Assembly: GCA_037576195.1 (NCBI GenBank)
Contig: CM075103.1
Location: 2,108,001-2,172,000, forward strand
Direction: 5' to 3'
DNA from: Phytoseiulus persimilis
Taxonomy: Eukaryota > Arthropoda > Arachnida > Mesostigmata > Phytoseiidae
Length of the DNA: 64,000 nucleotides
The translations under genes and the position numbers were made by a program. Positions 1-64,000 of the stretch are shown piece after piece (positions within the stretch are counted from its first letter, which is position 1; every line of letters begins with the position of its first letter). The notes under the pieces are model-generated. The model was not told the DNA's origin and did not search any database. It was given only the letters and a program-made list of their open reading frames with translations.

Positions 1-3000
1 GTAGAGCCGAGACCAGATGACGAGGAATCTCCTTGGAGTCTTCTTCGTGCAGATCTGAGTGGTGTGCGCAGCCCAGAGGGCGAACCTCAGCGTCCCTTAC
101 ACCGGAGATGTCTCCAGCTAGACTCACATAACTTATCCCACGATGTATTCTGTGCCAGCATCGTGAAGTAATTCTCAACCGTGCGGGGAATATCTGGAAG
201 AACCGACCGTATATGGGGGCACGAAAAACCCGCCCGATCCCATCGCAGGTTGGAATATTTGCGTCAATCGTTCGCGTACAAGAAAGCATTCCCACGCACT
301 AAACCTGTCTCCTCCGAAGCCACACAGATCTCGAGTGTAGCTCCTCGAATGTGTCGGAGGATGGTGTCCATTGCCTGCTGAGAGTCTTCGAGTCGACGGC
401 TCAAAGCACACAGGATACTTTGAATCACGCGGTGCTTTCAACTGTGAGCGTCATTGTTTCTAGGGTGGAGAACGTTTGAGCCACACTGACCTGTTACGAA
501 GGCTTTCCAGTGATATTTTTCTTAGGGTCTCCGAGAGGCAGATAAAGAGGCCGATAAGCTGACTGCTCCCCACACGTTTCCTACAATAGATTGTTGTTGA
601 GCTATTGTAGTAGCCGAAAGGAAATTAACGATCACGCTTACCATTCGTCTTCAGCTGACCCTCTGCATTCTTTTTCCGCCCTCATTCCGCGCCCCCACGG
701 ACCACCGACCGGTGAACGTTGTGCTTCGTTGGATGGCTGGACAGGACCCGATAAAAGAGGAAACGGGAGAGCCGCAATCATCGCGACTGAGTATGGAATA
801 TCCGTTTTCAGCATCTCGTCGGAGCTCTCTTGAAAACGAGCCTATGAGGTTCGATGCGAAAATAAGTCCCCGAGTGTTTCCGCCCGGTTTCCACGCAGCT
901 GACTCTGTGGAACGATCTCGATAGAAGGGTGCTGCGAAACCTCGACGAGCTCCTCTGGCGCTATTCAGCCGCGTCGAGTTTTGTTTCAATGTCGATGTCA
1001 TCCTTGGATTACTCCGGAACATTTCCGTCGTGTCAAAAAGCGTTCTAACGAGGCCACGGCCGGCCATTATTCGCTTGACGTCATCTTTTCTACGAGTTCC
1101 CTTCTCTTGTTAATCGATTCCGCTTCCTCGGAAGAGTGAAGTGGGTGCCACTTGAATGGATGCTTGAAAAAGCTCCTAACGAACTCGGAGCATGCTGCCG
1201 TGACATCGACGACTCACTTACTCCAGGCGAGCGAACGAGCTCCGTCAGAGCGAGTTTCGAGAACGGCGTTATCATTCGAAAATTTCGGATCGACAATTAT
1301 TCATGAGTGCTCGCTTGTTTTCGTATCAGTGTGTTAAAGTTTCAGAAGGCGAGAGCTGCTGCCATAGAAGCGAGTACGCTTTAGGGCCACATCCAGTGGC
1401 GGAGTTTCGCGTCCAGACTCCCGTTTCAGAAAGCCGCATCCTCGTTTTTTTTACGTCGGCGCGAAACAGCGACGGCGGTAGCCGTTGTGGTGGTGGTGGT
1501 ACTTCTTTCAACAGCAGCAGCGGCAGCGAGGAGCCATCGGCGGAAACTGGTCACTGTTCGGCCCATTACTCTACGCATGTCCGAGGCGTGACAACGAACC
1601 CTTGTTGCTGAAGCAGACGGTATCCGGGATCATTTCCGGTGTCGAGCGGCAGTCGCAGCCAACCACCCAACCAAGCAACCAGCCAAGAAGCTAGCCAGTC
1701 AAGTCGGCGAGCGAGCGAGCGAGTCCGTCTCTTTGTCCGTCTGGTTGTCCGCTCGACGTAGGCGCGTCTTTTTTTCCTTCGGCAATGACGCAAAGCGCAA
1801 TGAAAGAGAGGAAAGCCATTGCGACAAGCGAGTGAGCCAAGCCAGACCGACCGACCGACCGACCGACTGACTGACCGACCGAGCGACCGAGAAGCAGCAG
1901 GCAGACAGGCAAGGTTCTTGCCTTGCCTAGGAGAACTGGACATTCGAGCAACCGTCAATCGGACCGGAACTTTTCACTCACTGCGGTCGCTCTCCTCTTC
2001 ATGGGAGTCGTCCCCCAGCGCCAATGGAAGGCCATAATATAGTGCTAATGGTCGTCTTCGTGTTCACTGCTTCTTCTCCACTCCTGGTCGATCGGTCCAC
2101 TCCGTTCGCGTAGCAAGACGACTCCTCTCATCTCCTGCTCCACAATGAAGGACACCGGATGTAGGTGCCGCCATTTTCAACGTTAACAGCCCCTCTGGTT
2201 GCATAAAAAAGGCGAGTCCGAACCGGCCGCGACCGTTGACCGGGCCAGATCAAGTGAATTGACGTGGGATCAATCGCGTTGTCATCCCAGCCGTGGTCGA
2301 ACCCATTTTTCCTTGATGAGATTCCGCGAGATTCCACTTTCGAAACGGAGTGCTCAAACCTCTCACTGCCATAGATTTCCATTGAATCGGAGACACTCGG
2401 TGTCTTCAACCTCAGTCCTGAGGATGGCTTCCTCGATTGTGGGACGAAATCGATGTTTCGACCCTGAATCAATCTTCGGAAGACCAAAACCTGTTCCCAC
2501 CCGCGAGCGGCGAAGACTTGCGCGTGCTAAATATAGTGTTCTCGGAGAGCGTGACTAACACTATCCCTCGGACTAACACGTTTGTTTGGGCAAGCACAGA
2601 GACTCATCGCGATCCCTCGCTCGGGTCTTCATCGGGGAGACTGAGGGATCACAGAGTCACGATTCAATAAGGCATGTAAATCAAGTGTCTCCTAAGCTCC
2701 ATCGAAAGCTGGTCTATCCGCGCAGCGGTGTAAAGCCTTCTCCGCGATATTCTGGCTCGTAACGAATGCAGCTCGTTCCCTAGCCCATTTCAGAGTTAAT
2801 GTTATTGTTGCGCTGAGCTGTATCAGACCCCTTCCCGGACGCTGAGCCCCTCTTCCGTATGAGTTGACCGCGTTTCGCGCGGGAATTGCGGCTTGGTCAG
2901 AGGGCGTGAGGAGGGACGACGCATAGCGTCGCCTGGTGAGATATCACCTTAGATGCAAGCGGGTTCTTCCGGGATGCGGTAGAGAGGTTGAAGCCGTTGT

Positions 3001-5251
3001 GGTTGAGATTCATTGTGGTCGTCGGACACATTATCGCATCATTAGAGCGATTCAAGGCCCTAAGGCTGGCATTGTCATCGAACATCCCACGGAAGTCTCA
3101 TCTAGAGCGCCTGATCACTCGCCCTCGACCTTGCTCCGAGAATCACAACGCTCTGAAGCTCCAAACCAACAGCCTCCTCGCCGCTCCTCGCTAAGAGATC
3201 CTTCGAACGACGCGACCGAATGAGTTCTCATGGGAGGGTTTTGAGTGACTGTCCCGTGAAACGCTGTAAAAAGTCTCTTGGCGCCGAACTCCGCAGCCGA
3301 TGATTCTTCCGCTCAAAATTATAGACCGATCGCGGAGGCGACGACGCGTTGTCGCGGAAAGTATCGTTTCAGATATCGATCCGCGCGACTTCTCAAAGCG
3401 TGACCCTCGAGGGCGAGGACGACTTGGCTAGAGTGAAGGGAAACTGCGCCGAGAGTGATATCAGCAGCCGGGGGCTTCTGGGCGTTTTGAAGCGTCCGCC
3501 TCGTTGATGTCAACTTTTTTCCAACAGGCAAGAAGCCCCGTAGGAGTCAATGATGGAATTAAAAACTGCCTCAGACCAAAACGGGCGCCGAAGTTTCTCC
3601 TCCTTCGAGGAGTGAAGGTTTGTGATCGCTTATCAGGATCTTTGATGCCATTCAGAGAAAACCGTGCTCTAGTCGCTTGGGACCACTATTTGTTGCTATC
3701 TCCTGTCAAAAAAAACCCATTCTCTGGAGGAGCGCTCGGTGGGATACAAAATTTATGCAGATCATCGTACGTTTCATAGTGAAATCAGCGATCATTCAGA
3801 CCGGATATAGAGAGTTTCGACTCGCTGAGGGTCTCCATGAGCTCCAAATGCTGAAGTCATTGTTCGGTTCCCTTGATCCTGTGTAGCGGACCTGCAACGT
3901 TGGAATGGAACTGCTGCGGCGATCCACAATGACATTGTCGGAATCTCTGTCTCCGACACAACCAAGCCCTCGGTCCCCGGCTCACGTTTTCGCCGGACCA
4001 GATTCATTTCTCAGGGTATTCTCCATTCAGAATTCTTGACCGAGGAGAGAACCACATTGTGAGGCAGTTTGAAATGTTCAAATTCATCGTGGCCTCTGAC
4101 CATTGGGAATACCCTTATAGAGTTCTGATCCCGACCTTTCCTCAGTATCTCCACGATACTGAACGACTACTTCGAAGTCCTGGTCTTGATCTCTGCGTTT
4201 CGTAGGCTCTGCGACTTGCCTTTCTCCCATGACCTATTTCCCCTCGGTTCCACGTTTTATTGAACAACATCAATCACCGTATAAACATATTCATGTACCA
4301 AGCGACCTTCGGCCGACTGTCCTGAGTGACGTTTTTATTTTGTTTGATGAAGAAGAATCCGGGAAGATCATCTCCCTTTTTATTCGAGGGCCCCCAGATA
4401 GACATAATTTTCCGAGATACGGAAAATTAATCCCCGTACCAAGTGCCGGGCTGCCCCGAAATATCTTTACATCCGATCGGAGCGGGTCAGGGAATCAGGG
4501 GAATCATAGGGACGAAATCCTCACCAGCAAGTGGTACGGAAATCGAATTGCCGTACCGATGTGGTGCGGGAATTCATTTTTCGGATCCCCTACCCGAGGA
4601 TCCTTACTATGTATGATCGGCTATGATCTGAGCATACTTTTCCGAGTCTGGAGGGGTGATTCCGGGACCAATCTGATACTATCCCAATACTATCCCGAGT
4701 CCAGATGACTTGTCTGCCCCCATGAAAATGACCTACTCGGTCAGACTATTGAAGCCGCGGCAAACCAAGACGCTCGTTTGCTTGATAGTTTCTTTCGATA
4801 GTGTTCGATCGAAAACGGCATCCAGTATGGATGAAGACAATGTGCTTCACATCAGCCGCTCAGAACATGTGGCGGCTATCTTGCTGAACCATTTAGGAGC
4901 GGTAAACTCATGTTTTTTTTTTTCATCGATTGTGTTTCAGTGCAGTTCTGCCGAGTCGCCACGGATCGTTCGGAGTACCTCGGGGTGGTCAGAATACCTC
5001 GGATTGTTCGCGCCAAGCATCCGTTCCTTCTTGGAGCAAAACTGGCGAAAAGTTGACACAGAACTTGAGAAACTTGACAGACAAACTGAGACAAAACTGA
5101 AAAATTACTGTGAAATGATCGCAATCGCGGTACCTACAGGTACTTCATGGAATTTCGGAAGCGGCAGTCGAGAGAGGCGGAAAGTGGCGAGGTTCTCGAG
5201 TCAAGCTCTGACGGACGCCGTGTTCGGCAACCCGAGAGGGTCTGTCCTTTC
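1..5251. other. No gene recognised
   Basis: No exon of a recognisable family and no convincing splice-linked reading frame was found on either strand. The stretch holds a short GGT run near 1489-1503, a tetranucleotide-rich island at about 1640-1990 (listed separately) and a small perfect inverted repeat: GGTACGG at 4533-4539 and CCGTACC at 4551-4557 with an 11-base loop. Open frames of up to 191 codons occur (for example 4710-5285 +). At this base composition such lengths are expected by chance. Confidence 0.5.
1640..1990. repeat. Tetranucleotide-rich low-complexity island
   Basis: The sequence drifts through 4-base periodic words: CAAC/CAAG repeats near 1660-1690, GAGC repeats near 1708-1722, and an almost pure GACC array at 1845-1890 interrupted by GACT and GAGC. 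Similar GACC/GAGC-rich islands recur at about 14225-14275, 24870-25150 and 31205-31290 (+ sense), and about 61650-61850 (complementary sense). At three of those sites a strong + strand donor follows. Here I see no clear donor, so it may be a simple repeat or an untranslated promoter-proximal region. Confidence 0.6.
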
Positions 5252-5265
5252 GCGTGAGCACTCAG
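5252..5265. repeat. Left target-site duplication of SINE
   Basis: The 14-base word GCGTGAGCACTCAG here is identical to 5542-5555. The bases immediately outside both copies differ, so the duplication is exactly 14 bp, as produced by LINE-type target-primed integration. It sets the left boundary of the tRNA-derived SINE. Confidence 0.85.
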
Positions 5266-5541
5266 TTTCTTTGTTTTCCGGCTGAACCTCCCAGCCAGCC
5301 CTCAGAAGTGTCCTGGGATCACCTTTCGGTATTGCTTCAGTAACACTCCCTATCGCCTCGCAAATCCCATTGCGGGCGGTGGGCTTGGGTCTTAAGATGG
5401 TTCGGATTTGATTCTGATACAAATTAAATCCTCTTTTTACCACATAAGAAATTTTTGTTGTCGGCCGGGGATCGAACCCGCGATTGCTAGCTTAGCGTGG
5501 CACCTAAGGCGTTGGTTTATGCCACACGGCCAACGAGCCGA
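5266..5541 (-). mobile_element. tRNA-derived SINE, about 276 bp
   Basis: A short interspersed element reads on the - strand. Its head (5540 down to about 5460) is a tRNA-like RNA polymerase III promoter. The A box TGGCCGTGTGG is the complement of 5522-5532. The perfect B box GGTTCGATCCC is the complement of 5468-5478. About 190 bp of tRNA-unrelated body follows, then an A-rich tail ending GGAAAACAAAGAAA just before 5265. The element is framed by a perfect 14-bp target-site duplication, so both ends are exact and the insertion is young enough to keep it undamaged. No protein is encoded; mobilisation would depend on a LINE elsewhere in the genome. The head is not a functional tRNA gene because the acceptor ends do not pair. 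Confidence 0.85.
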
Positions 5542-5555
5542 GCGTGAGCACTCAG
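5542..5555. repeat. Right target-site duplication of SINE
   Basis: Second perfect copy of the 14-base word at 5252-5265, adjoining the tRNA-like head of the SINE. It defines the insertion boundary. Confidence 0.85.
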
Positions 5556-8500
5556 CTACATAAGTTGACATTTCCGAAATGGGAAGTCTCGATCCGATAA
5601 CGATCGAAGCATCTACCGCTCCTGGGTGCTTCGCTCTTCTTCCGTATCTTCCACGAGGCGCGTTAGCCGTCATCTCCTGTGGGAAACTGTCTCATTCGCC
5701 CACGCAGAAGATCGCACCGCGCTCGAGAGTCGATCTTGCTCCGAAATCGCTGTTGTTGATCCGCCGAGTTCCTGCTCGCTTCTTTTTGAACATTGTGTGT
5801 GAGAAAAGCACGAGGGAATTGATGTTCGGAATCGATTGACCTGAAATGCTCTGAGAGCCGACCTTCCTCGAGCACTATCCAGATAAGTACCTTGACACTC
5901 ACCGACGCTGGTTGGTTCGCATTCTGACGTCTTGTCAACCCTCAACCTTCATACCTCCTACTCCACTGCTCTACGCCCCACCAATGATTCTCATAATCGT
6001 TGAAGGCTCACCGAGCTTGCCGGCCCGTGTTTCAAAGACTACATACGTCCTGACCGAAGTGATATCCCACGATTGAAGCAGAAGCCGCAGAAGCCGTTGG
6101 TCCAACTCCATTTCAAGAGAATCAGGCTCAATCGCTGCATCATGATTAGAGCCTGGAGGTTTCGGTGATTTTTCCGAATAACACATCGATCGGCCGGGAT
6201 TGATCCATTGGAATGGGGGAATAGTTTTGAAAAGTCACCTGAACTTCCAGGCAGTAGTCACCGTGAAGGGCTGCAGAATACAACATGTGGTTCATACCGA
6301 GAGATCAGATGTACTGGTATTCGTTTATCGAGAAGCTCTGAGGAGATTTGAACCAGTATCGGGAGACAGACGCGAGAATCTATCCCAAGGATGGGAGGCT
6401 GAGCTACGAAGGAGGCGAAAGGATCATCCGAAGGACGAACTCTGACCGAAATTATTTTTCCGAGAGTTTGGAAATTAACAAAGGAATGCCAGTGTGAGGC
6501 TCGCGGAACTCCTCCTCGAGAAGTCTTCCGGTTCTCTGTTCCTCTCTCCCGCGGTCAACGCCGCTCTCCTATGGAATCCCAGTGAGCTCGGATATCGAAG
6601 CATTTGAAATCTTGTTCTCCCGGGAGCGGATCTCCCGAACCTCGTCGATCGGATAGGCCACAGGCCTAGCGAAGCTCCTTGCGGAGCTCTGCGCTGCATC
6701 GATAATGCAGTGAGCACCTCGGAAGAACTCACAAGCTCAGCCAACTTTTCTCTACAGTGAGACCCAATCGGCTCTGTTCTCGGAAGGGGAGAGTCAACCT
6801 ACGCTGGCAAGTCGCTCCCTCGATTCAACGAGCGTCGCCAAGACGTGACATCTGAACGAATTCGATCCAGAGCAATACGAATCCGACAGTACTTCAAGCG
6901 TAGCGATACAATGATTGGCGCAAGCAACTGAGGAGGACGTCTAGACCCGAGTCCAAATGATACAGTGACGAATTCACACGGTCGCTCCGATCGATGGGAG
7001 CATCGGCAGAATGTGTGACGAGCAGCGTGTCGAACCCTTCCGCCGTTGCTCTGTGCTCTCCGCCTCCTTCTCGATGTTCCGCTAAATTAGCATAATCATC
7101 CGTGACCGTCTCTCTGACTCGATCATTATTATCCTTTGTGCTGGGCCAGTAGCATGTGGGAATTGACCGCAGGTGCTCGCAATCATCAGATCCAGCTCGC
7201 AGGTCTGGTGAGGACTTGGATAACTCCACTGGAGGGGAAATTCATTGAGATAGATCGATGCGCCCGACCCGATGGGACTTAAGGATCACAAGCGCTAATT
7301 GTGTGGTGTTCAGAGAGGATTCTTCTTCAGACAGCTTACCCACGTGGCGCTCAACCAACATCGCCCCAAAGGCAGACTAGGTTTTCCTCCGAGTGACGAA
7401 GTTCAGTTTTCTATGTACTGAAGACGAGCGCCTGTCTCTGGAACGCGGGGGCGCTCCAGTCTCACAAGGACCCATACCGCTGAGCTCCTCGATAGTTGTG
7501 TGGATCTGAATTCGGACGAAGGGGAGATCGACAAACACTGAAGTCATTGGGTATTTTCAAAAGGGAAAAAGACTCAGGCTCCACGGATTTGTGGGATTAT
7601 CCACAAAGAAAATAAGAGTTCTCCGCTGGCTATCGTACGGTACAAATTCGAAGCTCATCGAGGCCTGCACCAGCCAGCAGGACAGATGGAAGGAACGATC
7701 GGGGGGAATTACGATTAAAGTTGCCGTTTTGCAGGGAGCCTGTGTTTTTTCCTGTTTTTTCTCTCTCAGAGCAACATATCTGTTTTTTTTTTTCGTGTTT
7801 TCCCTCCTATGAGACAAGCCGGATAAATCTATTTGAGCCGATTTTCCGGATGATCACAAGTGAAGGTTCACTCGCAGTGCTGTGCTTCGATCGTCGGGTG
7901 ATTCAGGAACGCTGGCTTCCTAGAGTTGTTCTTGGGGAGCGAAAGAAAGCCTCCTGAATGCCGCTAACTATTCAGAATGACATTTTCCCTCTCCTGGGAA
8001 ACTGGGCTCGGGAGAGAAATCTTGAAGTAGGTGATTGAGGCTGAATATTTTTGCATCGTCGATGACAGCGAGCCAGACGTGTCGCACGAGAATCAGAGAG
8101 CCAGTAACTGCGCCACATCAAGATCAATGTATTTCAGTTCAACGTGTTCGAACTATTCTTTGATTCCATCGAAGCGGAGAGTGAGTCTCCAGAGGAGCTG
8201 AACTGGTTGATGACAAAGATAGAATCTGAAAATCTCGAAATCAATGAGGGAGAGTCGAAAGTCGAGCGGAAACAGTGCTAGGAATCTATTGGAAGTTATC
8301 CAACAGACTCGATACTCAAACGGCAAACGTTGTCACCTGCTCTTGAAATTTATCCAGGGCGGCGATAACCTTTGCTGGTTGTGAGGAAAGTTTTTCGAAG
8401 TTTAAAATGATCGAGGTCTATCGGCGCTCAAGGATGAGTCAGCTGCGTTTGTCTGATCTCGCGATCTTCCCTGTGGAGAACGAGCTGTCTGGTAGCATCG

Positions 8501-8607
8501 ACGTGAAAGTAGCGGTACATGTACTCGCGATCTTCGAAGCTCAGGGGATTGGACTCCAAGGTACATTGTGAAGTCTGAAAACGGGGTGGAAATGAGATAA
8601 TATAGTC
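5556..8607. other. No gene recognised
   Basis: No recognisable coding exon. One short open stretch on the + strand (about 8137-8280) follows an acceptor-like ATTTCAG and reads as an acidic 47-residue tail ending in a stop at 8279-8281. It has no identified upstream exon and is not annotated as a gene. A T10 run lies near 7782-7791. Confidence 0.4.
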
Positions 8608-9419
8608 TCAACGTCGAGTGCCGGACTTCTGGCATCCTTCCCCCAGATTCGACTGCTCGAGGTCATGCACAATGATGCCTTCTGAGTCCCTCGAGGGTGA
8701 GGTGGGAAGGGCGGCATCTTCGGATTCGCCTGGCTGCGCCCCCTGACTGTGAGCCTCTAAAGGGAGCAAAAATCAACACAAAGAGTTTTTTCGAGAAAAA
8801 AATTGTGACTGAACTACCGTTGAAGCTCCAATAAACGCCTCTCCCGAATGAACGCCCCCAAAAATAAGGTGCCCCTGCACCGGGAAGAGCTCATAAGACT
8901 GACAACTCACCGGGTAGCTACCTCCGCCGGCGAGACGAGCCACATTGAGATACAAGCTCACTAGATTTCGGGATCGATATGCCAAGGGTCTCATGCCTGG
9001 GACATTCCGTGGGACATGTTAACAGCCTTTTGTTCAAAAACCTCTCTGGAAAACGACCAATTGCACTCCAGTTGTGAAAATAGGCGCTGCGGCGTTGCGG
9101 AGCTTTCACGGTGCCATGAGTTAGCCACGTTACGAGAACAAGAGCGTTTTGGAGTTATGAATCGGTGCCCCATGTGTTCGAAAGTCTGATCTGAGCCGTT
9201 GAGAGTTTTCTTATTGTAGATGAGCGCCTCCGAGCGAACAGGGGGCATTCTTTACTTCCTCTGGGCGTCCAAGCTTCAGGTTCGGAGCTCCCGAGAGGGT
9301 AACGACCGGGAATCACGGGGGCTTCGGAAACGTGAAACTCGAATGGTCCCCTCACTTGTCGACTCATTTACGGATGCAAGAAGAGAAGACAAAAACATGT
9401 GGAGAGCAACTAGAATCAT
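8608..9419 (-). CDS. Tentative small secreted protein, three exons
   Basis: A possible 98-residue precursor on the - strand, not matched to any family. Exon 1 is 9419-9356, from ATG. It encodes a signal-peptide-like start, MILVALHMFLSSLLASV, and ends at donor A|GTGAGG in phase 1. Exon 2 is 8996-8911, after acceptor CCCAG, and ends at a strong phase-0 donor CCG|GTGAGT. Exon 3 is 8754-8608, after a T-rich acceptor ending TTTAGAG. It encodes an acidic, Ser/Glu-rich tail and a TGA stop. The introns (359 and 156 bp) are of the size seen in the P450 and innexin genes. The phases join without a stop. Weak points are the choice between two overlapping acceptor AGs at exon 3 and the lack of an evident poly(A) signal or TATA box. 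The pieces could have been joined by chance. Confidence 0.28.
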
Positions 9420-12400
9420 GGTAATGGTTGAAACACGATTAAGTCAATCAATCGGATCAGTATCGAAAAACCCCATTTCCTAGCTGGCTAAGGGGGGTGA
9501 AGTCTCATGAACGCCACCAATCTTGCAGCTGATAACCAGATGCGGGCTCAGTTCCTCGAGACGATTTCTCCCTCCTCAGACCCATTCGATTCTACGCTCT
9601 TGACCTGAGCAATCCGACCTTTGAGCCCAAGTGGGGTAGTCAGGCTCGATGAATCCAAGTCTCTCCAAGACCGCGAGGCGTTCGTGTTGTTTGGGCATCA
9701 TCCTCATTCTGTCCTCCCGCAGCATGAGGTGAAAGCAGCGGCTGAACCAATAACAAGTTCCGTGCGACAAATTTCGAGATATCCCAGCGCCCGGACGGGT
9801 TGGGATGCCGTCAGATGGGTTTCGTATGTGCCTGTTCACGAACGTGACAATTTAAGAAACAACAAAAAGCGTTGCTCCGTTATTCTCGAAGCGCGCGTCT
9901 AGTTCAGAATCAATGCACTACTTGTGAAGCAAACAGGAGCTGCGAATCGATATGAGAGGTTGGGGGTCATCGGCTCTGAGGGTCAAACCATGTTGATAGA
10001 AATCCAGTGATATTCAAGATGTTTCCAGTCGAGCGACTGCAGAAGAAAAACTTGTTCCGTCTCTTTCTCTCAACCCTGAATGACATCCGATTGATTCTGT
10101 GGTCTGAGTCTCAGACACGCCAGTCCTCTACGCTCGAACCGATTCTAAACTCTGTGGCTGCTCTGGCTTCTCTAACAGGTGTTGAACCAATTTTTCCGTC
10201 GTGTGCAAGAGTTTGGGGCTCGACCTGAACAGAAGTACCCATTTGTCGCACGGCTCTAGCCAGCAGAATGTTTACAAGGCTCGCGGGAGCGAGTTTTCCT
10301 TTTGAGGCCCTCCAAGCGGTGGCGCTCACGAACCACCGTCGGTTCCAGATGCCCGTGAACAGAGAGAGGAGGACCGGCCCGATTCTCCGGCAGCACGCAA
10401 CCCTAAACTCAGCGTTTGAAGCTTCCGTGTCAATGCTGTCATTGGGTCTTGCGTGGAGTCGATAGCCGCATCCAGGCCAAGGAGATGGGCAGAGCCGAAC
10501 AGACTGCATTTTGAGGGGAGGATTCGGCGACAAGAAGATGAACCTCACCAGGCTAGATATCCATGTATGTTTAGGAAACCATCCGGGCCACTGATTGGGC
10601 CTCCCATCGATGATTTGGGATCGGCCATTGCTTTCACTGGATCGACAACCTATAGTGAGGACTTTCACTCACGATCAAGGGATGCTCAGCGTGTCGATCG
10701 GGGAAGGTGGAGCAGCAAATCGACCGAATCATCCGGGTCGGTTGTCGCCTTCGAATCGTCAATAGGAGACGAGTGGCGGGACAAGTCCAACTTTGCCACA
10801 CTGTTCTCTCGATACACTGGTGGAGTAATGTGTCACCAGAAAACCCCTATCAGATTCCAGAGCGTTCGGCGTTTTCGGCATCACGAGCGTGACATACCAT
10901 TCAACAAGTTTGATCGCCGCTTGGCGGGACCGGTTAGACCATGATGCTCCCAAGTTTTGCGGAAGATCGGTCTCAAGTTCGCGGGGACTCGATGTGAATA
11001 GCGATGTCGAATCGCGATTTCTGTCACCGCCGTGCTCCAACACCCGTTGAGAAAAATGCATCGTTTTTCGGCGCGGAGAACCATTTCCTTCACGCCATGA
11101 ATCGACGGTCCGCTCCGATACGGAGAATAATTTCCAGGACTCCAGGGAAACGATTCCCCTCCTCCCACCCCTTTATCTCGGAATCGGCGGTCCGGAGATC
11201 ATGTGGTGAAGTTTTGGGGGGAGGCACCTCGGGAGCAAGGCCCATTTGTCGGGGAGATGAGGAATAACTCCAAGGAATCCATGGGATCAATGACCGAGCG
11301 TGTGGTGCGGCGAGGAACAGAAGCATGACAGGGGGCGGATTGCGAGCTCCAGGACTTTCCTGGAGTCCTTAAGGTTATAACATTGAGGAGAAATACGGAG
11401 AGGAAGCTTACGCTCCTGGGCGGGAGGCGTCAAGACCGTCTCGATGTTGTTGAAGGGGAAGTTTCGAAGATTCGACCCAGAGAAAAGGGGACTGGTTTCA
11501 GGAGAAACCGCGATCAGGACTTGGGGAAAACTAGGGAAAGAAGAGATGGGGAGGGGGGGGGGGTCATTCATTCCAGCGCCCGCGTGGCAGAGGTGAGGTT
11601 TCGTCCCCTGGAAAATCTGAGGAGCTAGAGAGGTAAGCGCCCCAGCAGCACCCTCGGCCGTGGCGCAGATCCCGGCCGTGACATTTGTTCTGAGCCTTGT
11701 GGGAATAATTTACAATCGCGCTACGGGTCCTGGAAGAATTTCCAGCTGGGGGCTCTCATCCAATTTTCTCGTCTGAGACACGGAGCGAGCGGGAAGATGG
11801 GATGGATTGCACAAAACCCGAACGGCGGCAACCCATTCCCAGTTGGATCGAATCATCCGATCGAGGTTCTGCGGCTTAGTTTGTTGGCTTCAGCTTGTCA
11901 CATGATTCCGAACTAGGAGCCGACTGTGGGAGCTTTTCACTGCCTGCCAGCTCGTGCTCATCCGGGGAAGTCGCGAGCGTCTCCACGGTGGCTTAGAGAA
12001 CGGCGATTCGGGAACGAAGTCGGTCGTGTGATGAGGGAGAAATGTCGTTCCTTGAGGAGGTGTTGGCGCTGTCGGGATGAACGCTGTGCGAGTAAAGCAC
12101 AATCGGCGGATGACGGGAGCCCGGGCTGAGAAACCGGTACATCGGAGGAAATGTCATGGGGAGGGAGGGTGATCGAGTGAAACTCAGGAATTAGGAGGAC
12201 CTAGAGCGTTCACGCTTCAGGTGTTTTCAAGTTCTCAAAGAGGCCCAAGACGGCGCCCTAACAGCTGCAGCTCAAGCAGCTTCCGAAGAACGACACTCAG
12301 GCTGGCAACTCGGTCTGGAGCAACACTCGAACCCGGTCTATGGGATCAGCAGACAATGCCACCAGGAGTCGAGAACGCTCTCGGTTTCAGTTGCCAACAT

Positions 12401-13689
12401 GCTGGAAGATCCTCCAAGGCTGATGCCTCAGGGATTCCAACTCTCTGAACATTATGTCTGTCTCGCTTGAATTTTGCGCACGCATCAGATGCTTATTGTT
12501 GCCGTCGCGGCAACGATGAACGAACATAGCTGGAGAAGACTCATTTTTTTGGATCGGGCGGGGGACTATGACCAAGAGAATCTGAACGCTGGCTCAAATC
12601 CATCGAACAGCTTTGGCATCTTAGATTCAATTCGAACTTTTCCATCAGACCGGCAGACCCGTTTTGTCGGCCCGAGGTTGTGGTGAACTCGTTCGTGACC
12701 GCTCGATGCCCACAAGTCAGAACTGTTTCCGATTCTACCGGAGCGTGCATGAAATGTCGTCATTTTTGCAACGTGCTCCTGGATGAGGTTCTCCTCGGTT
12801 CTCGGTCGTGAGGGAGCTCTCCTTCACTCAAGCGCGATCTGATGCGCGAAACAGTAGGAAAACTAGCTCGCTTGTTACGGCTCGATCCCTCAACGTTCTA
12901 CGGCCGAGGCCTCGAAGGGAACATCCAATTCAGCAACAGGGCTGTACGTGCCCAGAACATCATCAGAAGTGCTCGCCCCGGGCGGTCAGGGCTGCATTCG
13001 GATGGAGCGCCTTGTGGCGGAGCCAACGGTGGTTCTGAATATTCAAGCTTTTATCAGTGATAGTCCATCATTACCGAACCGGAGCCGGTCACATTCCGAC
13101 CGCCTGAGCGTAATACGTCGTTCTCACCTTCGCCAGATCCCGAGCGGGTCTGCGTGACACCGCATGTCGAAAAACTCACTCCAAGTTTCAGAGTCGAGTT
13201 TTCAAACATTCAGAAGCGGCTCGCATCGTTGCAAGGACTCCCCTGAGGACGAGAAGCGCTCTCAGAGGTGACTTTAGGGATAGCAGTCTAGCGAAAAGTT
13301 TTGAAACTCCCGTCGAACGGAGAAGACGGCGAGCCGCTCCACTCAGATTCCTCCCGTCCACGACTCACAGTAATAATAACAATACGCTATACAGTCGCAA
13401 CTTTCACGAGGCTGATTGTTGAATCTGAAAGAAGTCATGTTCTTTAATGAGCTTTGGCTGATCTTGAAAGTCCACTTAGGACCTTGAAAAGGTTGAGATC
13501 ACTGTCGCTCGGTGTGTGCTCGTTGATTCCGAACCTGTTGATTGTCTGAGCGCGCACTTGCACTTCTTTCATTGTTCGAGTGTGTCGCACAGGGTGAGCT
13601 CATTCGGATGAAGCTAATTAAGGTTCACGTCACGCCGTGCTTTAAAGCAGCCCGTCGAGTATCCCGGAGAGTCGCACGGGAACCCCGGT
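9420..13689. other. No gene recognised
   Basis: No assignable gene. On the - strand about 9752-9625 is an open, helical-looking segment after an acceptor-like GGTTCAG, but its donor is weak. A purine-rich stretch at about 11380-11630 on the + strand ends in a GTAAGC donor-like site (11632) and could be an untranslated exon. It contains an 11-base G run at 11553-11563. Confidence 0.4.
11553..11563 (+). repeat. Poly(G) run, 11 bases
   Basis: Uninterrupted run of eleven G on the + strand inside a purine-rich stretch. Long G runs are slippage-prone, so its length may vary between individuals or be a sequencing artefact. Confidence 0.8.
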
Positions 13690-13775
13690 GGTTGCCGTAG
13701 CTCAGTGGCTTACATCGCAACCTCGACGCCGTCCGCTCTAGCGCCGTGGATTCGAACCCCAAGGTTACAAGAACT
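13690..13775 (+). repeat. tRNA-like element, probably a SINE head
   Basis: The + strand carries a perfect A box TAGCTCAGTGG (13698-13708) and a B box GGATTCGAACC (13748-13758) at normal tRNA spacing. The flanking 7-base ends do not pair into an acceptor stem, so this is not an intact tRNA gene. Instead GGTTGC at the start pairs with GCAACC at about 13717-13722. I found no target-site duplication and no defined 3' end. A tRNA pseudogene is the alternative. The body sequence differs from the SINE at 5266-5541, so it would be a second family. Confidence 0.5.
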
Positions 13776-14197
13776 AAGGGAAGTTTGAATCAAATATGAC
13801 TCCGAAATACTTCGAAGCATTCAATTTTGCCGCAACATGGTGATCCATGAGAGAAACCATTGGAACGAGTAGATCCCTCGAGGTTCGTGTCAGATCGTTG
13901 TTCGATCGAATCCGATATGTGGGATATCTCGAAACGTGGGAACAACCGCTAAACACCGGATTCTGTGGGATCGTCGAGACATTCCAGACGAGTCTCACCC
14001 CCTCTCCGTCACTTCGTCGAACAAACCTGAAAATCGCTCTGTGTGAGTTTGCAATAAGTCGAAGACAAGAACAACACAAGGGACACGTGATTGCCCTCAT
14101 GATAGATGTTCACTCTTTTTCGTAGCGGTCATTGAGAAGATGTTTTGAGAAAAGGCTATGCTCGTCGATTGTTTATAGGAATTAGAGCCAACCATTC

Positions 14198-14423
14198 AAA
14201 CAACAACAGAGCTGACCGGGGGAGATGGTGTCGGGGAAGACCGAGCGACTGACCGATAGACCGAATAACAGGTAGTGGTCGGACAAGCAGACATCAACCG
14301 TCAACTTTACTTCGATCATTCTATCACAGCTCCGGTCAGGATTCCTCGGCTGTGTGGAGTTGTCCGGTCTTTCTCGTGCGTTCCCCGTGTCTGAAACGTC
14401 CGCTCCATCCTTGACAAACTCAA
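14198..14423 (+). other. Candidate non-coding first exon of innexin gene
   Basis: A stretch with no long reading frame ends in a consensus donor, CAA|GTAAGTG, with the GT at 14424-14425. It starts after a TATA-like TTTATAG at 14172-14178 and includes a GACC/GAGC-rich run at about 14225-14275, like the other suspected first exons here. The innexin start-codon exon begins at an acceptor (AG at 17495-17496) only 11 bases before its ATG, so an upstream untranslated exon must exist. This is the nearest strong + donor I see. The link is an inference and the start is approximate. Confidence 0.35.
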
Positions 14424-17400
14424 GTAAGTGTCACTCGTTCGATGGGGCCTCTGACCGCTTTTCGCAAACTCCGGTTCCGCAGGTATCTACCATATTTGAA
14501 CCGCACATCATTTGGATGCAGATGATGGAAGAATTGAAGTTCTCGAACTTCAGAATATCATCTACGATCTCGGCGATTGTTTCTCCAACCTGATGTTCTT
14601 ACTCTCAATGCGACAAAGGTCCACGGCTCCGATGCCGTCGGGAAATTACACCTGGGTCATTCATCTCCTGGAATTTCCACGATCCCAGGTTGCTTTCATC
14701 TTGGTATGTCTGGGCAATAATCCTATCAGTCCAGCCGTACAGAGTCAAGGATGCTCGCCGAAGAGGAGCCCTCGCATTGAGTCATGCGAATTGGTTCACT
14801 GGAGAAGGAAACCGTGCCCGGCCCAAAATATCTTTCCCCCCAGAGCGTGAGATCCGAAAGAAGAGACAATCCCATGAGGTCTCGCTTCGAAGCGAGTTTC
14901 CGGTATTTGTGACCAGCAGTCGACCGAAAACTCGTCGATCTGGAGAAGCTCCTTACCGAGCGCTCTGGAGAACTCGATCCCATTTCCAGATCGGGGTCAG
15001 AGCAAAGTGAGTTCTTTATGATTGGAGGAGAAAAAACTCCTGGACGGATTGAACTCCGATTTCCGCAGCCGGGGAACCGTCCCTCAGAAGTTCTCTTTGA
15101 ATCGTTCTAGCTCAGAAATAGCCTTCTCTAAATTTGGCCCGGACATAGACCAACGATCCAAATAGCATTGGCCGTGAGCGCCCCCAGAGCAGTCGATTCT
15201 GGCTCATGAACCCGTTATTACTTCCTCACTGAGCATTCGTTATTCGTCGCGAGCAGGCCGAGGAAGTGCAGACCGCTATAACTGACGGAATTGATCAGCC
15301 GAAGTCACGTGACCTTGGGGAATTCTAGCATCCGATCAACTTTCTGCTAGGACCGGTATTATTGAAGGCTTCGGGAGAGCTCTGCAAAAACGGTGCGCGG
15401 AGAGCGGTTCCATTGTGGAAGAACGCATTTCGAGCCAGTCGTCATGACCTGGGAAAATCGGGACGTATTCAGAGATTTTTAACTGGAGTCTGCTCGAGTC
15501 CGCTCTGGACTCTTGAGAGCGAGTATGTAGTTTGAAAAATCGAAATGGTATGCATCACCGAATCTCGGATTGAAAAATGCTCGAGCTCACCGAGTCGCGA
15601 TATGTCATCGCAGACAAAACGAGCGTAAGCCTCAATCGTCTTGAGAGCTCACAGAGTGCAGTGTTAATCTCAGATACTTGTCACTCGGAGGCTTAAAGAT
15701 CCACTCCGGAGATCGCGAAGAATATTCTCCACTCAAACGTGCGTGGTCGATTCTGGAATATTCGAGTCTCTCCCAGCTGTAACCTGGTGCACCTGAGGGA
15801 AGACGTTCCGTTGTTGTCGAGCTGAAAGTTAACTTCGGTTATCCTAGCCCCAAGAACCTGTGGCTCAGTGAATCAAGGAGAATTACTCCGTTTTTCTTCA
15901 TTTAGGAACTCTCATAAGGACCTCGGGATCATCGTTTCGGGCCTCTTCCCAAGGCTCCCAGGGAGCTGCGCGCGCAAGATATTCGTTGGTGGGAAATTCT
16001 CAAACCGGCTCCGAGCTGATCTGAACGTTTACCGAACGTCGATCTGGCTCGAGCATAGCATTGATGTACTCATGCAAGCCTACAACATAGCGAGCCGTGG
16101 AACCAAAGTGTCCCTTCGTGCGAAATCGACCATCGTCTGGGTTCAGAAGAGGCGTCGTCGAACGAGCAAGGTCGAACCATGGAGTCAAACGCGTGTTGCC
16201 CTTTAAACTTTCATGCGATGAGCTGGTTTGCTCGAGGCCACCGAGCGGCAATAATTAAGGAGGGAACTCCATCCCGTGACCGTAGAGTGCTTTCAGACTC
16301 CAGACTCCGAAGACGAATTACCTTCCCACGGCATTGGGTGGTTGTTGACGTTTAACTTCAGGCAGACACGTGGGCTCCTGTTCGCCCCCTTTCGCATGTT
16401 TCAGATACGAAAGGGGCTCCAGGCTGGTCCACGATTTTTGAAAAGAGTATCTAACGACCATCCGACACGCGTCATATTCACATCAATGCCCTCGACTCGT
16501 CGTCTAATCTCAGCACCGCAGGGCTGTGGGGAAAAATGGCAGAGACGAGTCTCCGAGAGCAGATGAAGCATTCGCCCCGTCAACGAGATCAGCTGGAAGT
16601 GGCTCTCGAATGGTCGGATGGTGGTCTCTGAGGTCGCAAAAACAATCCCGCAGTCGCCGCAGGGCGGCCGGCACGACGGCGGCCCTGCCGAGACTCCGAT
16701 CACGCAGCACATGTGATCTCCGATGGGTTTTGTGGAGGGCACACAGTCACAGACGGCGCGCAAACAGACAAACCGCGCACAGCATCTCTATTCTATTCAA
16801 ACACTGTCGTTGGTGTCAGTGTCAACAAAATCACACTGCCCAAAGGTATGTGGCTCATCAGGTGGTTAAGTTCGGCGTCGAGATCAATTACCGGGTCGCG
16901 TTCGACCGGCGGCATCCGTTGTCGTGGAATGATGGATTGTTGAGCCGACAAATAGCTCTGCTTCGCCGACGGCTTCCACGCGGTTCTGGGGAAAGTTCCC
17001 AACGCCCGGAGTGGCGCCGGTTCGGAGTTCGAGTCCTCCATCAAGTTTTGCTCAGTGGTCCGTTGTAGTTCGGTTGTTTGGTTCAGTGACGTTTGGATTG
17101 ATACTTCGCTGGGAAGGAGGTTGCCTGTCGCTGAGGTGCCGGCGTCAACGAATGACAGCTCGCCGGCCGGCTGCGGGTTTGGTGCTGGTGGTCTGCCATC
17201 TCATCACTGCCAGGTTGAGACCGTGTGCCAGCGGCGGTGTAGTTCGTATCCTTCCGAAAGGTGTTGCTTCGAAAGCGGCGATCCAGACCCAGCTACCGGC
17301 GACCTGGCCGATTCTCGGTGAACTTTCAACGTGACTGGACTGCGAGACCCTCGAGAGCTCCCTGGCGGAGCTCGTGTGGCACGAGCTTGAACTCGATTGT

Positions 17401-17496
17401 AATAGATAGCGAGAATCCTAGACATGTGATCTTCCTCGACCGGGAGTTCGGAAGCGACTCCGGCGATCGACTGACTTCTACTCGATCTGTTTTCAG
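14424..17496. other. Probable 5' intron of innexin; otherwise unassigned
   Basis: If 14198-14423 is the innexin first exon, this is its 3.1-kb intron. A second donor-like GTGAGTTC lies at 15008-15015 (+) and could mark an alternative exon. The - strand has an 82-codon frame from ATG at 17041 to a stop at 16793 that is unusually poor in Arg and Cys for a chance frame. I cannot assign it. The overlapping 180-codon + frame (16526-17068) is very Arg-rich and looks spurious. Confidence 0.3.
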
Positions 17497-17507
17497 AACA
17501 TTGAGAC

Positions 17508-20500
17508 ATGATAAGCCTAATTGGCACACTCAGAGGTTTGCTCAAAATCAAACCTGTCCACATCGACGGAGTTGTGTTCAGACTCCACCATGGGCCGACC
17601 GTTGTACTCCTTCTCGCCTTCTCGGTACTCATCACAACAAAACAATATTTCGGTAAGTGAGACCGATTGAGTGGACACTACCCATCGTTATGATAAAGAC
17701 GAAGCATCGTTCAGAGATATATATTCAACGAACAAGCTGCGTACGCTCCGGAAGTCGGGAGGGCTCGAGACCCAGAGGCGGAGCTGAACCTTCTGTCGAT
17801 GGAAATATTTGAGCGTTGTGGAGTGGGAACTTTCGCCGGAATGACCGCGGATCTTCGCACAGCGGCTAGAATGCTTCTTCTCCCGGAGTGGCTTCCAGGC
17901 ATATGCGAACCCTAGCGAACGGCCAGACATCGATCAGAGGGGACCATTCCGGGTTGCCTGCCATAATATGATGTCTGGTACAGCTGCAACTCAACATCTC
18001 GAACGTGGATCTGCATTGCGATCCAGATTGGAACAGTTTATTGAGCTTTGTGCCGCAGGCTGGATTGAATCACACTCACAACGCAGCATGCGCTCTGCGC
18101 TACTCGTTGCCGCCTGATCCGGTGACGATAGTGAGAACGACACATTCTCTCCGGAGCGTTTCGCGAAAAAGCATCTCGAAAGGTGGATCGACGTGGACAG
18201 CCCGACGCGCTCCTTCGAATTCAAGCGACGGCAAGAGGGAAGCCTTCGCCTCGAGCCGGACATCTCAGAGACCATGAACCGCGCTCCGGAAGCTGCGCAA
18301 AACGGTCGTCGGCAGACTATGCGAATTCAGGCTTCCGGGTGTCCGTATCATTCTGAGGTTGCGATCTTTGGTGTTCCTTGAATTCCTCGAGGATTCCCGA
18401 GACATCCTACTGACCCGGTCGTCGTTCACGCACGCGGCGTGGTTTTTTAATTCCGCGGACCGAAGGCGCTCTAATAGAACGGCATGCCTCCAGGCACCCG
18501 ATCACTGGGGACAAATCGTCGATGGAGGACGGAGTACGAGGACACAAACACACGCGTATTCAAAACGACAACGACACGGGCAGGGTAAATCGAGCCCGGA
18601 AGCTCGAACAGAGTTCGAAATTGTTGCCCACGTCTGCCGCTCCGTGGATCCCGCCACACCTCAGATCAATCATAATATGCCACGCAAAAACGACTGCTTC
18701 CCCACGCTTCGGAGTCCGCATTGACTGACAACCCGTCTAGCGAAATTGGCGCAATTTAGATTCGAATCTACAACGAGCGCCTCTGTTCGAAGCGCTGCTC
18801 ATCACGTCGGAACTTCCCGATGGAAATCCCCCGCCGATTATTCAGACTCATCCGATGGATAAATAATCATCCACATCGGACTACGATCCCCGTCGGGAGG
18901 GTGACTGCTGCTGCTTCGTGATTCGGCAAGAACTCCCAACACACCCTCAATTCTCATTCCAGGTGATCCAATCGATTGTGATATCTCCGGCGGAGCCCCC
19001 AAATCGCTGATGAATCTGTACTGTTGGATACACGCCACGTATTCCGTGAAATCGCTGTTCAAGAACGTGGACGGTGTTGAGGTGGTGTACCCAGGAGTGG
19101 GTTCATGGAAGGGTACGCCACCAAAACAGTACGGTCAGCAGGGAGAATACAAGTTCCACAAATACTATCAGTGGGTTTCGCTGATGTTGTTCTTCCAGGT
19201 GAGCCAGATCTGAGCGAGATACTCGTTGATTCCCATATGTTTGCTGGACACCTTTTGATTCATGAATTCTCCACGATCCCACGCACGGGAATCGTTCTAG
19301 GGCAGCGATTTTCTTATGAAACAGCATTCGACTGCATCGCAAGCGTAGAGTGTTCTGACTCTGATTGTTTATGCTCGAAAATCGGATCCCTTGCCGCGAC
19401 GGACTGACAAGTCGCTATGTTTTTGTGTTCGCGAGCCTCCAACGCTGCCCGCCCCTTCAGCAGCCATCTTTCCGACCGGAGTACCGGAGCTCGTCCCGAT
19501 TGCCGGAGCTTAAACCAGCCTCTCCGGGTACCCAAGGGGCTCCGCGAAAATTCGAGTCTCTTCGTGGCTGAATCACTGAAGATCGGTTCTGGGCCTCTCC
19601 ATCGAAATGAGCTTGCCACGACAAAAGACCAACGACGAGGCGACCAATTGAAGAGCCTAGATTCAAAACGTCGTAGTGCCGAATTTCTCAACGTTGAATT
19701 TCTTTCCGTCAGTCGGAACTTCATCGATTCGGTTTTCGACAACATTATTTTACGTGTTTTTTCCGGAAACGCCCCACTCCTTGCACTTCCCCTCGTTTTG
19801 CACTCACAAGAGAATGACAAATAACGTTCTCGAGAATCCGTTCGGTGAATTTCTGACTGAAAACTCGACTTTGCTCGATGTCATTGGAAGCGGCGGTCTC
19901 CGGATCCGAATGTCCGAGCTCGAAGCGAGAGTCTCGAAAGATCTATTCCGGTCCCGTATAGATCCCGCAGTTACACTTATAATTTCGCTCATTTCAACGG
20001 ACGTTCAGCGTTCACTTGCCGTGGATCAAACTCGGGAACTCTCAAAGCTTACGAAGACTCGGGGCTTGCCTGCTTCGAGAGCTTTCGCACGGCTGGGAAT
20101 CGGGAAGAAATCACTCCGTTCCCCTGGTCTAGATCGGGACCTAAGCCCGTTGACCTTTCGACGGGAGACAATTGATCCGACGAGCTTAGACAGAGAGGAT
20201 TTCCTTGCTCAACTCCAGTCGCAACCAGAGCTTCGGCGCCAGGCGTAGTGGACCGACTTTCGGGAATATCTTATTTGTTAGCATCTCTCACGGGCATCTT
20301 TCGTCCAGCAGTTAGTTTCTCTTCCTTGGGTATTACGCCCAGAGTCGAAGCCGTTTCCGAGCTGCATAAAATTTATCATGTTGGGCAAAAGTTTCTGTGC
20401 TATTACTCCGACGATCGCTGGATGATCGAATCGTTTATTGCAAGTCCTGATGAACGCGGAAGTTGTTAAAAGTGTGTTTTTTTTTCCGACGAATTTGTAG

Positions 20501-23500
20501 CCCCTGTTCGTCGGACGCAACAACCCGACCTACAGCGATTTGGAGATCACACCTTTTTAGAGCTCCCATGACCGAGAGTGAATCGGGGGCTTTTTCGCGA
20601 GTATGTCGGTATTCCACGCCGCACTAGAGTCTCGCTCTGTTCGAACTAGCAGAAACCGCGGTTCGCAATAGCTTCCAAAATAGTGGCTCATTTGGCGTGT
20701 CCTGATGTTCAAGGGATCCGGAGGAGATAACGACCCGGACAGCGGATGGAAAAGTTTGAAATTCGTTCTGTGAAACGTTAAGTCACGTTATACGTAGAAA
20801 TGCAAGTTTCTGATTCCTTATGGTGACGAAGATTGACAGAACTATGGGAATGTTTGCTTTCGCACACAACCGTAACAAAGAGACTGATCGACGGTGAATG
20901 ATGTGCTGCTCAAGCTTGTCAGCATTCTCGGACCACTCTGATGATAAGGCAGTTCATTCAAGCCGCTGGAGCACGACGGCTCAGTCTACTTCGTCCGTTG
21001 GGGTCCGTTACATTTCAGTCGGAAGTCGGAACTGTTCATATGGAGATGATTTGCGATTTTTGTCGCGCCGCTGGAGATTTGAAACTTCTTTAAGAGTTCT
21101 CGGGCTCAGAATCATCACAGACAGATGTTCAAGCCCGATCACACGGCGACTTACACGGGAATTTATTCGATGTCCCCAGCGGAATCTGTTTGTTAGGGCG
21201 GCGCGGAAGAAAATCGGAATCTTCCCGACCAGGCACCGACAGCGAGGGGTGTATACTCTCGGGAATCGAGGAGAAGAAGTGGGAGAGGCTGTTCTCTGTC
21301 CACGGTCCAAGTCCGAGATCAGGATTACGACATGATGTTGGCAAACCCACGAGTCATTTGAAAGCAAAGCGGAACTGAACTCCACCCGGAGAACGGTGCT
21401 CGCCAACGCACACAATGCTGACGACTTAATTCACGGGGATGAGCACCTGTGTCCAAATGAATTCTTGCCTAACACGAACAAGAGACTTAGGGCTCGAACC
21501 CCACTCGGAGGAGCCGTCGACCCAGCGCCAGTATTTCTCATCGGAATGTCGCTACTTGATTGGGAATAATCACCTGCTTGGCATCTGCCACCTACGTTGT
21601 GATTCGTTGTGACTTATCCTCCTTCCTCAGGCCGTGTTATTCTACACCCCACGATGGATTTGGAAAGCTTGGGAGTCCAGACGTTTGGAGAACCTCCTGA
21701 CTCCCAGGGAGCCTTCCGAGACAGCCAGGTCGATCTGGACAGGTGCTTTCAACAATTACATGTTCCGCTACGTCGCTTGCGAGTTCTTGTGTCTGATCAA
21801 TGTGGTCGCACAGCTGTTCCTCATGAATCGGTAAGAAAAGTCTCCCCCCAGGCGTCCCAATATTTCCCCCGAGAGTCATGGAATGCGCGGAACTAGATGA
21901 ACTAGGAAGCTTGAGGAGTGATTGTCACGTGAGAATCTGAAATTTTGGCGTTTTTCCGTGACCATGTTCCCGTGATCGGTTTTCCATCATGATTTTTCTC
22001 CGCCACACTCAGGAGGGCCCGGTAGCCGCGGCTCTGTTTGAGGAGAACGTGCGAGGACTCCTTCCACTAGTCTCTGGTCCCGCCGAGGGACAGCGCGTCG
22101 ACTCACATTTCGAAACGGCAATGTTCGCTAGAATGGCGGAACAGAACCACCCGACTTCGGGGGGCTCGCACTTAAATCGATGAGCGGAGCTGGACTGATT
22201 CGATCTCGTCAAATTCAGATTCCTCGACGGGGAGTTCACTACGTTCGGCCTGGACGTGCTCCGGTTTTTAGATGAGTCGCCAGAACTTCGAGTGGACCCG
22301 ATGGTGAGAGTGTTTCCCAGAGTCGCCAAGTGCCATTTCCAGAAATTCGGTGCCTCCGGGAACGTCGAAACGCACGACGCGGTCTGCGTTCTACCTCTGA
22401 ACATCATCAACGAGAAGGTTTGTACATTCATTTTAATCAACTTCACTCCGATCGCTGTTCGGAGCAGAAAAATAACGTCCGAGCAATCCCTGCGGCAAAC
22501 TCTCTCCCAGGAGCTCTAACGCCGTAATTAATATGGATCGTCGGTCGAACGATTCCACACAATCGAACCGCTGTTGCCTCAGGTACACGCGTTCGCGCAC
22601 GGAGTCTGGGTCTTATCTCCGGCGCGGCGTACCATTCCTCCCGATTCGACCCCGCCGAACATCTAGGAAACTTATCTCCCTAACTACGTCCTTCATGGAA
22701 ATACAGAGATATCATTCTGAGCGAGGGATTTCTGGCGCGATCAATTCAACTTCCCGCGATCTGGGTGTGCTCTGAGGAATTTCCTGGAAGACTCACACCA
22801 GCGTGCAAGGAGTAGATTCGGGTGATGGAATGCGGACTTTCCGCGAGTTTGTCCTTCGCTTGCCGCGTCGAATCAGCGTGCGCAGAGGGCACGGCATTGT
22901 CCGAAAAATTACCTATCACGCCCCGGGCGTCACCCGGTACTTGCACGCCACTGCCGTTGTTGCCGCGTATCCCAAAATCTGGAGCCGACGACTCTCGTTC
23001 GGAGAGTTCATTCTATTCAGCCAGAGAATGGAGCTCTCTGAGCTCCACGTAAACGAAACTCAAATCTTTCTGATGATCATAAATTGTTCAGAGCACCTGT
23101 TCAACGAGCACCGTGGAGGGTGTTACGAGAGAGAGGTCATCACCGTATTCCGGGTCCGATGGGTCTTGGTTGCGCTAAAGCAGTGATTCATTCTTCCCGC
23201 GGCATCAACCCATACCAGATCACGAGGTAAACACAGTCATTTGTATTCAGCCGATGATACAATGCCATTATTCAGGTTTACGTGTTCTTGTGGTTCTGGA
23301 TGTGGATGCTGTGTCTCCTGACAATATTTACCATGATATACCGCATGGTTCAGCTCTTCACCGGAGGTGCTGTTCGCGCTCGTCTGATGAAATGGAGGTT
23401 CTATTATGTACCAGAAGTCATGCCCGTGAGTACGAAGGTCGCTCCTTAGTGTCACGTATAGCGTACAAGGCTCGGCTGGATTTCATATCAGTTTTTTACC

Positions 23501-23719
23501 TCGTTTCCTCGGCCTCCTTCCTCGCATCACGAGTTCTCCCAGTAATTTATTTTTCTCCCGAAGGCGGTTCGCGACTGCTCGGCCGGGCAGAGCTTCGTGC
23601 TCTACATGCTCGGCAGGAACATGGACACATCGAATTTCGTCGATGTCCTGCATGAGCTCAATCGACTCCAAGGCAAAGCGCCCGGATACGAGTCCGTCTC
23701 CAGAGAAGAGAAAATGTAG
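17508..23719 (+). CDS. Innexin (gap-junction protein), six coding exons
   Basis: Innexins form invertebrate gap junctions and hemichannels: four-pass plasma-membrane subunits that pass ions and small molecules between cells. Coding exons are 17508-17652, 18963-19198, 21631-21830, 22219-22417, 23276-23425 and 23564-23719. All use GT-AG sites and join in phase to give 361 aa, a normal innexin length. Seen in the protein: membrane segment 1 at about 29-48; loop 1 with paired cysteines C54 and C69; the innexin signature YYQWV at 116-120 opening segment 2; segment 3 at about 172-192; loop 2 with C232 and C250 in the typical KCHF...CVLPLNIINEK context; and segment 4 at about 261-285 (VYVFLWFWMWM). 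The start ATG lies 11 bases after an acceptor, so at least one 5' untranslated exon is upstream. Introns are 1310, 2432, 388, 858 and 138 bp. Subtype (inx2-like or other) cannot be fixed without alignment. No damage is seen. Confidence 0.97.
21484..21556 (-). repeat. Degraded tRNA-like segment in innexin intron
   Basis: On the - strand a B-box-like GGGGTTCGAGCCC (complement of about 21489-21501) lies about 57 bases after a weak A-box start, GTAGCGAC. The B-box neighbourhood (TCGACGGC ... GGGTTCGAGCCC) resembles the element at 13690-13775, so this may be an old copy of the same tRNA-derived family. No target-site duplication was found. Confidence 0.25.
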
Positions 23720-23897
23720 AACATTTGAACGACGTTCGAGGCTGTCGGGAACGAATCGACGTGTCCCGACGGATATTGATCCACACGAGGACATTTGGTG
23801 CTGCGTGGGGCGCCAGTAGACGCCGCGGGATCCAGGACCGAAGAGAAGCAAGGTGCCTTCTTATCTTCATCATATTCACAACGAAGCGGTTATAACG

Positions 23898-23903
23898 AAT
23901 AAA
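23898..23903 (+). terminator. Innexin poly(A) signal
   Basis: AATAAA sits 179 bases after the innexin stop codon (23717-23719), a normal 3' UTR length. No closer canonical signal is present. Confidence 0.75.
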
Positions 23904-24553
23904 AAGCGGACTCGAAATTGAAACGCGCCCCAGAGTTGAAGAACGGGATCCAACCATAGCTCAGAATAGCTCGGGTTTGGGTCGCTGGAACAAAAGCGCC
24001 TTGAGGGCTGCCAAATTTATGCAGGAGTCAGAAGGACGAATTCATCACTCCCATTTAGATTCAAAGTGTTCCCCGGCCATAGCGGGCTCGAACAATTGCT
24101 TACTCTCCACCTCTCTCCCCGATTCCGATGGAACTTGTCGAAGGGGAGGCATTCGTGCGATGTGGTGTCGAGAGGGAACCACGGTTCGGTTTCGTTCAGA
24201 AATACCGATCCGCTCAGCAGCGGTTTTGGACAACTCGGCGGAGAGTGAACTCCGAGGATGCAATAGAGTCACTTCTGTTGCTGGAACTGGGCTAGACGAG
24301 CTCAACCAACGTTTCGCGCCCGAAACGGGCCCAGTTTTTGCGCGCGCGGTTTTCCGTAAATCATCCCCGAATAGCAGGAAACGGGAGTATGTCCCATTCG
24401 AATACCTCAGGAATCCGACTGAATGAGGCATATGAAGTTACTTGAGCTCTGTCGCGTCGACAGGGGGGGAGAAATAGGAATTTCCAAGCAAGTTGGCAAC
24501 AACAAAAACTACGTGATTATTACGCTACAGGTGCCTCTCCCCCAATGTCGGCA

Positions 24554-24573
24554 GGCCGGCCGGCCGGCCCGCC
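24554..24573. repeat. GGCC-repeat, GC-rich patch
   Basis: Short perfect GGCC/CCGG array at the start of a GC-rich promoter-like stretch. A donor-like GTGAGTG follows at about 24580. Confidence 0.7.
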
Positions 24574-24736
24574 TGTCCGAGTGAGTGTAGCTTCTTCCCT
24601 CCCCTGGCGTCGTTCGGAGCGAGGGCCCGGGAACCCACTCGTGGTTGTGTTGAGAGGGTCCTCGCGTGTCGGAGTTCTCTACGCTCCTTCACAATGCAGT
24701 GAATCCAGTTCGAGTAGCTGCACTAGGTTCTCTCTC

Positions 24737-25202
24737 AGTTGTCAGAAGAGTGTGTTCGAACTTGTTGGCATTTTCGTCGCTGCTATCGCTACTGCTAGAT
24801 CTACGGTTGAGTTTCGTGTGACTTATCTTGTGTTGACTCGAGTTATTTCCTTGATCGCTCCATCGTGAATCCATCGATTGGATGATCGAACGTTCGACTG
24901 ATTGACCGAAGAACCGATGGCTTACTGTGTTCCGCGGAATTGGCAAAATCCAATCAGCAGCAATTCAAAGCTTGACTCGACGACCAAGGATGCATGCCTA
25001 CCATCATCTGACCCCATTAAACCACCGGTTTAGTGGGATTGAGTGAGTGCTCATCAACCGACGACCTCGCGAGTAACCGACTCGATTGTCTGATAGTCGT
25101 CCACTCGAGAATCCACCAACCGAACGAGAACTCCCCGACCACAAAATCAAGGGACCAAAAAAACGAACCAAGTTAGCGAAGCCGTCTCGCATCGGCTTAG
25201 AG
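24737..25202 (+). other. Candidate non-coding first exon, partner gene unknown
   Basis: A perfect arthropod initiator TCAGTT (A at 24737) starts a stretch rich in GACC/GAAC words, with no long reading frame. It ends in a near-ideal donor AGAG|GTAAGTAAGG (GT at 25203-25204). This is what a 5' UTR exon looks like. It lies about 0.8 kb past the innexin poly(A) signal and points away from it. I cannot find its coding exons: they may lie behind a long intron, or this may be a non-coding RNA. The start site is approximate. Confidence 0.35.
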
Positions 25203-26930
25203 GTAAGTAAGGAGCAAGTCGGGACGAAACAGCAGGACGGGAAACGCAGTCACCTCGACCATCGCCTTCCTGGGTTGTTAGAGCTATTTCTCCTCTGATG
25301 ACAATTACCCAGCGAATCGGAGCAATCCACCAGCGAGTTGTTTCCCGTACCGGCAGAAATCTCGCAGCGGTTCCCCTTCTCGGCCAAGTTCCCTGAGCCT
25401 GGTCCGATATTCGCCCTTCGATGTCGTCGCCTCGTGACCACCCTCCGCACGAGGAGGATTTTTGCTTGAAGAGTTCCCAGAGTCAACCTTTCATTAAATT
25501 TAGCATCAATCCCGTCTGTTTCCGAGAGGGTTCCTCCAACCGTCGCCTCGGCTCAGAACACCCAGCCAGAGTTCCCTTGGCAACAAACGACAAAACAACC
25601 TCTTAGGACGGAGAAAGTTCCTCGCTGGAACGCGCTGACACTGACCCATATCACGCGTGCGGGGAACGGCTGGGCAAAACACGCTCAGGCGCTTGGTATG
25701 CGTCTGCGTTCGGTGTTCGCATCGATCGCTGCGACAATGAAATATTTTTCTCGCTGACCGTCGTTCGAGCTTTCCCAACGGGACACCACTTGATACAGCG
25801 TACAACAGACATGTCTCGCAGTAACGATGAGGAGTCTTAGGGCTCCGAGTGTTGTTGTCGTCCAACTTTGAGCTGATTATGTTTGTTCCGCTCTCCCCAA
25901 CGAAATAGGGAAGACTGACCAGCTCGGCTGGATCGCAGGCATCACGATCTCATCATACCATGGTCCCGGACACTAATACGGTGCTCTCGAAGAGAACCGT
26001 GTAAAACCCTCGAATTCCTGGGAAGGAGGGGGGAGGGCTCCGTGTCACGACGGCCGGGTTGCCAGTGTGCGGAAAGCCGTTCTCGTGACAGCTCCGTGCT
26101 CAAAGAGGGGATCAAGTAGCACGTGATGAACAACATGGATTTTCTCTGAATGCGCGCACCTTATCGGGTGCCGGGCTGGGTTTCGCAATTGTCTCGAGCT
26201 GTTTGGGCTCCGGAAGCAGTGCAAGCCAGAACCGCTTGCTTTCTCGCGAACATTCCCTAACAAGAACGAATGTGCCTCTCTGCTTTATTACTCCAATTGG
26301 AAGAATTGATGATTCATACTCCGCACGGCAGACACCCACATCGCACGTATGGCCGAGAGATCTTTCCGCAGCTTTCTCTTGACATGACGGACGGTTATCA
26401 CTCCTGGAAGTACTTGTTCTGGCTTTGCGACATGACAGACAGTACGAGAGCTCATGAGACGATCTGAGCACCGCTGCTGTGCATGCTTTGATCAAGTTGC
26501 CAGATATCATGCATCCGACGTCATGGACCCCGCAGGAACGGTACCCTGACAACCGGTCTGGCATGGGATCGGAGCAGGTTTGAATTTCGAAAGGGACGAC
26601 ATGGAGAACACGTGACCCACCGCGAGGTTCAGTGGTGGCTATCAGAGATTCGGAGGGCAATTCCACAAACCGCAACCAATTGGAAGTGTTGCATTGGTGT
26701 TAAACGTTCCCGACCGAGATCTGTGCGAAAACAATGAGAAAAGCCAGCGAGGTCCCCCGGTTGGCTTTCCGCGGCGTCCTTCCATTACCCAAAGTGTTGC
26801 TCTAGCCTACCCCGCCACACGTCGATCCGAGCCCACAACCAGAGTTTCCAACGCCAGTGAAAACTTGAACAAGGTACAGCCCTCGCCGATGGCGGGAAGT
26901 GTTAAGCCTCTCGAGGCGAGACCGGAAGTC

Positions 26931-26964
26931 GAGCGCACCGGGAACTCGAGCGCACCGGGAACTC
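26931..26964. repeat. Perfect tandem duplication, 17 bp x 2
   Basis: The 17-base unit GAGCGCACCGGGAACTC occurs twice back to back (26931-26947 and 26948-26964) with no mismatch, indicating a recent slippage duplication. Confidence 0.9.
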
Positions 26965-29900
26965 GGAAGAAGCGACTCCTAGAAAATAATGATTCCACTC
27001 AAAATTAGGATGTGCAACCTGAAAACGGCAAGTCGGATTAATCGTCACGTTCTACAAAAGGTCAGAGCAAGGCGCTGTTGTGCGCGAGGTCGGTTGCTCT
27101 GGCTCAGCTCCGGCTGTTCGACGGACCAGGGCTGAATCTAGTCCAGTCACCTCAGCTCGTAATGAGCAATGCCCGGGCAGTCGATGATAAGGAAGAGGCA
27201 ATTCCGATTGCTCCCTATCGAGTGGAGATTGCACAGGACTGAGCGAGGGCGCTGATATTGGGTGCGATCCCATGGAGATTGATTGCGAATTAATGTGGCT
27301 GCTTCGAAAGATTTGATCCTCATCATTGGAGCTGTGAGGTTCAGGCATAATTCATCATCCATCGATTCACATATTTATGGGCAGATGCATGGATAGATTG
27401 ATTCTGCCATGAGAGCTGATAAACTCAATTATCAGAGGCTCATCCCTCCATTTCCAGGTACAAAATGATAGATGTCTGAACTTCCTCGCTCTAACCATTA
27501 ATCACCGTAAGGCGCACGGAGAGGGTTGCGCCTGACGAAGTTCTCAGAATCCAAGGCATAGACCTCGGCATTAAGTTTTTTTCCCCCCGTCTCGGGAGGG
27601 TGGATCTCTTGAAACCTGTTCCCATCCAAATCATCGGAGCCCGTGTGCAGCTCTGCGTGTGGCTTTCCAGTGACCGTCTGGACGGAGCCCCTGTGGCGTA
27701 ACGAGAGCACCGCTTGGTCAAGAACGAATCGGAAGATGGTCCTCCCCCCTTTCCCCCTCTTCCGATTTTCGACGCATCCGCGTCCTTGTTTCAAAGCCTG
27801 ATATCAACTCTTCAGCCGCGGTCGACGTCGAGCGTTGCTCGAGGCGACATCTGCAATCCTCATCGCTCGGAGAAATGCGGCCAACCTTCTCTAGAAACGC
27901 AAGCGACCGGAGAGGCGCTTGTCTGTTCCTGAACGGGATCGGAGCAAGGCGAACTTTCGACTCTCCCCTCCTCTGAGGAATCGAACCGATTTTCTCAAAG
28001 TTCCCCACAGAGCTCCGATGGCGCCCGTTTCTGAGGAGAGTGGAAGGAGGGCGAAGGCAAAGAAAATGTTTAGCACATTAGTTTCCGAGTCGAAATGTGT
28101 TCGTCGAGGACACAACTTTCTTGGCGAGATCGCAGCGAGCAGTTTCGGGGCCAAGATATTTCTCATCTCCAACGACCGTGTTTTTCTTCGAATGTCAAGG
28201 ACAGAACCTGAAATTGATTTTGGTCCTTCGCCGCTTGCTCCGGTCTCATGAAAACCCCCATTCAAATGGTAAATAATGCGAACGCGAGTCGCTCTGCGCT
28301 GAGAATCGATGAACGAGCCCGGTGGGGGGAGAGCTGAATGCCGCAATCGCTGGGGGAACTGGTGGTCGATGAGATCTCTCGCACGACGACGGTAGACGAC
28401 GAGCGACAGGGGACTTCTGGCGACGAGTATCATCAAAAGAACAATGATGAATGACGGCACTGCGGAATAGCGGCCATATGACGCCAACCCGACCAGTTGC
28501 CAGCGGCCACCGCCAAGCCACGAAACGATACCATGGGCCGATTCATCCTCATTCATGATGCTCGTGTTGCGGATGGCGTTCTTATAGGCTGCACAGGACT
28601 TTCATCTGACGCCGGAGAGCGGACGATTGCAAAAATAAACGCACAGTGCTACTCCTATAGATATGATTATCTGAATGCCGGCCGGCCAACCGGTTCCGCC
28701 GAGCTTGCCATGAGTGGTCAAGGGGCTCTATGAGCGGAGAAAGGTGTCGAGATGGACGCGGCAAGTACACAGGAGTCAGTTTGATGCTCCGCAACTTCCT
28801 CGGTGGAAAATTGTGGCGGAAGCCACAGCTTCCCCGCGGGACTGCGGAGCTACCAGGTCGCCTATCTCGAATTCAATATCCGATGAGAGCCTCCTCGACT
28901 GCGGGAACTGTCTAAATTAGCTGTACGACATATGAGCTACTCGTCGTCGACACCTTTGCCCTGCACTCGTCGACAGCCCGTCGCACTCACAGTACGCGTG
29001 TGTGTGCGCGGGAACCCTCCGGGAGATCGATTCTCTCAATTCGAAGAGGGAACGATCCTCCATTGAATGAGTGAGCGGATGAATAAGGCAGCGAATCCGA
29101 TCAGAAGATTTACTCGCCGTGAGGCTTTTTCAGATGGAAATCCTGCCGGGTGTTACTCTTTGAGCGAACGAGTGTGCAACTGGACTCCAACGATCCTCCT
29201 CCTCGGGTTCAGCGATCGTGAACTGCTTGCGGGGAGCTTAGAACCACAGGAACACGCATACTTTAGGTTCGATTCTCGCTCCATTCCACTCGGGGGGCTC
29301 CAATGCGTCGATTACTTCTCGTTTCCCTGTGGTTGATCCGGTATCGCACTTTCGACATCCGGAGACATCCGATCGACCGCGTGCATTGTGACGACGGTTC
29401 TGTGTGGATGTACAGACACCCCAAGATCGATGGAGGCCGTACAGAGCCAAGTTCTTCAAGGCTCAGCATCATCGTAACGCGGGACTCTCGAAAGCTTGTC
29501 TGCGAAATACAACTGCATGGAAATAACTTGATCACGGAACCTCTGAGATCACATACGGAGTGTAGACCAGAGAAACGGATTCACTGGGGCTCGTCTCCGA
29601 AACGAGACCTCTCTCTTGGCCCAAATCGGCAACGTAGACGAATCAGGGATGAGTTGGTATCATCCTCATCTCCGAGAGGCTCATGGAATAGGCCTCGCGC
29701 ACAGGCAACGCCGTGCTCCGCCAACAACGGCGCTCGCTTAATTAGAAAACGCGTTTTTCGGCTGTTTTTGGCGATGAGTGCCCCCGTCGTCCGTTCCTCC
29801 AAATTTCATTCGGTGGCAAAACGGAAGCAAGGGAGCGATTAGAATCAGATGGCCTGCCGGTCCGTCTGTACGAGCCATCCATCGGTTCGCCGCTCCGACC

Positions 29901-30606
29901 GCCGCTTCGCAAGCTCTCGAGCAGTAAATCGTTTCTGACGGAACGGAGAAAATAGCTCGGCCTCGGGAAGGAACGGACATCTGTTTGCAGACCAATGAAA
30001 ACAGAAATTTTGTGTGCTCCGCACGCAGAAAACAACCGCGTCTCCGATTCTGGAATTGAAAGTCGAGGGCTGTATCTGAAAAGCTGCACCCGGAATAGCG
30101 CATTGAGTATGTCGAGTCATCAGTTGCTATCGCGTCCAGATAGTCCCTGTGAGCTATGATCCCGCTTGCGCGGGCGAGAGCACGACGGACGCCAAACAGG
30201 CTAGATATCCATCTCCTGACCCGTAGTGTGAACCGAAGCAAAAGGGACATGCGTCAAATTAAATACAGAAACTCTCGCTGGCGGAGAGAGTAGTCCAACA
30301 GAGAGCTCGTTCATTCCTGCGTGGAGAAGCGGTGAAATACTTCGGCGAGCTTGTTTCGTGTCGGCTCTATTTGTTTTTGTGCCGCTCGTCGTGCACTGCA
30401 CTCGATGCTTTGTTGAATCTACTCCTTTCAGGAGGCGCTCCCACGGGAGGAGGGGGAAGTTTGAGTTTCGAATCAAGTTATGTGGAGGTGGCATCTGGAA
30501 GCAGCTGGAGACAGGAATCATGAGTTTTTGTTTGCCTCCCCAGCACTGCGTTCGAATGCTCGACGCTGTCGCCGCGGCCGGTGCACTCCGAGCTCGAGCG
30601 CGTTCG

Positions 30607-30616
30607 CCCCCCCCCC
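30607..30616 (+). repeat. Poly(C) run, 10 bases
   Basis: Ten consecutive C on the + strand in a GC-rich patch; no gene context recognised. Confidence 0.75.
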
Positions 30617-31189
30617 TCCGACCACAAACGTCGGCCGGTCGACGTTGTTCAGGAGGAGAGATTACGGCTTTCCAGTTCAGCCAGGATGCAACCTCGGAGA
30701 GGCACGAGGGAGCCGTTATCAGCAGTAATGTTTGCACGAGCGGTTATCTCTGCGGATTTAGGGGAAGTGCCCGGCTTTCGAAATGAGCGGCGACCTGTGC
30801 TCTCACTGCTGAGGGTTCTGATGATTCGTTCTGTTGCATGCCAGAACCGCGGAGGGCGGTTAAACGAGGCGGATCGGCCGCATTCCGGAATGGCACATGA
30901 ACGCTTCTTCGCGTCATTCCTCGTGCGGCACGCAGAAAACCAGACCGAGGAACGCGGGAACCTAGATCGGTTTCGGGAGTGGCGTTCAATTGAGTCAAGA
31001 ATTATCAAATGAGACGTGAATGAAGCCTTTGATCCGAGTGGGCCCTCGACAGTAATGCCTAGAGCAGCGGGTACGCGAGAGCACTTTAATCGCTTCCCCG
31101 AGGGGCTGCGGCTGCTTTCGCCACTCTGCAATTCATGTCAGCTCCGTCCACGACCACCGCCCCGCCGCTACTGCCAACACCGAGACTGT

Positions 31190-31349
31190 TGTATACTGCC
31201 CTAGTGGAGAAGTCCTGGCAGGCGAGCGAGCGAGCAGGAAACGGGCTGCTAGTCAGACCGACCGACAGACCGGCCACCCCGACCCGGTCTGTCCACGCAC
31301 AGTGGCGGAGCCGGACACGTAGGCGAGCACGTAACTGAACTCTGAGCGG
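31190..31349 (+). other. Candidate non-coding first exon with GTGAGT donor
   Basis: A GC-rich stretch with GAGC repeats (about 31218-31231) and a GACC/GACA run (about 31256-31273) ends in the donor GCGG|GTGAGTTT (GT at 31350-31351). Its composition matches 24737-25202, so the two could be alternative first exons of one + strand gene. The nearest downstream + frame with a signal-peptide-like start begins at ATG 31812. The link is unproven because no good acceptor precedes it. Confidence 0.3.
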
Positions 31350-34300
31350 GTGAGTTTATGCATGCTCTGACCACTAGGAGGACAAGCTCTCACGGCACCT
31401 GTAGGTGGTGCCTACGGCGGCAGGCAAAGGCTCCGTGTTCGCCCCAAAAACCACGGCTGACGAAGTCGCTGTTGTCGGAGGTGCTCCTGCGAAACGCCGT
31501 CCCGGAATCCCATCCGATCATCAATTTCCGCAGGGCAAACGAGCGTTCCCGCGGAGCCGAGAACCCGGAGAGGCGGATATCGTGATGGAATGGTGACATT
31601 CCTCCGAATCCAAGCACAAGGAGCGCTGAATTCCCTTGCCGCTTCAGTTGATCCCCTCAACCGCTGCAAAAAAAAGGCGCCGGCTGCCGAATGCATCTCG
31701 TGCTCATGCGTAAGCGTTGTTTACTGCTTTTACCTATTCCTGGCATGGCGTGTTCATGTCACTCCCGACGGAGGGACCGATGTCCAAGACCCCATGGGAA
31801 ACGAACTGAAATGGCAGCAACGTTCATGACCGGAGGGAAGTGGATCGTTTCATTCGCTCTCTCCCTGTTTGTGCTGCAATCACAGACGAGACGAAACCCG
31901 ATCTCAGTTCCCAGCCGTCGTCATATCAAATGGTGCATTCCGCGGAGACGGTCGGCGGACTGCGACCAAGTTTTGATCCGTCTACGTGATCGACCCATCT
32001 TTCAGAGTTGGAGTGCTTCCGAAGAAAAACGAGCTCGGCTACGATGGGCTGTTCAAATTTTGAGCGATGAATTAGATATATCTCCGGGCGACCGCACGCT
32101 CAAAGAACACGATTGTGATCCGTCCGTCCGTCTCCATTGGTTCTCTGTCGGTTGGTTTGATCGCCGCGAAAGTCTCGTTCGATTCTCAGGCTGCGAAAGG
32201 CTCCCTCCTCTTCCGATTCGATTCTGGCAACCCGGAGCAGCGGAACCCTGATTCGTTCCCAAGCGGAAACTGGCCGGTCCGGGAGCAGGAGCGTTTCGCT
32301 GACACGACAGCGTGCGCCGCATCCAGAGCGTGCATTCCCGATCACGTGACTGACTTGCCCGTCTTTCAGTGCCTTGCCGCTTGCCCGGCTGACCGATGTT
32401 TTCGAAAGAAGGGTCGAAAAGCTCCGTTGGGAGGAGGAGGAGGTGTCGAGGGAATATTTTTCGTCGGTCGATGTGGTCGATGAGGAGTTACAGAGCGTTG
32501 TAATCGTGATCAATCTCTGATTTGACCTCCGACTCAGTTTTCCTGAACTCTATCCATGTTCGAAAAACGGAATCCGTGTTCCCTAAGCCATGGGGACACC
32601 GACTACGAAGGAACCAGACCAAGGAGAGTCGAGATTTGACGAGAAAGAGCCGAGGATATGCGAGGCGCATGCAACGTTTCTCACGACGTCGTGTGCCGGA
32701 AACCCTCGCAAAGGCCCTGCCTACAAGCATGACGTCACTATGGAAGTCGCGCAGAGCTCACAAAGGATTTAGTGCGTCGCCTCGCTGTGAAAACGATTTC
32801 CAAAACACTCTCAGCCGTTCTCTCTATAGCTATGCTCGTTCAGACTCTCCTCCGGTCGTCGCGCCGTGCGTCAACAGGGCCTTCGGAAACGTTCAGAACT
32901 CAGCAAACGCTTTTGCATCCAGCTCAGCGGAAAATCGCTGCGCCCTGTTCCTTTCAGTTTACGTTAAGATGCGATTGATGTTCGATGACAATAACCAGTG
33001 CGTTGCAGAACAGTCGCCGTCGTTGTTCTCTGCGTCCAATTTCGGAATCATCGGGGAAATTGAGGCGGCTGCCTGAAGCATCACCGAAGTTTATACGTTG
33101 TTTGCGTCGAGTTGATGATACACGACACGCGAAATTTTCCACTGGGAACTCAGGAGCAGAGCACTCACAACAGCTGCGAGTCCCAGAAGGCTATATTGAA
33201 AATCTGCGGCGATTGTTGGGGAGAGGCGATCTGTTCATCCGAACAAGGCCGACATTGTTCCAACGTCTCCTCGTTATCATTGGCTTATGATCTCGAACTC
33301 CCATCGACTGAAAATGTGACGTCGGTTAAGTCAAGGTGGCCCTGTCCAGGCTGGAGCTTATGGAGACAACACCCTGCGGTTTTGTCTCTGTTTTGATGGT
33401 GGAGAACGGTGGCGTCAACCGGTGGACGGGCTCCCGATCTTCATTCGGTTCGTAGCCGACGTCTCGGGTGAATTAAACACAGCCGACAACTTCGCCCTAT
33501 TAGGTAATGACCTTCCTCCCCTTTCGTTCCAGTTTGCTCGCCGCTCAGTCGCTTGTTGTGGACTCGCACAGAAGCGAGTACCTGCAGCGACCACCCTCGC
33601 GAGCACAATGCACAGCGAGCTCATGGGAGGAACAATCGACTCTTAGCCTGGCTTTCTGACCCTCGGAGTCCGCGTGCACGTTTCATTCATGCGGCTCGAG
33701 TTCAAACTCTATGAATTCGCTAGGCGATTCATGCTTCGAACGCGGGTATGTCCATTGTCCGCGTGGGGTTCCGTTGGACGCTCGTTACCGAGGCGGATCC
33801 CGCCGTCCTCGGGACAGGGGCCCGAGTTAGGGTTCGCGCTAACCACCATTTGCTGGAATCATCGTCGTCGAGAAAAACGACGTCTCCTCCTGAACGGCAC
33901 GCGTTCCAATCTCGCTCCACTAATTGAATTCTCCGTTTGAAATGAAGGAGCATTGTTCGCGTCTCACATCGCTTCCCACGCATTAGCGATTGCAGTACAC
34001 AAATCCGCAAGCGTCTGTTAGCGGTTACGGGAAGTCTCAGCGGCGGGCGCCCCTGTCGTCGAGCAACCGGGAAACAGTTCCAAGGCTCGAAGCCTTGTCG
34101 ACTCTGATTCGTGGCCTGATTCGCTCGAAACGCTGAATCTCGATGCAGGGAATCATCGAGTTGTGACTGTTCCCCGTAGCTTCCAGACCCTGTTTTCGGG
34201 AACAGGACTCGCTCTATCGAGGGAGTCGAGTACAGCACTCGCTAAGCTCGCTTTCCAGCAAGCGCGGAACTACACGTCCCAAAGCCGTAGAGCACATCGG

Positions 34301-36600
34301 CGGAACGGTTGCTTCCATGACAGTTTACGTTGATGAGAGAAATCCGCTTGAGGTGATCCTCGTCCGTGCTCCGCTGGGTGCGATCCTTATAAAATGCTGC
34401 GAGACCTCAGCCGGACTGCCCAATCTGTCCGACCTTGAAATGGTGGTGCTCCTCAACCGCGCTCCACGTTGAGCCGCGTCGCTCACAATTCTGAAATATT
34501 TTTGTTATTCAATGCCTACGGGCGTTCCGAGCTGCTGTTTTCGGTGGCGGGGTGTGCGACGAGCTGGTGTTGAAGAGAAATCCTCAAGTCCCCCAGAAGG
34601 CTACGGAATGAGCCCCTTCCGTCGCCCAGCCTCCCATTCTCCCTTTTTCCAGCATCGAATCAGACCCAGCCGCACGCTCGTGTTGACAACAACGATCCGT
34701 ATTTAGTCACGAGTTGGTTGTCACGGCTCGTTATACACAACGAATACTTATCACCAACTCGGAGGAATCTGTGTCGAGTCGGAATCGAGTCCCCTCGAGC
34801 AAGCTGAAGGTCGTGAGGAGCTCTTCCCGAGTGAGATGAAGGACGCATGTTGTGCCCGATTCTTTTTCATTCAGTACCTGGTTCACGAACTTTACCGCGG
34901 GCCCGGTGTGTATCTAGCAACCTGACTGTTCCTCAGTTTCGCTCACGATACCTTCGTTTCTTCATCGTTCGCTGTTGCGTTTTTTTAGAAGGCCGAGTCT
35001 TCCCCGATGGAAATTCATAAGAACAATGACGCCAGACGGTTGTCATGTTAAGCTTCGCGTCTGTGCAGGAATCGATTCCGTTCCATCACGTCGCGGTGAA
35101 TGATATCTCGATCGATGTCTGGAGCACTCTCACTACAAGATACTCCAGACAGCGGAATGATCAAGGGATTCTCAGTGGTTCCAAGGACAAGATAGTCCAG
35201 TTGAACAGTACTCAAACCTCGGTGAATCTGTTTCGACCTTGTATTGCGGGAACGGGGAATCAGAACAACTTCAAGCGGCGATTCTCCTCCAACGATACCA
35301 GGTTCTCGAAACGTATCGGTTCTCGAGGACGGAGCTCGACGTAAGAGCACCAGTTGGCCTGGTCTTCGTCCTGCTTCCTCCTGTTCCGATGACGAAAACC
35401 ATTCTCCCGTCCGGAGGAAACATTTCCCCCTAGTTGCAGCTTGACAATTGACAATGAAGACTTCGTTTTCTTGTTGCGGAACCTGTCGACTTTATTCGGG
35501 TTTGCCTCGAGCGTGGCCCGAAGCAGTCGAGGATAAATCCAACTCTGGAACAACTCGATGGGAATGGCGGATTCCTTCCGAAATATAGTTCGGACAGGAA
35601 CGATGCAGGAACTGCGAGAATGACTTTGGCGGATGAAGCATCACTGACAAAGCGTGGTAACGTAGGAGAACGCCTCGAAGGGGAGTGTGTGAATCTTCCC
35701 CATCAAAACATTCCCAACACGGGCAGCCACTCGAGGCGCCGAACAAACAACCCGAGGATTCGTCCAATGGAGCGAGAGTTGCGTACTTCGTAGTCAGGAT
35801 GAAAGCAAATCAACATCGGCAGTCCCTATTTCATCTTCCAGAGATCAATGAGATTCGTGTGACTCCATTTCCGGCTGGAGCTGAGGATATTGATTACAGC
35901 GCATTATCGGGCAATTCGATGATCGATGCTTCTGGATTTTTTGCGTTGACGCAACGGAAGGATTTCTCGATGCTATTGATAGATTGCTCAAATGGATCTG
36001 ATTGAGTCTCCTCCAGAATCAGACCCGATCAATGTAATGTTCGCCGTGTTTGGATCCATCGAGGAGCCGAAGTCCGTCTTCTCTTCAACCGGGATCATGA
36101 CCCGATGAGATTCATTTGGAGTTCCATCCTGATCCTCCGAACTTCCACGTTTTCCGCGGCTCGTAGCTCATGGTTGACCCATGGGTGACATGTGAACGCG
36201 CTGTCGCCGTCCATGGTGGGAAGTTTCAGACGCGCATAAGAATCTCGACTTGCTTTCCATGAATCAAGAGCTGGGTAGTTGAATTGTATCCACGATCGGA
36301 CCCAGCATCGAAACTTGGCTGTGATTTCCGCGAGGTTTCCTACGAACCGATATTTTCGGGAGCTTAAAATGTCGAAACAAGAGACAAAGATGACAGCAAG
36401 ATACAACACCGTATGGGGAAATATCCGTGCACGGTGAAGTGTATCGCTTCATGCCATTTCTCGGGAAATCCCGCGGTAACAAAATAGAAAAAGCGAGTCT
36501 CCTTGGATCGCAGATCCTTCCGAAGTTCAAACGGTGACGTGGGAGGTATCCGGGACCAGCTGACGTCATTCTATGAGAAACGGATTCCGGGAACGTTGTT
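31350..36600. other. No firm gene; signal-peptide-like frame at 31812-32251
   Basis: The + frame from ATG 31812 to 32251 (146 codons) begins with a good hydrophobic leader (WIVSFALSLFVL) followed by WCIPRRRSADC, but no splice site or family supports it. Another + open segment at about 33340-33505 lies between an acceptor-like CTGTCCAG and a GTAATG. Neither can be assigned. No repeats stand out. Confidence 0.35.
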
Positions 36601-36637
36601 CGAAAGAACAGATCCGGGGGAGAGAGAAACTTTTTTT

Positions 36638-36643
36638 TTTATT
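36638..36643 (-). terminator. AATAAA overlapping the stop codon of the small secreted gene
   Basis: On the - strand the TAA stop (36644-36642) overlaps AATAAA (36643-36638), which continues into a run of A. If used, the mRNA would have an extremely short 3' UTR. A downstream signal could be used instead. Confidence 0.45.
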
Positions 36644-37737
36644 AGGCTCTTTTTCTCTTCAGGTAGGCGAGCGATTGCCCAACGTAAGCGGCGACATATC
36701 CGGTGCCTGTGTAGTCCTGTGAATCAAGGGAACAAAGAATAGTTTCAAAAAGATTCGCCCGCCGACGCAGCCAGCGCACATTCCATTCAGCCGTACGCGT
36801 GCCCGTTTGTCTCAGAACATCCCTTGGACGCAATAACGAAACCGGTCGGATACAAGTCAATCGTGAATGATCAGAGGTACCACTGGGCGAGAGATCATGG
36901 CGTTCGGTATCGGTGGATCGTTCCGCAGCGGGACGACATTATGAACGTGCGCTAGAGCAGCGGCGGCCTCATTGTCCTTGTTCGGTGGCCAGGGTCACTC
37001 AGGTCGCCGATGCGGCATGCAATCGTGCACTACTTCCTCTTCCTACACATCCCCTCAGATGCGCGAGAGCGGCCAGAAGCCAATTGAGCCACCTAAACCG
37101 AGCTCATCCGGGTAGAGGAGTTGCTAACGCCTTCACGGTTATAAATATTCCCTCCGCCATTGCACATACATGCGTACATTCGTACAGGCTGCGAACCAAC
37201 CGACAAGCACATCCGACACATCCGTGCGCGTCTATTAGTGGAGCCTCGTCGCTCCACGCGATACGGAGGAGAAGTGACTGGTTCAAGACAAGTTCAAGAG
37301 CAGATCGTTCCGATCGGTAGAGGGAAACCGACAGTCTGGATTGTTGATGTGAAAAGTCGGTGAACACTCACAGGTCGCTGTAGCAGAACTTGGTGGGGAG
37401 CTTGATTGTATCGAGCTGGAAGCTGTTGCCATGGAAGTGCGTTCCCGACGGCGTACCCAACCGTAACTTCCTCGGATGGCAAGTAGTAGTTCGCGTACGA
37501 TTGTTGACAGAGAGAGCCTAATGGGGTCATCGATACGAGAAGCATAATCTGCAATTTCGGAGCGACGGTCAATCAATGAAGTTCTGACAGGTATCGCGCG
37601 GTACCTCCTGCCATCCATTGTTCGAACGAACACGGACGGCGTGCTGCACGATCGAGAACATTACATATCCTCGAGCACAAATCACATGCTCTCCAAGTCT
37701 CAATGGATAGGTTTGTACTCACGTGGACGACGCGCAT
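36642..37737 (-). CDS. Small secreted protein, 88 aa, three exons; family not recognised
   Basis: Exons on the - strand are 37737-37723 (ATG plus four codons), 37548-37372 and 36716-36642. All three join in phase 0 with good donors (CAC|GTGAGT, CCT|GTGAGT) and acceptors, the last with a long pyrimidine tract before CACAG. The joined protein starts MRVVHIMLLVSMTPLGSLC, a clear signal peptide, so the product is exported. The mature part of about 69 residues is Tyr/Gln/Ala-rich, has no cysteine and holds YTGTGYVAAYVG. It ends LKRKRA, a dibasic run that could be a processing site. The first intron splits the signal peptide after five codons, as in many arthropod cuticle-protein genes. A TATA box and initiator lie upstream. 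A structural cuticle or matrix protein, or a peptide precursor, are both possible. I know no matching family. Confidence 0.62.
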
Positions 37738-37762
37738 CTTGTCGAGCGGGAATCCGCACGGC

Positions 37763-37795
37763 TGACTCAACGAGACGAGAACTTCCTCCGATATA
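37763..37795 (-). promoter_or_regulatory. Core promoter of the small secreted gene (TATA + initiator)
   Basis: On the - strand TATAT starts at 37795 and an initiator-like GTCAGCC has its A at 37763. The spacing of 32 bases is typical for TATA-driven arthropod promoters. The predicted 5' UTR is only 26 bases, ending in CGACAAG before the ATG. This supports the very short first coding exon. Confidence 0.55.
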
Positions 37796-39010
37796 TCAAG
37801 GCCGGCTCTTCTTCTGAAGGAGAAAGGGATCCTGTCGTCGACTCCAGCGAGCAGCCAGCCAGTTGGGTGGACGGGCGACCGCGTTACGAGTTGGATGAAT
37901 TCGCTACTGTCAGCTGCAACGAAATTTCTCCTGCGCTTATCTATTATCGTCGTAAATGGAACGAGAGCGAACCCATCATCCGGGATTCACAGAAATTCTC
38001 CACCGATTTCCCAGAAAACTCCGAAACCGTTGGAACCCGATACCCGCAACCACCTGGAACGTTAGCGTTGAGAGAAGAGTTTCGCGTTAAAATCGTTAGC
38101 CGTCTCCGAAAATCCGCCGAGTCGGTTCTGCTCCGAGCGAGGTGCCAGCGGCTTGTAAGAAGTTTCCAAGATCTGAACGTGACTGGACACCTAGAGATGC
38201 ACGCCGCTAAAGGATGGACGTGTGCGCTCTTCGGCAGATATTCAACTGTTAAAACTTGACGGCCGTATGCGAGCTATTTCCCACGTTTTTTTTTCTCCCT
38301 GGAGGTTCGCGGTTTCGAGCCGGAATAATCGAACTCGCCAGAATCTAAATTCATAAGAGCTTCTCGAAAGCATCGGAGAGTGGGATAGACGATCCTTGTT
38401 CGAGAGATGTGTGCATCGCGTTGGGCGAAGAGCGATTCCTGCTCTTCCAGCCTGATCTTATGACAGTCGGGGCCGAATGATGTTTCAAACAAGTTACGCG
38501 TGGAATGCGCGACGCGGCTCGTATCTCGTCTGGCTGCTCAGATTTCAGTGTATTCCGAGGATTTTCCCGAGCAGCGAAGGAAGTAAAAAGTACGGAGAGC
38601 TGAGCTCTTTGCGCAGGAACATTCCGAAGCCCACTGCGTGCGAACTTCCCATATTCGAATCCTTCTAAATTTCGACGCGAATCTGAATAACTTGTTGGAG
38701 CTTGGCTCCCTCAGCGAAAACGTTCTTGAGGGAGTAGAGGCGGCGATCCATAGAGCTCTCGGGAACCGAGTGGGTGACAGAAGATGGTAGGGATGGAGTT
38801 GGCAGAATGGATGAATTTTCTACTATTAACGCCGTACCACGAGCTGTCTCCTAGGAGTCGGTTGTCCATTTGGCTGCACGCCTTGAGAGCCTCGCTGTGT
38901 GCGGACGGGATTGGCGACTGATTCTGACAACGCCCTTCTTCTTTAAAAAGACTTCTCGGGATTCCAAAACGACCATTTTTCCTGTTGCTCCGACCAGCGG
39001 ACAAAGCTCA
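37796..39010. other. Spacer between secreted-protein gene and P450
   Basis: About 1.2 kb separates the P450 3' end from the secreted-gene promoter; both genes point the same way (- strand). The + strand has a 178-codon frame (37723-38259) that overlaps the promoter and first exon of the secreted gene in antisense. It is within chance length and I do not call it a gene. Confidence 0.4.
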
Positions 39011-39016
39011 TTTATT
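39011..39016 (-). terminator. P450 poly(A) signal
   Basis: AATAAA on the - strand (39016-39011) lies about 80 bases after the P450 stop codon (39098-39096), a normal compact 3' UTR. Confidence 0.8.
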
Positions 39017-39095
39017 GAAACTGACCAATTAGGTGGAAGGGAATCAGAATGATTATCGTCATCAGTGCGGCTACCCGAGCCGGTGCACTGGGGCT

Positions 39096-40844
39096 CTAGA
39101 GACGTCGTTCCACACGAAGAGGAACATCCCCCTCGGGGCACAAGCTGACGTTCACCAACTTCCGCTTGGGAATTTCCTGCGTCGGCGCCGAAAGCTTGAG
39201 TTTGTAGTTTTTCAAGATGTGCGCGAGATTGATTTTCATCTCGAGAAGAGCGAATCGTTTGCCCATGCACATTTTCGCCCCCACCCCGAAAGGCAAGTAA
39301 TAGGGTTGAGTGCTAGCGTTGCTGTCGATAAAGCGCTCAGGCTGGAAGCTTTCGGGCTCCGGCCAGAATCTGGCGTCCATGTGGATCTCCATGACTGCCG
39401 CCTGAACTCTCACTCCTTTCGGTATGGTGTAGCCGCCGACCTGGACGTCCTTTTTCCCCAACCTCGATACCATCGTAATAATGGGTGGATGCATTCGCAG
39501 CGTCTCCAGCAAGAAAGCCTCTGTCCGCTTCAGTTTGCCTACATGCTCGTAATTGAGCGGTTCGTCGGTGTCCCAGACGGCACTTATTTCAGCGTAGAGT
39601 TTCTCCTGCTCTCCCGGATGCTTGGCGAGGAGGAACGATGCCATGGTCATTGTTATTGCTGTGGTTTCGTATCCCCCAAGGAGGAAAAGGAACGCGTTGG
39701 CAGCTATGTCGTCATCCGTGATTTGGTCGTCTCCGCTCTCGGCGGCATCAATCATGAGCTGCAGCATGTCCTCCATTTTGATACCGCGCTCTTTGCGCTT
39801 CTTCAGCACCTGTTTGATGTTGTCAACCAAGCCGATCATCATCTCGTGAGCGCTGGTGAATCTGGAATCGGGAGCAGCGTTAGCGAAAGATCGGCGTCAC
39901 TGATTCGGATCCTGCGGATTCCGGTTCCGACTTGTGAAAGTATCAAGGGTTCAGAATCAGGAATCACTCACTTGGAGAGCGCAGTGAGCATTTTTTCGAT
40001 GGTCGGAACCCCGCAAGCGAGATGGAACATGAAATGTTCCGCGTTTGCGAGGAATCCCCGCACGTCATTCAGGAGTTTATCTTTGTCATCTCGCAGACAG
40101 TTGATCTTAGTCGCGAGAGCGCAGCGCGCGATGACGTCTAGCGTGACTCTCTGGCTCAAATCGAAAAAGCACGTGGGCTTCCCAGCGTCGGCACTCTCGC
40201 CTATCACCTGCGGAAGTTCAACATTAGTTCGCGTAGTTATTTTTCTTGAAGCCCTTCTCGAAGCTCCTCTCGTTATCAGCACTAATCTCGGATCCCCTTA
40301 CGTTTAACAAGGTCCTCGACGAGTCGTTCATGAGATTCATCATGAACTTCAGCTTTGATGCACTGAACGCTGGCGCCAGCACCGACCTGACCCGCTTCCA
40401 TTTCTGATGCGTGAGGAACAGCAGGGTCTGCGACACCGGGTAAACTAACAAGGGTATGGGTGGTCTCTCGTCAAAGACAGAAACGTTCTTCATGAAAACT
40501 TCTTTCACCATCTCAGGATCGCAAACATTCACAAACGGAACATCTCCGATGAAGTGGCCGAAGATTGGGCCGTACTGCTTCGCCCATTCCCGTACTGCTC
40601 CGACTGGATTCTTTTGAATGGTCCGGTGGTGGCCGAAAATGAAAGAATCCGCTTTGGGGGCCGGGATCCCCCATCTCTCGAATTGTTGATGCCGATACCG
40701 TCTCTGGACAACCCATCCGATGAGGAGGGAAGCGACCACTGAGCTCCACCAAAGAGCGAAAGCGTTGAGAACACCGATTTCTCGCAAGAAATCCGTCGGA
40801 TGTCTGTGGTGCAGGCTCTGCACGAATTCCACGATGCCGTCCAT
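39096..40844 (-). CDS. Cytochrome P450, CYP3 clan, microsomal, three exons
   Basis: Heme-thiolate monooxygenase that oxidises lipophilic substrates with electrons from NADPH-P450 reductase. CYP3-clan enzymes commonly act in xenobiotic or hormone metabolism; the substrate here is unknown. Exons are 40844-40302, 40207-39972 and 39861-39096. GT-AG introns are 94 and 110 bp, joining in phase to 514 aa, a full-length P450. Seen in order: N-terminal membrane anchor at about 25-47; hinge WGIPAPK at 58-64; helix C WKRVR with W149 and R153; helix I GGYETT at 322-327; helix K ETLR at 379-382; PERF at 434-437; heme loop FGVGAKMCMG at 451-460 with ligand C458. The usual Arg two residues before the Cys is Lys (K456). 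CYP3-like character rests on helix I and the C-terminal pattern. The ATG at 40844 is the first in frame, in a good context (GCCATGG). The gene looks intact. Confidence 0.97.
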
Positions 40845-43800
40845 GGCTTGAGTGAAACGATGCAACGCGAGCAAGCTGAATATTCCGCAGTCCGAGTGGG
40901 GCTTATCGTCTCGATCAAGATACGAGGATTAGGTAGATATTTATCAGAGCGGAGAACATCAGTCTAGGGATGGCGTGCTTTGAATCCTAACTTTTGAGGA
41001 TCGCCTAGCGACATGGCGGGCGCGAACGGTGCGGATACCTCTAGGTATGGAAGCCCTCGTCGTAGAATGACCCGAACGCTTGCGGGTTGAACAATATTTG
41101 GACAAGTCGAACAGCGCGGCAAGAGCGTACATCTCCGATGGCTTAGACAACGGAGAGCTCATGGCATCAAAAATATGGTTGAAGGGCAGGAGCTCTCTTC
41201 GAGCCGGTTCCCGCGAGATCACGAGTTTCTAGTGGCAGCTCCCCAAATCCACGCGATAAAACCCGACTTTGAGGACAGCGACCGGTTATCGAATAGCTAT
41301 AGGAGGGATTGACGTAGAGAGGATTACAGGAACTGTCCTGAAGCGTACTTGTCGGAAGCGTAGCACACAGTCTTTCTTGACGACTCCTTTGATCGAAGCG
41401 GAGTCCCTCCCCAAAACGAGTATGCGCTCTGAAGTTTCGGCCCGGTAGTATGAACTTCCCGCATCCGAAAGCCCTGCAGGAGCAGTCTCGCTACGGGCGA
41501 TACGAGGCTCCAAAATTAGAGGGTGGATTGTCCTCAAACTTGCATGTAAAACCAGTGTTGGGACGGCCGATGCCAAGCGAAGCGAGATAAACTCCTCCGA
41601 ACGTTGGAAGGAACTGATCGGTTATCCGAAGGTTCTTCTGCAGGAACAGGGGGCGGAGTTCGGTCCAGAGAGAATCTCGAACTTACTAATACTCAGACGC
41701 GCGCTTTGGCTTGTGCAGAGACCCGAAGGTTCTAAAAGTATCTAGTCATGGGCACCCACGTTGCTCTCCTACCCTCGATATTCGGGACACCCCCGGAATA
41801 CGCGAACAACTGCACGACGAGCTCTGTTGGAAATGCTGCGAACAGTCTGTGGGATTGATTAGCAAACCTTTTGATGATGAATGACCATGTATAACCTATA
41901 TACGACTTGCTGCATCGTAATGGGGTTCGGAGCGATCTCCTCAGCTGTCAGCGGAACGTGGGTTCCGGTGTTTTCGAAATCGTTCCGAAAGTCGCGATCC
42001 TCGCCTCGTGACACGGTGTGGAAGCCCCGCTCGTGACCTCGAGCTCGGAGGGGGAAGGAGCGACGGAAGTTTGTTCAGTCTGCCGCTCTCGTACAACTTC
42101 TTGAGAACTCTGACGTAGAGTCCTGCTGAACCTTGGAGCGAGTTCTTGGACCGGAAATCAAGTGGCCGGGATCGACCTCGGAGACCCATTCCGACGTCAG
42201 AAACTCGATATGAAGGATCCATCTTTAGAGGGAAGGGCGGGATGGACAAAGAGATAGTGACTTCGGGAAGGACGGGCTCGGTTTATGAAGCTGATAGTCT
42301 CTGATTCCGTCGATGACAGCCGCGTTCGCCCACAAAAAGGCGAAAGGAAACGAGAAATTTTCCCTCGAGAAACAGCGTAGCCCAGAGGATTGGTGCGTCC
42401 AACCGGAGCCGGCCAACCGTCATCGTTCCCGTTTTCCCCTTCACATAATATTTTCGCTCGCCATAGACTCCATTATAACGGTTCTCAATTGTGAAATTTT
42501 TATTCCAATCGGGAACGACGAGAGTGCCGCAATTTCTAACGTCCGATTTCTTGAAGTGTTGATTGTAGAGTTGGTCGACTAGACATGTCTCAATCAAAAC
42601 TCTTTTACGTGCGACTGCATCGTTTCTGAGAACTAATGGACTCCACTACGGATGTTTGCCCGACGCCGGGCGAGACGGGTGATGGACCCACTAGAATCGA
42701 ATGTCCCGCCAACGAGTTCCGTTGCCCCTTGGCACGGCGGGGTGGAACACGTCATTATTCTTCTCCTCGCCATGACCAGAGTTCTCTAATCGGCAGTGAA
42801 GCTGAAGACTTCCATTTTTTTGCCTCATTTTTGTTCAAGTTCTTCCAATGAATGTGATTGAAGCTCCCCCATGATTTCGCCGTCCTCTTCGAGGGGAGAG
42901 TTTTCACCAGAATCCAAGGGAACGCCGAGCGGAGCGAAGGTGATTGGGTGGCTCGAACCAGAATTATTAATTCAAGGAGATTTTCGAGTGGGGGAAACTT
43001 GCGGAGAGCTGCCGTCCATCTGAGCACCGCGAATCAGAGCTTCTCAGGACTGCCCCCGTCCTCAAAAATGTTGAAGTACTTGATCATCATGGCCGACCGC
43101 TAATATTGTTAACATCGTTCCCCCGGGCGGCTTCATTAAAACCGTAAACGGCTCACTACGCCGAGAGACTCATGTCAATACCCAGAATTATCGGTTCAAC
43201 TCATAAATCGATCCGTGAATACAGCTCACTCTTATCGGAGTGAGGAGAACCTCTGAGAGGCTTCGGGGACGGGGAATGCTTTCTCCGTTGCGTCCGCAGA
43301 GCGTGAATTTTGGATCAGGAACATCCAGCGCACTTTCCAGCCAGCGTGAGGGTTCCGAGTTTGCGGGAACGGAAACTCCTTGAAGAGAAGCGAACGAACG
43401 GGAGAAAAAGACGTTGTTAATAATAGCGCAGCCGCGGAGCCCGAAAATCCCCGGTCGCTGGATTGAACTGGACTGGCTCCCCCAAGCTCCCTCCTAACTC
43501 ACTGGTATTGCTTACCGTCAGCCTTCCGATAGTAGCCATTAGCTTCCGATCTCACCCGGCGGAGGAGGGAAACATTCTCAGATCCACACGGGCGCACACA
43601 TGGTCCAAACTCGAAACTTATTGTCAAAGTGCCGATGCGCGGTTCAAAGTGTTTGGGATCGCTCAGGGGATCGGCTTCGGCAGCATCGTTTGCCGGAACT
43701 AGGCGAGAACGATCACCCCTTCTTCCTTTTTGAAGTTCAAGAATCTACGGGGAATTTACAACGACGGGAGCTGGAGAACGCGAGGCCCGTCTCATACACG

Positions 43801-46800
43801 GCCCTCCGATTTCGGACTGGAAAACGTAGTGTACTCTATTCGGTTTCGTGTTACCACTACGCACGACGTTTTCGTCTGAAATTCGAACTCAACACGTCAA
43901 GCGGCCCGCACTCCGTATGAAATTCCACAAGGAGCAGCACTTCCCTCCGGAGCGCAATTCAATCCGAGAGCTGGCAGCTGATTTCCTCCGAGAACTGGAT
44001 CGAATATATCCCCGATGCTCCCCAGGAGCAGCCCGATTAGATGGAATCAACAAAAGTGCGAGTGAGCGTTCTTCGGTGGACCATTTTACGATCCAGGAAA
44101 ATGGGGCTCTGAATGTCTCGTTCGAGTTTTTTCCAGACCGGGCGCATTGTGGTCTGCGTCGCAACCTCGATTTTCAGCCGATGGGTGGATAGTCGAAGCT
44201 TTGGATCGACGAGGCCGAGAAGATAACCCATTCGAGCTGCACACAGCACGCTCGTGCACTTCGAAACGCGACGCCATGAGCGGGACGCCGGAGTGTCGAG
44301 TCTACCGCTGGCGCTCTCATCAACGACAGCAAGTCAGGAGCGGGATTTCACAGCAATTGATGACAGCTGTGGTTCTAATTGCTTAGCAGGAATAGAGAAG
44401 TGCGGGACGAATGAAAATCTCCCACACACTGAGCATTCCAGAATGCTGACCATAATCTGGAAATTCCTCCTAGCCAGAACTTCCATCGATGCTCGGAATC
44501 CATCTTGTCGGATCACACCTGGATCACATGAAGAACTTTCGATGACAGCAAGAATCAAAAGCGATGAGGAATGAATAGCAGGGGCTTGGCCTTGGGAACA
44601 TACATCTGCTCCACAACGCGTCTCGAGCTTGCGCGGGTTTCGGCCGAGCACTTTGTGATATGCCTCACCCGTTCATTTTCCATGCCTGGTAGTCAGATCG
44701 TGCCCCCTCATTCCTCAGCCCCTCTCATCCGCCCGGTAGCCGGTCGTAACATTGCCCGCCCACCACATTTTTCCGCCATTCTGAGAGCTCTGTTCAGATC
44801 AATGATTCTCACAGGGGGTACCAGTAAACCCCGGGTCGCATGGGAGATTCCCGGGAGACGTCGGGTATCTAGCGTCCAATCTCAGTTGTTTCCCAGGTTT
44901 TTGTAGAGAAGCAGAATGTACAGCAAACAGAACGCGGAGAACACATTGTCAAAATCGCGAAAAACCGATCATCTTACATTTTTTCCCTGTACACTAAGGA
45001 GGCGACAAGATCTAGCGGGAAATCGTCATCAGACCCGGGACCTTCTCGTTCTACGCTGGTTAGGTCTCCGGTTACAATGTTCCACTCAAGTAGATTCCTC
45101 GCGCTTTCCAAAACTAGAAGTCTCGACTTCACCTTTTGGACCTCTCTGATCTGTCGGATCAGATCCCTCCGAGAGAATTGACAATATTACAGCCCGGGGG
45201 CGTCTGTTTCCTTCTGTGGCTCGATGGGGAGCTCTTGAAGATTGTCCAAATTAGAGCACTCTGGCACGGCGGAAAAGAAGAAGAATCGATCAGAACGATG
45301 CGCACAAGATGTATTCAGGCCACAGCTGACGAATATTCCGCCGCGAATGGAAGATTGGTCAAACGAATCACAAGAAAAAAGTACTCAGTGAGGATATTCC
45401 TGTGGATTTTTGTCATATTCTGATTCCTTTCGGTATGTACTCACGCTGCTTCATCAGATGAACAACATTTATCGGCAGATGTTCTACATAAGTTATATTG
45501 AGAGTCCATTATGAGCCGCGAGGTTGCAGGATTCTTCCCTCGTAAGCGTGGAGTGCACGGCGAAAGAAAGGTGGACAACCACTGGTTCAGATGAATTTGA
45601 AGATCCAAACGCACAGAGGAAGTTGCTGTCGTTGAACAGAAACTAGTTGCATGACCAACGGTTTCTGCGGTCGATTTTTCCTCATCTACACTGCACGAGA
45701 TGAATGATACATCGGTACGAAAAGTGAGCTGAAACGACGCTCAGGAGAATGATTCCGGTCCCATGCTGAAGCAAATGGCGTATTCATCATGGAGTGCGCA
45801 CCACAAAGCTGTGTCAGCTGGGCCAGATGATCCGAATTTCAGAGATAAAGAGGGGATTTTACGCGGAGCGAGCTACTCCAAAGCTGATCGTATCGATCTG
45901 ACACGCCAGGGTGCCGGAACTCCTTGGTGGGGAGTCCCGCCGAAACAGAGATGCTGTCCGCTCACGGAGGAGAAACCCCAAACCGGCCGGTGTCGGCTGC
46001 TTGACGAGTCCCTCATCTCTATCCTCTTGTGCGTGCGAAGGAAGAGTTCATCTGAGGCCACTGGAGTCGAATGCGTTGCCGATTTTATGGCACCCATGCA
46101 GGACGATTAACATCGATATACGTGAATCGACACGAACGACTTCCTTCGGAAGTTATAATCCAGCCCCGGTCTGCACAGAGAATCTGCTGAGGTAGCCTCT
46201 GTTAGAGGGAGGTTAGAACAACGAAGATATTCGACAGCTCTGAAGAGTCATGAAGAATGATGAACTGTTTGATCTCATATCTGATATCAGTACAACGAGC
46301 ACAAGGAGAGGCTTCGTTAGGGGAACGGAAGCCACAGCGCGTCTGGACCGGGTTACTGAGCCTTGGAAGTTAGTATGAATTATTAACGGAACGCAGTCGC
46401 AACCCGTCCCACTTGGCTCACATCGAAAACATGTGATAGTGAGTTTAGAAGCAGTTTGCTCAGTCACCACAGCCAGTTCAGCCTCAGTTTCCTTCTGACC
46501 CGTCGCGGGGTCATCGATCGGTGGTTCGCCCGGGTCGGGTTCAATGTAAATACGCTCAAGCAGTCGATGAACTCACGCTGGCGGAAGTTCATGGACGTGA
46601 TCGTTTCGTCAAGATTATGTTCATATCACATAAGACAGACAGCGACAGCTCGACGCGTTCGAGTATGTTCAAGAGCAAACATATAGGCAGAAAGGGAAAT
46701 ATATTTCGCTCTCATCATCATCGCCCACTCCGGACTACGTTAAGGGGCCGGTCGCTTGGATAGGAGTCGGAGCTCGATCTCAGCGGACTCCTGAGGAGAA

Positions 46801-48718
46801 AGAAGCACCGCGTAGCTGATCTCCTAGCATCAAACAGACTGCGCGCAGATAAATTATGGAGAGGTAGGCCCAAGAAACTTCCGCAGAACCTTGTTCTCTC
46901 AAAGAGTTAGATCCATCAGGAGAGCTCTTGCGTCCGGCATAAATTCCCGCCTGATGTTTGCGAACAGCAGATCGTCCGACGTTTTCCGCTCCGCTTAGGC
47001 TTTCGACGAAGTGACACAATGACAAGGCGTTATCAATAACGCCGAGTTGATATGGCACACTGAGCGCAAGAAGAACATCACGGTTTCAGTGTCTTTCAGG
47101 TGTCCACCTGCACCGCCGAAGAGATTGATCTCCGGAACAGCCGAGGGTCCAGGAAAATAAGCTGAAACCCCTCCATTTCTGGCCCTGGTTCGCCGGCTTG
47201 AGTCGGGCCCGTCGGCAGTCGCTGGTCGGAGAACCGGATCAAGTTCGATGGTTCGCCAGCGGTCCTGATGTGTCAAACGCTACCGCCACCTGAATGTCCC
47301 AGATATTCATTTGCTCGAATTGTTCCCGCTTCCCATCGCTGACGTGACCTTCGCGAACACGGACTCTGGGAAACTTTAAATCCATACTTTGGGAAGGCGT
47401 CATATTGAGCCCCTCCGTCGAGCTTGGATCGTCACGAGATGGGAGTCGACGGGTGGACACTCGAGCGAACTCCAAACTGGAGTCGAAACTCGGCTCCCAA
47501 CTAAGCACGCCCCTGTTGTGACAATGCAAATCCCGAACAAAGAACATGATGCAACGAATGCCGTTTGAGAGCGGCGCTTTTTTGTGGCAATTCCCGCGGG
47601 ATCCTCTGAACATCCCTCTTTTCCGACACAGTAGGAGCCGGAACGCGTTTCGACATGATTCCTGAACCGTGAGTAGAGCCGCGGGCTGGGCGCTCCAAAG
47701 GCGCGTGGGAATCGATCCAAGGTCTCTCAAGATGCGATCGCGAGTCTGCAGATTTTGATCCCGAGCTTCGCGCTGAGCCATGAGAGGAATCGACGGAGCT
47801 TTGCTCTCAACTGCGGCGCCCTGACTCGGAGGGGTGGGGCGGGGGGAAGCGCTCGTATCCTGTGTTTCTTCCGAAGGACCGAGACAGCGCACGAGGGAAA
47901 GATGTGAGCCCCCAAGCACCTAATTCGTTGCTCGTGAGCTCCAGATCATTATTCATGCTCCAGTAGAGAAGAGGCCGTGTATAGCGCACCTCGCGAGTTC
48001 CCAACCGAGAGAATCGGTCTCGGGTAGACCAATTATTCTTTGTGCCCGTTGCGAGCGAGGCTCAGAATGGGATGAAATCGCTGGAAACTGAGTTGCTTCT
48101 TGTGCTCAGCTCGACTCTGGTACTCTGGCTGGGATTTCTCGAGCTTCCTCTGTTGTTCAGGCACTCCTGTTCCACGGAAGGATACGGAGGAGGATGGCAT
48201 AACGGTGGAAGAGGTCGCCTAGTGTCCAAATGATACAACAGACTGTTTCGTGGAGAGTGTTTAGTCCCGGAAGACTGTATAGCTTCTAGACTGGAGTCTC
48301 GCGTCCATAGAGATGATTAGGTCCTGGCGGCAACGGCACTCTAGGGAGCTCTCGGAAGTGTTCGTCTTTTCATCTGCGGGAAACTTCCTTGCCGCACCTT
48401 GCTGGCTTCGTATTCGGCACCACCTCGATTGTCTCCCTCCACGAACTGAATAAACGTGCGCCACGTCGGGTCCCCGCGTGATATCCTCTCGCTTTGTGAG
48501 TGAGGTTTGGGATCTAACCCAAGATTGGTTCCGAGTCGTTTATTTGGGAATCCAATCGCTATCTCATCTCTCTTCGAGGGCCGATGATTCCAAAGAGAGG
48601 CGGAGAAACTCAGCGAGTCAGTAGAGTGGATGAAATACGCGGATCGAAACGATTGAGTTCGATGTAGAAAATCGAGTTCTTGCCGTGCGCAGAGCGATCT
48701 CTGCTTTATTATGCAGCC
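40845..48718. other. No firm gene; scattered exon candidates
   Basis: About 7.9 kb without a recognisable family. Candidates I could not settle are a 120-codon open stretch on the - strand at about 42643-42283 and a possible - strand gene end at about 45481-45178 (GTGAGT donor at 45442, pyrimidine-rich acceptor, stop). There is also a + frame at 43918-44192. The longest frame (47239-47919 -, 226 codons) has no splice or family support. No repeats stand out. Confidence 0.35.
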
Positions 48719-49014
48719 ATGGTCTTCAAGTCCTTGGAGGCGGCGCAGAGACTCCTGAATACGAACGTTAGTTCTGATCTAGTTCTTGCTTGGTTCTCGC
48801 TTTGCTGCGCTGCACCTCCCCGCAGGACCACCGGCGCGGCGCGCCGCTGAGCACGTACTCGGGACGATGTTTCCCGAACTTGGATGCCGCTCAGTTCTGC
48901 AGTGACGACGAGCTTCGGGACGGGCAGAACATGATTCTGGAACCGTTTAGGATCTCGCGAGTTCGGATTCCGATTCGTTTCTCACTCCTTGTGTCTTATA
49001 TAACTTCAAGTTGA
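48719..49014 (+). CDS. Tentative two-exon protein of unknown function
   Basis: An ATG at 48719, two bases after an acceptor (TTATTATGCAG), opens a 16-codon exon (48719-48766). It ends at a GTTAGT donor in phase 0. A 59-bp intron with a strong pyrimidine tract (CACCTCCCCGCAG) leads to an exon starting at 48826. That exon reads on in phase with mostly G or C third codon positions and contains CFPNLDAAQFCSDDELRDGQ. If unspliced further, it ends in TGA at 49014, giving 78 aa. A further + exon with a GTAAGTG donor may lie at 49280-49392. I do not recognise the family, and the ATG could be internal to a longer protein. Confidence 0.3.
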
Positions 49015-52000
49015 AGAACGTGACCGTCTATTTCTGAATCCTCCGAAGTTTCCGGTCCACTCTGGAAGGGCAGTCTGAAGGGTTGTAGTGTTTGCTCCCA
49101 ATCCATCTTCTCGGGGAAGGGATCTCTCGATCGAATCCTGGTTTGATTCGAGCAATGCATTTCGATAAGAGACCATTCCATGTGTTCTCTTCAGTGATGA
49201 GGGAGATGAAGATCAGATCGTTCCCTCCTAAACACGACACGGACTCGTTTCGCTCATATTTGCGCTTCATTCCTTGCAGAGGACCACTCTATCCTTCAAC
49301 CCGACGCCCACGCCTTGCTTCTCGGGCGCGGCTTTACCCGAACTTGTTTGTGTTGGATCGAAACACTAATTTTCAACCTCGCGGACATCTCAGTAAGTGA
49401 ATTGAACGTAGTCGGAACATATTTTAGAGAAATCAATGCCCCCAATCGTGGTATGTCGTCTACACCCGTCCACCGGGATCGTTGATCGAGCTCATTGGTT
49501 TACCTCCCGTACACACAGTGTTTTGACATGGCGCAGAATGACAGTGGACGCTGGAATCGAACAAGAGAGCCAATATCGTATCTTAAACTGAACGAATCAT
49601 GTGGTCTCCTGGGGTTGTGCGGTGGGCCGCACTCGATAATCGCGCCGAGGATCAAGAGAGGCAGGCTCGAGCCCCCCTTCGACGAGGCCCGGAGTTATCT
49701 TGGGAATGGGTTCATCTGCCTCTTTCCAGACACGAAGTAGCTCGTGTGACACACCATGTTTTCCGATCTAGCCGGATGAAAGTTTCCCCACGAAGCGTTT
49801 CGAGCCGTTCTCTCCTTTCTGGAATTCCGGAAGGAATAGTTCAGCGAGCGTTGAGAAACTTGACTCCGTTCGCCGTGGACGCGTTATTCGTCCAAGGACG
49901 CAGGGTTCCCGGAGAGTTTTCCGGTGGAGCCGTCAAAGGGCTCAACGACACGTATTCAAATATTCTTGGGAATTGAGGACCGCCACCTACCAATGCGTAA
50001 TGGAAGGCGCCCTGCGCGAGCCGAGACGTCCTCCGATTCGAATCTCTCCAAAGTGTCGCATGAGGACGTCGAAAAGGCCCCGTAAACAAAGCCCGGAGAT
50101 TAATTCCGACAAGAAGCATAGTTGCGGAGATGGAGCCGCGAAGTCGCGGAGAGATCCGAAGTGTCGCGATAAGCTCGCATGGAACCAATCACCTGTCTCG
50201 TAAGACGACAGCTGCTCATAAGCAACGACAGTTATCGCCGAGCCATCGTCATGTCTCCCGCGTGTTCGTGTAATTGCTTTGAGCGACGCAAACACATCTT
50301 GGGGCTGACTGCGGGTCCGACAACTTCCGAAGCGTGATTCCTTGCCAAACTCCCGCGAACAAGCTCGGCTAATTGATTTCATCAGCGTCCGGAACAAGGA
50401 GCCGGAGACAATTATGTAGAACTCGCATATCGCGCTTCAAGAAAGACTACGGAGGATCGCTCCCTGCTCCTGATTGGGAACAAAATTAGCTCTCTCGGAG
50501 GAACAAGCTGTTCGGCACTTGCTCCGGCAACAGAAGTGCTTCACGAGCAACCTGCAGGTGTTCGAGAAACTTTTACGAGCATGACGGAATGGGGTCGCTT
50601 TGAAGCGTTCCGCAGGCGTCCCCTGAAACTCGAGAACCTCGCGGAAACAGCAGGCTGTCTTTCTGTCATAACCGGGTCGCGCGGGCTCAAGCGGGTCGTC
50701 GCCGATTCCCGGAACACCTACGCATGCTGCGTCATCGGCTTCGCTACGCATATCACCCTTTAGCCAGTGGCAGAGCTGTAACTTGAGCTTTCGATCATCG
50801 ACAACACGTAGCTCCACGATCCATCCACTCTTGCAGCAATTCAATCGCAACCCCAACCATGATGGGGGAACAACGGTCTGGGCACTAGCTGAGGGTCTGG
50901 AGCCTCAATGAGGTCACTATGAATAACATAAACTCCCCTCTGCGGGATTTATTTTGCAATCTCGCTCCAGACGGAGGGTTCGCTCAGGCCGTACTTACGT
51001 CGAGAAACCTCCATCGCGCATCGTTTGCCCGGAGATTTCGCAGGCGGAAAGCTTCTGAGCAATCTCGCTGATGGTGCGAAGCTCTCGGGGGTCACTTCAA
51101 GAGCGTGTCCTGCACATGAACACACGGCGATCATCCGAAGCTGTAGCTTGCAACCAACGAGCTAGCCGCTCGAGATGGGCCGAATAACCGGAGCTCTTCT
51201 TATTGAGAGGACAGCCTCCATCGGTCAGGCACTTTTCAGAAGAGTTGAGAATAGCGTGTCCTCCGTGAAGGAATGCGGTTTCATTTTCAAATAAGCTTCC
51301 TGATAGGAAATCAGCTCAGGTTCAAATTGAGCTAATAGAATGGCCGTTGGCAACAGATGAACTCCCGATCCCTCTTTCTCCGCCCAGCGATCTCCCCTTT
51401 CGAGACTCTTCGACGACCATACTTCCGGGATGAGCAGCTGCCCTTGAGCCCGTCCCGACTGGCGGCTGTGTCGATTCTTACACGTATCCTGAGGAGAATC
51501 GCGTCGGCTTCCCGTCCGCGACGAACTCTATACATATCGTCTGCTCCCGCGTTCGAACCGTTTGATGTTCATGGTCGTTGTCATTTCAGAGGGAGAAGTC
51601 ATCTGAGGAGTCTAAATGTTACCGGCTCTTCGTCACCCTCGGGATAAATCAGTGGTGATTTAGTAACGAATCCTGGCTCGTTCTCGAACAGTTCAGTTCC
51701 GTGTCCAGATTCTGTTAGCTACGACTCTTGCCTCGGTGGTAGGTTCAGAACAGTCGTTTCTTATGCAAATTGGTACTCGTTACTCCCTCATGAGATTTGG
51801 GGATTAGCTGAACATCACAATAAGCCGTAAAAGATTTCCGAGCCTCAGACTCGGGGAAGACCGCAAGCTCAAGTCTCCCCAGAACAGCGGCCAGGGAAAA
51901 AATCTGTCTTCTGGAGATCCACTACGCTGAAGGAGCTACATCGAGTTAAGCACAGCCTGAAGTAGAAGCCCGAGTAATCCTACTGGTTCCCACCAATTTT

Positions 52001-55000
52001 GCTCGCGGTCGAGCGGGAAGGATCCGATATTGACAATGACTCTGATATCATGGTTGAAGCTGATTCAGACCTCATGTCTAACGTACAGCGGCCGGAATAT
52101 TCTGCTCCCTTCTGTTCCATGGAAGACGATTTCCTGGGCAACCTGAACGAATGTGTGCGCAGCAGCTCTAATCGACGAGGGGATGCCATCGTTACGCGTT
52201 GATGTTAGTCTGCTACGCTTTATGGCGTTCCTTGCCCCATGAGATGCGATGATTAATGGGAGCCGTGTTCCCGCCTTCTTCCCGCCCCCTATACATACTA
52301 ACCATCTAGATCCGAATTGTTATGATACGGAATCGCACGAAAAACAAGACCTCCTTTCACGAAGACGGAACTCTCCGGAGGAACTCGGCCAGGCTGTGCG
52401 AGTCCATGTGCATCAAAATCAGGGAAAGAATGAGGAACTCCATGTCAGCCCGGGAGACAGGCCGTACCCGCATAGGCAACTTTCATTCAGGGGAGGTCGA
52501 GTGGAAAGTGACAGAGAACCTTCGCTGGAATGGACAGTCTCCCGTTGTTCCTCTGTTCGTATGTTGCTCAGATAGGCCCGCGAAAAACGGCCTCGGATAC
52601 GGGAGATAGAGAACAGGAAGCGTGCATCCACACAGAATCTCTTACTTCCCCCGTGCCGTTGACCGCGCCGAGAATGAGTTCATAGGAGTCCACGTGTGCG
52701 AGCATCCACGTTTCTCGGGATGCAGACAAGTGCCCGCTCGTTTGAGCCGAGCCTACATCCGAGTCCATGAATTCGTGTCTCGCGCGGCAACAAACCCCAC
52801 TCCTCCGGAAACGGAAGCCCTGGACGCGTGGTTCGCCCCCACACTCCAAGACCGCAACCGAGAATCGGAAGATGTTCCTGAGAGAAGTTGTCGCCGACGA
52901 GGGAGTTCGGACCACGGTCTTCATGGCCCGAGTTTTCAGCCGTGGATGGGAGGACAATCAATCCTCGAAGCTGAAATAACACTCCTCGGCCGGTTGTCAA
53001 TGTACAGGAACGTTGTTTGGAATTGTGTGCAGCGAGCAAAGACATGCGCTGAACTTGACTAGAGCAAGGGAACTTTTCCTTACCCGAGTTTACTTTGTTG
53101 TCGTTGAAAGAACTCTCCTCTAGTTCGCTGCTTTCGTGATCTGAACTTCTGATTGGTCCGCTGCAGCGATGGTTTTACAACAAACACAGTACTCTCGCCG
53201 ACGATGTCTCAATGGCGGCACGGCGCCACCATCTTCGGCATCCGTTCGGGTGTCCCTCGATGCTTTCAACAACAGCTCGTGCACTGACAAAACGAAACAA
53301 GGAAACTGAACGAACACGGAGCAACGAATCCGAGATAGTATTCGAATCAGCAGAATTACCTGCCGAATCTTCTGTGGAGATGTTCGGGCTGCACATCAAT
53401 ATTTATCATGCATGCCCTTATCGAACAATGAGCTGGTGGGCTGTAATGCTCTCGAATGATTAGAGCCCGGCGCGTTCCCCCACTCCCGATCTGCATCATT
53501 AGCTAGGCGGTCGAAGAGGGCCTTGGATATCCATTTGGTTTCGAAACCGAGGAGCGATGTGTGTGTTCGGCGCGCGTAGCTCATGCAAAACTCCGCCATG
53601 GATCAGAGATGGAATTATTGAAGTCCTCTTTCGATTGGATCTCTTCGTGACGGCTGATATACTCCTCCTGATATACTCCTTCAACGGAATCTCATTCCAC
53701 CATGTATAGCGGATGGATCTTGCTGAGATGAGCTCAAGTTCAGTCCCAGAATGAGGCGGAGAGGGAGGAATGATCTCTGATAAGATGGAACGAAATATTC
53801 CGAAGTTCCAAAAGTGCTCGCCGAAAACCATGAGCGTTCCTACACAAGATTCCGAGAGTTCCCGATTTCCCTATTCCACTGATATGAGCTTCGGAATTCA
53901 ATCTCCTTCCAAAGATCTCGATCTCGGAAAAATTTGTAGCGTCTGCCGGCCTGCGATCATCTCCGCTACATGGCGAATCGCGCGCCGGGATTTCAGCGTT
54001 TCAGTAATTCTTACCTTCGCTCGGACAAACTGACGCAGTGAAAGTGATGCCGAATCCCTGAATGCAGGATGGTGTTACCTCGTCGGAATCGCAGAGTAAT
54101 CAGCCGGCTCCGAATAAGATCGGGGAGATTCAGGGTTTCGGATCTGGGAGCAGCCATGACGTAGCAACAGTGATGGATATTCCATTCCCAGGCTCCGAGA
54201 GGCACGCTTAGTGAGATCTTATTCACCGACAAGGAGTGTGCACTGACTGTTCTGCGTCGATTTTTTTGATTCATGCATGGGACCGCTCGGTTCGCCGAGT
54301 ATCAATGCTTTATTCACTGAATCCATCCCCAGAGCTACTTTTACTCGACCTACTATAATCCGCTCATTTTTGTACTCGCTGAATCCCGAATGGTCTTCCT
54401 ACGCGACGCATGTGGAATGAATCGATCATCCCGACATTTCCGACTTTCACCGGTTTCGAGACCGAGAAAGTACGAGAACGCAAACGAGAGCGTTAGAGTG
54501 GGAGCCAAGGGATGAGATGAATCGTCACTGATGATGATGACTGGACGAGTTTCATATTGATTTTCAAGGCCCCAGGGCCATGTGGGGAAAACCCCATACG
54601 CTCCCTCCCGCCGCGCCCTACATGGGCGCGTACAGAATTGAAAGTTCGCTCTCGGTTCCTCTCATGCTATCCATGTGTCATAAAACTCGGCGCTTGACAC
54701 TTGGTGCACACTCCTCGAGAGATGAGCGGCGAAAATAGAAATTTACGAAGTTTCACTCTCTGCGTGGAGAAGATAATCGTGACACCTGCGGCTCTCCATC
54801 GTTCCGCATCATGATCACAACGCGAATGTTGACGAGCCTTGCTGCCCATGAACCCGGCTGGAAGGATGAAGTCGCCGCTGAGCCCCGAGTGTCGCTCCGA
54901 GAAAGGCTCACTTCGAGTATCCGGAATGTCATCCGAAAATAGCCTGCACTTTTCGCCAACATGAGCCAATACGTTTGCGATTTTCCACTTGTTCGACGAT

Positions 55001-56440
55001 GCCGGTTTCCCTGTCACTGCTTGTCGCCACAAAGTAACGGTGGACGCGAAGCCTCAGTTCGAAACATTTTGACGTTGTGATCGCCCAACAGTCAAGTGGA
55101 GTGGGGTATATCGTGCGCACAGCGGAAGTAATATGAGTAAATCTGATACCGATGAGAAAACGCCGAGAAGAGACGAACCGCTCCGACACAGACTGATGTT
55201 TTCCTCGATGACTTGGGTGCGGTCACCGAAGGGTTTCGTAGGAACTGCAGCATAGGAACATCGCTAGCTGATCGATTGATCTTCCGCATATCAAGTATTT
55301 ATTGGGCGAGCCACGCAAGCTTCGAGACAGCTTCTGTGACTGCCCCAAGTTCTAGACCCCGGTCTGAGACCCACTGCAGCTGGCTTCCGCGCGTATTTGA
55401 AGGGTAGATCTACCGTCGCTCCTCAGAAGCAATTTTTGGCGCCTGTTTGTTTCCCGTCGACGCTCGAGACGGTGCCCCCTCCCTTGCTTCCGCCTCCGTC
55501 TAGACGGCAGACAAACATTTCCGGATTCCTTTCGTCTTGTTTTCATGTTCGGAAGAATCAATAATAGATGTGGGTGGGCGATGCAGAACTTTTGTTATGA
55601 GAAAACATAAAAACTGAGAGCAGCACGTGGTACTAAAACTTTGATACTCAATGTGAGTCAACGACCCTTTCTCTTTATCGGCACAGACAAATCCTCAGCC
55701 GCCACTGGCTCTGGCGCCTTCCGCAACCGATTTTGCTTTGATCAGGCTGTGTGGGTTATGCCGAACGATTATCCATCCCGCGGTTCTCTCCGCGCTGGAT
55801 GCTGACTTCCGCAAGGATCTACGGATAATTGTCAACTAAATCGAGCATTTCGTACAGCCGAGATCGACTTATTTCAGTGCGAAAGGCTTCGGTCGGTCTC
55901 CTAGGGCTGTTCTCCAATGGGAACTCGTCTTGATTGCTCTGTACTCAAGCTGAGAGAAGCTGTTCAGTTGAGCTATATAAACCATATCGTTCAGTTGGTG
56001 CTGCACTTCAAGTCGTGCTGAGACCCGGGGAATGTTCTCCATTCATCCCCACATAGCTGCTTCCGAGAAATTTCGTGCACATTACTCTTCTTCCGATCGC
56101 CATGATTTCCTCATCGCTGATTCACTTGGGAAGATGAATTTATCCGTCGAGATTGCGCCTGTGGATTGAATACCAATCAGGAATCCAGACCACTCATGAG
56201 CCAGGAGTAGTTAATGTCGTTCCGTCTCTCGTCCGGTGATACCGTGTTGCGATTTCTGAATGTATGAATCCCACGGGGAACTTCGTGAGGCTCGAAACTC
56301 AGAGCTGTGCGACTTAATCTTTGGGACGCCGCGGAATCTCTCTTCCCTTGAACTTCTTCTTTGCTCTTCTCGAAGATGAGAATCTTCCTTTTTGGCGGGC
56401 AAAAATCAGATAATTTTGAGGGATTCCTCCCTCGAGGAGA
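49015..56440. other. No gene recognised
   Basis: No assignable gene. An exon-like interval at 49280-49392 (+) has both an acceptor (CATTCCTTGCAG) and a consensus donor TCA|GTAAGTG. A - strand stretch at about 53160-53092 ends in a GTAAGG donor and reads as an acidic peptide. A TATATAAA box at about 55972-55979 (+) is followed at about 30 bases by an initiator-like GCACTT, without a clear gene. A 14-bp tandem duplication lies at 53653-53680. Confidence 0.35.
53653..53680. repeat. Tandem duplication, 14 bp x 2
   Basis: CTGATATACTCCTC at 53653-53666 is followed directly by CTGATATACTCCTT at 53667-53680, one mismatch. Confidence 0.85.
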
Positions 56441-56473
56441 CCCCCCTTCCCCCTCCCCTCCCCTCCCCTCCCA
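56441..56473 (-). other. C-rich/G-rich tract able to form a G-quadruplex
   Basis: The + strand is a pure pyrimidine tract built of CCCCT units. The - strand therefore carries at least four G3-G5 runs separated by one or two bases, the classic G-quadruplex pattern. It could also form a triplex. No gene adjoins it with confidence, so a regulatory role is only a possibility. Confidence 0.6.
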
Positions 56474-57655
56474 GCGGAATGGTGACCAACTCACGTCAGC
56501 CATGTCCCGCAAAAGGTAGCGCTAACGAGTGATATACTGATCGACTACATTCCCAACCGCGTTGCAATGCAGTTTCAGTCGGATGATAGACAGTGGTTCG
56601 GTTTTGAATATATCAGATATCGAGATGAATGACACTCCTCCGGATTGGGATGCCAGCCAGCTCGGTTCAGTGGGCTCACGGGTATGCTGACGAACCAATG
56701 AAGCCGCCCATCTCGTCAAAGATCAGCTGACTTCGATCCTCGAATGAAACACGGGTCCTTGTATTCTTGATTCTGCGGGAACGGAAGCCACAGTCCACAA
56801 CTCCTTCGAACACCTGCATAACGACCATGTCGCAACGATTGCCACTGTCTGGTTCCAGCAACCAGCGGTGGCGTGTCTCCGGGCGTGTCGTGCTTCCGCG
56901 GCTCTCGGAGTAAAAATAATGAGTGTCTTTGCGAAATCGTGCTTGATTCATCAACATAAAAGTAGGTACGATACACTCTTTCCTTGACGAAGGATGCACT
57001 TCCATATGTTGGGTTCGATCTTCTCCCGCTTCCGCAGCATCTTATAGTTTCACACCGTCCGCGATTCTCGGCTGGATAGCTGCGATGTACGCTGATTTCT
57101 AATTGATAATCGCCCTCAGATTGTGAGGGATATCTGACAAGTCCTCAAACTTTGACGTTCGGAGAACTCCTATACAAGATTGAGGCTCTGCTCCCGAAAT
57201 CCTCCACAAAGTCGAGAAAACGACACTTCACCCAGCGAAACTTCATGGGGGGTTGACAATTACACTGAGATGCCTACCAGCCCGAGCGTCCACGAAATAA
57301 ACTCCCTATTCAACATGGCTCTGTTACGTTGGAATCGCAGATACCGTAACCCATCACCTGCGCATCTGAACTTATCGAAATCATTTTCTCATCCCATGAA
57401 TGCAAGCTTTCCGATAGTCAGATAATTTCCGATAATAATTCGGGAGCACGCGAAGATCGAGGCCGAGCCACGTGGCCTGCTGGGCTGGAGAGGATTCCGG
57501 CCCTCATCGAAAAGAAGCTAAGGCGTGAGATAAGTCCTGTTACGGGGAGATTCAGCTTCCTTGAGTTGCGGATTTGGTTGCATTCTGATGGACTAACCTT
57601 TTGGCCATTGCTGATCCGTTGCGTCCGCCCGGATTTGCAAAGGCCCTGAGAACAG

Positions 57656-57669
57656 CCCCCCCCCCCCCC
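57656..57669 (+). repeat. Poly(C) run, 14 bases
   Basis: Fourteen consecutive C, the longest homopolymer C/G run seen here. It lies about 45 bases upstream of the candidate exon at 57715-57969 and could serve as part of its pyrimidine tract. Its exact length may be unreliable. Confidence 0.8.
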
Positions 57670-57714
57670 TCCCAGTTTTGCTGCGGTTCTAGAAAATGGT
57701 GGTTCCAGTGACAG

Positions 57715-57969
57715 GAGAAGCCACCGACTTCTCCTCAACAGGGAACAGTGCCCAGGGGAACGCATGTCAGCCGCGAGGCAACGGAAGAAAACAGCGGAAA
57801 AAACGCGAAAGTTCCCCGAAAGGAGGACATGCTCCCAGGATGTCTGAATAGAGCTCCCGATTTGATTCCCTGTCCCGAGCTTCCCCCAAGCAAAGTCTGT
57901 TCGACTCCCGGAGAATATTTGACCTCCGAACCCTCTGGGCTATCGGATGCTTTTGAAAAACATCCCGAA
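57715..57969 (+). CDS. Tentative internal exon, Pro/Glu/Lys-rich protein
   Basis: An 85-codon stretch, open without stops, runs from an acceptor (TTCCAGTGACAG) to a consensus donor GAA|GTAAGATC, phase 0 at both ends. Its residue make-up (many Pro, Glu, Lys, Ser; little Arg or Trp) differs from the Arg-rich chance frames around it. It has no predicted membrane segment or motif I know, and looks like a disordered region of a larger protein. A phase-0 continuation is available at 58260-58442 after acceptor CCCCAACAG, ending in a stop; an alternative acceptor gives another open frame. A 15-bp tandem duplication lies between them (58069-58098). No family is assigned. Confidence 0.3.
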
Positions 57970-58068
57970 GTAAGATCAAGATCAGCTCGAGCCGCCGCTA
58001 TACTGACTCCTCATACTGGCGCGAAACTCCTAATGAGTGATCCAAAACTCACCAACCGTCTATAGAGA

Positions 58069-58098
58069 AAGGCTGCTGACCTTAAGGCTGCTGACATT
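58069..58098. repeat. Tandem duplication, 15 bp x 2
   Basis: AAGGCTGCTGACCTT at 58069-58083 is followed directly by AAGGCTGCTGACATT at 58084-58098, one mismatch. Confidence 0.85.
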
Positions 58099-61000
58099 AC
58101 TCGTCAGATGCGCTCCCTCTCGACAATATTCTCAACATGAGCTGATGATGGATACCATGTTGCCTATTTTGAAGACATTCGGAAGCCTAGCTGTCATCTC
58201 ACGGCAAGGAACGACCTCCAGCCTCGATCCATTTTGGAAGATAGCTGATTCCCCAACAGATGAGTTGCCTCCGGTTCTGCGAAGCCTCTCATCCATTGGC
58301 GTTTGAAGAGATTCCAAGGCATGTGATGAATACAACGACTCCTGTTTGGGGCACATCTCGGACCGAACAGAACAGCCACTGTCACTCAGGTCTTGCTGAT
58401 GCATTAAAAGATGCAGCTATTGACTATTACGACGGACGATGATAATGATGCTCACGAACGCTTAACCTGATGCCCATCGCAAAAACCCTGAATTGTGCTC
58501 GACTCCTCAGAGGGAGAGAGATACCTGAACCGGGAACTCTCCACTTCTGATCAAGGAGAGAGCTTCTGCGTTCGACTCGTCTGCGTGCTCGAACCGGCCC
58601 CCCGCACGACTCGGGACTGGATCCTCTTTCGCATTCATTAGCGCGGGGCTGCGAGCACGGCACTAAACAAGAAACTCATGCTCTTCTATGGAATAACGTC
58701 CTTCTGTCTTTCTCGATGTTCCCCTGCTAGAACCGAGTGAGAAGCTTGACGAGATGGAACGTTTCCAATCTCCCTCCCCGATGAGCCGGAGAATGAAACT
58801 GGGCAGATCCCATCGAGAACGCGGCGCTTCGCGACTCGCCTCGAACTCGGAGTGTAGCTGCGCTGCTTCGTTCTCACGAACGCATGTTACTATCGACCAG
58901 GAGTGTCCGTGTCGTTTCGATCGAAGCTCACTTGCGCCGCGATTCCGCAACGAAGTACAGGCGAGCTCCGCTGGCATCTGGAAGCGGCTATCGGATGCAT
59001 GCGACCATTCCTCCCGCAAGTCCTCCGGGTTCCGGTTGCTCAATCGTCGGACGATTGGAAGGCTCAACGCCTCATCGAAGGGACTCTCAGAGAAAATTCG
59101 CTCCTCTGCGGATTCGCGTTCCTGGGCAGAGCTCAGAAATCAATAGCGGTCGATGAGACCTTGTTCTCTTGAACTTTCGCCCTTCGGGTGCTTCGGTTGC
59201 CCTTTGCGTTTGTTGCAAAAACAGCGCGGAACGCTCTGCTTGTGTTCCGTGAGTACCACCACGCAATCAATCCTACCGCGGCGGAATTCTCCGTTCGGAT
59301 CGTGATTCTCAGAATATCGGAAGTATTCAACGTGCAAACATTTCCCCAATTAAAAACAGCTGATCAGGGCTCTTCCGAATCGATAATGATCGATCTAATG
59401 AGAGGCCACGCCGAGGCCGAGCAAGGTTACTAAGTCCAGTGTCTCGTTTTTTGCAGAGATTTTGTTCGATTTCATCACTTCGACTCGATCAAGAGTTGGT
59501 GCTGAACCAACGAGTAGAGCCATGCAGCACTCCGAGATCTTCGTGATCTTTCCGCCTGGGCTGCAGTCTTGGAACGTGAACAGTATCGACCGATTCGATC
59601 GAATCGAGAGCAACAAACAACAGTGAACAGCTTGAATCGAGCCCAACGGCACCGATCCAAAGGAACGCCTCCACAAGATTCGGAACGGTGGAAAATTAGG
59701 GGACCTGCCGCTCGTATGGATGCGTCACGAAACCCCAACTTGGTCTGGGCTTGAGTTCTTGACACGAAACGGATCGCTCCCATCAGGGAAGTAAGTGACA
59801 GTGGGAAGACACTGCAGGCCACAGCAAACATTCAAGGGAGCAGCGCCCTAAAATGGAACAGCAGCCAACGCAGCTCCGCCACCTTAATGGTCGGGCTTAC
59901 GACGAGCCGGTCCGGATACACAACTCGGTCGCGTTCAAACTTGTCAGAACTGGTAAGCCGTTCCCTTATCTTATTTCATTGTCGAGTAGGCTTCGTTTCT
60001 CACTCGCGCTGCCGTTCGTGACGGGAAGAACACGAGGGAACCAGGGCGGCGGGAACTCCGGAACCTGTCCCACTTTTTCGGCTAGCCAACCGACGAAGGA
60101 GGGGATCGAGGCAATGAAACAGTTTTCGCTGGCCGCAATCTATCATCAGCAGATTATAGGTTCTCGATGACGGTCTCGACAGTTGTTTTGACCGAATTGC
60201 TCTACAACATTCCCTCGATCTCGATGATCCCGGTGATTCGGAAAACCCTATGCGTGAGAGAGCGTGCCAAACAGCTGGTTCCGTCTCGGAGCTTGCGGTC
60301 GCATGCCCGACTCGGAAATTAGCTAACACGATGAGTGGGTCTCACACGTGGTCTCCCGCCCTACGAGGCGGTACTGGTGGCGCCGCCCGTGGTGCGTTCA
60401 GAGAGCCGGAGCCGTTCCTAAAAGGCTCCCGATCCACCAGACGGCGACGCCGTCGCGAGAAGAACGGCAAAAGCAGCAGGGAATAAGAATTTGGAACGGG
60501 AGAGCGAGAGAGAGTTCCTTCGTTTTACCTCTCCTCTGAAGCATTCCTTTCTCGCTCTCCCGTCGCTGAGTGCTCACCAAGACAGACATCACTAGCTGTC
60601 GTTTGAAATCTCGAATCACTGTCGCTCCCTAGGCCATCACGTTCCGCCAGCCTCCATCTCAATCATTCCCTCCGGGATGAAGGATCGTCATCTCATTCCG
60701 AGCAGAAATCACTCGTGACGCGACGGCGGGGTCAAAGTAATCTCGGGATCCTTTCCACGACGACGCGTCGAACCTGAGCTCCTTGCGCCGACTCGGATCT
60801 CCGTAGACCTCGCGATTCTACGTTATATCCTTAACACCCAGGAGGGCTCATGGCATTCAACAAGTGCTCATCTCTGAGTCGGAATACTGTTGAAATTGGC
60901 GGAAGGAGCGTGCTCCAAACTCGCGATGGAGAATCCCCGAATCGTTTCCATAAGGGAACATTCGGGAGACTGTCAACCGATGAGACGCGCTCCACATTTT

Positions 61001-62918
61001 GAGCCGGCCGCTTCGAACTTTCAAAAATATATCGAGGTGGCTCCCGGTATCAAAGTTTTCCGGCTCGGCCCAGCGCAGTTCGATTGTTCACCTCTCCCAC
61101 CACATCAGAGAAATAGAGAGAAACTGGGATCAGTATATTTTCGGTTCAGGATAAAAAAAAAATACCCTCCGGACGGGCGTCAAGGCGACCATAGCGGCGG
61201 CTCCGCAGGCTCCATGAAACTCAAGAGATGAAGTTCAGCGGATTCGATGGCGGAGGGTGCGGCCGAGCTCCTCGAACGAGCCAGACGGGGAGTCGTTCCA
61301 GGAGTCGCTCCGGAGCTCGATGATGAATCACCCGCTCTGGATCATTCGCCATATCGGAACGATCCGGTTTGGAACTCGTACTGTGAATCACTCGCGACTG
61401 CCCACGCCTTCAGCAGTGACCTTGTTGGCCGCTGACGAAAAGGAGGAAAGGGTATTTTCCTATCGCAGACTTTGTTCCTTGATCGAGTGAGACTTCGTTG
61501 CATTCCACAAGTGGTTGTTTGGTTCGGCCCCCGCGAGGCGGCGCTCTGATCTCTACACTTCCAGGAACATCGTATTTGGCGACGAAAACAGCAGGATTAC
61601 AACCGCAGCGGTCTGAAGAGTGAGATCGGTCGCTGTGCCGCCCGGTTGCTGGGGCGGCTGCCAATCTGTCTGTCTGTGGTTCGGCCGTTCCGTCGGTCTA
61701 TCTGTTAGCCATCCAGGCTGTTGAGTAACGCCTGGAGGATATTGGCATTCCGTGGCTTGCTCGCCTGGCTGCCTGCCCGCCTTCCTTAGGATCACAGGGT
61801 TTCTCCCGCTGCCCATTCGCTTTCGGCCGGCCTGCCTGTCCGAGCTCGACTACTCAACCACCTACTGACCCACTCCTCCGACACCTTTTTTGTTGCCGCC
61901 TGGTCTCTTCCAGACACAACGCGGCGTTGTGTCTCGTCACCTCGCGCCGTAGCTTTATTCCCGCTTCATTCGCTCGGATCTGCATCAGCCTTCAATTTCG
62001 GCGACGACCCATCGCGGTTGGTCATATCGGGCGATCCTCTCCCGCGGCGGAGCAAACAGGAGCCCGCAGATCGTTCGACGGACTTTCGCTTGAGCAAAAG
62101 GGTCTGCTTCATCAAACAACCTCGGATAGTATTAAAGGCGGGAATAGTCGTGCGCGGCGTCCAGTCTCGACGAGGAGCAGCTCCGGGCGAACTGCCCGAA
62201 CCGACTCGAGTTCAGCCCGAAGCTTTTGGTCTTATAGCGTGTTCGAGGTAGAAACGACATCTTCGGGGGCCTTGTTCTATGCATAGTGCGTTTGCTGTCA
62301 CTCGACGACCGGTTGTCGTTAATTAAATCGTCCAATAGAATGGGGTCCTGACAGCGCTTTAACGTTCTCTTAATATCACTCAACTTTGAGTGGTCAGGGC
62401 ACAGCTTCAGGTGGGCTCGCAAGTTGGAAGCTCAATTCTTCGAGCGCTTTGCTGAATTCGTGGTCCGCCGTGAGCAGGTGAAAATATCGTCGTGTGAGAT
62501 TCGAGCGGCGAAGGAATTTCCGATATGAGAGTTCCGGCTCGAAAGTAAACTTATTTCATATTGCGGAATCGAACGACCGCTTCGACATCTCCCAACGCTG
62601 CCCCGCTCAGCTCGGGAAAGGCAACCAACAACTCCCTACAGCTCCATGTGTGGAGAACGTCCGACGCCGCTGACGTTTCAGTTGAATTGAACACAGGCTC
62701 TCGGTACAAACGCCGCCTCGGCTAAGTTATTCGGGACTCTCAAGAGCTCTCCAGAACGTCGCAAGGAGAGATGCTTGAACGCTTTCGAATGCCTCGAGTG
62801 TCTGACCCCCCAACGCCGAGATCGAATCATTGTTATCGCTGCTTTGCTCGAGACCGAATGGCAGTCGGCCGGCCGATCAATCACAATGAAATCGGAATGC
62901 ACCAGTGACCGCTGGAGC

Positions 62919-62930
62919 GGGGGGGGGGGG
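62919..62930 (+). repeat. Poly(G) run, 12 bases
   Basis: Twelve consecutive G followed by CGATTTTTAG; no gene context recognised. Confidence 0.8.
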
Positions 62931-64000
62931 CGATTTTTAGGATCCGTCGATATCTTCCTCCACGTTCGCAAGCAGCTCCGCTGGCCTCCCAATGTTGGAG
63001 TTCCCCATCTGAGACGTCTTTCCCCTGCGAACTCCACGCCATACCATCGTCCAAGGAGCGCTGGCTCCTTGATGAGAAGTCGTTCCTCTCGAAAGCGATA
63101 CGGTCGGTATGTCGTCGCTGGTACAGAGTCATCTCCTTGGGAGTAATTAGTGAATTGGGAGGGACAGCTTGTATTGAAATATTGTCACGTGACCTGGTTT
63201 GAAGAACTTCACCTCCTCGCAGTGGGGAACTCCGGTCGGAGCGACCTCCGTGATCAGGTTACAAGCAACAGAAATTTCGGGAACCTTCTGTTTTCCGAGG
63301 TGACGACAGCCGTCCCCATAGACTCGTCCCGCCACGGGCGGTAGCGCGAGAGGGGCTGATATTTTCTCGCAGAGGAAACATATTCCTCAAACAGACTCGA
63401 GACCCCGGCGAGATCCGTTTCTGGAATCCTGAAACAATAAGCGGATGTGCACTGGTCTAATACGAACTCGTCCTCCTCCCGGAATCGGCGAGCGTGCCTG
63501 GGACGCATGGAGGATGTATTTTGAGAGCGATCAACCCGCTGGCTTTTTTAATCTTTCTCGAGACCATCCCGACGGGATTCGATTAGCCCGGCTCGGACCC
63601 GGTCGGGCTCCCAGGACTGACGAATCCTTATTCTGAATTTGAAGCAAAACCACGTTCTCAAAGCAACGCGACTCTCCGAAGATATTCGAGAATATTTTCG
63701 GAACGCTCTCGAGATCGTGCTCCTCATCCCGTCCTCGAACTTGGAGCCTTTGAACCTCATCAGGAGAATTACCCGGTGTTCTCATGAACGAAGTCACCGA
63801 AGTGCTCAGCGTGAGACTTCCTAATGCGCTTTGATATGGCTCGCTTTAAAGGGCTGAACCCTGAATTGAGAATAGACTCCGCCGGAGGAAGTCTTCCTTC
63901 GTCGAATATGGACAGTTCCCGGAGATCCGGCACTCATTCGGAAGTCGTCGGACGACACGGGCGTTGCCTCGAGCCACGCGGCGGAAGCCTCTCGACGGAG

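Follow-up and report, generated by a model that had tools for sequence, protein, structure and literature searches.

Do three short exons predicted on the minus strand of a 64-kb stretch of DNA make up a genuine gene for a small secreted protein, and if so, where did the front end of that gene come from? The stretch (hereafter the window; G000:C3:2108001-2172000, G+C ∼52%) is part of a 181-Mb genome in 127 contigs. An initial annotation had proposed a spliced, TATA-driven gene of no recognised family. Its account of the structure largely stands; what it missed is that the stretch from the TATA box into intron 1 is homologous to a dispersed transposon.

Direct reading of the minus-strand exons and joining by script (Table 1) gave 88 codons plus TAA with both junctions in phase 0, which confirms the three-exon structure and predicted 88-residue precursor as annotated. 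The joined precursor reads MRVVHIMLLVSMTPLGSLC / QQSYANYYLPSEEVTVGYAVGNALPWQQLPARYNQAPHQVLLQRP / DYTGTGYVAAYVGQSLAYLKRKRA, where the first slash marks the predicted cleavage site and the second the junction of exons 2 and 3. Upstream, the spacing between TATA element and initiator and the length of the 5′ UTR are as described. The strength of the TATA box was overstated, as it reads TATATC, a weak match. The signal peptide had been called textbook, and this too goes too far: it is plausible, with a histidine in the hydrophobic stretch and a proline near the predicted cleavage site. At the other end, the AATAAA is overlapped by a genomic run of ten A at 36640-36631. Since the stop codon, the AATAAA and the ten-A run all overlap (36643-36631, minus strand), any 3′ UTR would be predicted to span no more than a few tens of bases.

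Table 1. Features of the candidate gene, in the order in which they would be transcribed, and the transposon-like block; positions are those of the window.
Feature	Position	Strand	Basis or remark
TATA-like element TATAT(C)	37791..37795	-	32 bases upstream of A+1; 37793-37791 lie within the transposon-like block
Initiator-like TCAG (context GTCAGC), A+1 at 37763	37762..37765	-	aligned TCA in 13/27 transposon rows
Predicted 5′ UTR, 26 bases	37738..37763	-	start site inferred
Exon 1, coding part, MRVVH, phase 0	37723..37737	-	sequence reading and join
Intron 1, donor GTGAGT, acceptor TTGCAG	37549..37722	-	sequence reading and model scan
Exon 2, 59 codons: remainder of signal peptide, bulk of mature chain	37372..37548	-	codon score -5.5 bits, towards non-coding by a model of housekeeping genes
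Intron 2, donor GTGAGT, acceptor TTCACAG	36717..37371	-	sequence reading and model scan
Exon 3, 24 codons plus TAA, ends LKRKRA	36642..36716	-	codon score +5.6 bits
AATAAA overlapping the stop codon, within TAATAAAAAAAAAA	36638..36643	-	direct reading
Block with homology to the subterminal part of a pogo/Tigger-type (DDE_1) DNA transposon	37705..37793	-	BLAST and profile

How often would such a structure arise by chance? Both strands were scanned for models with GTRAGT donors, YAG acceptors with a pyrimidine minimum, products of 60-200 residues and a start at least as hydrophobic as the candidate's. Three-exon models qualified at 1 of the 1842 ATGs on the two strands of the 64-kb window. Adding a TATA box, an initiator and AATAAA as requirements left the candidate as the sole model in the window. 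Two- or three-exon models with TATA, initiator, hydrophobic start and AATAAA occurred in none of 200 first-order Markov shuffles, and no equivalent model was found in 130,771 bases of other loci from the same genome, some of them overlapping and some transposon copies. Relaxing the rules let models through: in 1.5% of 200 shuffles with a weaker hydrophobic threshold and AATAAA dropped, in 2% of 100 with TATA and AATAAA both dropped, and in 5% of 100 when TATA was kept and the signal-peptide rule and AATAAA were dropped. These shuffle rates understate chance and flatter the candidate, because the thresholds were modelled post hoc on it. Shuffled sequence thus seldom yields such a structure, and chance does not readily account for it. 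Dropping the AATAAA rule in the window also lets the same start yield a two-exon model of 89 residues, which runs on through the second donor.

The front end of the gene has a relative elsewhere in the genome. When the promoter and exon 1 were searched as DNA against the whole genome, one other place was found (C2:11046820-11046899; 76% identity over 80 columns, E 2e-7), and a search with the whole gene matched elsewhere only in exon 1. A paralogous gene at this place was considered and rejected; the match is a decayed old copy of a transposon. A 22-base pattern of the shared core, allowing up to three mismatches, occurred at 47 places versus 21 for the reversed control, and among 30 places that were cut out, 15 besides the window were assigned by reading to one dispersed repeat. 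Searching with one transposon copy gave at least 40 places (40 of 56 candidates scored). The best-preserved pair compared, L068:5526-9889 and L070, have ∼4.4 kb in common; other copies match in parts, and the ends of the element are bracketed only at about L068:5526 and 9889. Over 416 aligned columns the C2 and L068 copies share 69% identity, and other copies are 68-83% identical. A frame inside L068 encodes a DDE_1 transposase (PF03184, E 4.3e-41), which identifies the dispersed repeat as a pogo/Tigger-type DNA transposon. A Tc5-type helix-turn-helix frame in L049 was not counted, as its coordinates place it beyond the element's end. L070 and L071 (G000:C3:24.23-24.25 Mb) show transposon ends at a 9-kb spacing, beside direct repeats ∼2 kb apart, and a long frame in this direct-repeat region looks gag-like.

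The extent of the homology was delimited with a profile of one end of the element, made from 26 copies and built without the C2 copy, which is the closest. Its best match in the 64-kb window was 37793-37705 (15.7 bits, E 4.3e-5), compared with a best score of 8.7 bits in 40 shuffled windows plus one reversed window. Locus L069, meant as a further control, contains the transposon, which accounts for its scores of 651.5 and 46.5 bits. The block covers three of the five TATAT bases, the initiator, the 5′ UTR, exon 1, the first donor and the first 18 bases of intron 1, and it ends before exon 2. By alignment it is homologous, beyond chance, to the subterminal region of DDE_1 transposons in the same genome. 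The locus differs from pogo/Tigger copies in that only ∼90 bases are recognisable, with no transposase or element ends detected.

Comparison of the window with 27 aligned transposon rows indicates what may have changed. The start codon is ATA in 26 of the 27 rows and ATG in one (L064). At the donor, where the window has GTGAGT, 23 rows read ATGAGT and none has GT. The start codon and the splice donor could thus each be explained by one A-to-G change. Ten bases are common to the window and the C2 copy (L003) alone and are absent from the 26 other rows. The pattern agrees with the incorporation of a transposon fragment into a gene. It agrees too, if less simply, with a transposon having picked up the front of the gene, and also with a spurious model lying over a relic. 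An 18-base stretch with TCTCATTGAGTC is present in the window, is wholly or mostly kept in 15 of the 27 rows and is missing from 12; the DDE_1 transposon thus comes in two kinds of copy, with and without it. The TGAGTCA in the transposon resembles an AP-1 site.

What would the product be? The predicted mature chain of 69 residues is rich in tyrosine (13%), alanine (13%) and glutamine (12%), has a pI of 9.3 and, as had been annotated, lacks cysteine and ends in LKRKRA. A secreted, tyrosine-rich, Cys-free basic protein is plausible, its secretion being predicted from hydrophobicity and small residues only. The composition and signal-like start suggest that a matrix or cuticle-type extracellular role is most likely. 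The annotated absence of a recognised family holds up: with E allowed to reach 10, Pfam listed no family (most matches above 0.1 being removed by the filters of the program), NCBIfam listed none either, and a PDB search gave nothing significant, its three weak enzyme matches (E 0.19-0.96) being taken as chance. Searches of its own 181-Mb genome that used the full protein, exon 2 alone or exon 3 alone and allowed E values as high as 10 found only the candidate itself. Among prokaryote genome contigs, 47 pattern matches included none confirmed as a homologue. Orphan small secreted protein genes share these properties: they are short, occupy a single place, open with a signal-peptide-like start and lack a Pfam or NCBIfam family and a significant PDB match.

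The nearest comparison is with the CPR cuticle proteins (PF00379). The candidate resembles them in being probably secreted, rich in Tyr, Ala and Gln and free of cysteine, with a TATA-like promoter. Unlike them, the candidate has no PF00379 match: the Rebers-Riddiford chitin-binding domain was absent in the Pfam search, and the 112 places that the genome listing gives for PF00379 do not include the candidate. The initial annotation had likened the position of intron 1, inside the signal peptide, to that of many arthropod cuticle genes. This likeness is not established; in the one CPR gene read (L075), signal peptide and domain lie uninterrupted in one open frame, with TATAAAG 90 bases before the ATG. 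That gene ends in SRKRA, and the tails ALSYAGSRKRA (L075) and SLAYLKRKRA (candidate) share a C-terminal RKRA. RKRA-stop patterns occur within 600 bases downstream of at least 2 of the 112 CPR places, with ∼0.055 expected, a lower bound since TGA patterns were taken from 100 of 241 places. Of the two among the matches listed, one belongs to L075 itself, which gave rise to the test, and in the other the RKRA pattern and the CPR domain lie in different frames. RKRA as a C-terminal mark common to cuticle proteins is therefore unsupported and was rejected. An RKRA ending is unique to the candidate among the window's 1858 open-frame tails. Similarity over the whole tail is weak, its score being equalled by 24 of those 1858 tails and by 567 of 20,000 shuffled tails.

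On a codon model trained on 2186 codons from five long frames, the complete coding sequence scored +1.4 bits in total, or +0.016 per codon, with the two larger exons pulling in opposite directions (Table 1). Stretches of 59 codons average +0.18 per codon when coding (n=117) and -0.18 in random open frames (n=905), the coding mean being flattered because its stretches come mostly from training genes and the rest from a P450. Exon 2 scores -0.09 per codon, a value reached in 18% of the 905 random stretches and as low in 1 of the 117 coding ones; on synonymous choice alone it falls in the lowest 4% of random stretches. The P450 and innexin frames of the window, which lie outside the training set, score positive. 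A genuine cuticle gene of the same genome scored -0.006 per codon over 125 codons, so the model appears blind to the cuticle class. The best 40-codon stretch reaches 0.15 in that gene versus 0.07 in the candidate, and tyrosine is encoded by TAC in 6 of 7 cases in the one and 8 of 9 in the other. The poor score of exon 2 was accordingly dropped as a refutation of the gene, as the full-length score of the genuine cuticle gene is similar. The codon evidence is roughly neutral: the coding sequence lies between coding and non-coding, near the cuticle gene.

Which reading do these results favour? Tentatively, and at somewhat short of an even chance, we take the locus to be a real single-copy small gene for a secreted, Tyr-rich, Cys-free basic protein of matrix or cuticle type, whose start derives from a DDE_1 (pogo/Tigger-type) relic, with transcription, splicing, secretion and the direction of transfer all predicted. 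In its favour, the sole other genome-wide place with the exon 1 region is a decayed copy of the same transposon. Yet a spurious model could likewise have its start inside a transposon relic. It is quite possible, if less so, that there is no gene at all, and that chance open frames and splice-like sites happen to adjoin a relic holding a TATA box, an initiator, an ATG and GTGAGT. The repeat-like first exon, the non-coding range and poor synonymous usage of exon 2, and the absence of relatives from the sets searched (own genome, Pfam, NCBIfam, prokaryote contigs) would all be consistent with that. However, no such model appeared in the 200 shuffles or in the other loci; the codon test is one that a true cuticle gene also fails, and the preference for TAC tyrosine codons is shared with that gene.

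A gene may also be present in a form other than the one modelled. With a different promoter, translation could begin at the in-frame ATG that is the second codon of exon 2 (MLLVSMTPLGSLC...); alternatively, intron 2 could stay unspliced, giving 89 residues with exon 1; the exon 2 frame is indeed open past the second donor (a 92-residue open frame). We consider this improbable. A product lacking exon 1 would have a short hydrophobic stretch with no basic start, the read-through version has no AATAAA near its stop, both donors are full GTGAGT, and exon 3 scores as coding. Slightly less probable again is the reverse direction, in which the gene is older and the transposon family captured its 5′ end. 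Capture would account for homology that barely exceeds the start region plus donor, and for the ten bases held in common by the window and the old copy L003 alone. Against it, the block sits inside continuous transposon sequence in the copies compared, and an ATG or a GT donor is almost or wholly absent from their aligned rows.

If our preferred reading of a gene begun in a transposon relic is correct, an old DDE_1 fragment would have supplied the initiator context and 5′ UTR. Single changes in the fragment would correspond to the ATG and to a strong 5′ splice site, and the new splice site would join the transposon-derived start to two unique exons. The product would be secreted and most likely deposited extracellularly, as part of a matrix or cuticle. 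A more specific version of these events is rather less probable: that the gene is young and encodes a secreted structural protein, and that a transposon insertion gave previously unique DNA both transcription and a signal-peptide beginning, the whole front end, from initiator and 5′ UTR to start codon and first donor, arising from the fragment through few point changes. Orphan secreted genes and transposon-derived first exons are both known kinds. As in exonization and exaptation of first exons and promoters, a repeat fragment here holds the start region, the ATG and the splice donor; unlike those cases, the candidate is predicted from sequence alone. If real, it would illustrate on a small scale the way in which a new gene for a secreted protein can acquire its start, with few changes needed in a relic that already held an initiator and a near-splice-site. 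If it is not, the locus is a warning to be wary of promoters and first exons predicted within the remains of repeats. In addition, the failure of one genuine cuticle gene in a simple codon test suggests that gene finders may miss such genes.

The window also contains an innexin and a cytochrome P450 gene which, with the 112 listed PF00379 places, point to an arthropod as the likely source. No tRNA genes were found in the 64-kb window and no Rfam families between 34 and 41 kb. An innexin (gap junction) gene occupies 18905-23716 on the plus strand, where four open frames match PF00876 above the cut-off in order and a fifth matches weakly. On the same strand as the candidate, a cytochrome P450 gene of at least two exons (39099-40928, minus) ends ∼1.3 kb upstream of the TATA box.
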